Assembly: GCA_964019425.1 (NCBI GenBank)
Contig: OZ025837.1
Location: 367,001-431,000 of the forward strand
From: Flectonema sp. DT1601
Taxonomy: Eukaryota > Euglenozoa > Diplonemea > Diplonemida > Diplonemidae
Length of the DNA: 64,000 bases
Reading direction: 5' to 3'
A program made the translations under genes and the position numbers. The notes beneath the pieces were generated by a model that worked only from the letters and a program-made list of their open reading frames with translations, was not told the origin of the DNA and made no database searches. Of the stretch, positions 1 to 64,000 are shown in pieces (within the stretch, counting starts at the first letter, position 1; every line of letters begins with the position of its first letter).

Positions 1-146
1 GCAAAACCTGTTTTGAGAAGGAAGCCGTGACAAAAAAAAAAAACCACACGAGGCAAGACAACAAAGACTGCTACAGAACATCGCCCGTGCAATGCGGGAA
101 CACCGTAAACGTACGTAACCAGCAGCGTACGGCGCCCGAGAAGGAG
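1..146 (-). repeat. Truncated U module at left edge
   Basis: This is an internal piece of the module found upstream of BTB genes (full copies e.g. 17747-18327). It starts within the module and ends at the GGCGCCCGAGAAGG stretch, fused to the 3' flank of BTB-1. Confidence 0.8.
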
Positions 147-229
147 TAGGAATCCTGTTCAGAGACTTCACTTCAGTTAATCAAATGAACGTTAGCTTGT
201 AACTCAACAGGGATAGACACCTCATAAGA

Positions 230-412
230 TTACCAACAACCACGATGACAATTACATCCACATCGCGGTATATTACACGGTATTTGCTGGGACACTAAAT
301 GATTACCAAAAGGATTCATAGAAATCTGTCTCCCAAAAGTATCTACAGGACCATACCCAACAGTAACAGGTTGCGGTGCAACATGAGAAAATAGAAAAAC
401 AGGATTGCGCAT
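230..412 (-). pseudogene. Detached C-terminal tail of BTB-1
   Basis: A 60-codon frame encodes the family tail: APQPVTVGYG, then PVDTFGRQ, ending in PRCGCNCHRGCW. It lies 16 nt beyond the stop of BTB-1 in a different frame, so it is not translated with that gene unless frameshifted. The nearly identical tail at 16607-16789 and intact tails in BTB-9 and BTB-11 show that it once belonged to the protein. It starts with its own ATG, so independent expression cannot be excluded but is unlikely. Confidence 0.65.
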
Positions 413-428
413 TTATTGAATTGCACAA

Positions 429-1337
429 TCATTCTTTTTCCCATCCCATTAGCACAATTGGAGCCTTTTGACTAAATCGTCTCGCTAACCAGATGTGTTC
501 ACCCGCTAAGCAGGATGACAGTTCTTTGTTATCAACCGCATCCCACAACAATGCTTTTGAAACCCCCTCTTGCGATAATTCCTGGAACACCACATTGCGA
601 GCTACTTCCTTCTGCTCATCATCTGTTAAGGATGCTTCAATACAGACCTCCTGCATAAGTGACAACAATTCATCCTCACTTGACAGGGATGGCACTACTC
701 TAGTTGAGAACAGTACACACACATCCTCAGCAGTAAACTCTTTGAAGGAAGAAATATTGTCTCTTGAAAGACAGTCGCCCCCCGCTAGAACTTCGTGACA
801 AACCTTGATGAGTAACTCGCTGTGTGTCTCCCGTGACAGTCTGAGTAGTCGACACACATCACTGTCTTCGATTTGATGAGACACATGCTCAGAAATATCA
901 TTTAATAGTGATCTATACGTGATGTTGAGGTCCAGTATTTGTCTTCCAGTTGTAACCATTTTCTTGATCAAATCCAACAGATGATTTCTAATTCCTGCTA
1001 TCTGTAAGTAGCAAACAAGTCGGTAAAGGTTTTCAAGCTGTTTTACATCGAGAGCAACGTCTACTTGTGCTCCATATATCCAACGGACTACAAATAGGAA
1101 GTCATTCTGAGATACGAAATCAAGGTCAATAATTATATGTTTCGACGCGGACTCTTCAAAATCACTCAAAGCAGAACTAAAATATTTCGAGGCAGCTTCC
1201 ACCATCATTCGATGCAACGCATAGTCAGTTCCATTAAAGGTTACCTTCAGATCTGATGTTCTCGTATCGTTGATTGAATCTGACCGATCGATACTACGGA
1301 CGGCTACTTTCGTTTTTTTGGTTTTATTTGATAACAT
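429..1337 (-). CDS. BTB/POZ-domain protein, array copy BTB-1
   Basis: 302 aa. A BTB/POZ fold is visible at residues about 27-121: SDLKVTFNGTDYALHR, the KYFSSAL helix, then RWIYGAQVDV and YRLVCYLQ. A helical C-terminal region follows with the near-invariant family block SLSSEDELLSLMQEV. BTB proteins commonly act as dimeric adaptors, often for cullin-3 ubiquitin ligases; that role is family knowledge and is not shown here. The start MLSNKTKK aligns with MSSN starts of the paralogues and lies at the border of the upstream U module. The C-terminus is shortened: the conserved Cys tail lies just downstream in another frame (230-412). Confidence 0.85.
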   Translation of the reverse strand: MLSNKTKKTKVAVRSIDRSDSINDTRTSDLKVTFNGTDYALHRMMVEAASKYFSSALSDFEESASKHIIIDLDFVSQNDFLFVVRWIYGAQVDVALDVKQLENLYRLVCYLQIAGIRNHLLDLIKKMVTTGRQILDLNITYRSLLNDISEHVSHQIEDSDVCRLLRLSRETHSELLIKVCHEVLAGGDCLSRDNISSFKEFTAEDVCVLFSTRVVPSLSSEDELLSLMQEVCIEASLTDDEQKEVARNVVFQELSQEGVSKALLWDAVDNKELSSCLAGEHIWLARRFSQKAPIVLMGWEKE

Positions 1338-1690
1338 TTCTCAAAATACGTCAAAACTTTAGAAAAGAATAAATAATATTAATTAACCGAGTTAATGAAC
1401 TGCACCTGTTGTGGAATTAAATCAAATCATAACAACACTTTTAAAGGTATCAAGAATAATAGTATCTAAGATAAGAAGGTGTAATTTATTAAAAGAGCGG
1501 ATCAGAGTTAACAGCAGAGAAGATCATGGTTGCGATGGCCTTCACTTTCTCGCTTTTCCTTTTTGGATTAGAGCAAAACCTGTTTTGAGAAGGAAGGCGT
1601 GACAAAAAAACAAACCACACAAGGCAAGACAACAAAGACTGCTACAGAACATCGCCCGTGCAATGCGGGAACACCGTAAACGTACGCTGC
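1338..1690 (-). repeat. U module upstream of BTB-1 (truncated)
   Basis: This copy is about 90% or more identical to the 5' flanks of the other BTB genes. It begins at the BTB start codon, includes the AT-rich AATAAATAATATTAATTAAC segment and ends at the GAACACCGTAAACGTACG stretch, where unrelated sequence begins. As the immediate 5' flank of each gene it probably carries the promoter and 5' UTR (inference). The following 110 bases (1691-1801) show nothing recognisable. Confidence 0.8.
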
Positions 1691-1801
1691 TGGCTATTTT
1701 AAACGAATTTAAACGAATAGCTGGTTCAAGTGGTTATGAGTTTTTTTTCAAAACACGATTTAGTTCCATCTCCCCCCTCACCCAAGTTTCCACCTCTTTT
1801 T

Positions 1802-4039
1802 TTAAGTATTTTTCTTGTCAACAACCTTCTTGTTTCCTAAGAAATACGCAACGGCTATAATTGGTACCAAAGCAAACCATCCCCAAGCTGAAGGGTAGCG
1901 ATGCTCTCGCGTATTAACAGTTTTTGATTGTGTTGGAGATGTATACAGAACAGGAGAAAGCAGCTGACATGAATTGTGATCTGAAAATTCCGATGACCAA
2001 GACGCTCCGTTATTAGAAAATATTATTGAAAATGGAAGAACAGATGGGAAACTGTCTTTGATGTTTTTAACGCGAGGCTTACTCTGAGAAATAGTTATAC
2101 GAAGTACTGAATTCACTCCAAATGAAGCAGGTAATTGAAAGGAGATCTTTTCCAACGATGCAACTCTATCGTTGAAGAAGTCATGAGTCTTTGAGTTTAG
2201 TTCATCACCGACAATCATTCTAATGTATACATTAACATCTTGTATGATAGACACGGGATAAGGATCGTTCCATGAGATTGTTAGAGCAGCTTCACTGTTT
2301 TGTTTGATTTCCAGAGGCTGAAAACATAAATTAGTTTCAACTCGTGGTTTCTCACTACTCTGATAGAATAGAACATTCTGAAATAAGTTTTTTAGAACTG
2401 GATGACCATAACCTTGAAATGGGTCTACAGTTGGTTTTGATGAAAGTTTTTTCCAATCACCTTCCCCAGTTAAGTCAACAAACCCACGCAACTTTGTCGC
2501 ACAGTGAACAAGAGATCCTCTCACCATGGCAGATGAGATATATTGTAATGTGGTATCAGTGCTCATTACTGTTAGTTTTCTTTTTAAAAACGCTTCTCGG
2601 ATAAGTAATGCCGCACCTGCAATCAAAGCAGTTGCCGGAGAAGAACCAGTATGAGGAACCAATCCATTAGTTGTGTTTGCCTTCGGTAATAAGATGAATT
2701 CTCCTGGAGCAACAACATCTGGTTTTGTTCTCAAATTATTTTTTGTTTTTTCTCGAGATCCCCTTCCAGACATTGTCAGCAGATTTTGAGGCGACCAATA
2801 TTCATCAAACTGTTCTTCTTCTGACATGAAAGGACCAGAAACAATACAATGCTCACCCTTAAGAAGTTTATTTATGATGTTTTCTCCTTTGTTTTTTGAG
2901 ATTAAAACTGACGGTTTGTAAACCTTCACATCTGAATCCAAACACTCCATTGGACCATCAATTCTATTATTGTCGTTAACGATAATGACTAAGTTGGTAG
3001 TAGGTTCAGTGTTCAGTACTTTTTCTGTAAACGTACAAATACCACGTCTCGCAATCGACACCGAAGTTGGATTTTTTATTTTCATGAGCATTCCTAATTT
3101 TTTACATCCCTGAACACCTCCAGAGTGAATCGATATTTCTGAATTTCGAACGATGTTAACAATTGGATTCGACGCAAACTGAGCCCTGACCGCTACAATC
3201 CTCTCAGCCTCATCATCACCACATTGAACTTTAATATACTGACTAGGATAACCAATTACTTCTCTGGTTTCACGGATAGCTTGGATACCTCCAACAGTAA
3301 GAGTGTTCTTAGCAATGTGTGGATGACACACTGAACTGTAACTGCAAGATAGGGATTCACGACTTGAGTTTCCACATAATTTTATTGCGTTGTTTCCTGC
3401 TGCTCCGACCAGGATAGCATCAGGATTCTTGTATGAAAATAGATTCATTTGAGATACTAATTTCATAGGATCACCTCCACAGAATGCCATTACAAAAGAA
3501 CGAGTTCCCACATCGTACATTTCTGCTAAGTAATGATGAAGATTGACAGGAAGATCGAATGCTTGATTTTTTGATGTTCCGAAAACAGCAATCTTACTGA
3601 GTGGAGCCATGCCATAGTAGTCACTCTGTTCTATTGGAGGTGATCTCGAACCTCCTGGATTTAGTGTAAGTCCGCTACCGCAGTATCCTCCTGCTGCTGC
3701 TCCAGCCATAGATGAACCGTGACAATTCTCTTTAGTGTCGTTGTGATGAAGATCTTGATACCTATTGTTGTAATATGATAGCTTCTTGTGATCAACGACT
3801 TTTCCATTAGTTTTTATTATTTTATCATCGTCATTAAAAGCGCAGTGTAGGTAGTCAATACCTGTGTCGATTACCCCTACTGTTTCACCAGCTCCCTTCA
3901 ATCCCATGTCATGTAACGAGTTGCTTCCAATACTGGAACCACTCTGCAAGTAAGGCAGCGCATATCGTAAACCCACAGTGTAATCACATAGTAATATCGA
4001 GGTAAGCAGCTTCAAAAGTACTAACATGAAGGTAGCCAA
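1802..4039 (-). CDS. Subtilisin-like serine protease with PA-like insert and C-terminal TM
   Basis: 745 aa. A hydrophobic N-terminus (about 1-23) looks like a signal peptide. The S8 catalytic triad is present: Asp58 in VGVIDTGID, His107 in CHGSSMAG and Ser467 in HTGSSPATALIAG, with oxyanion Asn216 in AAGNNA. A protease-associated-like insert lies at about 330-400 (RRGICTF, VIIVNDNN). One membrane span is predicted near 718-735 (WFALVPIIAVAYFLG) with a short basic tail, so it is probably a type I membrane-anchored or secretory-pathway protease. There is no obvious I9 propeptide. The spacing of the triad and the PA insert recall the protease half of Dictyostelium Tag proteins, but no ABC transporter part follows. 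It is single copy inside a repeated array, so it was present before the expansion or was carried in by a duplication border. Confidence 0.85.
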   Translation of the reverse strand: MATFMLVLLKLLTSILLCDYTVGLRYALPYLQSGSSIGSNSLHDMGLKGAGETVGVIDTGIDYLHCAFNDDDKIIKTNGKVVDHKKLSYYNNRYQDLHHNDTKENCHGSSMAGAAAGGYCGSGLTLNPGGSRSPPIEQSDYYGMAPLSKIAVFGTSKNQAFDLPVNLHHYLAEMYDVGTRSFVMAFCGGDPMKLVSQMNLFSYKNPDAILVGAAGNNAIKLCGNSSRESLSCSYSSVCHPHIAKNTLTVGGIQAIRETREVIGYPSQYIKVQCGDDEAERIVAVRAQFASNPIVNIVRNSEISIHSGGVQGCKKLGMLMKIKNPTSVSIARRGICTFTEKVLNTEPTTNLVIIVNDNNRIDGPMECLDSDVKVYKPSVLISKNKGENIINKLLKGEHCIVSGPFMSEEEQFDEYWSPQNLLTMSGRGSREKTKNNLRTKPDVVAPGEFILLPKANTTNGLVPHTGSSPATALIAGAALLIREAFLKRKLTVMSTDTTLQYISSAMVRGSLVHCATKLRGFVDLTGEGDWKKLSSKPTVDPFQGYGHPVLKNLFQNVLFYQSSEKPRVETNLCFQPLEIKQNSEAALTISWNDPYPVSIIQDVNVYIRMIVGDELNSKTHDFFNDRVASLEKISFQLPASFGVNSVLRITISQSKPRVKNIKDSFPSVLPFSIIFSNNGASWSSEFSDHNSCQLLSPVLYTSPTQSKTVNTREHRYPSAWGWFALVPIIAVAYFLGNKKVVDKKNT

Positions 4040-4245
4040 CCCAACCTTTATTTTTTATTTTTTTTTATTTTTTTTTTTAAAAAAATGAAAAGTGATCACA
4101 CGATAGAAACAAAACTAAAAAACAGTATAGTCAGGAATCAAGTAACCATCCGAACTTGGACAAATTCAAATGATATTAAATAGAACAACAGGAATAAAAC
4201 AAAAGGTGGTCGTACTCGACGTTTCTCTTGTCGTTTATTTTTAAC
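4040..4245. other. AT-rich 5' flank of the subtilisin gene
   Basis: On the coding strand this is A-rich directly upstream of the subtilisin ATG. No other element is recognised before the D module begins. Confidence 0.5.
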
Positions 4246-4625
4246 TTATCCCTCACGTGAAATCACTAATTTAGTAGTCGGTGTACCCGAAGTAGTTCTT
4301 CCTTCTTCTCGTTATTTTATGAAAACTGAAATAATAAAATATTTTGATACGTTCCGTGTAATTGTCTAAAGTACAAGTTGTCAGCAATCACCTTACTAAG
4401 TGATTGTCAACAAGAAGTAATCACAACAAGAGGCATTGTGTACAGGAGGTCCTGTCACATCTCAAACAGGAGTCGAATACTCCGATTGTTTAAATAAAAT
4501 AACAATTCAATCATGTGATTCTCATGTCAGACGATGTTGGAATCGTATCAAAATAACTCATCTGACTAACCTTTGATGGAGTTGTGAGACTTCACTTCAG
4601 TTAATCAAATGAACGTCCATAGGAT
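4246..4625. repeat. D module (3' flank of BTB-2)
   Basis: A unit of about 380 bp starting TTATCCCTCACGTGAAATC and ending near CAAATGAACG. Highly similar copies lie at 8539-8906, 25938-26330 and 32625-33000, in each case just downstream of a BTB gene or BTB tail. It contains the internal inverted motif CAATCACCTTACTAAGTGATTG. It is probably a 3' UTR or terminator-containing flank duplicated with the genes. Confidence 0.8.
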
Positions 4626-4723
4626 TACCAATCACCACAAGATGACAATGACATGCACATCGCAGTGAGTTACATGCTGGGACATTCTAATTATTCACAG
4701 GACGGGACATTAATTCTTTTAAA

Positions 4724-5956
4724 CTACTCATCAGAGCCAAATAAGCTATCGGAGTCTTCTAAAGCAGTAAATCGACGAGCACCATACCCAGCAGGAACTG
4801 GTTGAGGAGCACCATACCCAGCAGTAACAGGTTGAGGAGCACCATACCCGGCAGTAAAAGGTTGTGGAGCACCATACCCAGCAGGAACTGGTTGAGGAGC
4901 ACCATACCCGGCAGTAAAAGGTTGTGGAGCACCATACCCAGCAGGAACTGGTTGAGGAGCACCATACCCAGCAGTAAAAGGTTGAGGAGCACCATAACCA
5001 GCAATAACAGGTTGAGGAGCAACCTGAGGTTTTTTCAAAACAGGAGGAACTACAACAGGTCGAGTAAGTCGAGGAATTGAAGCCTTTTGACCAAATCGTC
5101 TCGCTGACCAGAACTGTTCACCTGCTAAGCAGGATGCCAGTGATTCGTTATCAATCGCATCCCATCTTATTGCTTTTGAAATTCCCCCTTTCGATAATTC
5201 CTGGATCATCACATTGCGAGCTACTTCCTTCTGCTCATCATCTGTTAAGGATGCTTCAATACAGACCTCCTGCATAAGTGACAACAATTCATCCTCACTT
5301 GACAGGGATTCCACTTCTTCAGCTGAGAACAGTACACACACATCCTCAGCAGTAAACTCTTTGAAGGAAGAAATATTGTTTTTTGAAAGACAGCCGCCCT
5401 CTTCTAGTTTCTCGTGACAAACCTTGATGAGTAACTCGCTGTGTGTCTCCCGTGACAGTCTGAGTAGTCGACACACATCACTGTCTTCGATTTGATGAGA
5501 CACATGCTCAGAAATATCATTTAATAGTGACCTACACGTGATGTTGTGGTCCAGTATTTGTTTTCCAGTTGTAACCATTTTCTTGATCAAATCCAACAGA
5601 TGATTTCTAATTTCCTCCGCCTGCAAGTAGCAAACAAGTCGGTAAATACTCTCAAGTTGTTTTACATCGAGAGCAACGTCTACTTGTGCTCCATACAGCC
5701 AGCGGATTACAAATAGGAAGTCATCCTGAGATACGAAATCAAGGTCAATAATTATATGTTTCGACACGGACTCTTTAAAATCACTCAAAGCAGAACTAAA
5801 ATATTTCGAGACAGCTTCCACCATCATTCGATGCAACGCATAGTCAGTTCCGTTAAAGGTTACCTTCAGATCTGATGTTCTCGTATCGTTGATTGAATCT
5901 GACCGATCGGTACTACAGATGGCTACTTTCGTTTTTTTAGTTACATTTGATGACAT
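4724..5956 (-). CDS. BTB/POZ protein BTB-2 with Pro/Gly-Tyr repeat tail
   Basis: 410 aa, the longest member of the family. The BTB domain is at about residues 27-121 (SDLKVTFNGTDYALHR, KYFSSALSDF, RWLYGAQVDV), followed by the family helical region with SLSSEDELLSLMQEV. The C-terminus carries eight 10-residue repeats of the form APQPVPAGYG and ends ARRFTALEDSDSLFGSDE. The same acidic ending is visible in decayed form behind BTB-3. It starts at MSSNVTKK next to a full U module and has a D module as its 3' flank. The repeat tail is probably disordered, and its high DNA identity suggests repeat-number turnover. Confidence 0.88.
   Translation of the reverse strand: MSSNVTKKTKVAICSTDRSDSINDTRTSDLKVTFNGTDYALHRMMVEAVSKYFSSALSDFKESVSKHIIIDLDFVSQDDFLFVIRWLYGAQVDVALDVKQLESIYRLVCYLQAEEIRNHLLDLIKKMVTTGKQILDHNITCRSLLNDISEHVSHQIEDSDVCRLLRLSRETHSELLIKVCHEKLEEGGCLSKNNISSFKEFTAEDVCVLFSAEEVESLSSEDELLSLMQEVCIEASLTDDEQKEVARNVMIQELSKGGISKAIRWDAIDNESLASCLAGEQFWSARRFGQKASIPRLTRPVVVPPVLKKPQVAPQPVIAGYGAPQPFTAGYGAPQPVPAGYGAPQPFTAGYGAPQPVPAGYGAPQPFTAGYGAPQPVTAGYGAPQPVPAGYGARRFTALEDSDSLFGSDE
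4780..5019 (-). repeat. Eight 30-bp in-frame tandem repeats
   Basis: Each unit encodes 10 residues, APQP(V/F)(P/T/I)AGYG, with alternating V and F variants. The alternation suggests a 60-bp higher-order unit that was amplified. Confidence 0.9.
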
Positions 5957-6535
5957 TTCTCAAAATCTGTCAAAAATTTAGAAAAGAATAAATAATATTA
6001 ATTAACCGAGTTAATGAACTGCACCTGTTGTGGAATTAAATCAAATCATAACAACACTTTTAAAGGTATCAAGAATAATAGTATTTAAGATAAGAAGGTG
6101 TAATTTATTAAAAGAGCGGATCAGAGTTGGCAGCAGAGAAGATCATGGTTGTGATGGCCTTCACTTTCTCGCTTTTCCTTTTTGGATTAGAGCAAAACTT
6201 GTTTTGAGAAGGAAGGCGTGACAAAAAAAGCAAACCACACGAGACAAGACAACAAAGACTGCTACAGAACATCGCCCGTGCAATGCGGGAACACCGTAAA
6301 CGTACGTAACCAGCAGCGTACGGCGCCCGAGAAGGGAAAGGGGAAAGGGAAAGGGAGGAAGGTGTTGTGTGTTGTGTATCTGAAAAAAAAGAGGCGAGAG
6401 GAAACAATTTGGCAAAAGAAAACGGTCGGTCCCAGAGGCGCGGCGCGGCGGCTCTCTAGCTTGAGCAGCCAGCCGCAAAAAGGAACAATAATAAAGATAA
6501 CAAAGGCCTCGGCAAGAAAACAATTTTCTTTTTTT
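5957..6535 (-). repeat. Full U module upstream of BTB-2
   Basis: Complete version. It runs from the BTB start through the AT-rich segment and the GGGAAAGGGGAAAGGG purine run to a GC-rich end (GGTCCCAGAGGCGCGGCGCG) and the GGCAAGAAAAC border. A second copy of its distal half follows at 6836-7190. Confidence 0.8.
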
Positions 6536-6540
6536 CCATA

Positions 6541-6780
6541 AGAACCGGCTTCCATCCCAGCGGTTTCCGGGTCGATCCATCCAGGCATGTTGTTGGCCAC
6601 CTGCCCGCCCCCGAGAGAGATCAACGTTCCGCTGCTCACCGTTGCCGCGCCGCTCGTGTCAGGCGTCCCGAACACGCACCAACAGGTGTCCTTCGGGTAC
6701 TGAGCCAGCGGCGCTTGCAGGGCAGGCGAGTCTTGAGCTTGCGCAGCTGCGACGAATGCAGAGAAAATATGGCCTTCATT
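6541..6780 (-). pseudogene. GC-rich gene fragment GC-a (N-terminal part)
   Basis: An open frame within 6541-6780 reads FVAAAQAQDSPALQ, then YPKDTCWCVFGTPDTSG and GTLISLGGGQVANN, ending MPGWIDPETAG. GC content and third-position GC are far above those of the BTB genes around it. The piece overlaps fragment GC-e (32060-32440) across the GTLISLGGG part, so both come from one source gene. The FVAAAQAQD stretch could be the end of a signal peptide. I do not recognise the family. Confidence 0.55.
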
Positions 6781-6835
6781 ATTGCTTTTTTTTTTTTTGT
6801 TTTTTTTGTTTTTTTTGCACGAAAGGGGGCTTAGA

Positions 6836-7190
6836 ACAAAACCTGTTTTGAGAAGGAAGGCGTGACAAAAAAAGCAAACCACACGAGGCAAGACAACAAA
6901 GACTGCTACAGAACATCGCCCGTGCAATGCGGGAACACACCGTAAACGTACGTAACCAGCAGCGTACGGCGCCCGAGAAGGGAAAGGGAAAGGGAGGAAG
7001 GTGTTGTGTGTTGTGTATCTGAAAAAAAAGAGGCGAGAGGAAACAATTTGGCAAAAGAAAACGGTCGGTCCCAGAGGCGCGGCGCGGCGGCTCTCTAGCT
7101 TGAGCAGCCAGCCGCAAAAAGGAACAATAATAAAGATAACAAAGGCCTCGGCAAGAAAACGATTTTCTGACATATTTTTTTTCTTTTTTT
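6836..7190 (-). repeat. Second partial copy of U-module distal half
   Basis: This repeats 6190-6535 with few changes, including the GCGGGAACA, purine-run and GCGCGGCGCG parts. It shows that fragment GC-a is sandwiched between two U pieces by a local duplication. Confidence 0.8.
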
Positions 7191-7215
7191 TTTTTTTCCA
7201 TCAGAACCGGCTTCC

Positions 7216-7450
7216 ATCCCACACACAGAGAAGACACCGCCACCGCCACCGCCACCCTTCAGTCGAAAGATAGATGCATGTCAAAACGGAGGTGAGGCGT
7301 TGCTTTTTTCCCCCTCGGTTCGCTGTTTCTTCTTTTGCTTTCCAGCCGCCGTGTGGGGGAAAAAGAAAAAAAAAGCAACTTGGAGCCTGCCGCGAACAAC
7401 ACAAAATAATTAAGAAAAGAGGTGAAAAGGCTTTGCGCCGCCAAGCAAAG
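7216..7450. repeat. V module, copy 1
   Basis: A segment of about 235 bp with a CCGCCACCGCCACC run and GATAGATGCATGTCAAAACG. It recurs at 34668-34905, again directly after a U module. Confidence 0.75.
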
Positions 7451-7864
7451 TCGCCTTTCTAACCCGCCAACCGAAAATGCATGCAGCAAACGCTCCCCCC
7501 GCTCCCCCCCGCTCTTCTGTGGGCCACGCAGCCAACACCAGGAAGACAAGAGGACCACAAGAACCGATCGAGGGGGAAAAGAAAGAAACGCGGAGAATAC
7601 CCTGGCAAGAGCTCGGTATCCACCCCCACGGAGGGCCAAAAATTGCCGACGAAGAAAAAGGACGGAATGGGTTTCAGCTCGCTTTTTCTCGGAAAGAACA
7701 AAGAAAAGAATGGCCCACGTGGTGTGGGGAAAACGAGTTGGAACTCGGAAAACACAACAACAAGAAAGTCCTTGTTGGTGCGCACGTGACAGGCAAAAAG
7801 GAAAAAAAAAGGTTGGTGGGTGTCGCGTCCCAGCCAAAAAAAAAAAAAAGGAAGCAGCAGAAGA
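7451..7864. other. GC- and purine-rich unique stretch without a supported gene
   Basis: It has long open frames on both strands because stop codons are rare in this composition. I see no recognisable motif in any of them, so I call no gene. It links the V module to GC-rich fragment GC-b. Confidence 0.4.
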
Positions 7865-8355
7865 AGAACAGGGGTGCCCGAATACCTGTTCTGTTGTTCG
7901 CGCCGCGCGTGTTCCCCATCATCCTACTGAAAGGCCGCCTCCGACAGAGCACAGTTGGTGCATCCCCCGCGGCCGCACAACGGAGGAACGCAAGGTCCCT
8001 GAAGCATCCTCGGGCACCAGTCGTCAACACACTGTCCGTAGATGATTCTGCACTGGTCGTATCCCGAGGTCTCGCACTTGTCAAGCGCGAGAGCCGAGCA
8101 GTCCACGCCGTCGCTGGCCAACGACGCGAACATCAGCCTCACGTTCGAATCCATGTCCACTCTCTCGAGGTGGTTTCGCGGAACCTGCTTCCTGAACGAC
8201 ATGAACTTGTGCTTGTCCTCCCCCGCGTCGCTGATGAACTTCGGGCCGCACTGCGAAGGAGTCCAACCCTCGGTCACCAGGTAGTCCCTGAAGTCCGCGT
8301 TCAGCCCGGCCTCGCATCCCGCACACTTGTAGATGTTGATGTAGATGTCGCACAT
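7865..8355 (-). pseudogene. GC-rich Cys-rich gene fragment GC-b (C-terminal part)
   Basis: The frame 7924-8355 encodes MCDIYINIYKCAGCEAGL, then GWTPSQCGPKFISDAGED, DGVDCSALALDKCET and CVDDWCPRMLQGPC, ending CTNCALSEAAFQ and a stop. Spaced cysteines suggest a secreted, disulfide-bonded protein. Third positions are overwhelmingly G or C, unlike every neighbour. Near-identical copies are at 23327-23789 and 25357-25755, and an overlapping N-proximal piece is at 32060-32440. All are joined at their right side to a BTB relic. It may still be a small expressed gene, but repeated truncation makes captured fragments more likely. Confidence 0.6.
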
Positions 8356-8364
8356 CTTCTCATT

Positions 8365-8906
8365 ATTCTAACTGCGAACAGTACACAAACATCTTCAGCA
8401 CTAAACTCTGATGGTACCGTCTTCTTGAATAGTTACATTCATGTGTTATGGTCGTACTTGATGTTATCTTAATTACGTAAACAAAGAAGTCTTTCAAATA
8501 ACACAATCACTGAAGTGTTTTCAACTTACACAGTCGCTATTATCCCTCACGTGAAATCACTAATTTAGTAGTCGGTGTACCCGAAGTAGTTCTTCCTTCT
8601 TCTCGTCATTTTAATAATAAAATATATTGATACGTTCCGTGGAATTGTCTAAAGTACAAGTTGTCAGCAATCACCTTACTAAGTGATTGTCAACAAGAAG
8701 TAATCACAACAAGAGGCATTGTGTACAGGAGGTCCTGTCACATCTCAAACAGGAGTCGAATACTCCGATTGTTTAAATAAAATAACAATTCAATCATGTG
8801 ATTCTCATGTCAGACGATGTTGGAATCGTATCAAAATAACTCATCTGACTAACCTTTGATGGAGTTGTGAGACTTCACTTCAGTTAATCAAATGAACGTC
8901 CATAGG
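8365..8906 (-). repeat. RD module (BTB relic + R + D), 3' flank of BTB-3
   Basis: It begins with a diverged BTB scrap on the minus strand (FSAEDVCVLFA) at about 8370-8412. An R segment ending TTTTCAACTTACACAGTCGC follows, then a full D module. The same order recurs at 25809-26330 (front truncated) and 32444-33050. R alone occurs at 23794-23975 and 37506-37645. Confidence 0.75.
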
Positions 8907-9117
8907 ATACCACAAGATGACAATTACATGCACATCGCAGTGAGTTACATGCTGGGACACTAATTCTTTTAAATAATTATTCACAGGACGGGACATTAAT
9001 TCTTTTAAATTACTCATCAATAATCATAAGAGCTATCGGAGTCATAAAAACCAGTAAATCGACGAGCACCATACCCAACAGCAGGTTGAAGAGCAACAGG
9101 TTTTTTCAAAATAGAAA

Positions 9118-10059
9118 TCAAAGTGGATACTTTGCACAAATTTTCTTTTTCCGAGGCCTATTAGCAACTACAGGTCGAGTAACAATTGGAACCTTTAGAC
9201 CAAATCGTCTCGCTAACCAGATGTGTTCACCCGCTAAACAGGATGCCAGTGTCTCGTTATCAACCACATCCCACATCATTGCTTTTGAAATTCCCTCTTT
9301 CGATAATTCCTGGAACACCACATTGCGAGCTACTTCCTTCTGCTCATCATCTGTTAAGGATGCTTCAATACAGACCTCCTGCATAAGTGACAACAATTCA
9401 TCCTCACTTGACAGGGATGGCACTACTTCAGCTGAGAACAGTACACACACATCCTCAGCAGTAAGTCCCGTGCAGTCACCAAGATTGTTTCTTGAAAGAC
9501 AGCCGCCCTCTTCTAGTTTCTCGTGACAAACCTTGATGAGTAACTCGCTGTGTGTCTCCCGTGACAGTCCGAGTAGTTGACACACATCACTGTCTTCGAT
9601 TTGATGAGACACATGCTCAGAAATATCATTTAATAGTGATCTATACGTGATGTTGTGGTCCAGTATTTGTCTTCCATTTGTAACCATTTTCTTGATCAAA
9701 TCCAGAAGATCATTTCTAATTTGCTTCGCCTGCAAGTAGCAAACAAGTCGGTAAATGTTCTCAAGTAGTTTTACATCGAGAGGAACGCGTACTTGTGCTC
9801 CGTACATCAGTTGCACTACAAATAGGAAGTCTTCCTGGAATGCGAAATCAAGGTCAATAATTATATGTTTCGACACGGACTCCTCAAAATCACTCAAAGC
9901 GGAACTAAAATACTTCGAGGCAGCTTCCACCATCATTCGATGCAACGCATAGTCAGTTCCGTTAAAGGTTACCTTCAGATCTGATGTTTTCGTATCGTTG
10001 ATTGAATCTGATCGATCGATACTACAGACGACTACTTCCATCATTTGATTTGATGACAT
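9118..10059 (-). CDS. BTB/POZ protein BTB-3
   Basis: 313 aa. The BTB domain is at about residues 24-118 (SDLKVTFNGTDYALHR, then the variant QLMYGAQVRVPLDVK). The C-terminal region carries the alternative block NNLGDCTGLTAEDV, shared only with BTB-6. The frame ends VANRPRKKKICAKYPL. Just beyond the stop, in another frame at about 9010-9117, a decayed tail similar to that of BTB-2 (GYGARRFTG, DSDSS) is visible, so the present C-terminus arose by a frameshift. The start MSSNQMMEV aligns with the family. Its U module is displaced about 5.8 kb upstream by the PLE-A insertion, so expression may be altered. Confidence 0.85.
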   Translation of the reverse strand: MSSNQMMEVVVCSIDRSDSINDTKTSDLKVTFNGTDYALHRMMVEAASKYFSSALSDFEESVSKHIIIDLDFAFQEDFLFVVQLMYGAQVRVPLDVKLLENIYRLVCYLQAKQIRNDLLDLIKKMVTNGRQILDHNITYRSLLNDISEHVSHQIEDSDVCQLLGLSRETHSELLIKVCHEKLEEGGCLSRNNLGDCTGLTAEDVCVLFSAEVVPSLSSEDELLSLMQEVCIEASLTDDEQKEVARNVVFQELSKEGISKAMMWDVVDNETLASCLAGEHIWLARRFGLKVPIVTRPVVANRPRKKKICAKYPL

Positions 10060-10210
10060 TTCTCAAAATCCGTCAAAACTTTAGAAAAGTTAGTTAGTAT
10101 TAATGGTTATCAGTCAAAAGAAGGGAGAGGGTGGGGAAATTCAATCGAATGCAAAAGTTCGTAGGACAACAAACAAATAATGGTTGGTTTCGGGCTAAGA
10201 TTAAAGAATC
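10060..10210. other. Short spacer between BTB-3 and PLE-A
   Basis: It starts with the first about 25 bases of the U module (up to TTTAGAAAAG). It then holds a segment, GTAGGACAACAAACAA to GGTTTCGGGCTAAGA, that also occurs at 44075-44110 in an unrelated intergenic region. Confidence 0.55.
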
Positions 10211-10474
10211 TTTAGAAAAGTTAGTATCATTAATTTTAGAACAGAAAAGTGAGAATAAGAAAAGTAGAGATTAATAAAAGAAAAGTATTCATTTCTGCAG
10301 TTTCCTAACATCAAAAGGGTAATAGAATATGTAGTTTCAGGAGCCTTAACCTTATACTACTTGTCCCTTTTTAGGCCTTCATCAGTAAGTTCTAAGGGAC
10401 TTCATTCTATGTTGAAGTTGCTATCGTTCAAAGATAAAAATCCATCGGAGCTCGCCAGGATAGGGCTAGCAATG
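10211..10474 (-). repeat. PLE-A 3' terminal repeat, outer copy
   Basis: 264 bp starting TTTAGAAAAGTTAGTATC and ending GGGCTAGCAATG. It is directly followed by a second copy at 10475, and a third lies at 15271-15523. Coding-strand reading shows an inverted pair GTCCCTT/AAGGGAC around CTGATGA. Confidence 0.85.
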
Positions 10475-10736
10475 TTTAGAAAAGTTAGTATCATTAATTT
10501 TAGAACAGAAAAGTGAGAATAAGAAAAGTAGAGATCAATAAAAGAAAAGTATTCATTTCTGCAGTTTCCTAACATCAAAGGGTAATAGAATATGTAGTTT
10601 CAGGAGCCTTAATCTTATACTACTTGTCCCTCTTAGGCCTTCATCAGTAAGTTCTAAGGGACTTCATTCTATGTTGAAGTTGCTATCGTTCTAAGATAAA
10701 AATCCATCGGAGCTCGCCAGGATAGGGCTAGCAATG
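10475..10736 (-). repeat. PLE-A 3' terminal repeat, inner copy (3' UTR)
   Basis: 262 bp, almost identical to 10211-10474. It abuts the stop codon side of the RT frame and therefore serves as its 3' UTR. Confidence 0.85.
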
Positions 10737-10751
10737 TTTATTTGCTTTTGC

Positions 10752-12878
10752 TCAATTTGAATTTTTGACGTCTGGTCGTTTCACTATTACAGTCGAGTTA
10801 ATGGATGAGTCGTCATCCAATTTCCGTTTTATTTTATCTTCGCATACCATCAAAGGTCCTATATTCGCAGGTGTCATTGTAACATCCATATCAGTCTGAG
10901 CTTTTAATGGTATCATATGGAAACTATATTCTGTAGTTTGGTACATCTTGTCAAAATGATCGAAAGGGAGTCTTAAATCTTTTGTGCCTTTAAGAATGTC
11001 TCGGATGATCATGTACTCAAATGAGACTAGCGCAACAATAAAGTGAGTCATCTTTGTTTTCGCTTTATGCAGAATAAGTGCTGCGGCTGTATCAGGATAT
11101 TCGAAATCTGCTGGGTTAACGAAGTACTCGATTCTCCTGTTGAATTTAGTCATGCAAGCCATGTTAAGTACTTGTAGCGAGAACCAACCATCTGGTGATG
11201 GTTTATGCTCTGAGTTGTTCGGTTCTACTTTAAGAGATTCTTCATAAAATCGTTGTTGGTAGTTTTGCAGAAAACTGAAGTTAATTCTATCGATATATAA
11301 ATGATCTGCAATGAAGTTGAGCGCTGCCCATCCGCATTCTCCACCGAGAAGACCTTCTCCTGATGTTTGATGTAGGGATGGTGGAAATCGTTTATCCAAG
11401 GAATGGCTTGTAGAGCCTGTGTGGTTAATTGTATCCTTTTCGATGCTTAATGGGACTTTGTGACTAAACTTCTCAAAAGTAAGGTTGATACGTCGACGCA
11501 TTGCAGCTGCTGTATTACCATCATCAATGTGAGAGCTAATGAAGCGGAGGCATGCTGCTCTGATATTGTCAGATTTATAGCCCCGGTTGAGTAATCTATA
11601 AGTTACCGCTTCAAGTTCCTGTAAAAAATCTGCCTGGTTGTTGCAGATTTTTAAAGCTCGTAAGATCATGGTGGTAAAGATACCTGAACCCATTGATTCT
11701 TGAGCTGCGGAATGCTGATGGGTAAACCTTGTTGGCGTAATATGCCAACCCCTGGCTTTGTCGTTAACACTTAAACGAATCCATCGTTTATTTGTGTTAG
11801 TGATCTCTATTCGGATACGAATTCCTATATAAGAGACATCATCGATATTATTCGAAGTATCAGTGTAATCCATTGAGTATAGACTTGCTGGTGGAGGGTC
11901 GCAACTCCAGGTGAGGAAGTCGTCGATGTATCTACACGAGTGGTCATGTTGCCGAGCTAAGTCTAGATTTTTTGCTTCAATTAAAGAATCGATATATGCG
12001 GATTCAACTCTATAGCAGTAGAGATTTGCTATATCGCTACTGGCGTTGCCACCCATTGGAATGCCTATTGTTTGTCTCCAAATATAACCTCTTAATGCAA
12101 TAAAGGAGGAGTCAATACAGAATTCAAGTAATTTTTGACATTCTGCAAGCGCAAGAGAAGGGAATCGTGTAGGGTCACTCGATTCAAGACGTAAGATATT
12201 TTTGAAACTAAAGGCTTCTTGCAGTGCTTCACTTACTTTAGTTTTAATAGCGTTGTGTGGTAGGCGGGTGTACATTGTTGTAAAATCAGAAGTCTTAGGG
12301 GATAATTTTTTCAAAACCATCAAATTCTGTTTAATCGAACTAGAGACTTCATCATCTGATTCCACAATCCAGTATCGTTTGAACCGTGAATGCATATCTT
12401 TCTCTTTTAATATAGTCATCGCATTTTTAAGGATACTAGAGAGATGTTGGTGCGCATATGTTGTTGCTGTTGCAGGTGCAAGATTATGATCCTTATCGTA
12501 TTGTCGTTGTTCCGCTGTACCCGTGAAGGATGAGACACCAGTAATCCATCTCATCCCGATAGCTGATTTGTGTAATTTAATCATTCCATATAGGTGTGGG
12601 AGTCGATCAGAGTGGCGGGCATTGATTGAAATGTTCATGTTCTTGAGGTTGGCTAGTAGAGTTGGTTCGTCTGATGTGATGCGTTCATAAGAATCACTTT
12701 GTAGCTGCTCTCGAAGTAAAAGCAAATAATTTAATTTACACATGTAACCAATATCGTGCTGTCCTTTGTCAACTTTAAGAAATTCAAACTGAGATTGAAG
12801 ATTCTGAAGTTCAGTCCATGCTTTATTTGATAATGGTAAGAATTGTGTTTTTAAAGATCGATTTAAAGTTATCGCCAA
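10752..12878 (-). CDS. PLE-A reverse transcriptase with C-terminal Josephin-like protease domain
   Basis: 708 aa. PLE-type RT motifs in order: KVDKGQHDIG (about 35-44), LPHLYGMIKLHKS (93-105), motif A FTTMYTRLPH with Asp198, IGIPMGGNASSDIANLYCY (271-289) and motif C YIDD (317-320). After the thumb, residues about 500-655 (about 10913-11378) resemble a Josephin-type cysteine protease. They show GGECGWAALNFIAD with Cys515 (codon 11334-11336), DGWFSLQVLNMA, THFIVAL with His612, and an acidic residue in YMIIRD. The order and spacing match the Cys, then FSIQV, then HWF pattern of Josephin deubiquitinases. The same block is kept in PLE-B. RT assignment is secure; the protease assignment is inference from motif order. 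The frame overlaps the endonuclease frame by 56 nt. Confidence 0.85.
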   Translation of the reverse strand: MAITLNRSLKTQFLPLSNKAWTELQNLQSQFEFLKVDKGQHDIGYMCKLNYLLLLREQLQSDSYERITSDEPTLLANLKNMNISINARHSDRLPHLYGMIKLHKSAIGMRWITGVSSFTGTAEQRQYDKDHNLAPATATTYAHQHLSSILKNAMTILKEKDMHSRFKRYWIVESDDEVSSSIKQNLMVLKKLSPKTSDFTTMYTRLPHNAIKTKVSEALQEAFSFKNILRLESSDPTRFPSLALAECQKLLEFCIDSSFIALRGYIWRQTIGIPMGGNASSDIANLYCYRVESAYIDSLIEAKNLDLARQHDHSCRYIDDFLTWSCDPPPASLYSMDYTDTSNNIDDVSYIGIRIRIEITNTNKRWIRLSVNDKARGWHITPTRFTHQHSAAQESMGSGIFTTMILRALKICNNQADFLQELEAVTYRLLNRGYKSDNIRAACLRFISSHIDDGNTAAAMRRRINLTFEKFSHKVPLSIEKDTINHTGSTSHSLDKRFPPSLHQTSGEGLLGGECGWAALNFIADHLYIDRINFSFLQNYQQRFYEESLKVEPNNSEHKPSPDGWFSLQVLNMACMTKFNRRIEYFVNPADFEYPDTAAALILHKAKTKMTHFIVALVSFEYMIIRDILKGTKDLRLPFDHFDKMYQTTEYSFHMIPLKAQTDMDVTMTPANIGPLMVCEDKIKRKLDDDSSINSTVIVKRPDVKNSN

Positions 12879-14580
12879 CGTTCTTGTATGCGTGAGTTAT
12901 ATATTCAGTAATATCATTTTCAAGTGATTCTAATGCAGCTGATGGGTGCACTGGGACTCTAAATTTTTGACCTCGTGCGAAGAAGTCTCTTAGTTCTTCT
13001 GAGACTGGTAAATCAATAGCGAGTCCGCAAGAATGGCCGTTGTATTTTAAACTATTCAGTTCTTGAGTACTGCAATTGCAAGTAGATTGAGTCGGGGAGT
13101 CTGAATTGATGCTTGTTGAAGATGCATTTAAGACGATATCACCAACTGTTGTTCCAAGTTTGTTACAGATGCGTGTTCTTTCAAGAGTTCTTAGACAAGG
13201 ACAGGTTGCTTTAACTTCATCACATCTAAGAACAGCGCCAAGACCAATACGATCTAATGCTTTGTGGCTAAGATTCAGTTTCAACCAGTAAGTGTCCGAA
13301 TCTTTCTTCTTGTTTTCCCTTCTGAGATTGGCAGGATTTAGTCTTTGCATGAAACAATGCTCCAGCTGTTTTACGCAGGCAGTGTAATGTTCTTGAAAGA
13401 AGTTACTTCTAAGAAACTGCAAAACTTTTGTAGTAGAGCGTGTCTGCCAACGCGAGAAGTCGTATTGTAGAAGTTTTCTGTAGCAAGATGTTGTTGTCTT
13501 ACAGGTGGAAGGTTGGCGGTTGTTTCTTGTGCGATTTCTGTTCGTACTCAATTTTGGTGCATAATAGCCACGCGTATTTAATAGATTTTTAAAGGAATTA
13601 ATATAATACTGTTCACGTGGTGCGGCAGCTCTGTAGAAATCCGCTGCGTTGTTGTAATTGCAATCCGGAATCTTTTCTAGCGGCATGGCTAGGAGTGGGA
13701 ATCTCTGCTTTGCCAGGAACTCATAAAGCTTGTTCCCCTGGTAGCTGTTGTCCCTTGAGTGCTTTTTCGCAGCATACCAGTGGGAATGAACTCGCTTCAT
13801 TGTAGAATTATACGTTTGCCCTACGTATACTACTTTCTGGTCTGATCTTCTAAAGAGTGCATAAATGACTCCGGGGGTACGCATTCCGGGTTGTCTGCCT
13901 CTTATTTTGCGGCGTTGTAAAATTTTCCTTTGGAAAATATGGCGTTGACGGTTACAGTTACTCTCGTAAACTGACCAATCTATTCCGCCGTTTCGCTGCT
14001 TGTTTCTGTGCGCAGCTCCTTCATTATGCCAATTAAAATGGGCTTGGCTAGAATGCCAGTTTGCGCGGGAACGTCCATGTTGGCGTCGAATTCTATGTTG
14101 TGGGTGTTGTGTAAAACTGTGTCTCACTTCTCTTACTGATGACTTTCTCCATGGATTAGAATTGTAAGAGGGAGGCAATGCTCGTTCAATGATTAGACGC
14201 ATTTTACCAGCACCTACGGATCGAACTGCTGCACTGATTGCAGCAAATGGGAGCTCTTTCCTGTTTTTTTGCTCTATCATAATTTTTAAAGTGCTTCCTG
14301 ATTGCACTATCTTCCTTAACTGGAAGTCTCTTAAAGGTAGCACTCTAAATAGTGCTGTCCTGAGCGCTGTGTTAGGCTTAACAGGACGAGAGAAATTAAA
14401 ATGGGGGTTGGAATTATCGTGGTGTTGGCTATTGGAAGAAAAAAAAGAAAAATGACGAGGAACATGATTTTTTGTTTTGGAAAACCATCCAAAACGTGAG
14501 TTATCGACCCCTCCGGGTTTGTTTGCAAATTTAACCCCATATGCGTCGGGGTGTACTTGGTTAAAAGTACGGGTTTTCAT
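12823..14580 (-). CDS. PLE-A GIY-YIG endonuclease and Cys-rich/RT N-terminal frame
   Basis: 585 aa. The N-terminal third is basic and rich in Ser/Asn/His. The GIY-YIG nuclease occupies about 235-340: GVIYALF (237-243), YVGQT (252-256), Arg263, the catalytic-type Glu323 in PREQYYIN, and Asn335 in LNTRG. A Cys cluster (CPCLRTL, RICNKLG, CNCS, HSCGLAI) near 465-535 could bind zinc. The end, VSEELRDFFARGQKFRVP, matches the conserved segment just before the RT core in PLEs. The endonuclease therefore lies N-terminal to the RT, opposite to canonical Penelope. PLE-B keeps the same order. Confidence 0.85.
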   Translation of the reverse strand: MKTRTFNQVHPDAYGVKFANKPGGVDNSRFGWFSKTKNHVPRHFSFFSSNSQHHDNSNPHFNFSRPVKPNTALRTALFRVLPLRDFQLRKIVQSGSTLKIMIEQKNRKELPFAAISAAVRSVGAGKMRLIIERALPPSYNSNPWRKSSVREVRHSFTQHPQHRIRRQHGRSRANWHSSQAHFNWHNEGAAHRNKQRNGGIDWSVYESNCNRQRHIFQRKILQRRKIRGRQPGMRTPGVIYALFRRSDQKVVYVGQTYNSTMKRVHSHWYAAKKHSRDNSYQGNKLYEFLAKQRFPLLAMPLEKIPDCNYNNAADFYRAAAPREQYYINSFKNLLNTRGYYAPKLSTNRNRTRNNRQPSTCKTTTSCYRKLLQYDFSRWQTRSTTKVLQFLRSNFFQEHYTACVKQLEHCFMQRLNPANLRRENKKKDSDTYWLKLNLSHKALDRIGLGAVLRCDEVKATCPCLRTLERTRICNKLGTTVGDIVLNASSTSINSDSPTQSTCNCSTQELNSLKYNGHSCGLAIDLPVSEELRDFFARGQKFRVPVHPSAALESLENDITEYITHAYKNVGDNFKSIFKNTILTIIK

Positions 14581-15270
14581 TCAGAAATTATAATTGCCCA
14601 TGGGCGGCTTTTTCTCTTTAGGGAAGAGAACTAAAAGCTTTTGAAGAAACCGCGTGCTCACAGAAGTTTTTTGTTATGGCGGGTATCGACTTCTTCCCTC
14701 CGAGATGAGGGGGGTATCTTAACACGATCAGACACCGCTTGTCCGCTGGGTTCATGAGCTTTCGTGCCTTAAAAGCGTACTTAAAGTTATACGGTAACTA
14801 CGTTGGCGAGACGTATACAGCTTTAAGTGGAGAGCAGTTAAGGGTCCAGTTCAATTATTGCCCGTTGTCGAAGTTGAAGAGGAGAGTTTGAATAAGATTT
14901 CAGGAGAAAGGAGATTCGTTTGAGTAGGGAGCCTATTCAAAGGTACCATACCGTGGTACTTCACACAATTAATTTCCATTAGCTAAACCAAAATAAAAAA
15001 GGAAAAGTTAGAAAAAGGAAAAGGTGGGGAAATATATATAAACCAAAGTTAGATGTCTGGAAACATATTTGAAATTGCAGGATAATTGATAAACAATTAT
15101 GCTTCACATCGCCTTATGTAAGCTTAGAGAAGTCTTTAGAGAATAAGAATCTCTAATGCAGGGGATTCAGTTGCGAAGAACTTAAATACCCCGTCAGGTG
15201 CTGCTACCAAGAAGCGGCTTGGCAAAATCCACTGGTAGACCCTAAGCGAGTCCCACGTGGTAGTTACCTG
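14581..15270 (-). other. PLE-A 5' region
   Basis: No reading frame is supported. It ends at GACCCTAAGCGAGTCCCACG, a segment shared with the 5' end of PLE-B (about 30343-30372). Parts near 14600-14800, such as TCTTAACACGATCAGA, match 30000-30180 in PLE-B. This is a conserved untranslated leader. Confidence 0.65.
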
Positions 15271-15523
15271 AGTTAGTATCATTAATTTTAGAACAGAAAA
15301 GTGAGAATAAGAAAAGTAGAGATCAATAAAAGAAAAGTATTCATTTCTGCAGTTTCCTAACATCAAAGGGTAATAGAATATGTAGTTTCAGGCCTTAATC
15401 TTATACTACTTGTCCCTTTTTAGGCCTTCATCAGTAAGTTCTAAGGGACTTCATTCTATGTTGAAGTTGCTATCGTTCAAAGATAAAAATCCATCGGAGC
15501 TCGCCAGGATAGGGCTAGCAATG
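15271..15523 (-). repeat. PLE-A terminal repeat on 5' side (pseudo-LTR)
   Basis: The same sequence as 10475-10736. It is followed at 15524-15581 by the last codons of an RT frame like that of PLE-A. This is the tail of an upstream tandem copy, as expected for a PLE pseudo-LTR. Confidence 0.85.
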
Positions 15524-15581
15524 TTTATTTGCTTTTGCTCAATTTGAATTTTTGATGTCTGTTCGTTTCACTATTACAATG

Positions 15582-15835
15582 TTTAGAAAAGTTAGTTAGT
15601 TATCAAGTCCATCAGACCACCGAGTATCGGTTAGGTAGACACTCAAAGAGTACCGGGTGGCTCTTCTGAGGGTCCCCAATACTGCGGTAGTAGGAAGAAC
15701 CTAATCCCGGGGGGGATTATTTTGTTAGTATCAGCACAGGGCATACTAGATCAGGAGATCCAGAAACACTTCGCTTCCACCTTGTCCGGTATACTAGCAG
15801 GAAACCACGCAATTAAGTAAACAAATTAAAAAAAA
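15582..15835. other. Unassigned segment right of PLE-A
   Basis: GC-richer than the surroundings, with several short inverted pairs (for example CCGAGTATCGG and CCCGGGGGGG). It has no coding signal and no match elsewhere in the window. It may be 5' sequence of the truncated upstream PLE copy or filler DNA. The U module resumes at 15836. Confidence 0.35.
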
Positions 15836-16366
15836 GAATAAATAATATTAATTAACCGAGTTAATGAACTGCACCTGTTGTGGAATTAAATCAAATCATA
15901 ACAACACTTTTAAAGGTATCAAGAATAATAGTATTTAAGATAAGAAGGTGTAATTTATTAAAAGAGCGGATCAGAGTTAACAGCAGAGAAGATCATGGTT
16001 GCGATGGCCTTCACTTTCTCGCTTTTCTTTTTTGGATTAGAGCAAAACCTGTCTTGAGAAGGAAGGCGTGACAAAAAAAGCAAACCACACGAGACAAGAC
16101 AACAAAGACTGCTACAGAACATCGCCCGTGCAATGCGGGAACACCGTAAACGTACGTAACCAGCAGCGTACGGCGCCCGAGAAGGGAAAGGGAAAGGGAG
16201 GAAGGTGTGTGTGTTGTGTATCTGAAAAAAAAGAGGCGAGAGGAAACAATTTGGCAAAAGAAAACGGTCGGTCCCAGAGGCGCGGCGGGGCGGCTCTCTA
16301 GCTTCAGCAGCCAGCCGCAAAAAGGAACAATAATAAAGATAACAAAGGCCTCGGCAAGAAAACGAT
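15836..16366 (-). repeat. U module cut off from BTB-3 by PLE-A
   Basis: Full-length distal part, from AATAAATAATATTAATTAAC to GGCAAGAAAACGATC. Its BTB-proximal about 25 bases are at 10060-10086 on the other side of PLE-A. Confidence 0.8.
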
Positions 16367-16386
16367 CATCTTCGATGTCGTTATCT

Positions 16387-16545
16387 TCAAAGATGTAATT
16401 TTTGTGAATTACCTCCGGTTGGACTCTGACTATCTCTGAGTGATTTCATAATCTCATCAGTTTGTCGTATATTCCAACCTTTGATTGCAGTTGGTGGTGG
16501 CAGTACAGGTTCTGGTGTTGGAGTAGGAATCCTGTTCAGAGACTT
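16387..16545 (-). pseudogene. Proline-rich C-terminal gene fragment, copy 1
   Basis: A minus-strand frame of about 52 codons reads SLNRIPTPTPEPVLPPPTA, IKGWNIRQTDEIMKSLRD and SQSPTGG before a TGA at 16387-16389. It looks like the last exon of an unrelated gene captured with the cassette. Copies are at 18345-18503 and 20171-20329. No start and no upstream continuation are present here. Confidence 0.5.
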
Positions 16546-16606
16546 CACTTCAGCTAATCAAATGAACGTTAGCTTGTAACTCAACAGAGATAGACACCTC
16601 ATAAGA

Positions 16607-16789
16607 TTACCAACAACCACGATGACAATTACATCCACATCGCGGTATATTACACGGTATTTGCTGGGACACTAAATGATTACCAAAAGGATTCATAGAA
16701 ATCTGTCTCCCAAAAGTATCTACAGGACCATACCCAACAGTAACAGGTTGCGGAGCAACATGAGAAAATAGAAAAACAGGATTGCGCAT
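16607..16789 (-). pseudogene. Conserved Cys tail in frame behind the BTB-4 stop
   Basis: 60 codons, identical or nearly so to 230-412, ending PRCGCNCHRGCW. Its ATG directly follows the TAA of BTB-4 in the same frame (ANQ, stop, MRNPVF), so only one stop codon separates domain and tail. Confidence 0.65.
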
Positions 16790-17746
16790 TTATTGATTTG
16801 CGCAACTTACGGCTTTGTTATCAACCACATCCCTTCTTATTGCTTTTGAAATTCCCCCCTTCGATACAGTAGCCTTTTTACCAAATCGTCTCGGTGACAT
16901 GGTCTGTTCTTCTGATAAGCAGGATGCCAGTTCTTTGTTATCAATCGCATCCCACATCATTGCTATTAAAATCCCTTCTCTCGATAAATCATGTAACACC
17001 ACATTGCGAGCTACTTCCTTCTGCTCATCATCTGTTAAGGATGCTTCAATACAGACCTCCTGCATAAGTGACAACAATTCATCCTCATCTGACAGGGATT
17101 GCATTACTTTAGCTGAGAACAGCGCACACACATCCTCAGCAGTAAACTCTTTGAAGGAAGAAATATTGTTTCTTGAAAGACAGCCGCTCCACGCTAGAAC
17201 TTTGTGACAAGCCTCGATGAGTAACTCGCTGTGTGTCTCCCGTGACAGTCTGAGTAGTCGACACACATCACTTTCTTTGATTTGATGAGACACATGCCAA
17301 GAAATATCATTTAATAGTGACCTACACGTGATGTTGAGGTCCAGTATTTGTCTTCCAGTTGTAACCATATTCTTGATCAAACTCAGCAGATGATTTCTAA
17401 TTTCCTCCGCCTGTAAGTAGCAAACAAGTCGGTAAATGTTCTCAAGTTGTTTTACATCGAGAGCAACGTCTACTTTTGCTCCATACAGCCAGCGGATTAC
17501 AAATAGGAATTCATCCTGAGATACGAAATAAAGGTCAATAATTATATGTTTCGACACGGACTCCTCAAAGTCACTCAAAGCAGAACTAAAATATTTCGAG
17601 GCAGCTTCCACCATCACTCGATGCAACGCATAGTCAGTTCCGTTAAAGGTTACCTTCAGATCTGATGTTCTCGTATCGTTGATTGAATCTGACCGATCGA
17701 TACTACAGATGGCTACTTTCGTTTTTTTGGTTTGATTTGATGACAT
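16790..17746 (-). CDS. BTB/POZ protein BTB-4
   Basis: 318 aa. The BTB domain is at about 27-121 (SDLKVTFNGTDYALHR, RWLYGAKVDV), with the family helical region and the variants ISWHVSHQIKESDV and SLSDEDELLSLMQEV. Near the C-terminus part of the end block is repeated (EGILIAMMWDAIDN, then GISKAIRRDVVDN), a partial duplication not seen in the other copies. It stops at TAA followed in frame by the conserved tail (16607-16789). The start MSSNQTKK is next to U module 17747-18327. Confidence 0.86.
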   Translation of the reverse strand: MSSNQTKKTKVAICSIDRSDSINDTRTSDLKVTFNGTDYALHRVMVEAASKYFSSALSDFEESVSKHIIIDLYFVSQDEFLFVIRWLYGAKVDVALDVKQLENIYRLVCYLQAEEIRNHLLSLIKNMVTTGRQILDLNITCRSLLNDISWHVSHQIKESDVCRLLRLSRETHSELLIEACHKVLAWSGCLSRNNISSFKEFTAEDVCALFSAKVMQSLSDEDELLSLMQEVCIEASLTDDEQKEVARNVVLHDLSREGILIAMMWDAIDNKELASCLSEEQTMSPRRFGKKATVSKGGISKAIRRDVVDNKAVSCANQ

Positions 17747-18327
17747 TTCTCAAAATCCCGTCAAAAATTTAGAAAAGAATAAATAATATTAATTAACCGA
17801 GTTAATGAACTGCACCTGTTGTGGAATTAAATCAAATCATAACAACACTTTTAAAGGTATCAAGAATAATAGTATTTAAGATCAGAAGGTGTAATTTATT
17901 AAAAGAGCGGATCAGAGTTGTCAGCAGAGAAGATCATGGTTGTGATGGCCTTCACTTTCTCGCTTTTCTTTTTTGGATTAGAGCAAAACCTGTTTTGAGA
18001 AGGAAGGCGTGACAAAAAAAACAAACCACACGAGGCAAGACAACAAAGACTGCTACAGAACATCGCCCGTGCAATGCGGGAACACCGTAAACGTACGTAA
18101 CCAGCAGCGCGGCGCCCGAGAAGGGAAAGGGAAAGGGGAAAAGGAAAGGGAAAGGGAGGAAGGTGTGTGTGTTGTGTATCTGAAAAAAAAGAGGCGAGAG
18201 GAAACAATTTGGCAAAAGAAAACGGTCGGTCCCAGAGGCGCGGCGCGGCGGCTCTCTAGCTTGAGCAGCCAGCCGCAAAAAGGAACAATAATAAAGATAA
18301 CAAAGGCCTCGGCAAGAAAACGATCAT
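17747..18327 (-). repeat. Full U module upstream of BTB-4
   Basis: Complete copy. U, proline-rich fragment, tail and BTB form a tandem unit of about 1.8-2.0 kb, seen three times between 16.4 and 21.5 kb. Confidence 0.85.
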
Positions 18328-18344
18328 CTTCGATGTCGTTATCT

Positions 18345-18503
18345 TCAAAGATGTGATTTTTGTGAATTACCTCCGGTTGGACTCTGACTATCTCTGAGTG
18401 ATTTCATAATCTCATCAGTTTGTCGTATATTCCAACCTTTGATTGCAGTTGGTGGTGGCAGTACAGGTTCTGGTGTTGGAGTAGGAAATCCTGTTCAGAG
18501 ACT
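18345..18503 (-). pseudogene. Proline-rich C-terminal gene fragment, copy 2
   Basis: As at 16387-16545. One extra base in the GGAAATCC stretch shifts the upstream frame relative to the other two copies, and the ending reads KSHL before the TGA. This indicates lack of constraint. Confidence 0.45.
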
Positions 18504-18565
18504 TCACTTCAGCTAATCAAATGAACGTTAGCTTGTAACTCAACAGAGATAGACACCTCATAAGA

Positions 18566-18688
18566 TTACCAACAACCACGATGACAATTACATTCACATC
18601 GCGGTATATTACACGGTATTTGCTGGGACACTAAATGATTACCAAAAGGATTCACAGAAACCTGTCTCCCAAAAGTATCTACAGGTGC
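18566..18688 (-). pseudogene. Conserved Cys tail in frame behind the BTB-5 TAG stop
   Basis: 40 sense codons plus TAA directly continue the BTB-5 frame after a TAG at 18689-18691: APVDTFGRQVSVNPFGNHLV and then PCNIPRCECNCHRGCW. There is no ATG at the front, so it can only be made by stop readthrough. Otherwise it is a relic. Confidence 0.6.
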
Positions 18689-19564
18689 CTATTTACCAAA
18701 TCGTCTCGCTGACCAGTTTTGTTCACCCGCTAAACAGGATGCCAGTATTTCGTTATCAATCGCATCCCACCTCATTGCTTTTGAAACTCCTTCTCTCGAT
18801 AAATCATGTAACACCACATTGCGAGCTACTTCCTTCTGCTCATCATCTGTTAAGGATGCTTCAATACAGACCTCCTGCATAAGTGACAACAATTCATCCT
18901 CACTTGACAGGGATTGCACTACTTCAGCTGAGAACAGTACACACACATCCTCAGCAGTAAACTCTTTGAAGGAAGAAATATTGTTTCTTGAAAGACAGCT
19001 GCCCCTCGCTAGAACTTCGTGACAAACCTTGATGAGTAACTCGCTGTGTGTCTCCCGTGACAGTCTGAGTAGTCGACACACATCACAGTCTTCGATAAGC
19101 TCAGATAAATGCCCAGAAATATCATTTAATAGTGACCTACACGTGATGTTGAATTCTAGTATTTGTCTTCCAGTTGTAACCTTATTCTCGATCAAATCCA
19201 GCAGATGATTTCTAATTTCCTCCGCCTGCAAGTAGCAAACAAGTCGGTAAATACTCTCAAGTTGTTCTAAATCGAGAGCAACGTCTACTTGTGCTCCATA
19301 CATCCAACGGATTACAAATAGGAAGTCATCCTGAGATACGAAATCAAGGTCAATAATTATATGTTTCGACACGGACTCTTTAAAATCACTCAAAGCAGAA
19401 CTAAAATATTTCGAGGCAGCTTCCACCATCATTCGATGCAACGCATAGTCAGTTCCGTTAAAGGTTACCTTCAGATCTGATGTTCTCGTATCGTTGATTG
19501 AATCTGACCGATCGATACTACAGATGGCTACTTCAGTCGTTTTTGTGGTTTGATTTGATGACAT
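18689..19564 (-). CDS. BTB/POZ protein BTB-5
   Basis: 291 aa, the shortest member. The BTB domain is at about 28-122 (SDLKVTFNGTDYALHR, RWMYGAQVDVALDLEQLES). It carries the block variants GRQILEFNITCRS (shared with BTB-8) and ISGHLSELIEDCDV (like BTB-6 and BTB-7). It ends ARRFGK at TAG, after which 40 in-frame codons of the conserved tail remain. The start MSSNQTTKTTEV abuts U module 19565-20149. Confidence 0.86.
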   Translation of the reverse strand: MSSNQTTKTTEVAICSIDRSDSINDTRTSDLKVTFNGTDYALHRMMVEAASKYFSSALSDFKESVSKHIIIDLDFVSQDDFLFVIRWMYGAQVDVALDLEQLESIYRLVCYLQAEEIRNHLLDLIENKVTTGRQILEFNITCRSLLNDISGHLSELIEDCDVCRLLRLSRETHSELLIKVCHEVLARGSCLSRNNISSFKEFTAEDVCVLFSAEVVQSLSSEDELLSLMQEVCIEASLTDDEQKEVARNVVLHDLSREGVSKAMRWDAIDNEILASCLAGEQNWSARRFGK

Positions 19565-20149
19565 TTCTCAAAATCCGTCAAAACTTTAGAAAAGAATAAA
19601 TAATATTAATTAACCGAGTTAATGAACTGCACCTGTTGTGGAATTAAATCAAATCATAACAACACTTTTAAAGGTATCAAGAATAATAGTATTTAAGATC
19701 AGAAGGTGTAATTTATTAAAAGAGCGGATCAGAGTTGGCAGCAGAGAAGATCATGGTTGTGATGGCCTTCACTTTCTCGCTTTTCTTTTTTGGATTAGAG
19801 CAAAACCTGCTTTGAGAAGGAAGGCGTGACAAAAAAAAACAAACTACACGAGGCAAGACAACAAAGACAGCTACAGAACATCGCCCGTGCAATGCGGGAA
19901 CACCGTAAACGTACGTAACCAGCAGCGTACGGCGCCCGAGAAGGGAAAGGGAAAGGGGAAAAGGAAAGGGAAAGGGAAAGGGAGGAAGGTGTGTGTGTTG
20001 TGTATCTGAAAAAAAAGAGGCGAGAGGAAACAATTTAGCAAAAGAAAACGGTCGGTCCCAGAGGCGCGGCGCGGCGGCTCTCTAGCTTGAGCAGCCAGCC
20101 GCAAAAAGGAACAATAATAAAGATAACAAAGGCCTCGGCAAGAAAACGA
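19565..20149 (-). repeat. Full U module upstream of BTB-5
   Basis: Complete copy, with a slightly longer GGGAAAGGG purine run than in the BTB-4 copy, showing length change in this run. Confidence 0.85.
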
Positions 20150-20170
20150 TCATCTTCGATGTCGTTATCT

Positions 20171-20329
20171 TCAAAGATGTGATTTTTGTGAATTACCTCC
20201 GGTTGGACTCTGACTATCTCTGAGTGATTTCATAATCTCATCAGTTTGTCGTATATTCCAACCTTTGATTGCAGTTGGTGGTGGCAGTACAGGTTCTGGT
20301 GTTGGAGTAGGAATCCTGTTCAGAGACTT
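20171..20329 (-). pseudogene. Proline-rich C-terminal gene fragment, copy 3
   Basis: The same frame as copy 1, again ending KSHL before the TGA at 20171-20173. Confidence 0.5.
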
Positions 20330-20390
20330 CACTTCAGCTAATCAAATGAACGTTAGCTTGTAACTCAACAGAGATAGACACCTCATAAGA

Positions 20391-20513
20391 TTACCAACAA
20401 CCACGATGACAATTACATCCACATCGCGGTATATTACACGGTATTTGCTGGGACACTAAATGATTACCAAAAGGATTCACAGAAACCTGTCTCCCAAAAG
20501 TATCTACAGGTGC
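20391..20513 (-). pseudogene. Conserved Cys tail in frame behind the BTB-6 TAG stop
   Basis: 40 codons in frame after the TAG at 20514-20516. It is nearly identical to 18566-18688 but reads RCGCNCHRGCW. The shared TAG context (AAA TAG GCA) suggests that BTB-5 and BTB-6 inherited it from one duplication or conversion event. Confidence 0.6.
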
Positions 20514-21473
20514 CTATTTACCAAATCGTCTCGCTGACCAGTTTTGTTCACCCGCTAAACAGGATGCCAGTATTTCGTTATCAACCGCATCCCATTTTAT
20601 TGCTTTTGAAACTCCCTCCATCGATAAATCATGTAACATCACATTGCGAGCTACTTCCTTCTGCTCATCATCTGTTAAGGATGCTTCAATACAGACCTCC
20701 TGCATAAGTGACAACAATTCATCCTCACTTGACAGGTATTCTGATGTCACTACTTCAGCTGAGAACAGTACACACACATCCTCAGCAGTAAGTCCCGTGC
20801 AGTCACCAAGATTGTTTCTTGAAAGACAGCCGCCCTCTTCTAGTTTCTCGTGACAAACCTTGATGAGTAACTCGCTGTGTGTCTCCCGTGACAGTCTGAG
20901 TAGTCGACACACATCACAGTCTTCGATAAGCTCAGATAAATGCTCAGAAATATCATTTAATAGTGACCTACACGTGATGTTGAGGTCCAGTATTTGTCTT
21001 CCAGTTGTAATTATTTTCTTGATCAAATCCAGCAGAAGATTTCTAATTTCCTCCGCCTGCAAGTAGCAAACAAGTCGGTAAATGTTCTCAAGCTGTTTTA
21101 CATCGAGAGCAACGTCTACTTTTGCTCCATACATCCAGCGGATTACAAAGAGGAAGTCATCCTGAGATACGAAATCAAGGTCAATAATTATATGTTTCGA
21201 CGCGGACTCTTCAAAGTCACTCAAAGCAGAACTAAAATATTTCGAGCTAGCTTCCACCATCATTCGATACAACTCATAGACATCTCCGATAAAGGTTACC
21301 TTCAGAGCGGAACTAAAATATTTCGAGGCAGCTTCCACCATCACTCGATGCAACGCATAGTCAGTTCCGTTAAAGGTTACCTTCAGATCTGATGTTCTCG
21401 TATCGTTGATTGAATCTGACCGATCGATACTACAGACGGCTACTTTCGTTTTTTTGGTTTCATTTGATGACAT
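20514..21473 (-). CDS. BTB/POZ protein BTB-6 with internal duplication
   Basis: 319 aa. The first strand-helix segment of the BTB domain is present twice: KVTFNGTDYALHRVMVEAAS... and then KVTFIGDVYELYRMMVEASS, each followed by KYFSSAL. This is an 81-bp duplication with diverged halves. BTB-10 carries the same arrangement. Downstream it has NNLGDCTGLTAEDV, otherwise only in BTB-3, plus HLSELIEDCDV as in BTB-7. It stops at TAG with the tail in frame behind it. The duplicated segment may disturb the BTB fold. The start is MSSNETKK beside a shortened U module. Confidence 0.85.
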   Translation of the reverse strand: MSSNETKKTKVAVCSIDRSDSINDTRTSDLKVTFNGTDYALHRVMVEAASKYFSSALKVTFIGDVYELYRMMVEASSKYFSSALSDFEESASKHIIIDLDFVSQDDFLFVIRWMYGAKVDVALDVKQLENIYRLVCYLQAEEIRNLLLDLIKKIITTGRQILDLNITCRSLLNDISEHLSELIEDCDVCRLLRLSRETHSELLIKVCHEKLEEGGCLSRNNLGDCTGLTAEDVCVLFSAEVVTSEYLSSEDELLSLMQEVCIEASLTDDEQKEVARNVMLHDLSMEGVSKAIKWDAVDNEILASCLAGEQNWSARRFGK

Positions 21474-21700
21474 TTCTCAAAATCCCGTCAAAACTTTAGA
21501 AAAGAATAAATAATATTAATTAACCGAGTTAATGAACTGCACCTGTTGTGGAATTAAATCAAATCATAACAACACTTTTAAAGGTATCAAGAATAATAGT
21601 ATTTAAGATAAGAAGGTGTAATTTATTAAAAGAGCGGATCAGAGTTAACAGCAGAGAAGATCATGGTTGTGATGGCCTTCACTTTCTCGCTTTTCTTCGT
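21474..21700 (-). repeat. Short U module upstream of BTB-6
   Basis: The BTB-proximal part only, ending CTCGCTTTTCTTCGTGTATT, where sequence switches. The same switch is seen at 31915 and 39030, so this is a second U subtype. Confidence 0.75.
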
Positions 21701-21869
21701 GTATTTTAGGAAAGAAGGTTGTTTAAAAAAAAAGGGGCGGGGGGACTTGGATAAATAAATCAAGGTTAACACGCAACAAATTAGACATGAATCATTATAA
21801 CTGGATTCTGTCCACACAAAATCGCATGCTTTAAATAAACTACCAGAGAAAGAAATGCTGTCAAGTCAA

Positions 21870-21925
21870 ATTGACCCGGGGACCACGCACTACAGGTTGA
21901 GCATCCCATGCCCTGCAGGTCGTTA
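21870..21925 (-). repeat. hAT-like terminal sequence, copy 1
   Basis: Minus strand reads CAGGGCATGGGATGCTCAAC, then CTGTAGTGCGTGGTCCCCGG. The CAG start and the TCAACCTG/CGTGG/CCCC layout resemble hAT transposon ends. It is related to 36262-36305. No partner inverted end was found nearby. Confidence 0.3.
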
Positions 21926-22049
21926 CAGCTTGAAAACATTAATGCATTAATTGGAAACCAATAAAAATCATCTGGGTGGGTAGTTACAGGGGTGAGAAAA
22001 AAAGAAAAGATAAATAACATGACAAGAATACGCTGGTTCCTAGCACACT

Positions 22050-23140
22050 ACAACTTTCTCTTTTCCTTTGTTTCAATTCTGATTCTTGCTCCCAAAAAGA
22101 CTACGTGGTCTTCACTAATCGTAGTGTCTTTGTAGTCCATCTTATAGATGCTTGGGGGTTGGAGGCTCATGCCCCCAACAAAGGAAGTCATCAATATAAC
22201 GCACCATAGTGCTATAAATCTTTGCTTTTGGAGGGGTTAACGTATCAATGTATTTACTCTCACACTGATAGCAATAAAGGTTTGCTATTAAAGGGGAAGC
22301 ATTACCACCCATCGGTATTCCTTTTGTTTGTCTATAACATTCTTTTACTTCCGATCGGTAGAATTAATGAATAATCAATACACATGTTGATATGTTCAAT
22401 GTGGTTTCGTTTCGGTAAAAAAAATATTCACTTTTTCCTTGTGAATGACGCGTTAGGTACTTCAGTTTTTTTGTAAATAAAAGCTTCTTTCACAGACTGC
22501 CGCACATTGTTCTTTAAGATAGTCATGTGTTAAGTTGCTGTACATTGTAGTAAAATCAAAAGTTTTTTGGTGGGGTAGAAGCGCTATAAATTGGGTATTT
22601 CCTTTTAATAGTTGTAATAACGTCGTCGACCGAATCAACAATGAAATATCTACGTACACCTGTACGAGCAAACTCTATACAATCTTTTATGTAAAGCACT
22701 TTGAGAATCGTTTTTAGAAAACTGACTACTTCCAACTGTACATCCGTCATTATATTTGACAAACCTCTAGCAGATAGAGCTGCTATTGTCTCTACTTTTG
22801 TATCTTTCAAACGGTTGTCTTTTTCCAAAACTTCATTTGATTCATTACTTTTTTTCTTTTTATCTTTTTCTGACGTATAAACTTCACACTTGGTGGACGT
22901 GCCAGCAATCCAACGTAGTCGGATGTCCCGGTAATTTGTGCAATTTCAAATTACCATAAAGGTAGGGCACAGACCCTGAAAATTTACTAAAATTTAATTT
23001 CTTTTTTGTCGCTTCCAAGTTTTCAAACATGTCCTTTTCTGCTAAAGAATAGGACGAAATTTCTTTTCTGAGTAATTGAAAATAAAGGGTTTTACACATT
23101 ACGCCAACATCATGGAGGGCTTTACCAATTGGTAAAGACA
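22050..23140 (-). mobile_element. PLE-C: degraded, divergent Penelope-like RT relic
   Basis: Scattered RT pieces appear in the right order on the minus strand: ALHDVGVMCK and PYLYGNLKLHK near 22.97-23.12 kb, FDFTTMYSNL near 22.54 kb, KGIPMGGNASPLIANLYCY near 22.28-22.34 kb, RYIDDFLCW near 22.17-22.20 kb, and FLGARIRIETK near 22.08 kb. It is much diverged from PLE-A and PLE-B, old, and broken in several places. No endonuclease or C-terminal protease part remains. Confidence 0.8.
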
Positions 23141-23150
23141 GGGGGGGGAA

Positions 23151-23326
23151 GTGACCAACTTCCGAGAAAAGCAAGGAGATCATGTGAGGTTGGGATTGAT
23201 ACTTATTCTGACATAGTACAATTGAGAACATTGTTCTTCGAGGTATCACAGGTGTTTATTAACATCAAAACGGTTCTATTTTATTCATCATCTGTGTTGT
23301 TGATGTTAAGAAGAAGAAGAACAGGG
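23151..23326. repeat. Copy of the BTB-12 3' flank
   Basis: Matches 39090-39250, including GGGATTGATACTTATTCTGA and the TGTTGTTGATGTTAAGAAG end that spans the BTB-12 stop codon. It is joined to GC-rich fragment GC-c. Confidence 0.7.
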
Positions 23327-23789
23327 CGCGCCGCGCGTGTTCCCCATCATCCTACTGAAAGGCCGCCTCCGTCAGAGCATAGTTGGTGCATCCCCCGCGG
23401 CCGCACAACGGAGGAACGCAAGGTCCCTGAAGCATCCTCGGGCACCAATCGTCAACACACTGTCTGTAGATGATTCTGCACTGGTCGTATCCCGGGGTCT
23501 CGCACTTGTCAAGCGTGAGAGCCGAGCAGTCCACGCCGTCGCTGGCCAACGACGCGAACATCAGCCTCACGTTCGAATCCATGTCCACTCTCTCGAGGTG
23601 GTTTCGCGGAACCTGCTTCCTGAACGACATGAACTTGTGCTTGTCCTCCCCCGCGTCGCTGATGAACTTCGGGCCGCACTGCGAAGGAGTCCAACCCTCG
23701 GTCACCAGGTAGTCCCTGAAGTCCGCGTTCAGCCCGGCCTCGCATCCCGCACACTTGTAGATGTTGATGTAGATGTAGATGTCGCACAT
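23327..23789 (-). pseudogene. GC-rich Cys-rich gene fragment GC-c
   Basis: The frame 23352-23789 is almost identical to GC-b: MCDIYIYINIYKCAGCEAGL through to a stop after ALTEAAFQ. It gains two codons in the repeat at its start (extra TAGATG) and differs at a few positions. Confidence 0.6.
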
Positions 23790-23793
23790 CTTC

Positions 23794-23975
23794 TCATTAT
23801 TCTAACTGCGAACAGTACACAAACATCTTCAGCACCAAACTCTGATGGTACCGTCTTCTTGAATAGTTACATTCATGTGTTATGGTCGTACTTGATGTTC
23901 TCTTAATTACGTAAACAAAGAAGTCTTTCAAATAACACAATCACTGAAGTGTTTTCAACTTACACAGTCGCTTAT
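23794..23975 (-). repeat. R module with BTB relic
   Basis: Same as the first part of 8365-8906 but without D. The BTB scrap FSAEDVCVLFA-like is followed by R and then unique sequence up to BTB-7. Confidence 0.7.
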
Positions 23976-24119
23976 CCTGACAATGTTGCCTAAGAAGCTA
24001 ATGAGAAAATCAATAACAAGGAATTGTACAAAGTAACTCATCTGCTGTGCATCTGAAAACTAACTTTGACGGGGCTGCAACACGGAAGTATCTACTCATT
24101 GCTACAACAAAGGAGCCTT

Positions 24120-25016
24120 TTAACCAAACTCTCTCGCTTCCCAAGTGTGTTCACTCTCTAAGCAGGATGCCAGTTCTTTGTTATCAATCGCATCCCACAT
24201 CATTGCTATTAAAATCCCTTCTCTCGATAAATCATGTAACACCACATTGCGAGCTACTTCCTTCTGCTCATCATCTGTTAAGGATGCTTCAATACAGACC
24301 TCCTGCATAAGTGACAACAATTCATCCTCACTTGACAGGGATTCCACTGCTTCAGCTGAGAACAGTACACACACATCCTCAGCAGTAAACTCTTTGAAGG
24401 AAGAAATATTGTTTCTTGAAAGACAGCCGCCCTCTTCTAGTTTCTCGTGACAAACCTCGATGAGTAACTCGCTGTGTGTCTCCCGTGACAGTCTGAGTAG
24501 TCGACACACATCACAGTCTTCGATAAGCTCAGATAAATGCTCAGAAATATCATTTAATAGTGACCTACACGTGATGTTGAGGTCCAGTATTTGTCTTCCA
24601 GTTGTAATCTTATTCTTGATCAAATCCAGAAGATGATTTCTAATTTCCTCCGCCTGCAAGTAGCAAACAAGTCGGTAAATACTCTCAAGCTGTTTTACAT
24701 CGCGAGGAACGTCTACTTTTGCTCCATACATCCAGCGGATTAAAAATAGGAAGTCATTCTGAGATGCGAAATCAAGGTCAATAATTATATGTTTCGACAC
24801 GGACTCTTTAAAATCACTCAAAGCAGAACTAAAATATTTCGAGACAGCTTCCACCATCACTCGATGCAACGCATAGTCAGTTCCGTTAAAGGTTACCTTC
24901 AGATCTGATGTTCTCGTATCGTTGATTGAATCTGACCGATCGGTACTACTGACGGCTACTTCAGTCGTTTGATGACAGATGGCTACTTTCGTTTTTTTGG
25001 TTTCATTTGATGACAT
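24120..25016 (-). CDS. BTB/POZ protein BTB-7
   Basis: 298 aa. The N-terminus is a fusion of the two family start types, MSSNETKKTKVAIC and then HQTTEVAVSSTDRSDS, as if two paralogue 5' ends recombined. The BTB domain is at about 37-131 (RWMYGAKVDVPRDVK). Blocks HLSELIEDCDV (as BTB-6) and HEKLEEGGCLSRNNISSFKEF-type sequence (as BTB-2) follow. It ends WEAREFG; no Cys tail is recognisable downstream. It is preceded by a short U module. Confidence 0.86.
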   Translation of the reverse strand: MSSNETKKTKVAICHQTTEVAVSSTDRSDSINDTRTSDLKVTFNGTDYALHRVMVEAVSKYFSSALSDFKESVSKHIIIDLDFASQNDFLFLIRWMYGAKVDVPRDVKQLESIYRLVCYLQAEEIRNHLLDLIKNKITTGRQILDLNITCRSLLNDISEHLSELIEDCDVCRLLRLSRETHSELLIEVCHEKLEEGGCLSRNNISSFKEFTAEDVCVLFSAEAVESLSSEDELLSLMQEVCIEASLTDDEQKEVARNVVLHDLSREGILIAMMWDAIDNKELASCLESEHTWEAREFG

Positions 25017-25140
25017 TTCTCAAAACTTTAGAAAAGAATAAATAATATTAATTAACCGAGTTAATGAACTGCACCTGTTGTGGAATTAAATCAAATCATA
25101 ACAACACTTTTAAAGGTATCAAGAATAATAGTATTTAAAG
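25017..25140 (-). repeat. Short U module upstream of BTB-7
   Basis: The BTB-proximal about 120 bp only, ending at AATAGTATTTAAAG. This is the most truncated U copy attached to an intact BTB gene and so marks the smallest shared 5' flank. Confidence 0.75.
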
Positions 25141-25191
25141 TAGATAAGAAGGTTATTCAAAAAAAGGAAAAGTGAATCAGAGTTGACCAAC

Positions 25192-25356
25192 GTCCGAGAA
25201 AAGCAAGGACATGATCTGATGTTGGGATTGATACTTATTCTGACATAGTACAATTGAGAACATTGTTCTTCGAGGTATCACAGGTGTTTATTAACATCAA
25301 AACGGTTCTATTTTATTCATCATCTGTGTTGTTGATGTTAAGAAGAAGAAGAACAG
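25192..25356. repeat. Copy of the BTB-12 3' flank
   Basis: Same as 23151-23326 and again directly joined to a GC-rich fragment, so flank and fragment were duplicated together. Confidence 0.7.
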
Positions 25357-25755
25357 GGGTGCCCGAATACCTGTTCTGTTGTTCGCGCCGCGCGTGTTCC
25401 CCATCATCCTACTGAAAGGCCGCCTCCGACAGAGCACAGTTGGTGCATCCCCCGCGGCCGCACAACGGAGGAACGCAAGGTCCCTGAAGCATCCTCGGGC
25501 ACCAGTCGTCAACACACTGTCCGTAGATGATTCTGCACTGGTCGTATCCCGAGGTCTCGCACTTGTCAAGCGTGAGAGCCGAGCAGTCCACGCCGTCGCT
25601 GGCCAACGACGCGAACATCAGCCTCACGTTCGAATCCATGTCCACTCTCTCGAGGTGGTTTCGCGGAACCTGCTTCCTGAACGACATGAATTTGTGCTTG
25701 TCCTCCCCCGCGTCGCTGATGAACTTCGGGCCGCACTGCGAAGGAGTCCAACCAG
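25357..25755 (-). pseudogene. GC-rich Cys-rich gene fragment GC-d
   Basis: Matches GC-b from GWTPSQCGPKFISDAGED to the AAFQ stop (25409). The part upstream of GWTPS is replaced by unrelated DNA (25756-25808). Confidence 0.55.
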
Positions 25756-25808
25756 TCATCAACTTTCCGTTGATGACTCTCCACTTGAGCATATGTATCG
25801 CTGCTCAA

Positions 25809-26330
25809 CGAGTCCGTCTTCTTGAATAGTTACATTCATGTGTTATGGTCGTACTTGATGTTATCTTAATTACGTAAACAAAGAAGTCTTTCAAATAACA
25901 CAATCACTGAAGTGTTTTCAACTTACACAGTCGCTATTATCCCTCACGTGAAATCACTAATTTAGTAGTCGGTGTACCCGAAGTAGTTCTTCCTTCTTCT
26001 CGTTATTTTATGAAAACTGAAATAATAAAATATTTTGATACGTTCCGTGGAATTGTCTAAAGTACAAGTTGTCAGCAATCACCTTACTAAGTGATTGTCA
26101 ACAAGAAGTAATCACAACAACAGGCATTGTGTACAGGAGGTCCTGTCACATCTCAAACAGGAGTCGAATACTCCGATTGTTTAAATAAAATAACAATTCA
26201 ATCATGTGATTCTCATGTCAGACGATGTTGGAATCGTATCAAAATAACTCATCTGACTAACCTTTGATGGAGTTGTGAGACTTCACTTCAGTTAATCAAA
26301 TGAATGTTAGCTTGTGACTCAACAGGGACA
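25809..26330 (-). repeat. RD module, original 3' flank of BTB-8
   Basis: R (front truncated at CGTCTTCTTGAATAG) plus full D. It is followed by the BTB tail relic at 26367-26424 and then by PLE-B, beyond which BTB-8 lies. Confidence 0.75.
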
Positions 26331-26366
26331 TGAACCGATTCATCTCAAGGGTTTATAATAAATAGA

Positions 26367-26424
26367 TTAGTAGCCATAATTATGACAATTGCATGAACAC
26401 TGCGGTGTATTATGACAGGTAGAA
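26367..26424 (-). pseudogene. BTB-8 tail separated from its gene by PLE-B
   Basis: Minus-strand codons read TCHNTPQCSCNCHNYGY and a TAA at 26367-26369, matching the Cys tails of BTB-9 and BTB-11. BTB-8 itself now ends in STCHNAPQCLSDLWKTY at the far side of PLE-B, so the insertion cut between the two halves. Confidence 0.75.
26396..26423. repeat. Probable PLE-B target-site duplication, left copy
   Basis: 28 bases (AACACTGCGGTG, T, ATTATGACAGGTAGA) recur at 30611-30638 with one difference. They flank PLE-B and lie within BTB tail coding sequence. Confidence 0.7.
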
Positions 26425-26520
26425 TTTGAGTTTATTATAAAAAAGTGCACTAAAATAAAATATAACAAAGAAAAATTATAAAAACACGATTGTTCTGCTG
26501 TTCCATAATACGTAGTTTCA
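26424..26520 (-). repeat. PLE-B terminal repeat, 3' side
   Basis: AGAATTTGAGTTTATTATAA through CTGCTGTTCCATAATACG. It matches 30382-30500 with a few differences and is distinct from the PLE-A end before the shared TAGTTTCAGGAG motif. Confidence 0.75.
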
Positions 26521-29500
26521 GGAGAACCATCCATCCGGGGATGGTTTTTGCTCGTTGCCGCCAGGTTCTACTTTTTGATGTTCTTCGTAGAATGTTTGTT
26601 GTAGTTCTTGCAAATAGCTGAAATTAATTCGGTCAAGATAAAGATGGTCTGCAACAAAATCCAGCGATGCCCATCCACACTCACCTCCAATTAGACCTTC
26701 CCCTGAAGATTGATGTGATTGTATTGGGAATCGTTTGTCTAAGGTGTGAAGTGTGAAACTTTTATGATTAATGGTGTCTTTTTCGTCGCTTACAGGGATA
26801 CCATGATTAAACTTTTCGGAAGTAATATTTAGTCGTCTTCGAATTGCAGCTGCAACATTGCCATCGTCAATATATAAGTTGATTGGGTGAATCTTGCTGG
26901 TATTATGTGCCATCCAGGCGCTTTGTCGTTAACGCTAAGACGTATCCATCTGTTGTTTGATCTGGTGGTTTCGATTCGGATTCTAATTCCGATGTATGAA
27001 ACATCATCAATACCATCAGAGATCTCGGTGTAGTTCATGGAGTATAATTCTGCTGGTGGTGGGTTGCAGTTCCATGTAAGGAAATCGTCTATGTACCGGC
27101 AAGAGTAGTCGTGTTTGCGTGCTAAATGTAACTCTCCTTTCGCTACAAGGTCATCCATAAATTTAGATTCGATTCTGTAACAGTAGAGATTAGCTATATC
27201 GCTACTTGCGTTGCCGCCCATGGGAATGCCAACTACTTGTCTCCATAGTTTTCCTCTAATTAATATTAGAGAATTATCCACACAAAAGCCTAGAAGCGCT
27301 CTACATTCTAACTGTGATAAAGCACGGTAGGTCGCAGGGTCATTAGATTCAAGTCGCATAATATTCTTGAATTCGAATACTTCTTTAATTGCTTCATTCA
27401 CTTTATCTTTGATCTCCTGGTGGGGTAGTCGTGTATACATCGTAGTGAAGTCGTGTGTTTTGGGAGATAGGCCTTTTAGTCGAGTTGTGTTTAATTTAAT
27501 ATCAGCAGCTATGTCTTTATCAGATTCGACTATCCAATAACGTTTGTATTTTGAATTCATATCTTTTTCTTTTAGTAAAGCCATCACATTTTTAAGAATA
27601 CTTGATAGATGCAGATGAGCGTGTGTTGTGGCTGTTGCGGGTGCCGTTTTATGCTCCTTGTCTAATTGGCGTTGCTTCTCCGTTCCTGTGAGTGAAGAGG
27701 CTCCCGAAATCCATCTCATCCCAATAGCTGACTTGTGCAATTTAATCATGCCGTAGAGATGAGGTAGTCTATCTGCATGCTTGTTTCCTAAGATTTTATT
27801 ATTCTCAGCTAAGAAGGCTAGAGTGACTTCCTCTGTTGCTTTCAATTGTTGATAGGCTGGACCTCCTAATTGCTTAGAAGGATTTACAAATGAAACCAAT
27901 ATCATGTTGTCCTTTGTCTACTTTTAAGAGAACCATCGAATTTTGTAGTGAAGAAAGTTCTTTGAGAGCTTTGCTTGACAGCGGGGAGTCAAGGAATGAA
28001 AGGTCTCGGCTCAGTTTGGTGTGGAGATGCTTAAGAATTACGTTTTTGAAGCGAAGTTTAATATCGTCAGTGGTGTTTCTGTAAGCTTTATCTACGTAAA
28101 CTGCTATGTCGTTTTCGAACCAGTCCATTGCTGCAGCGGGGTGCTTTGGAACTCTGAATTTCTGTCCTCGTGCGAAGAAATCTCGTAATTCGTCAGATAC
28201 GGGAAGATTTACTGCAAGACCGCAGGCATGGCCATCGAATTTAATACTTCCTGGTACGAGAGAACAACAGGGACATGGTGAACAGAGGGGTTCATCGCAT
28301 CCATTCCCAACAGAGGTGGCGTTTAATGCAATATCTCCTACAGTTGTACCCAGTTTGTGACAGATTCTAGTTCTGCTTAAGGTTTTTAAATTTGGACAGA
28401 CTGCCTTAACTTCGTCACTGTGTAGAATTGCTCCTAGGTTCAATCTATCTAAGGCCTTGTGGCTGACGTTTAGTTTAAGCCAGTAGCTGTTTGCTTCCTT
28501 TTTGTTTTTGAGACGACGTAGTGTTGCTGGATTCAATCTTTCCATAAAGCAGCTCTCGAGGTACTTTACACGGGCTGTGTATCGTTCTTGGTGGAAATTA
28601 GAACGAAGGAATTGAAGTACCTTTGTAGTTGTATTTGTCTGCCAACGAGTAAAGTCGTAGTTCGAAAACTCGTCTTCAGGCATAGCAAATAAAAAGTTGA
28701 GCTTCGATGGCAGCCATTTGTAGGAAGTCTCAACTTCAAAGGACACCATTTTCTAATGTAATCGTTGCGGTTGGTTTTGATTGTTGGAATAATTCAAAGT
28801 CCTCGCCATCATCGTTAACTTCACTGAAATAAAACCTGTTCTGCTCGTATACATTCTGTGACTTGAAAGATGGCATCTGTTGTTGGCGAACAGGGCGTGG
28901 CGGGCGGTTTTGGTGTTTTCTCGATCGTTGAGAGCTTAGCTTTGGTGAGTAATAACCTCTCACATTTAGAAGTTTTCCAAAACTATTAATATAATGCTGC
29001 TCTCGAGGGGCAGCAGCTCTGTAGAAGTCCGAAGCATTGTGGTAATGATTGCTTGGGATTTTCTCGAGTGGGATTGTTAGTGGAGGTAGTCTTTCCTGTG
29101 ACAGGTATTGCATCAGACGGTTTTCGTTCTGTCTTCTGTCACGTGACCACTTCTTTGCCTGGTACCAGTGTGACTGCGCTCGCTCCAGTGCTGAATTAGC
29201 TGTCTGGCCGACGTATATTACTTTGCCGTCGGAGCGTCTAAACAGTGCATAGATTACACCGCGAGTTCGAAGTCCGGGTTGTTTTCCGCGGATTTTACAA
29301 TGAGAGAGGTTTCTTCTTATAAATGACATCCTTTGCCTATTGCAGCTCTTCTCATATAATTTCCAGTCAATACCATCGAAGTTTCGCTTGTTTCGGTGTT
29401 GCACGTTTTCGCTTCGATGGTGGAAGTTGGACAGCGGCGAGTGTCTAAAAGGGCCGCCTCGTTGTTGTCCGTAATTTCTTCTGTGCCGGTGCTGTGATGG

Positions 29501-30381
29501 TTTGGCAAACAGATGATCTACTTTTTTCATCTGGCTCTTTTTCCATGGGTTCTGGTTGTAACTTTGCTGTTGTGCGCGCTGATTTGCTGTTCCCTCGATG
29601 ATGATACGAAGGTTCCCCGCACCCACGCTGCGAATTGCTGTATTAATTGCATTAAACGGTAGCTGTTTACCGCTTCGCTGTTCTACTAAAACACGTAGAG
29701 TCTTGCCGGTGTGCGTGATTTTCCGGAGAAGGAGGTCCCTTAAAGGCAGGACTTTAAAAAGCGCTGTCCGTAGCGCTTTGTTTGCATTGACTGGTGAATG
29801 GGAATGGGGGCGGGAAAAATGGGGTCCAGAAACGTCTTTTGATTGAAATCTTTGGTTATTGCTTTTTTGTTGTTGTTTTGGGAATCCCCAAAACTTTGAG
29901 TTTTCAACCACTCCAGGTTTTTTTTTGCAAAGTTATACCCCTTTGCATTGGGTCTCGTCCTACAATAGTTCGGGTGTCGCATGTGAAATATTTTTTTGCC
30001 TAAAGCGGCGGCTTTTTCTCTTTAAAGGAAGGGAACTAAAAGTATTCGAAGAAACCTCGTGCTTACAGAAGTTTTTTGTAGGCGGGTATCGACTTCTACC
30101 CTCAGAGAGAGGGGGGTTATCTTAACACGATCAGAAACCATTTATCCGCTAGGCTCATAGCCTTTCGTGCCCTAAAAGCATACCTAACTTCGAACGGTAA
30201 AAAACGTAGGCTAAACGTTGTTCGTTGCTAGGTGGAGGGTCCAGGTTAAATCTTGCCCGTTGACTAAGTAGAGAGGAGAGATTAATTTAGAAAGAAAAGG
30301 AAAATAGTTTTAAAGGAGTAAAATAGAGAGATGAGCATTGGTGACCCTAAGCGAGTCCCACATGGTAGTTACCAAAGTTAG

Positions 30382-30560
30382 AATTTGAGTTTATTATAAA
30401 AAAGTACACTAAAATAAAATATAATTAAAGAAAAACTATAAAAACACAATTGTTCTGCTGTTCCATAATACACTTGTGGAATACGTAGTTTCAGGAGCCT
30501 TAATCTTATACTACTTGTCCCTCTTAGGCCTTCATCAGTAAGTTCTAAGGGACTTCATTC
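30382..30560 (-). repeat. PLE-B terminal repeat, 5' side (pseudo-LTR)
   Basis: Repeats the 3' end of PLE-B and continues into the tail shared with PLE-A (CCTTCATCAGTAAGTTCTAA). This is again the tail of an upstream tandem copy. Confidence 0.75.
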
Positions 30561-30584
30561 CAGTTAATTAATAAATCGGATCCA

Positions 30585-31685
30585 TCAATAGGTCTTCCAA
30601 AGATCTGACAAACACTGCGGTGCATTATGACAGGTAGATAAGTATGTTTTAAATGTTGGATTATGATACACCAGCATATTATTACACGGAGGTATCTGTC
30701 TCCCACGAGGGTTAAAATGATCATGAGTCAACTGACGCAGCCCTATATTACACTGAGGTAACTGTCTCCCATAATCCACAGACACATTAAAAGGAACACC
30801 CACAGTACCAAAAGGAGCCCTTTGACCAAACTGTCTCGCTTCCCAAGTGTGTTCACCCGCTAAACAGGATGCCAGTTCTTCGTTATCAACCGCATCCCAC
30901 CTCATTGCTTTTGAAATTCCTTCCATCGATAATTTCTGGAACACCACATTGCGAGCTACTTCCTTCTGCTCATCATCTGTTAAGGATGCTTCAATACAGA
31001 CCTCCTGCATAAGTGACAACAATTCATCCTCACTTGACAGGGATGGCACTTCTTCAGCTGAGAACAGTACACACACATCCTCAGCAGTAAACTCTTTGAA
31101 GGAAGAAATATTGTTTCTTGAAAGACAGCCGCCCCACGCTAGAACTTCGTGACAAACATTGATGAGTAACTCGCTGTGTGTCTCCCGTGACAGTCTGAGT
31201 AGTCGACACACATCACTTTCTTCGATTTGATGAGACACATGCTCAGAAATATCATTTAATAGTGACCTACACGTGATATTGAATTCTAGTATTTGTCTTC
31301 CAGTTGTTATTATTTTCTTGATCAAATCCAGAAGAAGATTTCTAATTTCCGCTATCTGTAAGTAGCAAACAAGTCGGTAAATTCTCTGAAATTGGTTTAC
31401 ATCGAGAGCAACGTCTACTTTTGCTCCATACATCCAGCGGATTACAAATAGGAAGTCTTCCTGGGATGCGAAATCAAGGTCAATAATTATATGGTTCGAC
31501 ACGGACTCTTCAAAATCACTCAAAGCAGAACTAAAATATTTCGAGGCAGCTTCCACCATCACTCGATGCAACGCATAGTCAGTTCCGTTAAAGGTTACCT
31601 TCAGATCTGATGTTCTCGTATCGTTGATTGAATCTGACCGATCGGTACTACAGACGGCTACTTCAGTCGTTTGATTTGATGACAT
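30585..31685 (-). CDS. BTB/POZ protein BTB-8, C-terminus altered by PLE-B
   Basis: 366 aa. The BTB domain is at about 24-118 (SDLKVTFNGTDYALHR, RWMYGAKVDVALDVNQFQR), followed by the helical region with GRQILEFNITCRS and HVSHQIEESDV. The extended tail has two Arg-Gln-(Leu/Ile)-Pro motifs with Cys (GRQLPQCN, GRQIPPCNN). The last residues (about PQCLSDLWKTY) are encoded across the PLE-B junction, replacing the family ending CSCNCHNYGY that now lies 4.2 kb away. The start MSSNQTTEV abuts a short U module. It is probably still translated with a modified tail. Confidence 0.85.
   Translation of the reverse strand: MSSNQTTEVAVCSTDRSDSINDTRTSDLKVTFNGTDYALHRVMVEAASKYFSSALSDFEESVSNHIIIDLDFASQEDFLFVIRWMYGAKVDVALDVNQFQRIYRLVCYLQIAEIRNLLLDLIKKIITTGRQILEFNITCRSLLNDISEHVSHQIEESDVCRLLRLSRETHSELLINVCHEVLAWGGCLSRNNISSFKEFTAEDVCVLFSAEEVPSLSSEDELLSLMQEVCIEASLTDDEQKEVARNVVFQKLSMEGISKAMRWDAVDNEELASCLAGEHTWEARQFGQRAPFGTVGVPFNVSVDYGRQLPQCNIGLRQLTHDHFNPRGRQIPPCNNMLVYHNPTFKTYLSTCHNAPQCLSDLWKTY
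30611..30638. repeat. Probable PLE-B target-site duplication, right copy
   Basis: Partner of 26396-26423. About 50 bp of extra sequence (30561-30610) separates it from the recognisable element end. Confidence 0.65.
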
Positions 31686-31915
31686 TTCTCAAAACCAGTC
31701 AAAACTTTAGAAAAGAGTAAATAATATTAATTAACCGAGTTAATGAACTGCACCTGTTGTGGAATTAAATCAAATCATAACAACACTTTTAAAGGTATCA
31801 AGAATAATAGTATTTAAGATAAGAAGGTGTAATTTATTAAAAGAGCGGATCAGAGTTGGCAGCAGAGAAGATCATGGTTGCGATGGCCTTCACTTTCTCG
31901 CTTTTCTTCGTGTAT
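31686..31915 (-). repeat. Short U module upstream of BTB-8
   Basis: Second-subtype U copy ending in CTTCGTGTATTTTAGGAAAG, as at 21700. Confidence 0.75.
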
Positions 31916-31955
31916 TTTAGGAAAGAAGGTTGTTTAAAAAAAAAAGGGGGGGGAA

Positions 31956-32059
31956 GTGACCAACGCCCGAGAAAAGCAAGGACATGATCTGAGGTTGGGA
32001 TTGATACTTATTCTGACATAGTACAATTGAGAACATTGTTCTTCGAGGTATCACAGGTG
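31956..32059. repeat. Partial copy of the BTB-12 3' flank
   Basis: Same as 23151-23326 up to GAGGTATCACAGGTG, where it switches into GC-rich fragment GC-e. Confidence 0.65.
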
Positions 32060-32440
32060 CCTCGAAGCAGCCCGGCCTCGCATCCCGCACACTTGTAGAT
32101 GTTGATGTAGATGTCGCACATCTTTATCGACGGGTGGTCCGCGCACCAGAACCTCATGAACGAACCCGCCGCGATGTTCCATGGCGGGATGTAGGCGGCG
32201 TTCAGGATCTGGGACTCGGGGATGATGTGGAAGAACCTCGAACCAGCGGTTTCCGGTTCGATCCATCCAGGCATGTTGTTGGCCACCTGCCCGCCCCCGA
32301 GAGAGATCAACGTTCCGCTGCTCACCGTTGCCGCGCCGCGAAGGAGTCCAACCCTCGGTCACCAGGTAGTCCCTGAAGTCCGCGTTCAGCCCGGCCTCGC
32401 ATCCCGCACACTTGTAGATGTTGATGTAGATGTCGCACAT
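32060..32440 (-). pseudogene. GC-rich gene fragment GC-e (rearranged, N-proximal part)
   Basis: Frame 32060-32325 reads SSGTLISLGGGQVANNMPGW, IEPETAGSRFFHIIPESQIL, PPWNIAAGSFMRFWCADHPS and MCDIYINIYKCAGCEAGL. It therefore bridges fragments GC-a and GC-b. A second MCDIYINIYKCAGC start with GWTPS lies in tandem at 32340-32440. The internal duplication and the junction to BTB flanks show a scrambled copy. Confidence 0.55.
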
Positions 32441-32443
32441 CTT

Positions 32444-33050
32444 CTCATTATTCTAACTGCGAACAGTACACAAACATCTTCAGCACTAAACTCTGATGGT
32501 ACCGTCTTCTTGAATAGTTACATTCATGTGTTATGGTCGTACTTGATGTTATCTTAATTACGTAAACAAAGAAGTCTTTCAAATAACACAATCACTGAAG
32601 TGTTTTCAACTTACACAGTCGCTATTATCCCTCACGTGAAATCACTAATTTAGTAGTCGGTGTACCCGAAGTAGTTCTTCCTTCTTCTCGTTATTTTATG
32701 AAAACTGAAATAATAAAATATTTTGATACGTTCCGTGGAATTGTCTAAAGTACAAGTTGTCAGCAATCACCTTACTAAGTGATTGTCAACAAGAAGTAAT
32801 CACAACAACAGGCATTGTGTACAGGAGGTCCTGTCACATCTCAAACAGGAGTCGAATACTCCGATTGTTTAAATAAAATAACAATTCAATCATGTGATTC
32901 TCATGTCAGACGATGTTGGAATCGTATCAAAATAACTCATCTGACTAACCTTTGATGGAGTTGTGAGACTTCACTTCAGTTAATCAAATGAACGTTAGCT
33001 TGTGACTCAACAGGGACATGAACCGATTCATCCCAAGGGTTTATAATAAA
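32444..33050 (-). repeat. RD module, 3' flank of BTB-9
   Basis: Full R plus D with the BTB scrap at the right side of a GC fragment. The D part runs directly into the BTB-9 stop region, suggesting that this is the ancestral 3' flank. Confidence 0.75.
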
Positions 33051-33054
33051 TAGA

Positions 33055-34062
33055 TTAGTAGCCATAACGATGACAAGTACATGTACACCGCTGTATATTA
33101 CACGCAGGTATCTGTCTTCCATAGGCATCAACATGACGGCCGTTACGACGTATCTGTCTCCCATAAACATCTACTGAACCATTTAAATGAACCTGAGCAA
33201 ACTGTCTCACTGATATGGTGTGTTCACTCTCTGAGCAGGAAGCCAGTGTTTCATTATCAACCGCATCCCATCTTATTGCTTTGAAAATCCCCTCTTTCGA
33301 TAAATCATGTAACATCACATTGCGAGCTACTTCCTTCTGCTCATCATCTGTTAAGGATGCTTCAATACAGACCTCCTGCATAAGTGACAACAATTCATCC
33401 TCACTTGACAGGGATGGCACTACTTTAGCTGAGAACAGTACACACACATCCTCAGCAGTAAACTCTTTGAAGGAAGAAATATTGTTTTTTGAAAGACAGC
33501 CGCCCTCTTCTAGTTTCTCGTGACAAACCTTGATGAGTAACTCGCTGTGTGTCTCCCGTGACAGTCTGAGTAGTCGACACACATCACTGTCTTGGATTTG
33601 ATGAGACAAATGCTCAGAAATATCATTTAATAGTGACCTACACCTGATGTTGAGGTCCAGTATTTGTCTTCCAGTTGTAACCATTTTCTTGATCAAATCC
33701 AACAGAAGATTTCTAATTTCCTCCGCCTGTAAGTAGCAAACAAGTCGGTAAATGTTCTCAAGCTGTTTTACATCGCGAGCAACGTCTACTTGTGCTCCAT
33801 ACATCCAGCGGATTACAAATAGGAATTCATCCTGAGATACGAAATCAAGGTCAATAATTATATGTTTCGACACGGACTCTTTAAAATCACTCAAAGCGGA
33901 ACTAAAATATTTCGAGGCAGCTTCCACCATCATTCGATGCAACGCATAGTCAGTTCCGTTAAAGGTTACCTTCAGATCTGATATTTTCGTATCGTTGATT
34001 GAATCTGACCGATCGATACTACAGATGGCTACTTTCGTTTTTTTGGTTTCATTTGATGACAT
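33055..34062 (-). CDS. BTB/POZ protein BTB-9 with intact Cys tail
   Basis: 335 aa. The BTB domain is at about 27-121 (SDLKVTFNGTDYALHR, RWMYGAQVDVARDVK), with the family helical region, HLSHQIQDSDV and HEKLEEGGCLSKNN. The full tail is preserved: VDVYGRQIRRNG, VDAYGRQIPACN and IQRCTCTCHRYGY. It is one of two copies showing the complete CxCxCH ending in frame, so it is a good reference for the family. The Cys/His cluster could bind metal or be lipidated (inference). The start is MSSNETKK, with U module 34063-34646 upstream and RD downstream. Confidence 0.88.
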   Translation of the reverse strand: MSSNETKKTKVAICSIDRSDSINDTKISDLKVTFNGTDYALHRMMVEAASKYFSSALSDFKESVSKHIIIDLDFVSQDEFLFVIRWMYGAQVDVARDVKQLENIYRLVCYLQAEEIRNLLLDLIKKMVTTGRQILDLNIRCRSLLNDISEHLSHQIQDSDVCRLLRLSRETHSELLIKVCHEKLEEGGCLSKNNISSFKEFTAEDVCVLFSAKVVPSLSSEDELLSLMQEVCIEASLTDDEQKEVARNVMLHDLSKEGIFKAIRWDAVDNETLASCSESEHTISVRQFAQVHLNGSVDVYGRQIRRNGRHVDAYGRQIPACNIQRCTCTCHRYGY

Positions 34063-34646
34063 TTTTCAAAATCCTTCAAAACTTTAGAAAAGAATAAATA
34101 ATATTAATTAACCGAGTTAATGAACTGCACCTGTTGTGGAATTAAATCAAATCATAACAACACTTTTAAAGGTATCAAGAATAATAGTATTTAAGATAAG
34201 AAGGTGTAATTTATTAAAAGAGCGGATCAGAGTTAACAGCAGAGAAGATCATGGTTGTGATGGCCTTCACTTTCTCGCTTTTCTTTTTTGGATTAGAGCA
34301 AAACCTGTTTTGAGAAGGAAGGCGTGACAAAAAAAGCAAACCCACACGAGGCAAGACAACAAAGACTGCTACAGAACATCGCCCGTGCAATGCGGGAACA
34401 CCGTAAACGTACGTAACCAGCAGCGTACGGCGCCCGAGAAGGGAAAGGGAAAGGGGAAAAGGAAAAGGAAAGGGAAAGGGAAAGGGAGGAAGGTGTGTGT
34501 GTTGTGTATCTGAAAAAAAAGAGGCGAGAGGAAACAATTTGGCAACAGAAAACGGTCGGTCCCAGAAGCGTGGTGAGGCTCTTGAACAACCAGCTACAAA
34601 AAGGAACAATAATAAAGATAACAAAGGCCTCGGCAAGAAAACGATT
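34063..34646 (-). repeat. Full U module upstream of BTB-9
   Basis: Complete copy; its GC-rich part is more diverged (CCCAGAAGCGTGGTGAGG) than in other units. Confidence 0.8.
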
Positions 34647-34667
34647 TTCTGTTTTTCCATAATAACC

Positions 34668-34905
34668 GGCTTCCATCCCACACACAGAGAAGACACCGCC
34701 ACCGCCACCCTTCAGTCGAAAGATAGATGCATGTCAAAACGGAGGTGAGGCGTTGCTTTTTTCCCCCTCGGTTCGCTGTTTCTTCTTTTGCTTTCCGGCC
34801 GCCGTGTGGGGGAAAAAGAAAAAAAAAGCAACTTGGAGCCTGCCGCGAACAACACAAAATAATTAAGAAAAGAGGTGAAAAGGCTTTGCGCCGTCAGGCA
34901 AAGTT
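34668..34905. repeat. V module, copy 2
   Basis: Matches 7216-7450 closely and again follows a U module, but then joins BTB-10 instead of GC-rich DNA. Confidence 0.75.
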
Positions 34906-34974
34906 GGTTGAATTGAAGGACGAGGGAATGGGATTTTGTTTGCTTTTTCTCCGAATGAACAAAAGAAGAATGGC

Positions 34975-35864
34975 CCCCTATATACCTGTCAAGTGAGGAT
35001 GAATTGTTGTCACTTATGCAGGAGGTCTGTATTGAAGCATCCTTAACAGATGATGAGCAGAAGGAAGTAGCTCGCTGTGTGGTGTTCCAGCAATTATCGA
35101 TAAAAGGAGTTTCAAAAGCAATGAGGTGGGATGCGGTTGATAACAAAGAACTGCCATCCTGCTTACTTAACTATGTACAGCAGTACACTCTTTGAAGGAA
35201 GAAATGTTGTTTCTTGAAAGACAGCCGCCTTCTTCTAGTTTCTCGTGACAAACCAACTCGCTGTGTGTCTCCCGTGACAGTCTGAGTAGTCGACACACAT
35301 CACAGTCTAGCCCTTCGATGAAACAAATACTCATAAATATCATTTAATAGTGACCTACACGTGATGGTGAGGTCCTGTATTTTTTGTCTCCCAGTTCTAA
35401 TTATTTTATCGATCGAGTGCAGCAGATAATTTCTAATTTCTCCCATCCGGAAGTAGCAAACAAGTCGGAAAATGTTCTCAAGCTCGTCTTTTCCGAGAGC
35501 AAAATCCCTTTTTGTTCCATACATCAATTGCATAACAATTCGGAAGTCATCCTGGGATACGTCAATAATTATGTTTCGACTCTTTAAAATTACTCAAAGC
35601 GGAACTAAAATACATCGAGCTAGCTTCCACCATCATTCGATACAACGCATAGACATCTCCGATAAAGGTTACCTTCAGAGCGGAACTAAAATATTTCGAG
35701 GCAGCTTCCACCATCACTCGATACAACTCATAGTCAGTTCTGTTAGAGGTTACCTTCAGATCTGATGTTCTCGTTTTGTTGATTGAATCTGATCGATCAA
35801 ATATGAATCTGTCATCCAGTCTACTGACGGCTGCTTCAATCGTGTTGATTTTATTTAGTGACAT
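34975..35864 (-). pseudogene. BTB-10: BTB pseudogene with an inverted core
   Basis: From 35864 leftwards on the minus strand are degenerate BTB pieces: SDLKVTSNRTDYELYR, the doubled KYFSSAL/KVTFIGDVYALYR segment, QLMYGTKRDFALG, and MGEIRNYLL with frame changes. At about 35175 the orientation flips. The stretch 34985-35170 is the normally following part (YLSSEDELLSLMQEV to the SCLLN end) on the plus strand. The inverted piece is much closer to the intact genes than the rest, so it is a recent arrival. Not functional as a BTB protein. Confidence 0.8.
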
Positions 35865-35879
35865 GTCAAAAAATCCCGT

Positions 35880-36825
35880 TAAACTTTAGAAAAGAATAAA
35901 TAACATAACTTTTTTGAAAAAATTTAATACTTCACCCTGTCAAGGGCCACCGATTGGGAACGAGAAAATTGACTGAAATAAAATTTCAGAATAAAATAAT
36001 TTCGCTATTGGGGGGGGTGAAACTTTAATGTAAAAACAGCAGCAATTTTAGGGTATTAAAAACAAAACTAATATCAAAGTACTTGACTGAAAAAATATTT
36101 GTAGTTGTTCGCTATTGGAGGTAACCTGATACTAATATTAAATGGAAAGCAACTTGAAACCGGCAAAAACGAGAATAGGGTTCGGCCAAACCTGGTTGCA
36201 ATATAACAAATCAACAGTTGGTATCGATAAAAAATCCCATATGTGCTGTCGAATATGGGGATTCGGGGGCCACGTACTACAGGTTGAGCGCCCCATGCCC
36301 TGTAGCCCGTTAGGAGGTATTTGATATGTATTTTCAAGGTGGGGAATTTGATACAATACGAAAAGATTTGCGGGGGGTTAACTGTTCGAGAATTTTAATC
36401 AATCTATTATTCTACTTCAGCATTCTCACAAGGAGAGGACGAACATCTGGGAGAATATTGGTTAGTTTCCTGCGATTATTTTTTTTTTCTTTATTTCCCC
36501 CGACAGGTACCATACTTTAACTTTTTTAAAATCTCACTCGGGGAGTCGTTCGACAACCACCTCAGCTGATGGTCTTAGACGCGATATTCAATGGGAATCG
36601 CAGAAGCAAGAGACTCATCAGGTCATCGAATTCACACTTACGGGTTAGGTTCGCCTTCCCATCAGCTGTTGAGTATCGCTAAAACATTATCCTCCGGCGT
36701 TATGTCCTCGACGAAATTAAATTAGAAATCGACTGAACATTCTCCTCCCCTTGCGCATAATTTCCAGCTCCTTGGGTGATATTATTGCCCACCCTCTCAA
36801 TTAATAGCTACAATTTACCGATCGT
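35880..36825. other. Intergenic mosaic left of U10
   Basis: No gene is supported. It contains a segment (36010-36110) repeated at 42168-42290, a hAT-like end (36262-36305) and a GTTAACTGTT motif (36376). From 36540 to 36790 there is a GC-richer unique stretch of unknown origin. Confidence 0.5.
36262..36305 (-). repeat. hAT-like terminal sequence, copy 2
   Basis: Minus strand reads CAGGGCATGGGGCGCTCAAC, then CTGTAGTACGTGGCCCCCG. It is similar to 21870-21925 and to the general TCAACCTG-GTACGTG-CCCC pattern of hAT ends. Confidence 0.3.
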
Positions 36826-37490
36826 AAAACTTTAGAAAAGAATAAATAATATTAATTAACCGAGTTAATGAACTGCACCTGTTGTGGAATTAAATCAAAT
36901 CATAACAACACTTTTAAAGGTATCAAGAATAATAGTATTTAAGATAAGAAGGTGTAATTTATTAAAAGAGCGGATCAGAGTTGGCAGCAGAGAAGATCAT
37001 GGTTGCGATGGCCTTCACTTTCTCGCTTTTCTTTTTTGGATTAGAGCAAAACTTGTTTTGAGAAGGAAGGCGTGACAAAAAAAGCAAACCACACGAGGCA
37101 AGACAACAAAGACTGCTACAGAACATCGCCCGTGCAATGCGGGAACACCGTAAACGTACGTAACCAGCAGCGTACGGCGCCCGAGAAGGGAAAGGGAAAG
37201 GGGAAAAGGAAAGGGAAAGGGAAAGGGAGGAAGGTGTGTGTGTTGTGTATCTGAAAAAAAAGAGGCGAGAGGAAACAATTTGGGGGAAAAAACGATCGGT
37301 ACCAGAGGCCCCGCGCGGCTCTCTAACTTGAAGTGTATCTGAAAAAGAGGCGAGAGGAAACAATTTGGCAAAAGAAAACGGTCGGTCCCAGAGGCGCGGC
37401 GCGGCGGCTCTCTAGCTTGAGCAGCCAGCCGCAAAAAGGGAACAATAATAAAGATAACAAAGGCCTCGGCAAGAAAACGATTTTCTGATT
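36826..37490 (-). repeat. U module U10 with an internal duplication
   Basis: A full U copy in which the GAGGCGAGAGGAAACAATTT to GGCGCGGCGCGG part occurs twice (about 37260-37330 and 37345-37415), the first diverged. It is not attached to a BTB gene on its left: 35880-36825 intervenes. It ends at an R module. Confidence 0.75.
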
Positions 37491-37505
37491 TTTCCTTACA
37501 CGCAT

Positions 37506-37645
37506 TATTCTAACTGCGAACAGTACACAAACATCTTCAGCACTAAACTCTGATGGTACCGTCTTCTTGAATAGTTACATTCATGTGTTATGGTCGTACT
37601 TGATGTTCTCTTAATTACGTAAACAAAGAAGTCTTTCAAATAACT
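37506..37645 (-). repeat. R module with BTB relic
   Basis: The BTB scrap (FSAEDVCVLFA-like) and R are truncated at TCTTTCAAATAACTGC. It lies downstream of BTB-11. Confidence 0.7.
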
Positions 37646-37840
37646 GCAACCCGTCAGGAGGAGCACTAAATCCAACCCCCGTAGCAATGTCGATTATTCA
37701 TTTTGTAATAATCAACGATCAGGTGAGGTTTGGTATCCAGTTTGTAAGACGGGTTTCACTTCAGTTAAATCAAATGAGCGTTAGCTTGTGACTCAACAGG
37801 GACATGAACCGATTCATCCCAAGGGTTTATAATAAATAGA

Positions 37841-38806
37841 TTAGTAGCCATAACTATGACAACTACAGCGACACAGCGACATACGACACGGAGGCATCCT
37901 TCTCCCATTAGCAGTATAAGAAAGACGAGGAGCCTTTTGATTAAACTTTCTCGCTGACATGGTGTGCTCACCTGCTAAGCAGGATGCCAGTTCTTTGTTA
38001 TCAACCGCATCCCACATCATTGCTTTTGAAATTCCTTCTTGTGATAATTCCTGGAACACCACATTGCGAGCTACTTCCTTCTGCTCATCATCTGTTAAGG
38101 ATGCTTCAATACAGACCTCCTGCATAAGTGACAATAATTCATCCTCACTTGACAGGGATTGCACTTCTTCAGCTGAGAACAGCGCACACACATCCTCAGC
38201 AGTAAACTCTTTGAAGGAAGAAATATTGTTTCTTGAAAGACAGCCGCCCCTCGCTAGAACTTCGTGACAAACCTTGATGAGTAACTCGCTGTGTGTCTCC
38301 CGTGACAGTCTGAGTAGTCGACACACATCACTGTCTTCGATTTGATGAGACACATGCTCAGAAATATCATTTAATAGTGACCTACACGTGATGTTGAGGT
38401 CCAGTATTTGTCTTCCAGTTGTTATTATGTTCTTGATCAAGCCCAGAAGATGATTTCTAATTTCCTCTATCTGCAAGTAGCAAACAAGTCGGTAAATACT
38501 CTCAAGTTGTTCTAAATCGAGAGCAACGTCAACTTGTGCTCCATACATCAATTGCATAACAAATAGGAAGTCATCTTGAGATACGAAATCAAGGTCAATA
38601 ATTATATGTTTCGACGCGGACTCCTTAAAATCACTCAGAGCGGAACTAAAATATTTCGAGGCAGCTTCCACCATCATTCGATGCAACGCATAGTCAGTTC
38701 CGTTAAAGGTTACCTTCAGATCTGATGTTTTCGTATCGTTGATTGAATCTGATCGATCGATACTACAGACGACTGCTTTCGTTTTTTTGGTTTCATTTGA
38801 TGACAT
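37841..38806 (-). CDS. BTB/POZ protein BTB-11 with intact Cys tail
   Basis: 321 aa. The BTB domain is at about 27-121 (SDLKVTFNGTDYALHR, MQLMYGAQVDVALDLEQLES). HVSHQIEDSDV and HEVLARGGCLSRNN follow. It has a short but complete tail, NGRRMPPCRMSLCRCSCHSYGY-type (CxCxCH, Gly-Tyr end). It starts at MSSNETKK beside a second-subtype U module. With BTB-9 it shows what the undamaged C-terminus looks like. Confidence 0.88.
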   Translation of the reverse strand: MSSNETKKTKAVVCSIDRSDSINDTKTSDLKVTFNGTDYALHRMMVEAASKYFSSALSDFKESASKHIIIDLDFVSQDDFLFVMQLMYGAQVDVALDLEQLESIYRLVCYLQIEEIRNHLLGLIKNIITTGRQILDLNITCRSLLNDISEHVSHQIEDSDVCRLLRLSRETHSELLIKVCHEVLARGGCLSRNNISSFKEFTAEDVCALFSAEEVQSLSSEDELLSLMQEVCIEASLTDDEQKEVARNVVFQELSQEGISKAMMWDAVDNKELASCLAGEHTMSARKFNQKAPRLSYTANGRRMPPCRMSLCRCSCHSYGY

Positions 38807-39030
38807 TTTTTAAAACTCGGCGAAACTTTAGAAAAGAATAAATAATATTAATTAACCGAGTTAATGAACTGCACCTGTTGTGGAATTAAATCAAATCATA
38901 ACAACACTTTTAAAGGTATCAAGAATAATAGTATTTAAGATAAGAAGGTGTAATTTATTAAAAGAGCGGATCAGAGTTAACAGCAGAGAAGATCATGGTT
39001 GTGATGGCCTTCACTTTCTCGCTTTTCTTC
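38807..39030 (-). repeat. Short U module upstream of BTB-11
   Basis: Second-subtype U ending CTCGCTTTTCTTCGTGTATT, followed by a poly-A run and the BTB-12 3' flank. Confidence 0.75.
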
Positions 39031-39089
39031 GTGTATTGTAGGAAAGAATATGGTTGTTTAAAAAAAAAAAAAAAAGGGAAAAAAAAAAG

Positions 39090-39243
39090 TGACCAACGTC
39101 CAAGAAAAGCAAGGACATGATCTGATGTTGGGATTGATACTTATTCTGACATAGTACAATTGAGAACATTGTTCTTCGAGGTATCACAGGTGTTTATTAA
39201 CATCAAAACGGTTCTATTTTATTCATCATCTGTGTTGTTGATG
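39090..39243 (-). other. 3' flank of BTB-12, source of dispersed copies
   Basis: The sequence between the poly-A run and the BTB-12 stop. Copies at 23151, 25192 and 31956 include bases across the stop codon, so this intact gene end is the likely source. Confidence 0.6.
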
Positions 39244-40167
39244 TTAAGAAGATGAGTTTTGATATTCGTTACTTGATTCCTCATCCTCGTCACTTTCGTA
39301 CCCAAAGACTCTCATCGGTAAAGAATCTTCCATCTCATTTAGTAAACAGTTTGATAATTTTAATTTATTAATCGCATCCCAAGCAATTGCTCTACCAATT
39401 CCCTTCCTTGACAAATTCTGAAACCGAACAAGAGTTGCAACTTCAGTCTGATCTTCATCACACAGTGTAGCCGCGCTACATGCGTTCTGCATTAGCTCAA
39501 GTACCTCATCCTCACCGTCAAGGGAATGCATTTTGTCTGACGAGAATATCAGTTTTAAGTCGTCGGACGTTAGTCGTTTAAAGTGAGATACGCACATGTC
39601 CCTTTCCAAGATGTCGCCACTGGCAAGAATTTGTTGACAAGCTTCATGAAGCTTGTCACTACAGGAGTCACGAGCAAGAATCAGCAACTGAAGGGAATCG
39701 AACTTGCGTATCTTAATATGAGGCGTTATGTCATTCAATAGAGATCTGTAAGTAATTTTATGTTTGAGAACATCTGTTCCAGTTTTCACTATTCTTTTCG
39801 TCTCTTTCAAGATAAAGTTTTTCAATGTTCTTATCTGTAAATAACAAGCAAGTCTGTAGACCTTATCCAGGCGGTCCACACTGAATGCTATCTCTGCTCC
39901 ATATAACCATCTTAAAACTAGTGAGAAATCACCCGGAGATACATCCTCGAATTGAAGAGAAAGACGTCCTGTCTTACCCTCTTGAAAGTCTTTTAAGGAT
40001 TTGAAATAGTTTGATGAGGATTCTACGATGATTCGGTGGACCTTAAATTCGACCCATTTATTTATAGAAACAGTCAAGTCTGATGTCCTCGAGTCATTGA
40101 TCGAAGATGAGAAATCAAATGTGCGATGGCTGCTAATGTTTACGTCAGAGCTTCCTTCGGTTTCCAT
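39244..40167 (-). CDS. Divergent BTB/POZ protein BTB-12 (probable founder type)
   Basis: 307 aa with the same architecture as the array copies but clearly divergent throughout. BTB at about 28-122: SDLTVSINKWVEFKVHRI, NYFKSLKDF, RWLYGAEIAF, YRLACYLQ. Helical part: TYRSLLNDI, SLDGEDEVLELMQNAC, GRAIAWDAINK. The C-terminus is acidic (ESDEDEESSNEYQNSSS) and has no Cys tail. The 5' flank is not a U module. Its position at the edge of the array and its single-copy state fit an ancestral or separately constrained paralogue. Confidence 0.87.
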   Translation of the reverse strand: METEGSSDVNISSHRTFDFSSSINDSRTSDLTVSINKWVEFKVHRIIVESSSNYFKSLKDFQEGKTGRLSLQFEDVSPGDFSLVLRWLYGAEIAFSVDRLDKVYRLACYLQIRTLKNFILKETKRIVKTGTDVLKHKITYRSLLNDITPHIKIRKFDSLQLLILARDSCSDKLHEACQQILASGDILERDMCVSHFKRLTSDDLKLIFSSDKMHSLDGEDEVLELMQNACSAATLCDEDQTEVATLVRFQNLSRKGIGRAIAWDAINKLKLSNCLLNEMEDSLPMRVFGYESDEDEESSNEYQNSSS

Positions 40168-40865
40168 TTTATGAATTGGTGAAGAGGGGGGAGGTGTTAA
40201 CTGTTTGAACTTGTATTCATAAATAACATTAGTTTTTTTTTTTTTAGTGACTTAAGGTAATGTTAGTGTAGGTATACACTCTGCGATTGACGTAATTACT
40301 TTACATTATAATCAAAGTTTCTAACTTCATCTGCATAACACATCCCTTTTTCTGTTTTTGTCATTCAGCGAAAGTACGGAATCGAGTTATTCAATTTTGA
40401 ATTAATCGTGCATCATCAGTTATGGTGTAGAAGTAAGTTAATCATCTATTGTGACTGAAGCATTTAGTTAGCAAGACTAGGATTAAAAAAAACATTCTTA
40501 TTGTTGAGGGGGGACCTGGATAAATAAATCGACCGACGACATAATCTCATGTGTGAATTGCTAGAGAGGGGGAGAAAAAAAAGTTTTTTTTAGGAATAAG
40601 AAAATCGATACAAGAAGTATGCTCCATACCACAAGTTATTTATTCTACGATGAGCGTGCTAAGTCTTCCCACAAAAGGAGGAGGATAATAAATTATTTTA
40701 ACCGCAGTGTAGTTTTGAAAAAAAAAAAAAAAAAAAAAGTAAATACCATCCCTGGAAAGGGTGGTTTTGCAACTTTGGAAAAAGAAAAAAAAAAACTTGG
40801 TAGGAGCGACTGATACACGTCGTCAGCAATACCTAATATCAAACCATGTGATCGAGAGAGACGTA
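40168..40865. other. Intergenic region upstream of BTB-12
   Basis: Just before the ATG is GGTGTTAACTGTTTGAACTT (about 40193-40212), a motif recurring at 36376, 41697, 46744 and 51001. A segment of about 95 bp (40316-40411) recurs at 41784-41880. The GGATAAATAAATCGACC stretch near 40520 recurs at about 21750. There are poly-A tracts and no gene. Confidence 0.5.
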
Positions 40866-41477
40866 TCAGTCTCGTGGTTTTGATAACCGTTCTACAGTAG
40901 CAACCCAATCTTTGTTACTCCTTGCAGCTGGACGTTTCATAGTGTTGTGTATGTATTTCTCTTCTAGTTTAAGATTACGTTCCTTTCGTTGATCAATCGG
41001 TTTTGTATAAAGTCGATTAACCGATTCTTTCTCAGACTCTTTCTCCAATTTACGAGTCGCTGGTTCCGACGTATATTTCGCTTTCAGCTGTGCTCGACCG
41101 TTTTCCTTACTCTTTATAGCCTGTGTGAATATTCTTTGTAAACTCTCCTCAAGCTCAACCGTGTTTAGAATTTTTGGACTTTGTTCTGTTGTATATTTTC
41201 TATTCTGTTCATCACGTAGTTGTTTTTGCCTATCTAATGCTTGACTATATAGTCTTCCCACGCTCTGATCTAACTGTTCTTTGGGGAGGAGTTTTTTTTC
41301 TATCAGCGGCCCTTGTTCTTTTGGTGGCGGCTTTGTTTGATTTAATCTGTGAACGCTTTTTTCAAGCTGAACTTTCGTCAATTTCGGCAACTGCGGACAT
41401 GCCGTATAAGAACTTGTATTATTTGTTCTCAACTGTGAAGTCATCATCACAGTTCTAGTCTGAGATACGACTGCCAT
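40866..41477 (-). CDS. Small basic protein with repeated RLY-type motifs
   Basis: 203 aa, hydrophilic and rich in Lys/Glu/Gln, predicted helical. It contains about five spaced repeats of the form (S/E)(V/L)xRLY or RxF, about 10 residues, then LxxKY: SVHRLNQ, SVGRLYSQ, SLQRIFTQ, SVNRLYTK and TVERLSK, with RKYTTE, AKYTSE and EKYIHN between. Similar RLY...LEKKY repeats are known to me from uncharacterised proteins of protists. No enzyme or signal motif is present. It starts at MAVVSQTR; upstream is a pyrimidine-rich stretch. Confidence 0.75.
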   Translation of the reverse strand: MAVVSQTRTVMMTSQLRTNNTSSYTACPQLPKLTKVQLEKSVHRLNQTKPPPKEQGPLIEKKLLPKEQLDQSVGRLYSQALDRQKQLRDEQNRKYTTEQSPKILNTVELEESLQRIFTQAIKSKENGRAQLKAKYTSEPATRKLEKESEKESVNRLYTKPIDQRKERNLKLEEKYIHNTMKRPAARSNKDWVATVERLSKPRD

Positions 41478-44400
41478 ATTATTTAACTGTCGTTCATAAA
41501 GGGAAAAAAATAAAAATCAAACGAACACAACGTCCTTTTTTTTTTCACACCTCTTTGACACAGGAGGAGGATTAGTTAGGAAATTAAGTTTTTTTTTTTT
41601 TTTTATTATCAATTAGTGAGCTCAACAAAATCCAGAAAAAACTAAATTCCACGGAACACGATTTCTTTCTCACCTTGATCAAATCACAAACAGGATGGGG
41701 GTTAACTGTTTGATTTTGTCCGTAAAAATACAAATGTAACTATAATTTAACATCTGTTTTAGATACAGCAGACCAAAGGTAGCGTTTCTAACTTAGCTGC
41801 ATAACACATCCCTTTTTTCCGTTTTTTTGTCATTCAGTGAAAGTACGGAATCGAGTTATTCAAATTTTGAATTAATCGTGCCCTGGGAAAAGTATCACCA
41901 GCAGGGTGGGATTTTTATATAAATAAAAAATAAAATAAAATAAAAATTAAAAAAATCTAAGAACTTCTTCATTTCTTATCTTCCTTAATACCGTAGTCTC
42001 TCAGCATCTAAATCTGTATTTTAAAAAAAAAAAAGAAACAAAATAAATAAACCATTCAGATTAGCCTTGTACTCTCTATTGAACGCAGACAGAATCCTGT
42101 CGCACGAAGGGGAAAATAAACCATTGGTGAAAACAAGTATTTCCTTCTTGAAAGCTAGCTACAAAGGGGTGAAACTTTGACAATGTAAAGACAGTTAACA
42201 ACTTTAGGGTATTAAAAACAAAATTAATATCAAAGTACTTGACTGAAAAATATTTGTAGTTGTTAATCATTGCTAGGGGAAAATAAATCATGACCACAAG
42301 AAATAACGGCTTTTTTCAATCTGAATAGTTTCTTCTCCGACTACGTCGGTATAAAAAAAAAAAAAAAAAAAAAATTAACCCCACAGGATCGATCACAATC
42401 AGTACAACAGAAAAAACAGACAGATGCTTGAAAAAAAGAATATTAAGCGCATATAAATTAAAAAATAATTAGCACATAGATAATGATTATTATTATTTTT
42501 TATTTTTTTTTCGGCATTTTTTAAAAAAATCTATTGTATTCCCACAATGTCTATTCCCATTTTTTTTTTTTTAAACAAAACAATTCCGGTAAATAACAAA
42601 ATCCTATATAAACTTCACGTTGTCTAAAAAACAAGTTTTTTATAAAAAAAAAAAAAAATAAAAAAAAAAAGTAAATATAATGACGACGATTATATTGGTC
42701 ATCAGTAATTCACATTCAAAGTTCGTCCTGTACAAGTTACATCAAGCTTCCTTGGTGGGTAGCTCTCGTACTGGGGGGGAAGACTGTTTGATTAAGGTTC
42801 ATACGAATATAAGTCTCTTGTATTGTATCAAAGCTCAATAATAAAATTAAAAAAACTCATGACACAGTACTGGGGGAGTGGTTATGACATTCACGTCACC
42901 TCTACACCTGGTAAGAGTTACTCTCGTGAATTTGACCTGCAAGAAACAAAAAAAAAAAAAATAAAATAAAATAAAAAACTATATGAGGACCTGCAGAAAC
43001 CCCCGCATGATTTCTGCCAGGCTATCCTGTGGGCACCTAATACCCAATCCGAACCCACCACCCCAGAATCACCCCAATAGTTCCCTTACACAACGTAAGA
43101 TCCTCACAGTCTCACCACTAGTCTTGTTCCTGTCATTCCAATTCTCATATGAGCCTTAAGCTGTTAACAAGAATCTACAACACTCCTAACAAGCGTATTT
43201 TAAGTATTCTGAGGGGTTTCTAATAGGAATACACAGCTTATAAGGCAAAAGTGACTTTTACAGTTAGAAAAAGTGAAATTTTGAAACTAACGTGTCGCTA
43301 GGCAGTAGCGGAATTGGATTTTTTGGATAGTGGCGGTGGGCTCGGATTGGGCGTTAAGTGCCCACAAGATAGCCTGGCAGAAATCGTGGGGAGGGGTTTT
43401 CTGCACTGCCTCATATATTTATTAAGAATAGTAAGTCATAGCCAACCATTTATTCAAAGGTGTGAAAGAATTAACGCCAAAAAAAAAGCACAGTTCAGAT
43501 AGGCAGTTTAAATGTAAGGTATCCCTTTCATTCCCAGACGTGGAATATGGGGTACAGTGGTGTTCGGAGTTGGCTACCTTACTGGATTCCAACAGTAGTC
43601 ATGTTGAGTGAGTATTTAGTGACCCTCGTTCAACTGTTCTTTCAATAAGATGATTAACAGCCGTCAGTTGTGCGTAAGTAGACTAGTAATCATGTTACTG
43701 ATGACGTTTTCTTTTTTTTTTTTTCTTGTTGTTCATGTTTTTCTATAAAGATTCATTAACCAACCCAAAGTAACATTATTCAAACCAGCTCATTGAAGCA
43801 ACCAGTGATTGATAATCTGGGAAGGGTTGTTGTTGTTGTTGTTTTTTTTAAAGTGCGCAACCGGAAAACAAGTCTTTAAAGTAAAGAGTACACGCTGTCA
43901 CAATTCTCTTTTTTTTTTTTTTTTTCACTCGTAAAAACATGTCTTCGGGATGAAAATAAAAAAACCCACTCAGATCAGCCACATATTTTGTTGCACGGGG
44001 GGGCTAAGATTAATCACAACCATAATAATTAGTGTTAATAATTATCAGTCAATCAAAAAAAAAGGCAAAATTTTCGTAGGACAACAAACAAGTTGGTTTC
44101 GGGCTAAGAGTGATCGCAACCATAACAATTAGTTAGTTACAAACTAATGACTACGAGAATGACAGTCATCCAATCCACGTTGGTACAAAAAAAAAAAAAA
44201 AAAAAAAAAAAAAACTTCCACAGGAGTAGAACAGTATCCATCGGTACCTTCTCATGTTGTTCACTCGTAAGGGAAAACACATCAAATAAAAATCAAACTA
44301 AACATAATAAAAATATTATTCTCTTTTTTTTTTTAGCTAAAAAAATTAAAACAAACAAAAAGTGACAAAACAAAATACTGACAACTGAACCCAACCCGCA

Positions 44401-44570
44401 GTGGATTCACCTGACATAAATTAGAGCGAAACAAAAAAAAAGAATTTAAAAAAAAAAAAGTCTAGAAACACCATCGAATTTCAATTGCTGAAAAAACCTA
44501 CAAAAGCGACCTTATCAGTAAAGAAGTGCCACAGAGATCAGCAACCCAGTACAGCAAAAGGTGATTAGAA
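41478..44570. other. Long intergenic region with repeats and no gene
   Basis: Contents: motif GTTAACTGTTTGATTTTGTC (about 41701); a 95-bp repeat shared with 40316 (41784-41880); a repeat shared with 36010 (42168-42290); a second motif (42775-42855) also at 50045-50145, with ATTGTATCAAAGC; a foldback element (42980-43417); and a segment shared with the spacer next to BTB-3 (44075-44110). Poly-A/T runs exceed 20 bases several times. I see no coding region or tRNA. Confidence 0.5.
42980..43417. repeat. Foldback/MITE-like element with about 83-bp inverted arms
   Basis: The left arm, 42980-43062, starts TATATGAGG. It is matched by the reverse complement of 43332-43417 with scattered differences. 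Both arms share ATTTCTGCCAGGCTATC and CCCAATCCGA. The spacer is about 270 bp and non-coding. It looks like a non-autonomous DNA element; no transposase is present. Confidence 0.6.
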
Positions 44571-45920
44571 CTATACGCCATTGGTTTGCTGATCTGCCAA
44601 CAGTTTCCCCTCAAACATTTGGTTTAGGGGTTGGAATTCGTCAAAATTAGCCATTGACTTCTTACAAAACAAACAATAACACACAGCAATCAAAAGAACC
44701 AAAAGCAGCAAACCACCACCACCAAAGATGATGATGAAGAGCGTCAGGGAGAAGCCAAGGATGGTTGTCTCATCATCACCAGAGACCTGAACAGTCATTG
44801 TTGGAGCCGTGTCAACAACAGCAGATACTGTTACCGACACAGTATCACCACTAGTATTACCGCTAGGAGCAGATGTGCTCATTGGAGATACTGTCGCCGG
44901 TACCGAAGTACTTCCCGCAGGCATATTCGTAACACCAGGAACAACAACAGGAACTGCTGTAGTTGCCGGTGGGTTTAACGGATCGTCCAAATTCACAATA
45001 ACATCTTCAGAATTGAATCTTTCCACGTATACTAAGTCTGAATTGGTCGCCCAGTTCAATTCCGGTGAAAACATTATTTCAACGTCAAGTGTCGCTAAAT
45101 CCTTACCCATAGTTAGAGGAATTCCCGAAGACTTGTCATAAACAGTAATCGCATTGGTCTGAACAGTAAAAATATAATTTTTTGAGGTGTGGACTTGCTT
45201 TAGCCCTCCTGGCAAATTCGTCAACAAAGTAACTGGAGTATTGGAAACTGGATTCAACGTGAAACCAAAAAGCGATGTACCCACGGTGCATAAGAAGTAG
45301 TCTTCAGTGACAAAAACATCGCTAATCTGACCTGAAGGAACTGTGTAGTTCACGACAATATTGCTTTGGGTTCTGTTGGCGGCAACATCAACTGTAACTT
45401 GATACCCACGTACTTCTGTTGGGTTGTAATTAAAAATCATTGAATTGCTTGGGTGACTCGCGATCATCCCACCCACCAATCCCTCAACAATAAAACTATC
45501 TTGAAACATTGTTTCTAAATCAAAAATGTCAATACGATCTGCTGCTAGCTCATAGACTAGCATACTTCCTCCTTGTTTACCAGTGGTCATAGACATAGCA
45601 GCTGTGTTTGTCACTATCATCACAGTTGGTGGTGATGTTGTTGTGTTATAACATTGTGTTCCAACATCGTTGATACAAATTAGATCATCGACGCTGCTGA
45701 ATTTATCAACCTGAAGATTACTTCCCCACTCTTGAACATCAACGCTCATTCCATCAAACTGTATATACCCACCTTGGTATACTATTTGTGATTGGGCCCA
45801 TATTCCTTTTCCTCCAAGAATAGAACCTAAAACTGCCGTATTATTCAGCGGTGATGAATCTTTTTGCTGAGCACAACCAACAGCTACCAGAGATAATATA
45901 ATAGACACTGATCGGATCAT
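44571..45920 (-). CDS. Secreted/type I membrane protein with mucin-like stalk
   Basis: 449 aa. A signal peptide is at about 1-18 (MIRSVSIILSLVAVGCAQ). The ectodomain (about 20-300) has repeated short strand-like segments (ISDVFVTEDYFLCTVG, VHTSKNYIFTVQTN, VITVYDKSSG-like) that could form a beta-propeller. A Pro/Thr/Ser-rich stalk follows at about 310-385. One transmembrane span lies at about 392-422 (FIIIFGGGGLLLLVLLIAVC), with a CLFCKK juxtamembrane Cys pair and a short cytoplasmic tail. I do not recognise the family. A run of about 20 A residues lies directly before the ATG. Confidence 0.8.
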   Translation of the reverse strand: MIRSVSIILSLVAVGCAQQKDSSPLNNTAVLGSILGGKGIWAQSQIVYQGGYIQFDGMSVDVQEWGSNLQVDKFSSVDDLICINDVGTQCYNTTTSPPTVMIVTNTAAMSMTTGKQGGSMLVYELAADRIDIFDLETMFQDSFIVEGLVGGMIASHPSNSMIFNYNPTEVRGYQVTVDVAANRTQSNIVVNYTVPSGQISDVFVTEDYFLCTVGTSLFGFTLNPVSNTPVTLLTNLPGGLKQVHTSKNYIFTVQTNAITVYDKSSGIPLTMGKDLATLDVEIMFSPELNWATNSDLVYVERFNSEDVIVNLDDPLNPPATTAVPVVVPGVTNMPAGSTSVPATVSPMSTSAPSGNTSGDTVSVTVSAVVDTAPTMTVQVSGDDETTILGFSLTLFIIIFGGGGLLLLVLLIAVCYCLFCKKSMANFDEFQPLNQMFEGKLLADQQTNGV

Positions 45921-47548
45921 TTTTTTTTTTTTTTTTTTTTATATATTGATTTCAACTTTTTTTTCAAAAATAACAAGAAAAGCTAATTAAACCTTCAAAT
46001 AGACTTGGGTAGTTGTATTACCTCTCGACTCACAGTCGAAGTGGAGGAGTTACAGTCACACGTTGTCGTTAGTACTTGTTTCATAATTAAGTCATGTCTC
46101 AGAGTAACAAAAGACACCTGGTTGATCCTGTCAGTAGTCATATGTGGCCGCCTGCAGTGAAATATAAATGTTTAGTCTTCGTATTAAAAAAAATTTAAAA
46201 AAAAAAAAAACTTGTTCTCATCAGGTAACCTGGTCGGCAGTTAAATCAATAATTTATTGGAATCGTTTTTTTTTTTTTTTCTTGTTTTTCCCCCTGTTTC
46301 TCTTATCATTTTTTTTTTTTTTTTTCCTTTTCTTTCTTCGTTGGGGTGGAGTTTTTTTTTTTTTTTTTTTTTTTCCCATTCTTTTCGTACGGGGTGAGGT
46401 CAACTGAAAATTATCCCGACACTCGACCACAATAAGTTTACAGACATGGAGATACACAGGACACTAACCGTCCACTCACGAATGCCTGTTACAACAGCAC
46501 TGACTGAGATTAGGTGCTCCTTTCAAAGATCAAAACTGAACAAGGTTGCTAAATAGCGTTACCGTTGGTTGTTGTTGTTTTTTTTTTTCCCTTCCTTAAG
46601 GAAATTTTATCGCAAGACGTGTGAATGAAAAAAAAAAAAAAAAAAACCAACTCACCCGCCAGCAACTAGAAAAAAAAAAAAAAAAAAAAAAGAAAAAAAT
46701 CAAAAAAATGTTTGTCACAATATAAAATCAAAAAAAAAGTTACTTGGGGAGTTAACTGTTCGAGTTTGTACATAAAATACAAATGAATTGTATCATAAAC
46801 AACATAACGATGGGGAAGTGGTGAAGTACTCAATGGCAACGCATAACTACGGTTCGCATGAGCACTGCGTACTAGATATGTTTCTTTTTATTCTTCGTTA
46901 AAATAGTTTCTATCATTTTCTATGCTCTGTTTTTTTGCTTCCCTCTTTTTTTTTTTGCTTTTTTTTTTTTTTTCCACATTATTCCATTTTCAACTCTGTG
47001 AAAAAGCTATCACCCAGCCGTCGTCTCACTTTTTTTTTTTTAAGTCTTTGTTGCTACATTTTTGAGTGCTTTTTTTTTTTTTTTTTTTTTTTTTTTCTCC
47101 TCTCTCTCGTTGAAAAAATAAATGAAAAAAAAAAAAAAAAGAAAGAAAGGAATGATCCTATATTAGGTTGTTGGAGGACAGTTGGTCCCATGTGTTTCAA
47201 ATTGAATGGGAAAAAAAAAATCATTCAATTTACACAATGGGTCTTGAATAACCCACAATAATATAAGACCACAACTACTTTCTCTCTTTTTTTTTTTTTT
47301 TTTTTTTTCCTCCCACTTTTTGAGATGAGTTTTTTTTTTTTTTTTTTTGCTGTTTCTTTCCCTTGACATAGACTCCCAATACCTCGCGGAGAAGAGTCGC
47401 ATAGAAAAACCAAAAAAAAAAAAAAAAAGGGTACAACAATAAAGGTACCGTCATTTTAAGATATCGGCTACTGCTCCGAAAAAAAACTATTCACACATGA
47501 ACTGCTTCGATAAGTAAGATGATTGCTACGCCATATAAAATCTCAGAT
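45921..47548. other. Intergenic region with poly-A/T runs and an rRNA-like fragment
   Basis: No protein gene is supported. It holds the 18S-like piece (46116-46144) and a composition island at about 46395-46565 with a GGACACTAACCGTCC hairpin. It also holds a GTTAACTGTTCGAGTTTGTA motif (46751) and many homopolymer runs. Confidence 0.5.
46116..46144 (+). ncRNA. Fragment matching the 5' end of eukaryotic 18S rRNA
   Basis: ACCTGGTTGATCCTG, then T for C, then CAGTAGTCATATG: 28 of 29 positions agree with the universal 18S 5' end. The match stops abruptly at TGGCCG, and the next conserved 18S bases are absent. It is a fragment, not a functional gene. Confidence 0.6.
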
Positions 47549-49806
47549 CTAGTTCTGCACTTTAAGGTGCTTCGCCCAGTTCCGGGTACGGCAGTGGTCG
47601 TTGCAGAAGTGGGAGGTACAGCAGTTGCAAGACTGGTTTTTTTTTTTTTTTTTTTTATTGTTTCATTCACTTTATCAAAGCTCTGGAGTGAAAAAAAGAA
47701 AGGGGGGAAAAAACATACCACTAAGTGGGCACTCCAACCACGTTCACCGCAGGTGTTGCAGATTGTAGTTTGGGGTTGGGCTTGATTAGGTCTTTGAGGT
47801 CGTTGGTTGTAGTTCTTTTGGTGTCGATTTCCCTGATTTCTGTAAGTGTTGTTCGGACCACTACCTTCTTCATTTCCATTGCGGTGTCCTCCTTGACGAG
47901 AGTCGTCGTTGTTGTTGTTGTTATTGTTGTTATTGTTATTGTTATTGTTATTATTATTATTGGCTCGACCCTTTCCTTTACCTTGAGAGTCGAAGTCGGA
48001 CACACTGCTACCTCCACCACTATTGCCTCCATTACCACCACCACCACCTCCGTTATTATTTTTGTATGGTCGATCGTGGTGGTTACTATGGCTTACCGGA
48101 CGAATACCAAAGTCACCGTTGTTGTTGTTGTTGTTATTATTGTGATGGTGGTGGTGGTTGTGATGGTGACCTCTATTAGACCTTGATCCACCACCTCCAA
48201 ATGACGCTCCTTTACCAGAATCAATATCACGAGAACTCTTTACTATCTTTTTACGTAAAGCTTCATACCAAAGACGTGGTAGTGGAATCGCGTGAAGAAG
48301 TGGTTTCTGATATCCACAATCTGTACATTGAGAGTCAGCTTCCGGAGGATTTGTACTACAACAGGATAAACAAGGCCACTTTGATTCGCTTGAGAGAGAA
48401 ACAGAAATTATTCTGTCGCAGATTTCTCTGTTGTCAAGATTTGATATAGACAGCATCGCTCCTCTCATTGAACAAACATCAATGCGACAGGATTCAGGAG
48501 TGACAGAAACATTCACTACGACGGTGTATTCACGGAATGCTGTGAACAGCGTATCTGAGAGCGCTTTAATATTTTCTTCGGTGCTGAGATCCCAAGGAGA
48601 TCCAGTAGAAGAAACCTCAACCACGCATGGAGTTCGAACTTTGTGGACTCGGATTCTGTGATTGCCAAGTCGTCTTCCATTCTCAGATTCAATCGCTGCT
48701 TCCAAACTCGCAGGGTCATCAAAAACAACTTGCGCTTCGAGAGTAGGCTCCGATTCACATGATAGCAACCTCACAGTCTTTATCGATCCATACCTTGCAA
48801 ATGCTCTTTTAATTTGAGCATCTGTCACTGACACAGATAGATTTATAACCGTCAGGCAATTAAGACTCTGCTGAACTGGCTGAACAGTATTTTCTTTAAT
48901 AGTTTCAAGTTCCTTGTATTGCTGTGCTAATTTCCATCGTTTTGACGAAGCGTCATCGGTCGGAGCATCAGACTCAGATAATATAACTGCCCAGTCGGAA
49001 TCACTCAAATCCTTAGTCTGCTTACAACGATAAGCATTACATAAAGCATCTGATGCTCTGTTTGTATTGTGACAGAGTGAGCATCTCCAATACTTGGAAT
49101 CACCTGGTTTGACGGTTGTTGAAGGCGCTGCGCTGTACATGCTGGGAGTAACTTTTAATACTGATCCGTGAAAGATTTCACCTGTAGCACCAATGATTGC
49201 TGCTTCTGCAGGTCCTGTTGATTTGTATGTCACCATTCCAACATCTGGTGTGCCTTGAATACACCAGATTCTAAGTGGTTTTCCGAACTCTGAAAATCGT
49301 TCTCTTATTTGACTCAAAGTTACAGATGGTGCGATCCCGTGAATTGCTACTGTTATAGAGCTGCTTAGAGGATGAAATAACGAAGCGTGGAACGGATGTA
49401 AATTTCCAAAAAAATACATTTCTTGTTGATTTTTCATCGCTGGATGTGTTTTTGGTATGTCCTTACCACCACCTTGTTGTCCAAAATGAGGATCATCTAT
49501 GTTTGCATGTTGTCGGGAATGGTGGTTGCCATCTCGTCTGTTGAGTTGGTGGTGTCTGTCTTGAGGGAAGTATCCTCCTCCTCCACCTGGACGATCTCTA
49601 CCAGAATGTTGTTGTTGATGTGAGTGATGTCCTCCATAATTATTATGATTAGCGTATCCATGATTATTATACACGTGGTATCTCTTATTCCTTCCTCCTC
49701 TTTGAATATGGTTGTTATTATTATTGTTGCCGTGGTTACCCATGTGGCCACTGTTGTTGTTGTTGTTGCTGTTGGTGTTGTTGGTGGTAGTGGTGTTAGT
49801 ATCCAT
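47549..49806 (-). CDS. RNA-binding protein: two RRMs, RanBP2-type fingers, Asn/Gly-rich region, spliced C-terminal MYND finger
   Basis: Two exons, 49806-47719 and 47632-47549, joined in phase 0 across an 86-nt intron, give 723 aa. N-terminus: Asn/His/Gly-rich low complexity (1-140). RRM-like fold 1 is at about 148-225 (TVAIHGIAPSVT, VGMVTYKS). A RanBP2-type zinc finger is at about 240-265 (YWRCSLCHNTNRASDALCN, RCKQ). RRM-like fold 2 is at about 318-395 (CLTVINLSVSVTDAQIKRAF, QVVFDDPASLEAAI). A second finger is near 480 (WPCLSCCSTNPPEADSQC, DCGY). Then come long Gly/Asn/His runs. The spliced end reads CNTCGERGWSAHLV plus SCNCCTSHFCNDHCRTRNW, with AKHL following, a MYND-like Cys/His pattern. 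Without splicing the Cys pattern is lost. It probably acts in RNA metabolism. Confidence 0.82.
47633..47718 (-). other. Intron in the RRM/MYND gene
   Basis: The donor GTATGT follows the TTA GTG codons and the acceptor is ACCAG before TCT TGC. It contains a pyrimidine run near the donor and 20 A residues near the acceptor. Removing it restores eight Cys/His ligands. Confidence 0.75.
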
Positions 49807-49828
49807 TATAAGATATGTCTCTCCCCCG

Positions 49829-49869
<41 letters not shown>

Positions 49870-50963
49870 TTTGTCGCTGCTGTTCGTTTGTATTATTTCC
49901 CCCTAGGTGTTAAGAATCATATCGCATGCAGTTCCTGAAGAAATGGCTGGGTTGAAACTTTTGACAAACGCAAGAGGAAAAAAAAATAATAATAACAACA
50001 ACAACATTAGCAACATTGATACGGTAATAACACGTGGTGTTTTGTTTGTCTGATGAAAGGGGGGGGATAAATAATTTGATTAGGTTTACACGAAAATATA
50101 AATCTCTGCATTGTATCAAAGCAAAATAATGAAATTAATACAGGTTAACACTCTCATACATGTTTCTTTTTCCGTGTTGTCATTTTCGAAAATTTCCTGA
50201 AATGAAAAAAAAAAAATTTTTTTTTAAAATATCTGATTGACTAAACCATCCCACTCACAAAACAGAACAACAGTAAATTACAATTTAATTACACAATCCG
50301 TGATCAGTAAAACATTTAAATAATGATGTTATTATTATTATTTATTTATTTATTTCTTTTTTGTTCACGAAAAAAAAATCTGCAAAACCAGTTCATACCA
50401 TATAAGAACTATAAAAAAAAAATAAAAAAATAATAAATATAAACGAAACAACAAAAAAAAAAAAAGAAAATGACGACGAACAAGGACACCACTAATTTAC
50501 AAACTAGTCGATTGTCACTTTTTTTTTTTTTTCCATCGTAGGGAACGTTAGCAATCACCCTCTTAATGCTTAACAACGAGGGTGTCTACTGTCCACGTTA
50601 ATGTATTTTATTTTACTCTATTTTGGCTTCTTTTTAGGGAAATTTTACATTCAGTGGAAATCAGTAAGTGCTGATGCCGGATGGCAGCCATCAGCCAAGA
50701 ATACCGAATGGACACCTAAAGGGTCCGTAGACCGCCGATGTGTTAATTTTCCCTTCGAAGCCTCCTTCCTATCGTAAAATAAAACGACGGTTTTAGATGC
50801 AAAATCAGATACAGATTTTCACCAGTTAATTTATTTATTTTTTTTTTAAACTTTTTTTTTTTTTTTTTTTTTCCCCAACCGTCCAAGCAACACAACAAAG
50901 TGAAGCGGAATTAGTCAGAAAAAAAAAAAAAAAGAATAAAATAAAAAAAACTACTTCTACAAC

Positions 50964-50995
<32 letters not shown>

Positions 50996-51830
50996 TTTTA
51001 TGCTGTTTGATTTTGTACGTAAAATACAAATATATTGGTTAAACAACAAAAGACGGAAAAAAAAAGGGGGAAAAGAAAAAAAAAAAAAAAAAATGACTGG
51101 TTGGGAAATCATCTCCGGCAAAACCTTCGGAGCGGACTAAATCAAAAGAAGACAAGTACACCGGTATTAGGTGAAGGAGAGTATCTTCGCATATCCTGTA
51201 CGATTATAAAACCAATCCCGCAGTACATATGTTTTAAAACTCTGTTAAAGCCCACATACACTCTGTTTCTTCATAGCAACAACTGAACAACTGTCATTCT
51301 TTTTTTTTTTTTTTTTTTTTTTTTATATCCCAAGCCAATAAAAAAAGTAAATCGGCTCTTTTTTTTTTTTTTTAATCAAACAGGTCAACTGTTGTAGCTA
51401 TATTCTGCTCCTCTCAACCAAATCGAGACTCACGCAAAAAAAAGAAAAAAGGAAAAAGGAAAATAACAAAAAAACCAGACCAAACGTATCTTCACAAGTA
51501 TATTTAAATTTCCATCTTTTAACTACACAGAAAAACAGTTCTATAACACTCGTTGAATGCTTTTTTTTTTGTTCGTATCACGAAAACCCCGTGAACCAAC
51601 ATAAACTGATATGTGCTGTCCCCCCCAAACATTCTTTTTTCGTTCTTACAATACTTTTATTAAATACAAAAAAAAAAAAAAAAACATCAAGCCCCCCAAA
51701 AAAAAAACACGGTGCTTAAATACAGCTTTTCGCTGATGGGTTGCAATGCCGTAGAAATCAGAGGCTTCAGTTTTTTTTTTTTTTTTTTTTTTTTTGCAAT
51801 TCGTACTATCAGGAAAATATGTCACCAGTC
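49807..51830. other. Intergenic region with motifs and a possible structured RNA
   Basis: Directly upstream of the RRM gene is a run of about 32 A on the coding strand. The ATTGTATCAAAGC-containing motif lies at 50045-50145. A GC-richer folded island is at 50556-50757. A GTTTGATTTTGTACGTAAAA motif is at about 51004. There are many poly-A/T tracts and no protein gene. Confidence 0.5.
50556..50757. ncRNA. Candidate structured RNA
   Basis: Perfect hairpin CACCCTC/GAGGGTG (50556-50562 with 50578-50584). Then a closing stem GGGAAATTTT/AATTTTCCC (50637-50646 with 50745-50753, one mismatch) encloses hairpins GCTGATG/CATCAGC (50670 with 50689) and GGAC/GTCC (50710 with 50723). It is GC-rich relative to its surroundings. 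Strand and family are unknown. Confidence 0.35.
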
Positions 51831-52892
51831 TTAAGGTTCAAAAGCTGATTTCAAGCTGTAAGGTTTGCTTGCCGATAGCTGTGGAATCTGATTAAAACCC
51901 ATATTGTACATGGTAACACTAATAGTGCTTAGCAAGTGGTAAAGTGATACAGGACCTTTCGCAAACTCAAGTGTGTGCAGTAATGCTGTTGTAAGAATAC
52001 CACCAGCTCCTTGAGCATGTCGACACTTCATTTCAACAAAGGCGGCACCCACATCTTTGACGTCGGCGGATTTTTGCGCATCTTCGCAACCACTGAGAAG
52101 AACCGCATCACACTCGATGTTCATGGTGTCGCTGAATTGGTCACCCACTAATTGCTGTTTTTTTTTTCTATTTTTATCTGCAATAGCATAGTATGGAAGA
52201 TCCAGTACAGTCCCGCTATGACAACAATCGAATACTGCAAAGAGAAAGTTTCCGGCAGGAATCTCACAAACGAAAACTTCGTTTAACATATCGTCAGTTA
52301 TCATGCCGTGTTCTTCACCGTCTTGTGGGATAAGAAAGTCAATAGGGCAGATTGTTTCATCAAGTCCATCAGACTCATCACCACTCTTATCATGTACCTG
52401 AGAGCCGTGTCCAGAGAAGTGTAGCCACAGTTTATATCCCGTTCTGTCATGAACTTTTCCAAGTAAATGATAGAGCCCATTAAGTATATTAGTTTTCGTT
52501 GGTAGGTAGTTAGGATTTGGTTGATCATCTGTTAAGCAGATAGCATAGTATCCCAGATGTGATAAGAATTGTCCGACTCTCCTTACGTCGTTTACACATC
52601 CGTCCAGTTCGAATCTCGTACCGGTATAATTTATTCCAATTAGTAAGGCATATTTAGTCCTGTCGTATGATACAATTGTCGGGAGGGGTACAGCTCTGGG
52701 TACGAAATGTTGCAGCTTATCATTGTTATGTCGCATGCTCGGTCGTTTTCCTCCAAAAGCAAAATATAAAGCTGCTGCCCCACCAGCAACACCAAGACCT
52801 GCTCCAGCTAAAGCGATTTCTTCAGGAGCGTCAAAGCAGTCTGCACAGCAATCGGCATCACAGTCCGCCAACATACTAAAGGCGTCACCCAT
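51831..52892 (-). CDS. Type I metacaspase
   Basis: 353 aa. A Cys/Asp-rich N-terminus (CDADCCADCFDA) is followed by a hydrophobic Gly/Ala segment (about 26-47) that may anchor or associate with membrane. The caspase-like domain starts at YALLIGINYTGT (81-92) with NDVRRVGQFL. The catalytic His162 is in HFSGHGSQ and the catalytic Cys224 in FDCCHSG. Asp-rich loops (DESDGLDETICPID) are typical of Ca-dependent metacaspases, which cut after Arg/Lys. There is no p20/p10 linker expansion, so type I rather than type II. The C-terminal motif NQIPQLSASKPYSL is conserved in the family. The start ATG lies in a sequence duplicated upstream at 53166. Confidence 0.92.
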   Translation of the reverse strand: MGDAFSMLADCDADCCADCFDAPEEIALAGAGLGVAGGAAALYFAFGGKRPSMRHNNDKLQHFVPRAVPLPTIVSYDRTKYALLIGINYTGTRFELDGCVNDVRRVGQFLSHLGYYAICLTDDQPNPNYLPTKTNILNGLYHLLGKVHDRTGYKLWLHFSGHGSQVHDKSGDESDGLDETICPIDFLIPQDGEEHGMITDDMLNEVFVCEIPAGNFLFAVFDCCHSGTVLDLPYYAIADKNRKKKQQLVGDQFSDTMNIECDAVLLSGCEDAQKSADVKDVGAAFVEMKCRHAQGAGGILTTALLHTLEFAKGPVSLYHLLSTISVTMYNMGFNQIPQLSASKPYSLKSAFEP

Positions 52893-53280
52893 TTGACTGG
52901 TTTGGGTGATCTGTTTGAGATAATTTAGTTAACGATAATAATAACCAACAACAACAACGTAAACTTTTTATCACTTGGATAAGTATGAACAATTCAAGGC
53001 AAATAAAAATATGATTGAGCCTTTGATCTTGTTCGGTAATTCCTGAGGGGTGAAGTATAATGGGGGTTAAAGAAATCACTTGCATAGAGCTTGGCGCTGC
53101 TAGTCGGAAATCAGAAAAACCCTTTACGAACACACACAAAACGTTTTTGCTTTTTCGCAGTCGCCATTTGACTGGTTTGGGTGATCTGTTTGAGATAATT
53201 TAGTTAACGATAATAACCAACAACAACAATGTAAACCTTATATCACTTGGATAAGTATGAACAATTCAAGGCAAATAAAA
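52887..53280. repeat. Tandem duplication of the metacaspase 5' flank
   Basis: About 115 bp (TTTGACTGGTTTGGGTGATC to CAATTCAAGGCAAATAAAA) occurs at 52892-53007 and 53166-53280. Both copies include an ATG in the same context. The upstream ATG opens only an 18-codon frame (MATAKKQKRFVCVRKGFF). Confidence 0.8.
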
Positions 53281-55176
53281 AATAAAAAGAAAAGGGGGGA
53301 AAAAAAGAAAAGGAAACGTCCTTTAAAAGGGAATGGGAGATTTGAGTGTGGGGGAGAGGTTTGGAGAAAAAAAATACAAGGGAAGGAATAGTTATCTTAA
53401 AAAAACTGCCTGCAAAAAAAAATGAATGAAACGAAATGAAAAAAATAACTCTAACGGATGTTTTTTTTTTTTTTTTTTTTTTTTTTAAGTTGGGGAATAG
53501 CAGGACAGATGTGGGAAAATGATTCAGAGTTTTTACGCTAAAAATTTAATCTACGTGCGTGTGTGTGTGTTTGTTGTGTTTTCTAGTATTATTCTACGGG
53601 AAAAAAAAGGGGGAACAAAAAAAAAAAAAAAAAAAAAAACGAGAATGCTTGCGTTTGTTTATAAAATAAATAAAAAAAAGTCAAACCATTGCATTTCAAC
53701 TAAATGACGCATATCACCAGTTTGAAAAAACAACAGCAAGAGAGAGTAAGAGTTAGAGAGAAGAAGAAAAAAAAAAAAAAAAAAAAAAAAAAATGAAAAC
53801 ATGAAAACATGAATTCAGCAGATACCTACAATCTATTCTTCGCAAAAAAGGAGATCTACATAAACTACACAGAGGGAAAAAAAAGAAATACAAAGAAAAA
53901 AAAAGAAAAAAAAAAAAGCTTTAAAAAGCTTATATTTGTTCTTAGTAGTCGGTATTTGTGAGGCTCTGCATCTAACCAAGCAGCTTTCAACTCAAGTATG
54001 TAATTGTATTTAACATTTGTTTGATGTTTTGAGCTACGAGATTGATCCAAAAAAAAAGAGTACCTGAGTTCAATGAGACTTGTACACTATGAGCGTGTTC
54101 ATCTCAAAATAAGAAAATGTCGGTTTCAAAAAAAAAAAAAAAAGAAGAAGAAAAATCGAGTCGGTGGGGAATCGAGAGCAGGGACAGATATAAACTGAAA
54201 TTCTAATTAGGGGAATTTACGAGAACAGATTACTAAGGAGGTTCTGTTAATTTTTTTTTTTTTTTTTTTTTTGAAAAGTTTTGTTGCTTTCCAATTCCTA
54301 AAACCAGCCGCTGACAGCAAAGAGCATTATCGGCTTTTGTTTTTTTTTTTGATGTATTTCTTGTCAATTTTAAAAGCAACCAGCGAGAGTACATACATTT
54401 AGAAGATTTTTTTATTTTTTTATTTTTTTTTCTTGCAAAAAAAAAAAAAAAAAAAAAAAAAAACTGACTGCAAAAATGAAAACCCGTGAGGTGAGAATAA
54501 GAAGAAGAAGAAAGGAAGTGATTGGGGAAGAAAAAAAAATACAACTGTAGCCTATACGGCTTACAATGAGGTTAAAATTGACAGAAATCCCTTCGACATT
54601 CTGAGGCTTCTCAGCATGAAGTTGAGTACTGTTAATATGTTAATTCTTTTTTTTTTTTTGGGAAAAAAAATAACTCTAGAAAAAAAAGAAAACAAAAAGC
54701 TTCTACACAAAATGGGGGAAAAGTTTTTTTTTTTTTTTTTCCCTTTTTTAAAAAATAACCGGAGTATGTATGACAAAAAACTATGAAAAAGAAAAAAAAA
54801 ACTGATAAAATTATTCTCCCCATGAAAAAAAAATCAGCGATACCAATAAAATTTGAGAAAAGCCCTTTTTTTTTAATCGATAGGCAATGTTTAGTAACGT
54901 CGAAAAGGGGGAGAAGAAAAAAAAAAAGCTTTAAAAAATACCAAAACAGAAGCTATAAAAAGAACTTATCAATACTGTTGTTGCCTCAAAGTCACGTTGC
55001 CGCCCCCAACCGTTTGAAAAAGATTTTGATCTCAGATTTCCTTAAGAGGACCTGAGAATTTTAAAAACGCGATTTTGATGAGACTTTTACCTGACATATA
55101 TTATTATTATTATTTTTTTTTTTAAATAAATGCACCAAAAAAAAAACTTACAAAAAACTTTACAGTTTTTTTGCAA
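53281..55176. other. AT-rich intergenic region, no gene seen
   Basis: Dominated by poly-A/T tracts (several over 25 bases). Small frames here are Lys- or Phe-rich by composition. I see no repeat family, tRNA or conserved protein. Confidence 0.5.
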
Positions 55177-58100
55177 CTACACCCATCCAGTTGTTTTACC
55201 CTCCGTTGCACCAACTGCTGGTCGAGAAGTTGTCGATGCTTGCAAAGGGTTCATTGTACTGGCAAGAGTTGGCGACACGGGTTGAAACCTCGAACTTCCA
55301 AAAGCACTCGCATATGGTGACGGTGCCGTAAACTCATTAACAACTTGTTTTTGATTTAACTGTCGATTCTGTGAATCAGGTGTTTGCAATGGCAATTCCT
55401 TTGGACGATGGTGATCCTCTTCAACAAAAGACGGCAGCTCTTTAATTGGTGGTACCGGCACTGCGTAGTCTTCCGCGACAGGTCCCTTTCCTGTAGTCTT
55501 TTCTGATCTCGTACAACAAACAATAAGACCTCCGATCAAACAAAGAACGAACACCCCAATCAACACTAAGATAATAATACCTGTGATTCTGGGAAGACCG
55601 ATTATATCATCGTCGCTGTCAGATGTTGGAATTGGTGTTGGTGTTGTCGGAGAAACGCAAACAGCATTCTCATTGATCCCAACTCCAGTCAACGGAGTCG
55701 CACACGTACAGCTAAAAATACCATTCGCAGCGCTGTCACTATCCGAGCAAGTTTGATTAACAGAACAAGTTGTGTTGGCAATACAATCAGTTGCGGCAGA
55801 GACTTGTGAAGTAACAGCGTAACCAGATGATCTAAAAAGACTTGAGCTACTCGTCATATCATTGTTAACAAGTGTTTCTAAATCATTCGACACTGTTGAA
55901 CTGCTGGACTCTACCCTGACATCAACATCAGTTTCTCCAGCCGTATCTGCAGCAGAGTACGCAACTGAAACCAAATGCGTTCCTTCTCTTGGTACTACAT
56001 TCTTAGTTGTTTCTAAGGTGTTTGGGGTCATTTTGATATTATCGTTGGCTTCCAAAGTCGACTTTGAATTTTCCAATTCAGTGAGCCACATGCTTCTCTC
56101 TTCAGACGTTCCACCAACCACATCAATCTCAGTCGTAATACTCGTAAAATTACCACCTTGAAGAATGTCAATTTCTCTCTCAGCAACTTCAGTTTGAACA
56201 ATCCAAGAAGTAATTTTAAAATTATTTCTCGACGACAGACTTGATCGAATTCCATCATTTACTGCTCCCACGATGGCTGCTAAGAAACCCTCTCGGTTTC
56301 CTGTTGAGGTCCCTCCCAGTTGCATTTTAAACTGATTCTTTCTAACAACATTTGAAGGCAGTGACAACACTGTCTGTAATGTTGTTAAGAAAGCTGCTTC
56401 AGTAGCGACTATATCTGTTAGTGACCTTTGAACTCGGAGTATCATTTTAGAAAAGTATCGAAGTCCAGTGGGTGGACTTGGTGTTGAACATGATGCCGCA
56501 CTCATCAAGGCTGTACCAGATGCTGGAGGTTTGCAATTACATTGCCAGTCGTTTGGTGTTTGTGGGTTTGGATCATTACATACTTGATTAGCCTTTAGAC
56601 ATGTGTCGTCATTTTGAATACATTCACCAGCTGATTTACAAACAGCTGCTCCCATCAGTTGAGTTCCTGTGAATGGACTCACACATTCACAAGACCAGTC
56701 ATTACTGGCAGTTGATGCATCTCGACAGCTCTGTCCAACTGATGTACAGACTTGTAGGTTTTGACCTCTGCATTCATCTGTGTGTTGGCAAGATGCGGGT
56801 TTTCCTCGAGCTACACCAGAACCGCTGCCCTCACATTCACAAACCCAATCATCAATTTGTGAATCAGATTGGTAAGAATCTGTACAACGTTGACCTGCTG
56901 CAGAACATATACTTCTGTACAGTTTGCATTCATCAATAGTACAGTCAGCGATTCTTCCTCTAGATGGTTCTCCTTGAGCTGGAGCCACGCATTGACATTC
57001 CCAGTCATTCGCAACATTGCTGTCAGGATCGACACAAACCTGTCCTACAGTGCTACATATTGAATTATAAACCGTGCACTCATCTCTGTACGTACAACTT
57101 GCTACTGCTGCTGTTGCTTCTCCAGTTGCATTACCTCCACAGAGACATTTCCAGTCACCGATACTCGATGTTGTTGGGTTAGGGTCTGTGCAAGTTTGAC
57201 CAGATTTCTGTTTTATTTTTTTTTAAAACTGAAGAAGGAACTCAACCAATCACTATAGAACCAAGTACTGAAATACATACTTTGCAAGTTGCCATATTTT
57301 GGACACACTCATCCAGTACACAAGTAGCTGCTGCTCCTCGGGCATCTCCAAGAGCGGGCGCTGGGCACATGCAAAACCAATTACCTGTTGTGGTTGTTTG
57401 TTTTGTTTGTTAAAGTTGATACTTAAATTAGAAATAATAAATAATAAACTCCTCATACCAGTAACAGTCCTGTCAGGATCAATACAAAGCTGATTAGCAG
57501 CAATACAAGTTGCGGCATTGTCTCGACATTCATCATTTGTTTGGTAGACGCAAACCGCTGGTTTACCAACTGCTGTTCCTGTTGCTGAGGCTGGGCAGTT
57601 GCAGGTCCAGTCACCGATTCTTCCAGGAAGAGGTTGAGGATCATTGCAAGTTTGACCAACTCTTTCACATGTTTGCCTGTTAGCAGCTGTGTCGCACTCG
57701 TTATTCAAACAGACTGCTACCTTTGCTCTCGCCTTTCCAGTTGCTCCAACACACTGACATTCCCAGTCGCCTGTACTTTGAGAATCAGTGTTTGGATCTG
57801 CGCAGACCTGTCCAACAGAACTACAGACTGTTCTATAAATGCTGCATTCATCTAGAGTACACTCTGCAACCTTAGCTGTTGCTCTACCAACTGCTGGTGT
57901 TATACATTTACATTCCCAGTCTCCTCTCATTCCTGTTCCAGTTGAGTCTTCACAGCTTTGACCAGCTGGAGAACAAACAGAAGAACGAGTGACACATTCA
58001 CCTTGTTCAACACATGTTGCGGGTTTACCCAGAGCAGTACCAGTAGCTGGAGCGACGCAGTCACATGTCCAGTCGTTTAGTGAAGATGGGTCAGTGTTTG

Positions 58101-61100
58101 GATCTCTACAGAGCTGTCCAACAGAACTACAATGAGAACCGATAATAAGACATTCATCAAGTACACATTGTGCTGCTGATGTTGTTGCACCAGATCCTAT
58201 TTGTGGTGATATGCAATCACATCTCCAATCACCTGCGTGTTCTGTATCAGGATCAGAGCACACTTGAGAGTTAGCAGTGCATACCTCTCCGTGAGTTAGA
58301 CATTCTCCGATCAATTCACATGTTGCTGGATTTCCAACAGCAGATCCACTTGATGAACCACCACAGTTACAAGTCCAATCATTCGTACTTTCGATAGTTT
58401 GATTTGGATCAATACAACGTTGACCTGCAGTAGCACATGTTTTCCAATTTACGAGACACTCATCGTAAACACAAGTTGCTGCACCAGCAACAGCACGACC
58501 GGTCATTGGTGGTACACAAATACACTCCCAGTTGTTATTTCCTGTGACGGTGTCTGGATCATGGCAAGACTGTCCTTTTGAAGTGCAAACACTGTTTTGA
58601 GTGTTACAAGCCCCAGAAAAGGTACATGTTGCAGCAGCAGCTGTAGCAGTTCCTGATCCGCTACTAAGACAACTACAGGTCCAGTCACCAAGACTTGAAG
58701 GAGACGTGTTTGGATCATCGCAGAGTTGTCCTACTTCTAAACAAACAGTGTTCTGGGTTAAACATTCATCAACAATACATGTGGCGGGTTTAGCAGTAGC
58801 TGATCCTGCTGCGGCAGACCCAGCGCATCTACACTTCCAATCACCAACTGATAGAGGGCTTGTGTTTGGATCAAAACAAACCTGTTGTGCTGTTGTGCAA
58901 ACTCTCCAATTACTTGAATCATCACATTCATCATAAATACAAGTAGTGACACCTGTTTTACGAGGTCCTACAGCTGGATCAATACATGAGCATTCCCAAG
59001 TATTTCCAGTCTCCACACAAGCCTGTCCTGCAGATGTACATATTTCACCATTCGCTGCACAGCCACCTGCATAGGCGCAAGTGGCCACAGATTTGATGGC
59101 AGAACCGCTTCCTGAGCCTGTGCATTGACAAGACCAGTCGTCGGTATTCAGAGGACTTGTTCGTTGATCAACACAACTCTGACCTGCGACAGAACAGATA
59201 CGACCGTGGAGGTTACATTCGTTTAGTGTGCATATTGCAGGTCCTGCAGTCTTTGATTCTCCAGTTGATGGTTGGACGCAAATACATTTCCAATCGTTTA
59301 ACGTTGTTGGGTTATCATCCACACAAGATTGACCTGATGCAGTACAAGTCATGGAATGGACAGCACATTCATCTGTGAAGGTACAGGTTGCTATTCCTGC
59401 TGTTGTAGATCCAGTTGATGAACCAGTGCAGGTACAGACCCAATCACCTTTTGAAGAAGGTGACGTGTTAGGGTCATGACAGATCTGTCCACTTCTTAAA
59501 CAGATGTTTCCATTCTCTTGACATTCATCAAAGAAACAGTTTGCTACTCTAGCAACTGAACTACCAGCACCTTGAGAACATGAACACTCCCAGTCATTTG
59601 TTGAGGTTGGTGATGTGTTTGGATCATTACATGTCTGACCTTCTTCAACACACACAGATCCGTGTAGTGTACATTCATCAAAGATACATGTGGCTGTTGT
59701 TCCACTTGCAGCACCAACCATAGGATGAACACATTTACATTCCCAATCACCATCTGTATCAGACGGATCATTACATGTTTGACCAGCAGCAATACAAGTA
59801 CTAGCACTGCGAGAACATTCTCCAGAGTAGGTACAACTGGCTACTGATGCTGTTGAGGAACCAGTAGCAGATCCAACACAGTTACAAGTCCAGTCATTTA
59901 GTGTTGTGATGCCTGTGTTTGAATCTCTACACAGTTGTCCAACAGACTGACATACATGAGAATGAACAGAACACTCATCAAGAATGCAGACTGCAGGTGT
60001 TCCGATACCGAAACCTGTTCTTGGTGATACACAGAGACATCTCCAGTCTCCAGTTTTTGTATGAGATGGATCCTCACAGTACTGTGATTCCTGACTACAA
60101 ACTTGTCCATTTTGAGTACACTCATCAAGTGTACAGGTCGCAACAGATGCGGTAGCGATACCAGTTGATGGAAGAACACATTCACAAATCCAATCATCAA
60201 GGTTTGATACTGACGGGTTACGATCAATACATATCTGACCTACAGCAGTACAGATATTACCCTTCACGGTACATTCATCATAAGTACATGTAGCAATAGC
60301 AGCTGTCGATTCACCAACTTGTGGTGAGATGCAGGCACACTTCCAGTCTCCAACTTCATTCGAAGGATCTGTACACGTTTGACCTGCAGCTCTACATATA
60401 ACAGATTTAGTCTGACACTCTCCTTCATAAACACATTCTGCAGTCTGTCCCTTTGCTGAACCCACAGCTGGAGATAGACACTCACACAGCCAGTCACCGG
60501 TTGACGTTGGACTTTGGTCTGGGTCGGTGCAAACTTGACCTGCAGCTCTGCAGATGTGATTTCTGAAAGTGCATTCGTCTAATTTACAAAAAGGAACAAC
60601 AGATGCGACACCTCTTCCAGTAGATGGAGGGATACAAACACATCCCCAATCACCTACAGCTGGTGATGGATCGATACAAGTCTGACCAGCATCAATACAG
60701 GTTTGAGCATTTTCAACACATTCTCCCGAATAGGTGCAGACAGCTGCGGCGGCTGTTCCCTTTTGTCCGACGGATGGCGGAACACAACCACAAGTCCAAT
60801 CACCGATAGAAGCCGGATTGGTATTCAGATCTTCACAGAACTGTCCCTGAGATGTACAAACATTTCCATTCGTACCACACTCATCAAGGGTACATGTTGC
60901 TGGTGACATTAAACTCGATGTTCCAACTTCTGGTGCAGTGCAGATGCATTCCCAATCACCACTTACGGAAGTGTCGGGATCTCTGCAGGTCTGTCCAACA
61001 GCAGTACACGTAATAGCATTTGCGACACATTCTCCGACAAATGAACAGGTTGCGACTCTGCCAACAGCAGTACCAACAAATTGTCCACTGCATTCACATC

Positions 61101-64000
61101 TCCAGTCACCAAGTGAGGTAGGACTGGTGTTTGGATCAGAACAGGTTTGTGATGCTGCTTCACAAATAGAAGCGTACGTGACACATTCATCATGGATACA
61201 CGTTGCTGCTGATGCTGTTGCTGCTGGTCCTGTTGTTGGAGGTATGCATCTACACTGCCAATCACTAACACTGTTGACATCTTCATCAGGATCTAAACAT
61301 AACTGACCAGCAGTAGTACAAATATTATTGTGTTGACTACACTCTCCTGTGTAGGTGCAGGTTGCTGCAGTTGCAGTTGCTTCTCCAAGTCCACTTCCAG
61401 TGCAGCTGCATGTCCAGTCGCCAGTGCTGGCTGGGTCGGTGTTTGGATCATTGCATAGTTGTCCCACATCTCTGCAGGTTCTTCCGTGAGTTTCACACTC
61501 ATCGAGTATGCAAGAAGCTGGTTTTCCAACTGCTGATCCTTTCTCTTGACTGCTACCAACACATGTACATATCCAGTCACCTTGTGTTGCTGATGCTGGA
61601 CTTGGATCGTGACAAACTTGATCAAATGACTCACAAACACCGCGATGCTTAACACACTCATCAAGTTCACATGTTGCTGGTTTTCCAGTCGCAACACCAA
61701 TGGCTGGTTCTAAGCAAATACATTGCCAGTCATCACTTCTTGATGTGTCAGGATCACGACATGTCTGCCCTGATGCAGCACATTTATGACCATGATTAAC
61801 ACATTCACCACTGAAAGCACACTGTGCTGGTGATCTAACTTGAAATCCAACAGCTGGGGCTACGCAAACACATTTCCAGTCATTTATGCTTGAAGGGGAT
61901 GTGTTTGGGTCTTCGCATACCTGTCCTGATGAGCGACAGATGTCGTCATTTTCAACACATTCATCTAAAGTACAATTAGCTGGTCCCATAATAGAAGAAC
62001 CAACCATCGGTGATACACATGCACACCTCCATTCATTACTTGAGATGTCGGGTACGAAACATGCTTGTGAAACAGCAGTACAAACATGTCCATTCGAAGC
62101 ACATGATCCCGTGTAGCTGCACTCTGCTGTTTTAGCAACAGCTGAACCTGATGCAGAACCCAGACATTCACATCTCCAGTCGCCTAATGAATTGAGAGTT
62201 GGTTTTGGATCCATACACTGTTGAGCAACAGTTGTACAAGTGGTTCCATGAATCTTACACTCATTTAATACACATGATGCAGGACGACCTACAGCTCTAC
62301 CAGTTTGAGGTGAAATACAACGACATTCCCAATCATTGCTGACCTGAGAGTCTGGATCTACACAAGTTTGTCCAACAGCAGCACAAATACCAAAGTTTCT
62401 AATACATTCTCCAGTGTGAGAGCAGACAGCTGCAGCACCCAAGGCGGAACCAGTTGCTGGGAGGATACATGAACACTTCCAGTCATTTAAGCTTTTCGGA
62501 TTTGTGTTGTCGTCAATGCATTCCTGTCCAACACTGTTACAAATGTAACCACGGACGTCACACTCGTTTAGAATACACTCAGCAATACCAGCAGTTCTTC
62601 TTCCAGTTTGTGGTTCAACACATCTACACTGCCAGTCACCAGTTCTAGTGGTGTCAGGATCAACACATGTTTGACCTGATTGGGTACAGACAGCTGAGTG
62701 CATTTCACATTCCCCTTGAAATGTACAGACAGCTGGCCCTTGAAGCCCAATACCATCTACTATCCCAGAGGGGTTGCAGTTACAAGTCCAATCGTTCCTC
62801 GACAGCGGAGATAAGTTCGGATCATTACAAACCTGACCAGCAGCAGCACAGATATTACTGAACTCAATACATTCATCAAATATACATATTGCTGGCCCTC
62901 CTTTTAGTACTCCGACCTTTGGAGGAATACATTCACATTGCCAGTCATCAGATGTTTGTGTGTTTGGATCATTACAATTCTGACCTGCTTCTGTACAAAT
63001 AGAGCTAACGAATGAGTTAACACATTCTCCTACAAAGCTGCAGGATGCTGGTGCTGCACGAGCTGATCCACTTGAAGGAGAAACACAATTACACTGCCAG
63101 TTACCTGTTGAGGATGGGTCAGTGTCAGGATCAGAACAGGTCTGACCAACTGATGTACAAACTGCTTCATGAATTGTACACTCATCAAGCTTACATGTCG
63201 CTACACGTCCAACAGCTTCACCAACAGCATTTGATCCAACACATGAACACGTCCAGTCACCTGTTACTTGTGGTGATGTGTTTGGATCATTACACTTTTG
63301 ACCAACAGTTGTACAGACTTTACTGTTAACAGAACATTCATCATATTGACAAGTTGCGGGACTGGCTGTTGACTTACCAGTATAAGGAGTCACACATATA
63401 CATTCCCAGTCACCTGACTTAGATGTTGACGTATCTTGACACCCCTGACCAGCAACAGTGCAAGTTGAATGACGTTGACTACACTCACGTTCGTGAACAC
63501 AAACAGCAGCTGATGCAACAGCAGAGCCTGATGAAGATCCTGTGCAGGTACATGTCCAGTCTCCTGTAGAAGTTGGACTTTTGTCAACGTCATTACAGCT
63601 CTGACCAACACGAAAACAAATATTTTCATGTAAATCACACTCGTCTAGTACACAATTAGCTGGTGTCATGATTCCTGTTCCTTTTAAAGGTGGGATGCAT
63701 TCACATTCCCAATTACTGCTGACAGTGCTGTCAGGATCAAAGCATGTCTGATCTTGACTTGAACAAGTTTGAAAATTATCAACACACTCTCCTTTATATT
63801 GACATGTAGCTACTCCTCTTGTTGCTGAGCCTGTTGCTGGGCTGGGGCAAAGACATTGCCAGTCGTCAGTTGCGGAGGGATCTTTGTTTGGATCGCTGCA
63901 AAGTTGTCCAACAGAGTGACAGACATTAGCATTGGCTACGCACTCGTCATTAATACATGTGGCAGGCTTTCCTTGAGCAGATCCTGTTGACTGACCTCCA
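55177..64000 (-). CDS. Giant Cys-rich repeat membrane protein (5' end beyond window)
   Basis: Three exons: from beyond 64000 to 57459, 57384-57281, and 57207-55177. Together they give about 2,890 residues with the start outside the window. Roughly 55 units of about 44 residues follow the plan (D/G)EC-x(5-8)-C-x3-GQ-x-C-x-DP, then DWxCxC, then a Gly/Ser/Ala-rich loop ending AxC, an EGF-like six-Cys pattern. DEC and GEC units tend to alternate, so the working unit is about 88 residues. After the repeats come a domain of about 250 residues (from about YFSKMILRVQRSLTD) that could be SEA-like, one more Cys unit, a TM span (GIIILVLIGVFVLCLIGG) and a Pro-rich cytoplasmic tail of about 120 residues. 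It is probably a surface adhesin or receptor. Both introns fall inside repeats and keep their Cys spacing. Confidence 0.85.
57208..57280 (-). other. Intron in the giant Cys-repeat gene (3' one)
   Basis: 73 nt, donor GTATGT and acceptor AAACAG, phase 0. Splicing joins MATCK to KSGQTCTDPN and restores the Cxxx-GQ-x-C unit. Confidence 0.85.
57385..57458 (-). other. Intron in the giant Cys-repeat gene (5' one)
   Basis: 74 nt, donor GTATGA and acceptor CACAACAG, phase 1. Splicing turns DRTVTG into DRTVTGNWFCMCP, restoring the DW-C-C motif. Confidence 0.85.

Follow-up and report, generated by a model that had tools for sequence, protein, structure and literature searches.

A recently broken Penelope-like retrotransposon copy in Flectonema sp. 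DT1601 with a predicted Josephin-type cysteine protease domain behind its reverse transcriptase

The window, that is, the whole stretch of DNA analysed here, comprises 64,000 nt of the forward strand of contig OZ025837.1 (positions 367,001-431,000) from Flectonema sp. DT1601, and it carries a copy of a Penelope-like element (PLE) on its minus strand (Table 1). An earlier note on this DNA had described a GIY-YIG endonuclease (EN), a reverse transcriptase (RT) and then three ordered motifs. All of these are present, distributed over two minus-strand frames. The GIY-YIG core motif (GVIYAL...VYVGQT) lies in the first frame, whereas the second contains the RT motifs LPHLYGMIKLHK, GIPMGG and YIDDF and, downstream of them and in this order, GGECGWAALN, DGWFSLQVL and THFIVAL. 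Two deletions, one of approximately 46 nt at 12837, where the reading leaves the first frame, and one of approximately 176 nt at 13465, distinguish the window copy from the intact copy L003. Ten further copies match residues 5-714 of the query at 96-97% protein identity without inner stops, and their frames reach 1350 aa. Given these deletions and the uninterrupted frames of the close copies, the two window frames are, as judged from their sequence, one broken ORF. Because the ten copies are pairwise 98.5-100% identical in DNA, the amplification of this family (family A) was recent.

Table 1. Features of the element in the window (positions counted within the window).
Feature	Position	Strand	Remark
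Upstream pseudo-LTR unit, 5' side of element	15271..15578	-	97.7% identity to 10483-10791
First open frame of the broken ORF: N-terminal region, GIY-YIG endonuclease, CxC-containing linker	12823..14580	-	585 aa
GIY-YIG endonuclease core, first-frame residues 237-286	13723..13872	-	Pfam GIY-YIG E=0.053, under curated cut-off
Second open frame: reverse transcriptase, then Josephin-like domain	10752..12896	-	714 aa plus stop
Reverse transcriptase region, limits approximate	11600..12800	-	YIDDF at 11916-11930
Josephin-like papain-fold domain (predicted), 182-residue modelled stretch	10884..11429	-	approximately residues 21-179 match Josephins
Glu25 codon, seven before Cys	11355..11357	-	invariant in 9/9 rows
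Predicted catalytic Cys codon, model residue 32, frame residue 521	11334..11336	-	invariant in 9/9 rows of A3
Predicted catalytic His codon, model residue 129, frame residue 618	11043..11045	-	invariant in 9/9 rows
Predicted third triad residue, Asp codon, model residue 144, frame residue 633	10998..11000	-	invariant in 9/9 rows
Downstream pseudo-LTR unit 1, overlapping ORF end	10483..10791	-	97.7% identity to 15271-15578
Downstream pseudo-LTR unit 2, tandem	10219..10478	-	98.1% identity to 15271-15527, ~97% to unit 1

A GIY-YIG endonuclease precedes the RT, as a motif in the window and within a single ORF in the close copies. Pfam matches to the GIY-YIG core also fell under the cut-off in subfamily B (E=0.0066) and family C (E=0.092). 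For the window RT itself, the Pfam search returned no RT match, and RVT_1 matched the RT of family C at 2.3e-7 as well as that of family D; L003 and family C (L062) align across EN and RT at a BLASTP E of 2e-86. The PLE-type RT motif (YG..K.HK) was judged by eye only, from LPHLYGMIKLHK and LPYLYGNPKMHK. Pseudo-LTRs and tandem partial copies, as expected of a PLE with an N-terminal endonuclease, flank the element, and the upstream pseudo-LTR unit contains the stop and last codons of an upstream partial unit. PLEs of the Naiad/Chlamys type, reportedly described by Craig and colleagues in 2021, are said to combine an N-terminal endonuclease, with GIY-YIG before the RT, a CxC linker, pseudo-LTRs and tandem partial copies. 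The window family shares all of these features and differs in its additional C-terminal Josephin-like domain (OTU-like in other families); families C and D differ further in their long tails. By its sequence features, the window element is a recently broken Penelope-like retrotransposon copy with an N-terminal GIY-YIG endonuclease. Rfam searches gave nothing in the window stretch 9500-16500 (E<=0.5) or in four family loci (gathering); visual inspection of the pseudo-LTR pointed to CTGATGA...GAAAC as a hammerhead candidate. Zn_clus and homeodomain searches returned no match, but neither did their controls, which leaves them uninformative; TTAGGG- and TTTAGGG-type repeats numbered 0.

The earlier note had proposed a Josephin-like domain behind the RT, and structure prediction supports this proposal. 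With family members aligned, AlphaFold2 modelled the window domain with a pLDDT of 82.7 and a pTM of 0.83; the other four of the five models had lower mean pLDDT values (54.9 to 75.5), and a single-sequence model (pLDDT 38) was discarded. In the predicted model, Cys32 starts helix 32-43, His129 immediately precedes strand 130-135 and Asp144 ends strand 139-144. The Cys and His singled out previously are the same residues, but their former numbers, 515 and 612, are both six lower than those of Table 1, where the second frame is numbered from stop to stop. A Foldseek search placed solved Josephins at ranks 1, 2, 3 and 6, with human and bacterial Josephins at ranks 1-3 and an E below 0.001 for rank 1 only, while the C39 peptidase PCAT1 held ranks 4-5, above Josephin-2. 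Human Josephins also held ranks 1-4 in VIA, at 11-14% identity in the alignments; C39 scored 9.8 against 12.0 for Josephin and stood above the ataxin-3 NMR entry 2aga (9.5). In a viral fold library, an Orpheovirus Josephin-domain protein was third. The absence of a papain-like family from these fold listings does not exclude that family. The predicted structure shows a papain-like core with solved Josephins as its closest fold.

The Josephin deubiquitinases (ataxin-3 and JOSD1/2, PF02099; bacterial PcJOS, BpJOS and PaJOS) share this predicted fold and further details with the window family: a Cys at the start of the core helix, a His just ahead of a strand, an acidic or amide residue 15 past the His, an Asn six past the Cys and a DGWFSLQV-type stretch. 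In ataxin-3, we take Gln9, Cys14, His119 and Asn134 to be the oxyanion and catalytic residues. The predicted catalytic Cys, His and Asp follow in Josephin order in all nine aligned rows, and the spacing from His to Asp equals that of ataxin-3; family G has one additional residue there. The PLE domain departs from the Josephins in its fusion behind an RT, its low identity, its lack of a PF02099 match and its oxyanion position, where the Gln five before the Cys is absent and Leu27 stands in the window copy. Going upstream from the GE that precedes the Cys, the first invariant polar residue is Glu25 at -7, a possible stand-in for the Josephin Gln. Loss of this Gln could indicate altered chemistry, and some papain-like families are without a canonical oxyanion residue, according to passages of PMC10318531.

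Sequence profiles gave a fainter signal. The HMM-HMM comparison suggested by the earlier note did produce an alignment with three Josephins, Cys to Cys and DGWFSLQV to SGFFSIQV, but the score was marginal (P=0.022; reached by 3/300 column shuffles), and Pfam Josephin (PF02099) had no match at E<=10 in the domains of families A, B, C and D. Searching the genome with PF02099 yielded one sub-threshold match elsewhere (E=2.7). PDB sequence searches gave none at E<=10 with a seven-row profile and nothing meaningful with the window domain and the family C domain. Scans of viral contigs and genome contigs returned pattern matches only, and tblastn gave no relative. Together, the confident model, both fold comparisons and the triad order support a putative papain-fold cysteine protease of Josephin type with a predicted Cys-His-Asp triad, which would add a highly divergent branch to the Josephin fold.

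The domain recurs in other PLE families of the genome, namely in B, at 62% identity to the window, and in C, D, E and G, at 25-29% identity to the window. C32, H129 and D144 are invariant in the alignment of these families. Since the three-motif pattern recurs in PLE families with only 23-28% identity to the window domain, the motif order is beyond chance. A script-based motif survey of 73 fetched loci, from which L031 and the broken copy L073 were excluded, found ECGW at 53 distinct places, including a single chance match in antisense orientation. At 44 of the 53 places the frame stayed open over 160 residues counted from the Cys, and 41 of these 44 had Cys, His and Asp by the script pattern; in the otherwise open copy L011, the His of the domain is replaced by Arg. 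Between families A and B, dN was 0.29 for the domain, 0.26 for the RT and 0.28 for the EN, while dS was saturated or nearly so. On the C/D branch the domain is changing faster (dN 0.39 vs 0.22 for the RT). Within-family dN/dS is not low (0.52 for B vs B', 0.43 for the window vs A), and the value of 1.9 for C vs C2 rests on very few changes.

Two PLE families, F1 and F3, have an OTU-like protease in the C-terminal slot that the Josephin-like domain occupies elsewhere. In F1, RT, GIY-YIG and the OTU-like domain lie in one 1436-aa frame, and Pfam OTU matches at E=2.3e-4 with 22.1 bits (cut-off 23.3; profile positions 2-128); a search with the complete 446-aa piece of F1 returned no OTU match at E<=1. 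The F3 match, in the same frame as the RT, exceeds the cut-off with 32 bits and spans positions 4-83 of the 128 in the profile. The families form three clades, A/B, C/D/E and F1/F3, whose rooting would require an outside PLE. Josephin and OTU are distinct families of the papain-like superfamily, both known chiefly as deubiquitinases. Their occurrence in the same slot is our main argument for taking a deubiquitinase-type activity as what is selected. We tentatively suggest, at somewhat less than an even chance, that the PLEs of this lineage have a constant need for deubiquitination in their life cycle. Their one C-terminal slot would have been occupied on two or more occasions, by a divergent Josephin-type and by an OTU-type ubiquitin protease, and deubiquitinase modules would be exchanged among these PLEs much as integrases or endonucleases are among other elements.

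The locus is best explained as a broken GIY-YIG PLE with a Josephin-type Cys-His-Asp protease that probably deubiquitinates in cis. Its fold and catalytic residues suggest a deubiquitinase role, and the domain may be an active enzyme with ubiquitin or a ubiquitin-like protein as its substrate. It would strip ubiquitin from the RT/endonuclease RNP of its own element or, alternatively, from a host factor encountered at the target. The element protein might thereby evade the proteasome, or silencing that depends on ubiquitin, for the time that integration takes.

Papain-like folds also serve as polyprotein proteases in viruses, and the domain could instead cleave the long polyprotein of the PLE, separating endonuclease, RT and tail from one another and leaving ubiquitin untouched. 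Families C and D would fit such self-processing, for their domain lies mid-protein in frames of 2273 and 1952 aa and a cut would free the long tail behind it. In A and B, however, only about 45 residues follow the modelled domain, leaving little to release, and the best fold matches are deubiquitinases, with OTU-like domains in the two families that have no Josephin-like one; we regard self-processing as unlikely. It seems rather improbable that the domain is a more general papain-like peptidase, related more closely to the bacteriocin-processing C39 family or to some other member of the clan, and that the Josephin lead reflects a shared core only. The C39 ranks and scores given above come close, but the first three Foldseek ranks and the first four in VIA belong to Josephins, and ataxin-3 and the window family have in common the spacing of 15 after the His, an Asn six residues past the Cys and the stretch (D/S)G.FS.QV. 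A nonfunctional passenger domain, left over from a host gene that was once captured, is very improbable. The many broken copies, the missing oxyanion Gln and the lost His of L011 would fit such a remnant, yet the triad is invariant across families at 25-29% identity to the window, the domain dN between A and B is near those of RT and EN with dS saturated, and 41 of the 53 places retain both open frame and triad.

The preferred reading, a deubiquitinase-type protease acting for its own element, can be set beside other mobile elements that carry cysteine proteases. NeSL LINEs are transposons with an OTU or Ulp1 cysteine protease. To our knowledge, ubiquitin control of retrotransposons has mostly been described from the host side. 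Helentrons and Polintons also carry cysteine proteases, OTU in the former (passages of PMC6431247; for Polintons, passages of PMC5718144), but they belong to different element classes and use different protease families. Bdelloid Athena/Terminon PLEs are likewise PLEs that recruit accessory enzymes; they include endonuclease-deficient PLEs and have extra enzymatic ORFs (GDSL esterase, DEDDy exonuclease), with no Josephin in the passages of PMC5408684 concerned. In the literature covered, at the level of titles, abstract openings and selected passages, no PLE bearing a Josephin or OTU domain is described. A retroelement-borne deubiquitinase-type module in several families, in two versions within one genome, would make RNP protection versus removal of target marks directly testable. 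PLE ORFs can become large through C-terminal module capture, and the long tails of families C and D contain a Cys/His-rich patch.

The earlier note had described a GIY-YIG endonuclease, a reverse transcriptase (RT) and a C-terminal Josephin-like motif stretch in PLE-A, the Penelope-like element (PLE) of the window, and all three are present, divided between two minus-strand frames (see table). These frames part where, relative to the intact family A copy L003, the window copy is about 46 nt short (at 12837); about 176 nt are also missing at 13465. Inside the upstream direct repeat, the final codons of another unit and its stop were recognized by eye, as is expected for tandem PLE copies. PLE-A itself lies between two of the roughly ten copies of a repeated gene-sized unit. 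Of these copies, two were scanned; both are on the minus strand and code for proteins of the BTB/POZ kind, with Pfam BTB E-values of 2.1e-7 and 8.2e-9.

Coordinates of features in the window, representative family loci and features near contig ends (C78, C19, C77)
Feature	Position or locus	Strand	Description
PLE-A, first frame	14580-12823	minus	GIY-YIG core and CxC-bearing linker
PLE-A, second frame	12896-10752	minus	RT with YIDDF, then C-terminal Josephin-like stretch
Direct repeat upstream of PLE-A	15271-15578		about 260-310 bp class
Direct repeats downstream of PLE-A	10483-10791 and 10219-10478		about 260-310 bp class
Second PLE, subfamily B, decayed	26416-30595	minus	93-99% to B copy L019 in pieces
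F3 fragment (kind with OTU-like domain)	21881-23140		96-98% to L079 in pieces
Repeated gene-sized unit	459-39078		about ten copies
Family C	L062		2273-aa frame: GIY-YIG, RT (Pfam RVT_1 2.3e-7), Josephin-like domain, long tail
Family D	L063		1952-aa frame starting behind endonuclease: RT (Pfam RVT_1 1.1e-7), domain, long tail
Family E	L064		Josephin-like domain
Family G	L067		Josephin-like domain; single place
RT half-frames near left ends	C78:13381-14187, C19:13575-14381	minus	
RT half-frames near right ends	C78:605668-606438, C77:615918-616718	plus	

The PLE-A family is young, and its domain is not peculiar to one copy. A search of the genome (89.5 Mb, 92 contigs; the window is 367001-431000 of contig C58) with the second frame gave at least 68 matches. 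Among those listed, ten copies besides the window's align to residues 5-714 of the query at 96-97%; their open frames reach 1350 aa (three at 1350), and their pairwise DNA identities are 98.5-100% over the 2130 nt compared. Subfamily B, at 64-65% identity over the frame among the listed matches, includes five longest copies with frames of up to 1380 aa and DNA identity of 98.9-99.95%. In the window's B-type element, the break falls inside the Josephin-like domain.

More divergent families carry the domain as well. The B domain as query returned at least 154 matches; among the listed ones is a group with about 30-38% identity, in frames of up to 2273 aa. Families C and D are also PLEs, given the order of GIY-YIG (in C), RT and domain in their loci, and their long tails hold a Cys/His-rich patch C-terminal to the domain. 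Between A and C, the alignment of endonuclease and RT has E=2e-86, and that of the domain on its own E=2e-19. Nine aligned domains, picked to represent families A, B, C, D, E and G, share 22 invariant columns, among them the predicted catalytic triad Cys32, His129 and Asp144 (numbered in the 182-residue modelled domain); an invariant Glu25 lies close to where Josephins have their oxyanion Gln.

The triad was counted by script across 73 fetched loci, leaving out L031 and the broken copy L073 and merging overlapping loci by place. The ECGW motif occurred at 53 distinct places, of which one is a chance match in antisense. At 44 the frame remains open over 160 residues counted from the Cys, and at 41 of these 44 the His is present, followed by an Asp 15 or 16 residues on. 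The three exceptions are L011 (His to Arg), L046 (no His motif at the position) and L029, where a short deletion displaces the Asp. Two closed places, an E copy (L066) and the G locus, keep all three residues in frames that end 143 and 139 residues past the Cys; the remainder are truncated or frame-broken.

Going by substitution rates, the domain is conserved, although in the C/D branch it changes faster than the RT. The A-B comparison gives dN of 0.29 for the domain, 0.26 for the RT and 0.28 for the endonuclease, and its synonymous sites are saturated or nearly so. Domain dN in the C-D, C-E and D-E pairs (0.34-0.39, dS saturated) exceeds the C-D RT value of 0.22. Near-identical pairs gave dN/dS of 0.43, 0.52 and 1.9, the last on few changes, and are uninformative or relaxed.

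A family C RT query revealed further PLE families, F1 and F3 among them, as well as the RT family F2. F1 was matched at seven places with 38-39% RT identity over query residues 17-507, and at six of them the frame is 1436 aa long; there are shorter matches as well. The copy read runs GIY-YIG, CxC, RT and a GNCFF...HY domain. Cut out, this domain matched Pfam OTU at 2.3e-4 (22.1 bits against a cut-off of 23.3) and otubain at 1.3e-3, and a longer F1 piece gave no Pfam OTU row. F3 has two places at 37% RT identity; in L079, RT and an OTU-like domain share one frame, the match reaching 32 bits, over the cut-off, on part of the profile. Thus, among seven families or subfamilies whose C-terminus is tied to the RT, five (A, B, C, D, E) are Josephin-like and two (F1, F3) OTU-like, E being tied by place and a shared 1788-aa frame. 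The matched pieces of the window's F3 fragment lack the OTU stretch.

A PLE protein must persist in the cell, bind its own RNA, nick its target and copy. From the fold, the triad and the double recruitment, we infer that the domain may act as a deubiquitinase, which would keep the ribonucleoprotein from the proteasome or, alternatively, take off a ubiquitin mark of host control. Recruitment need not have been double: the OTU-like and Josephin-like domains could formally be divergent products of one ancient capture, since both folds belong to the papain-like superfamily. The main rival to the deubiquitinase reading is a self-processing protease, which suits the long proteins of families C and D better than those of A and B.

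No PLE with a Josephin or OTU domain was found described in the titles, abstract openings and passages compared. Craig et al. 2021, the primary paper on N-terminal-endonuclease PLEs as cited in PMC11167929 and PMC12477816, lay outside that comparison.

Several minor observations accompany these results. Pfam OTU had 71 matches in the genome at E<=10, 69 of them above the cut-off; many lie within repeated frames 2257-5423 aa long, and other mobile elements may carry OTU proteases as well. Judged by eye, the Cys/His-rich tails of L062, L063, L076 and L079 look similar whether the PLE has a Josephin-like or an OTU-like domain; the family C tail has CKYCNKSWKSFIDHINKC, and the F1 tail is C1-like (PDB 6tly, E=2.1e-4). 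All four contig ends read (both of C78, left of C19, right of C77) are arrays of the 8-mer TTTGCGGG, whose exact 24-mers number 58,639 + 57,242 in the genome, where no TTAGGG-type repeats were found. The G-rich strand runs inward from the left end, the reverse of usual telomere polarity. Frames of the subtelomeric RT family F2 are mostly about 250-350 aa long and reach across no more than the first half of the RT query; in the single 4-kb locus read, neither inspection by eye nor Pfam showed a protease. Half-frames of PLE-like RT, about 300 aa long and 47-48% identical to the family C RT, occur at L077 and four places about 13-22 kb from contig ends; that at L077 adjoins one ORF with weak AAA/NACHT matches and another with a CxxC and His pattern seen by eye.
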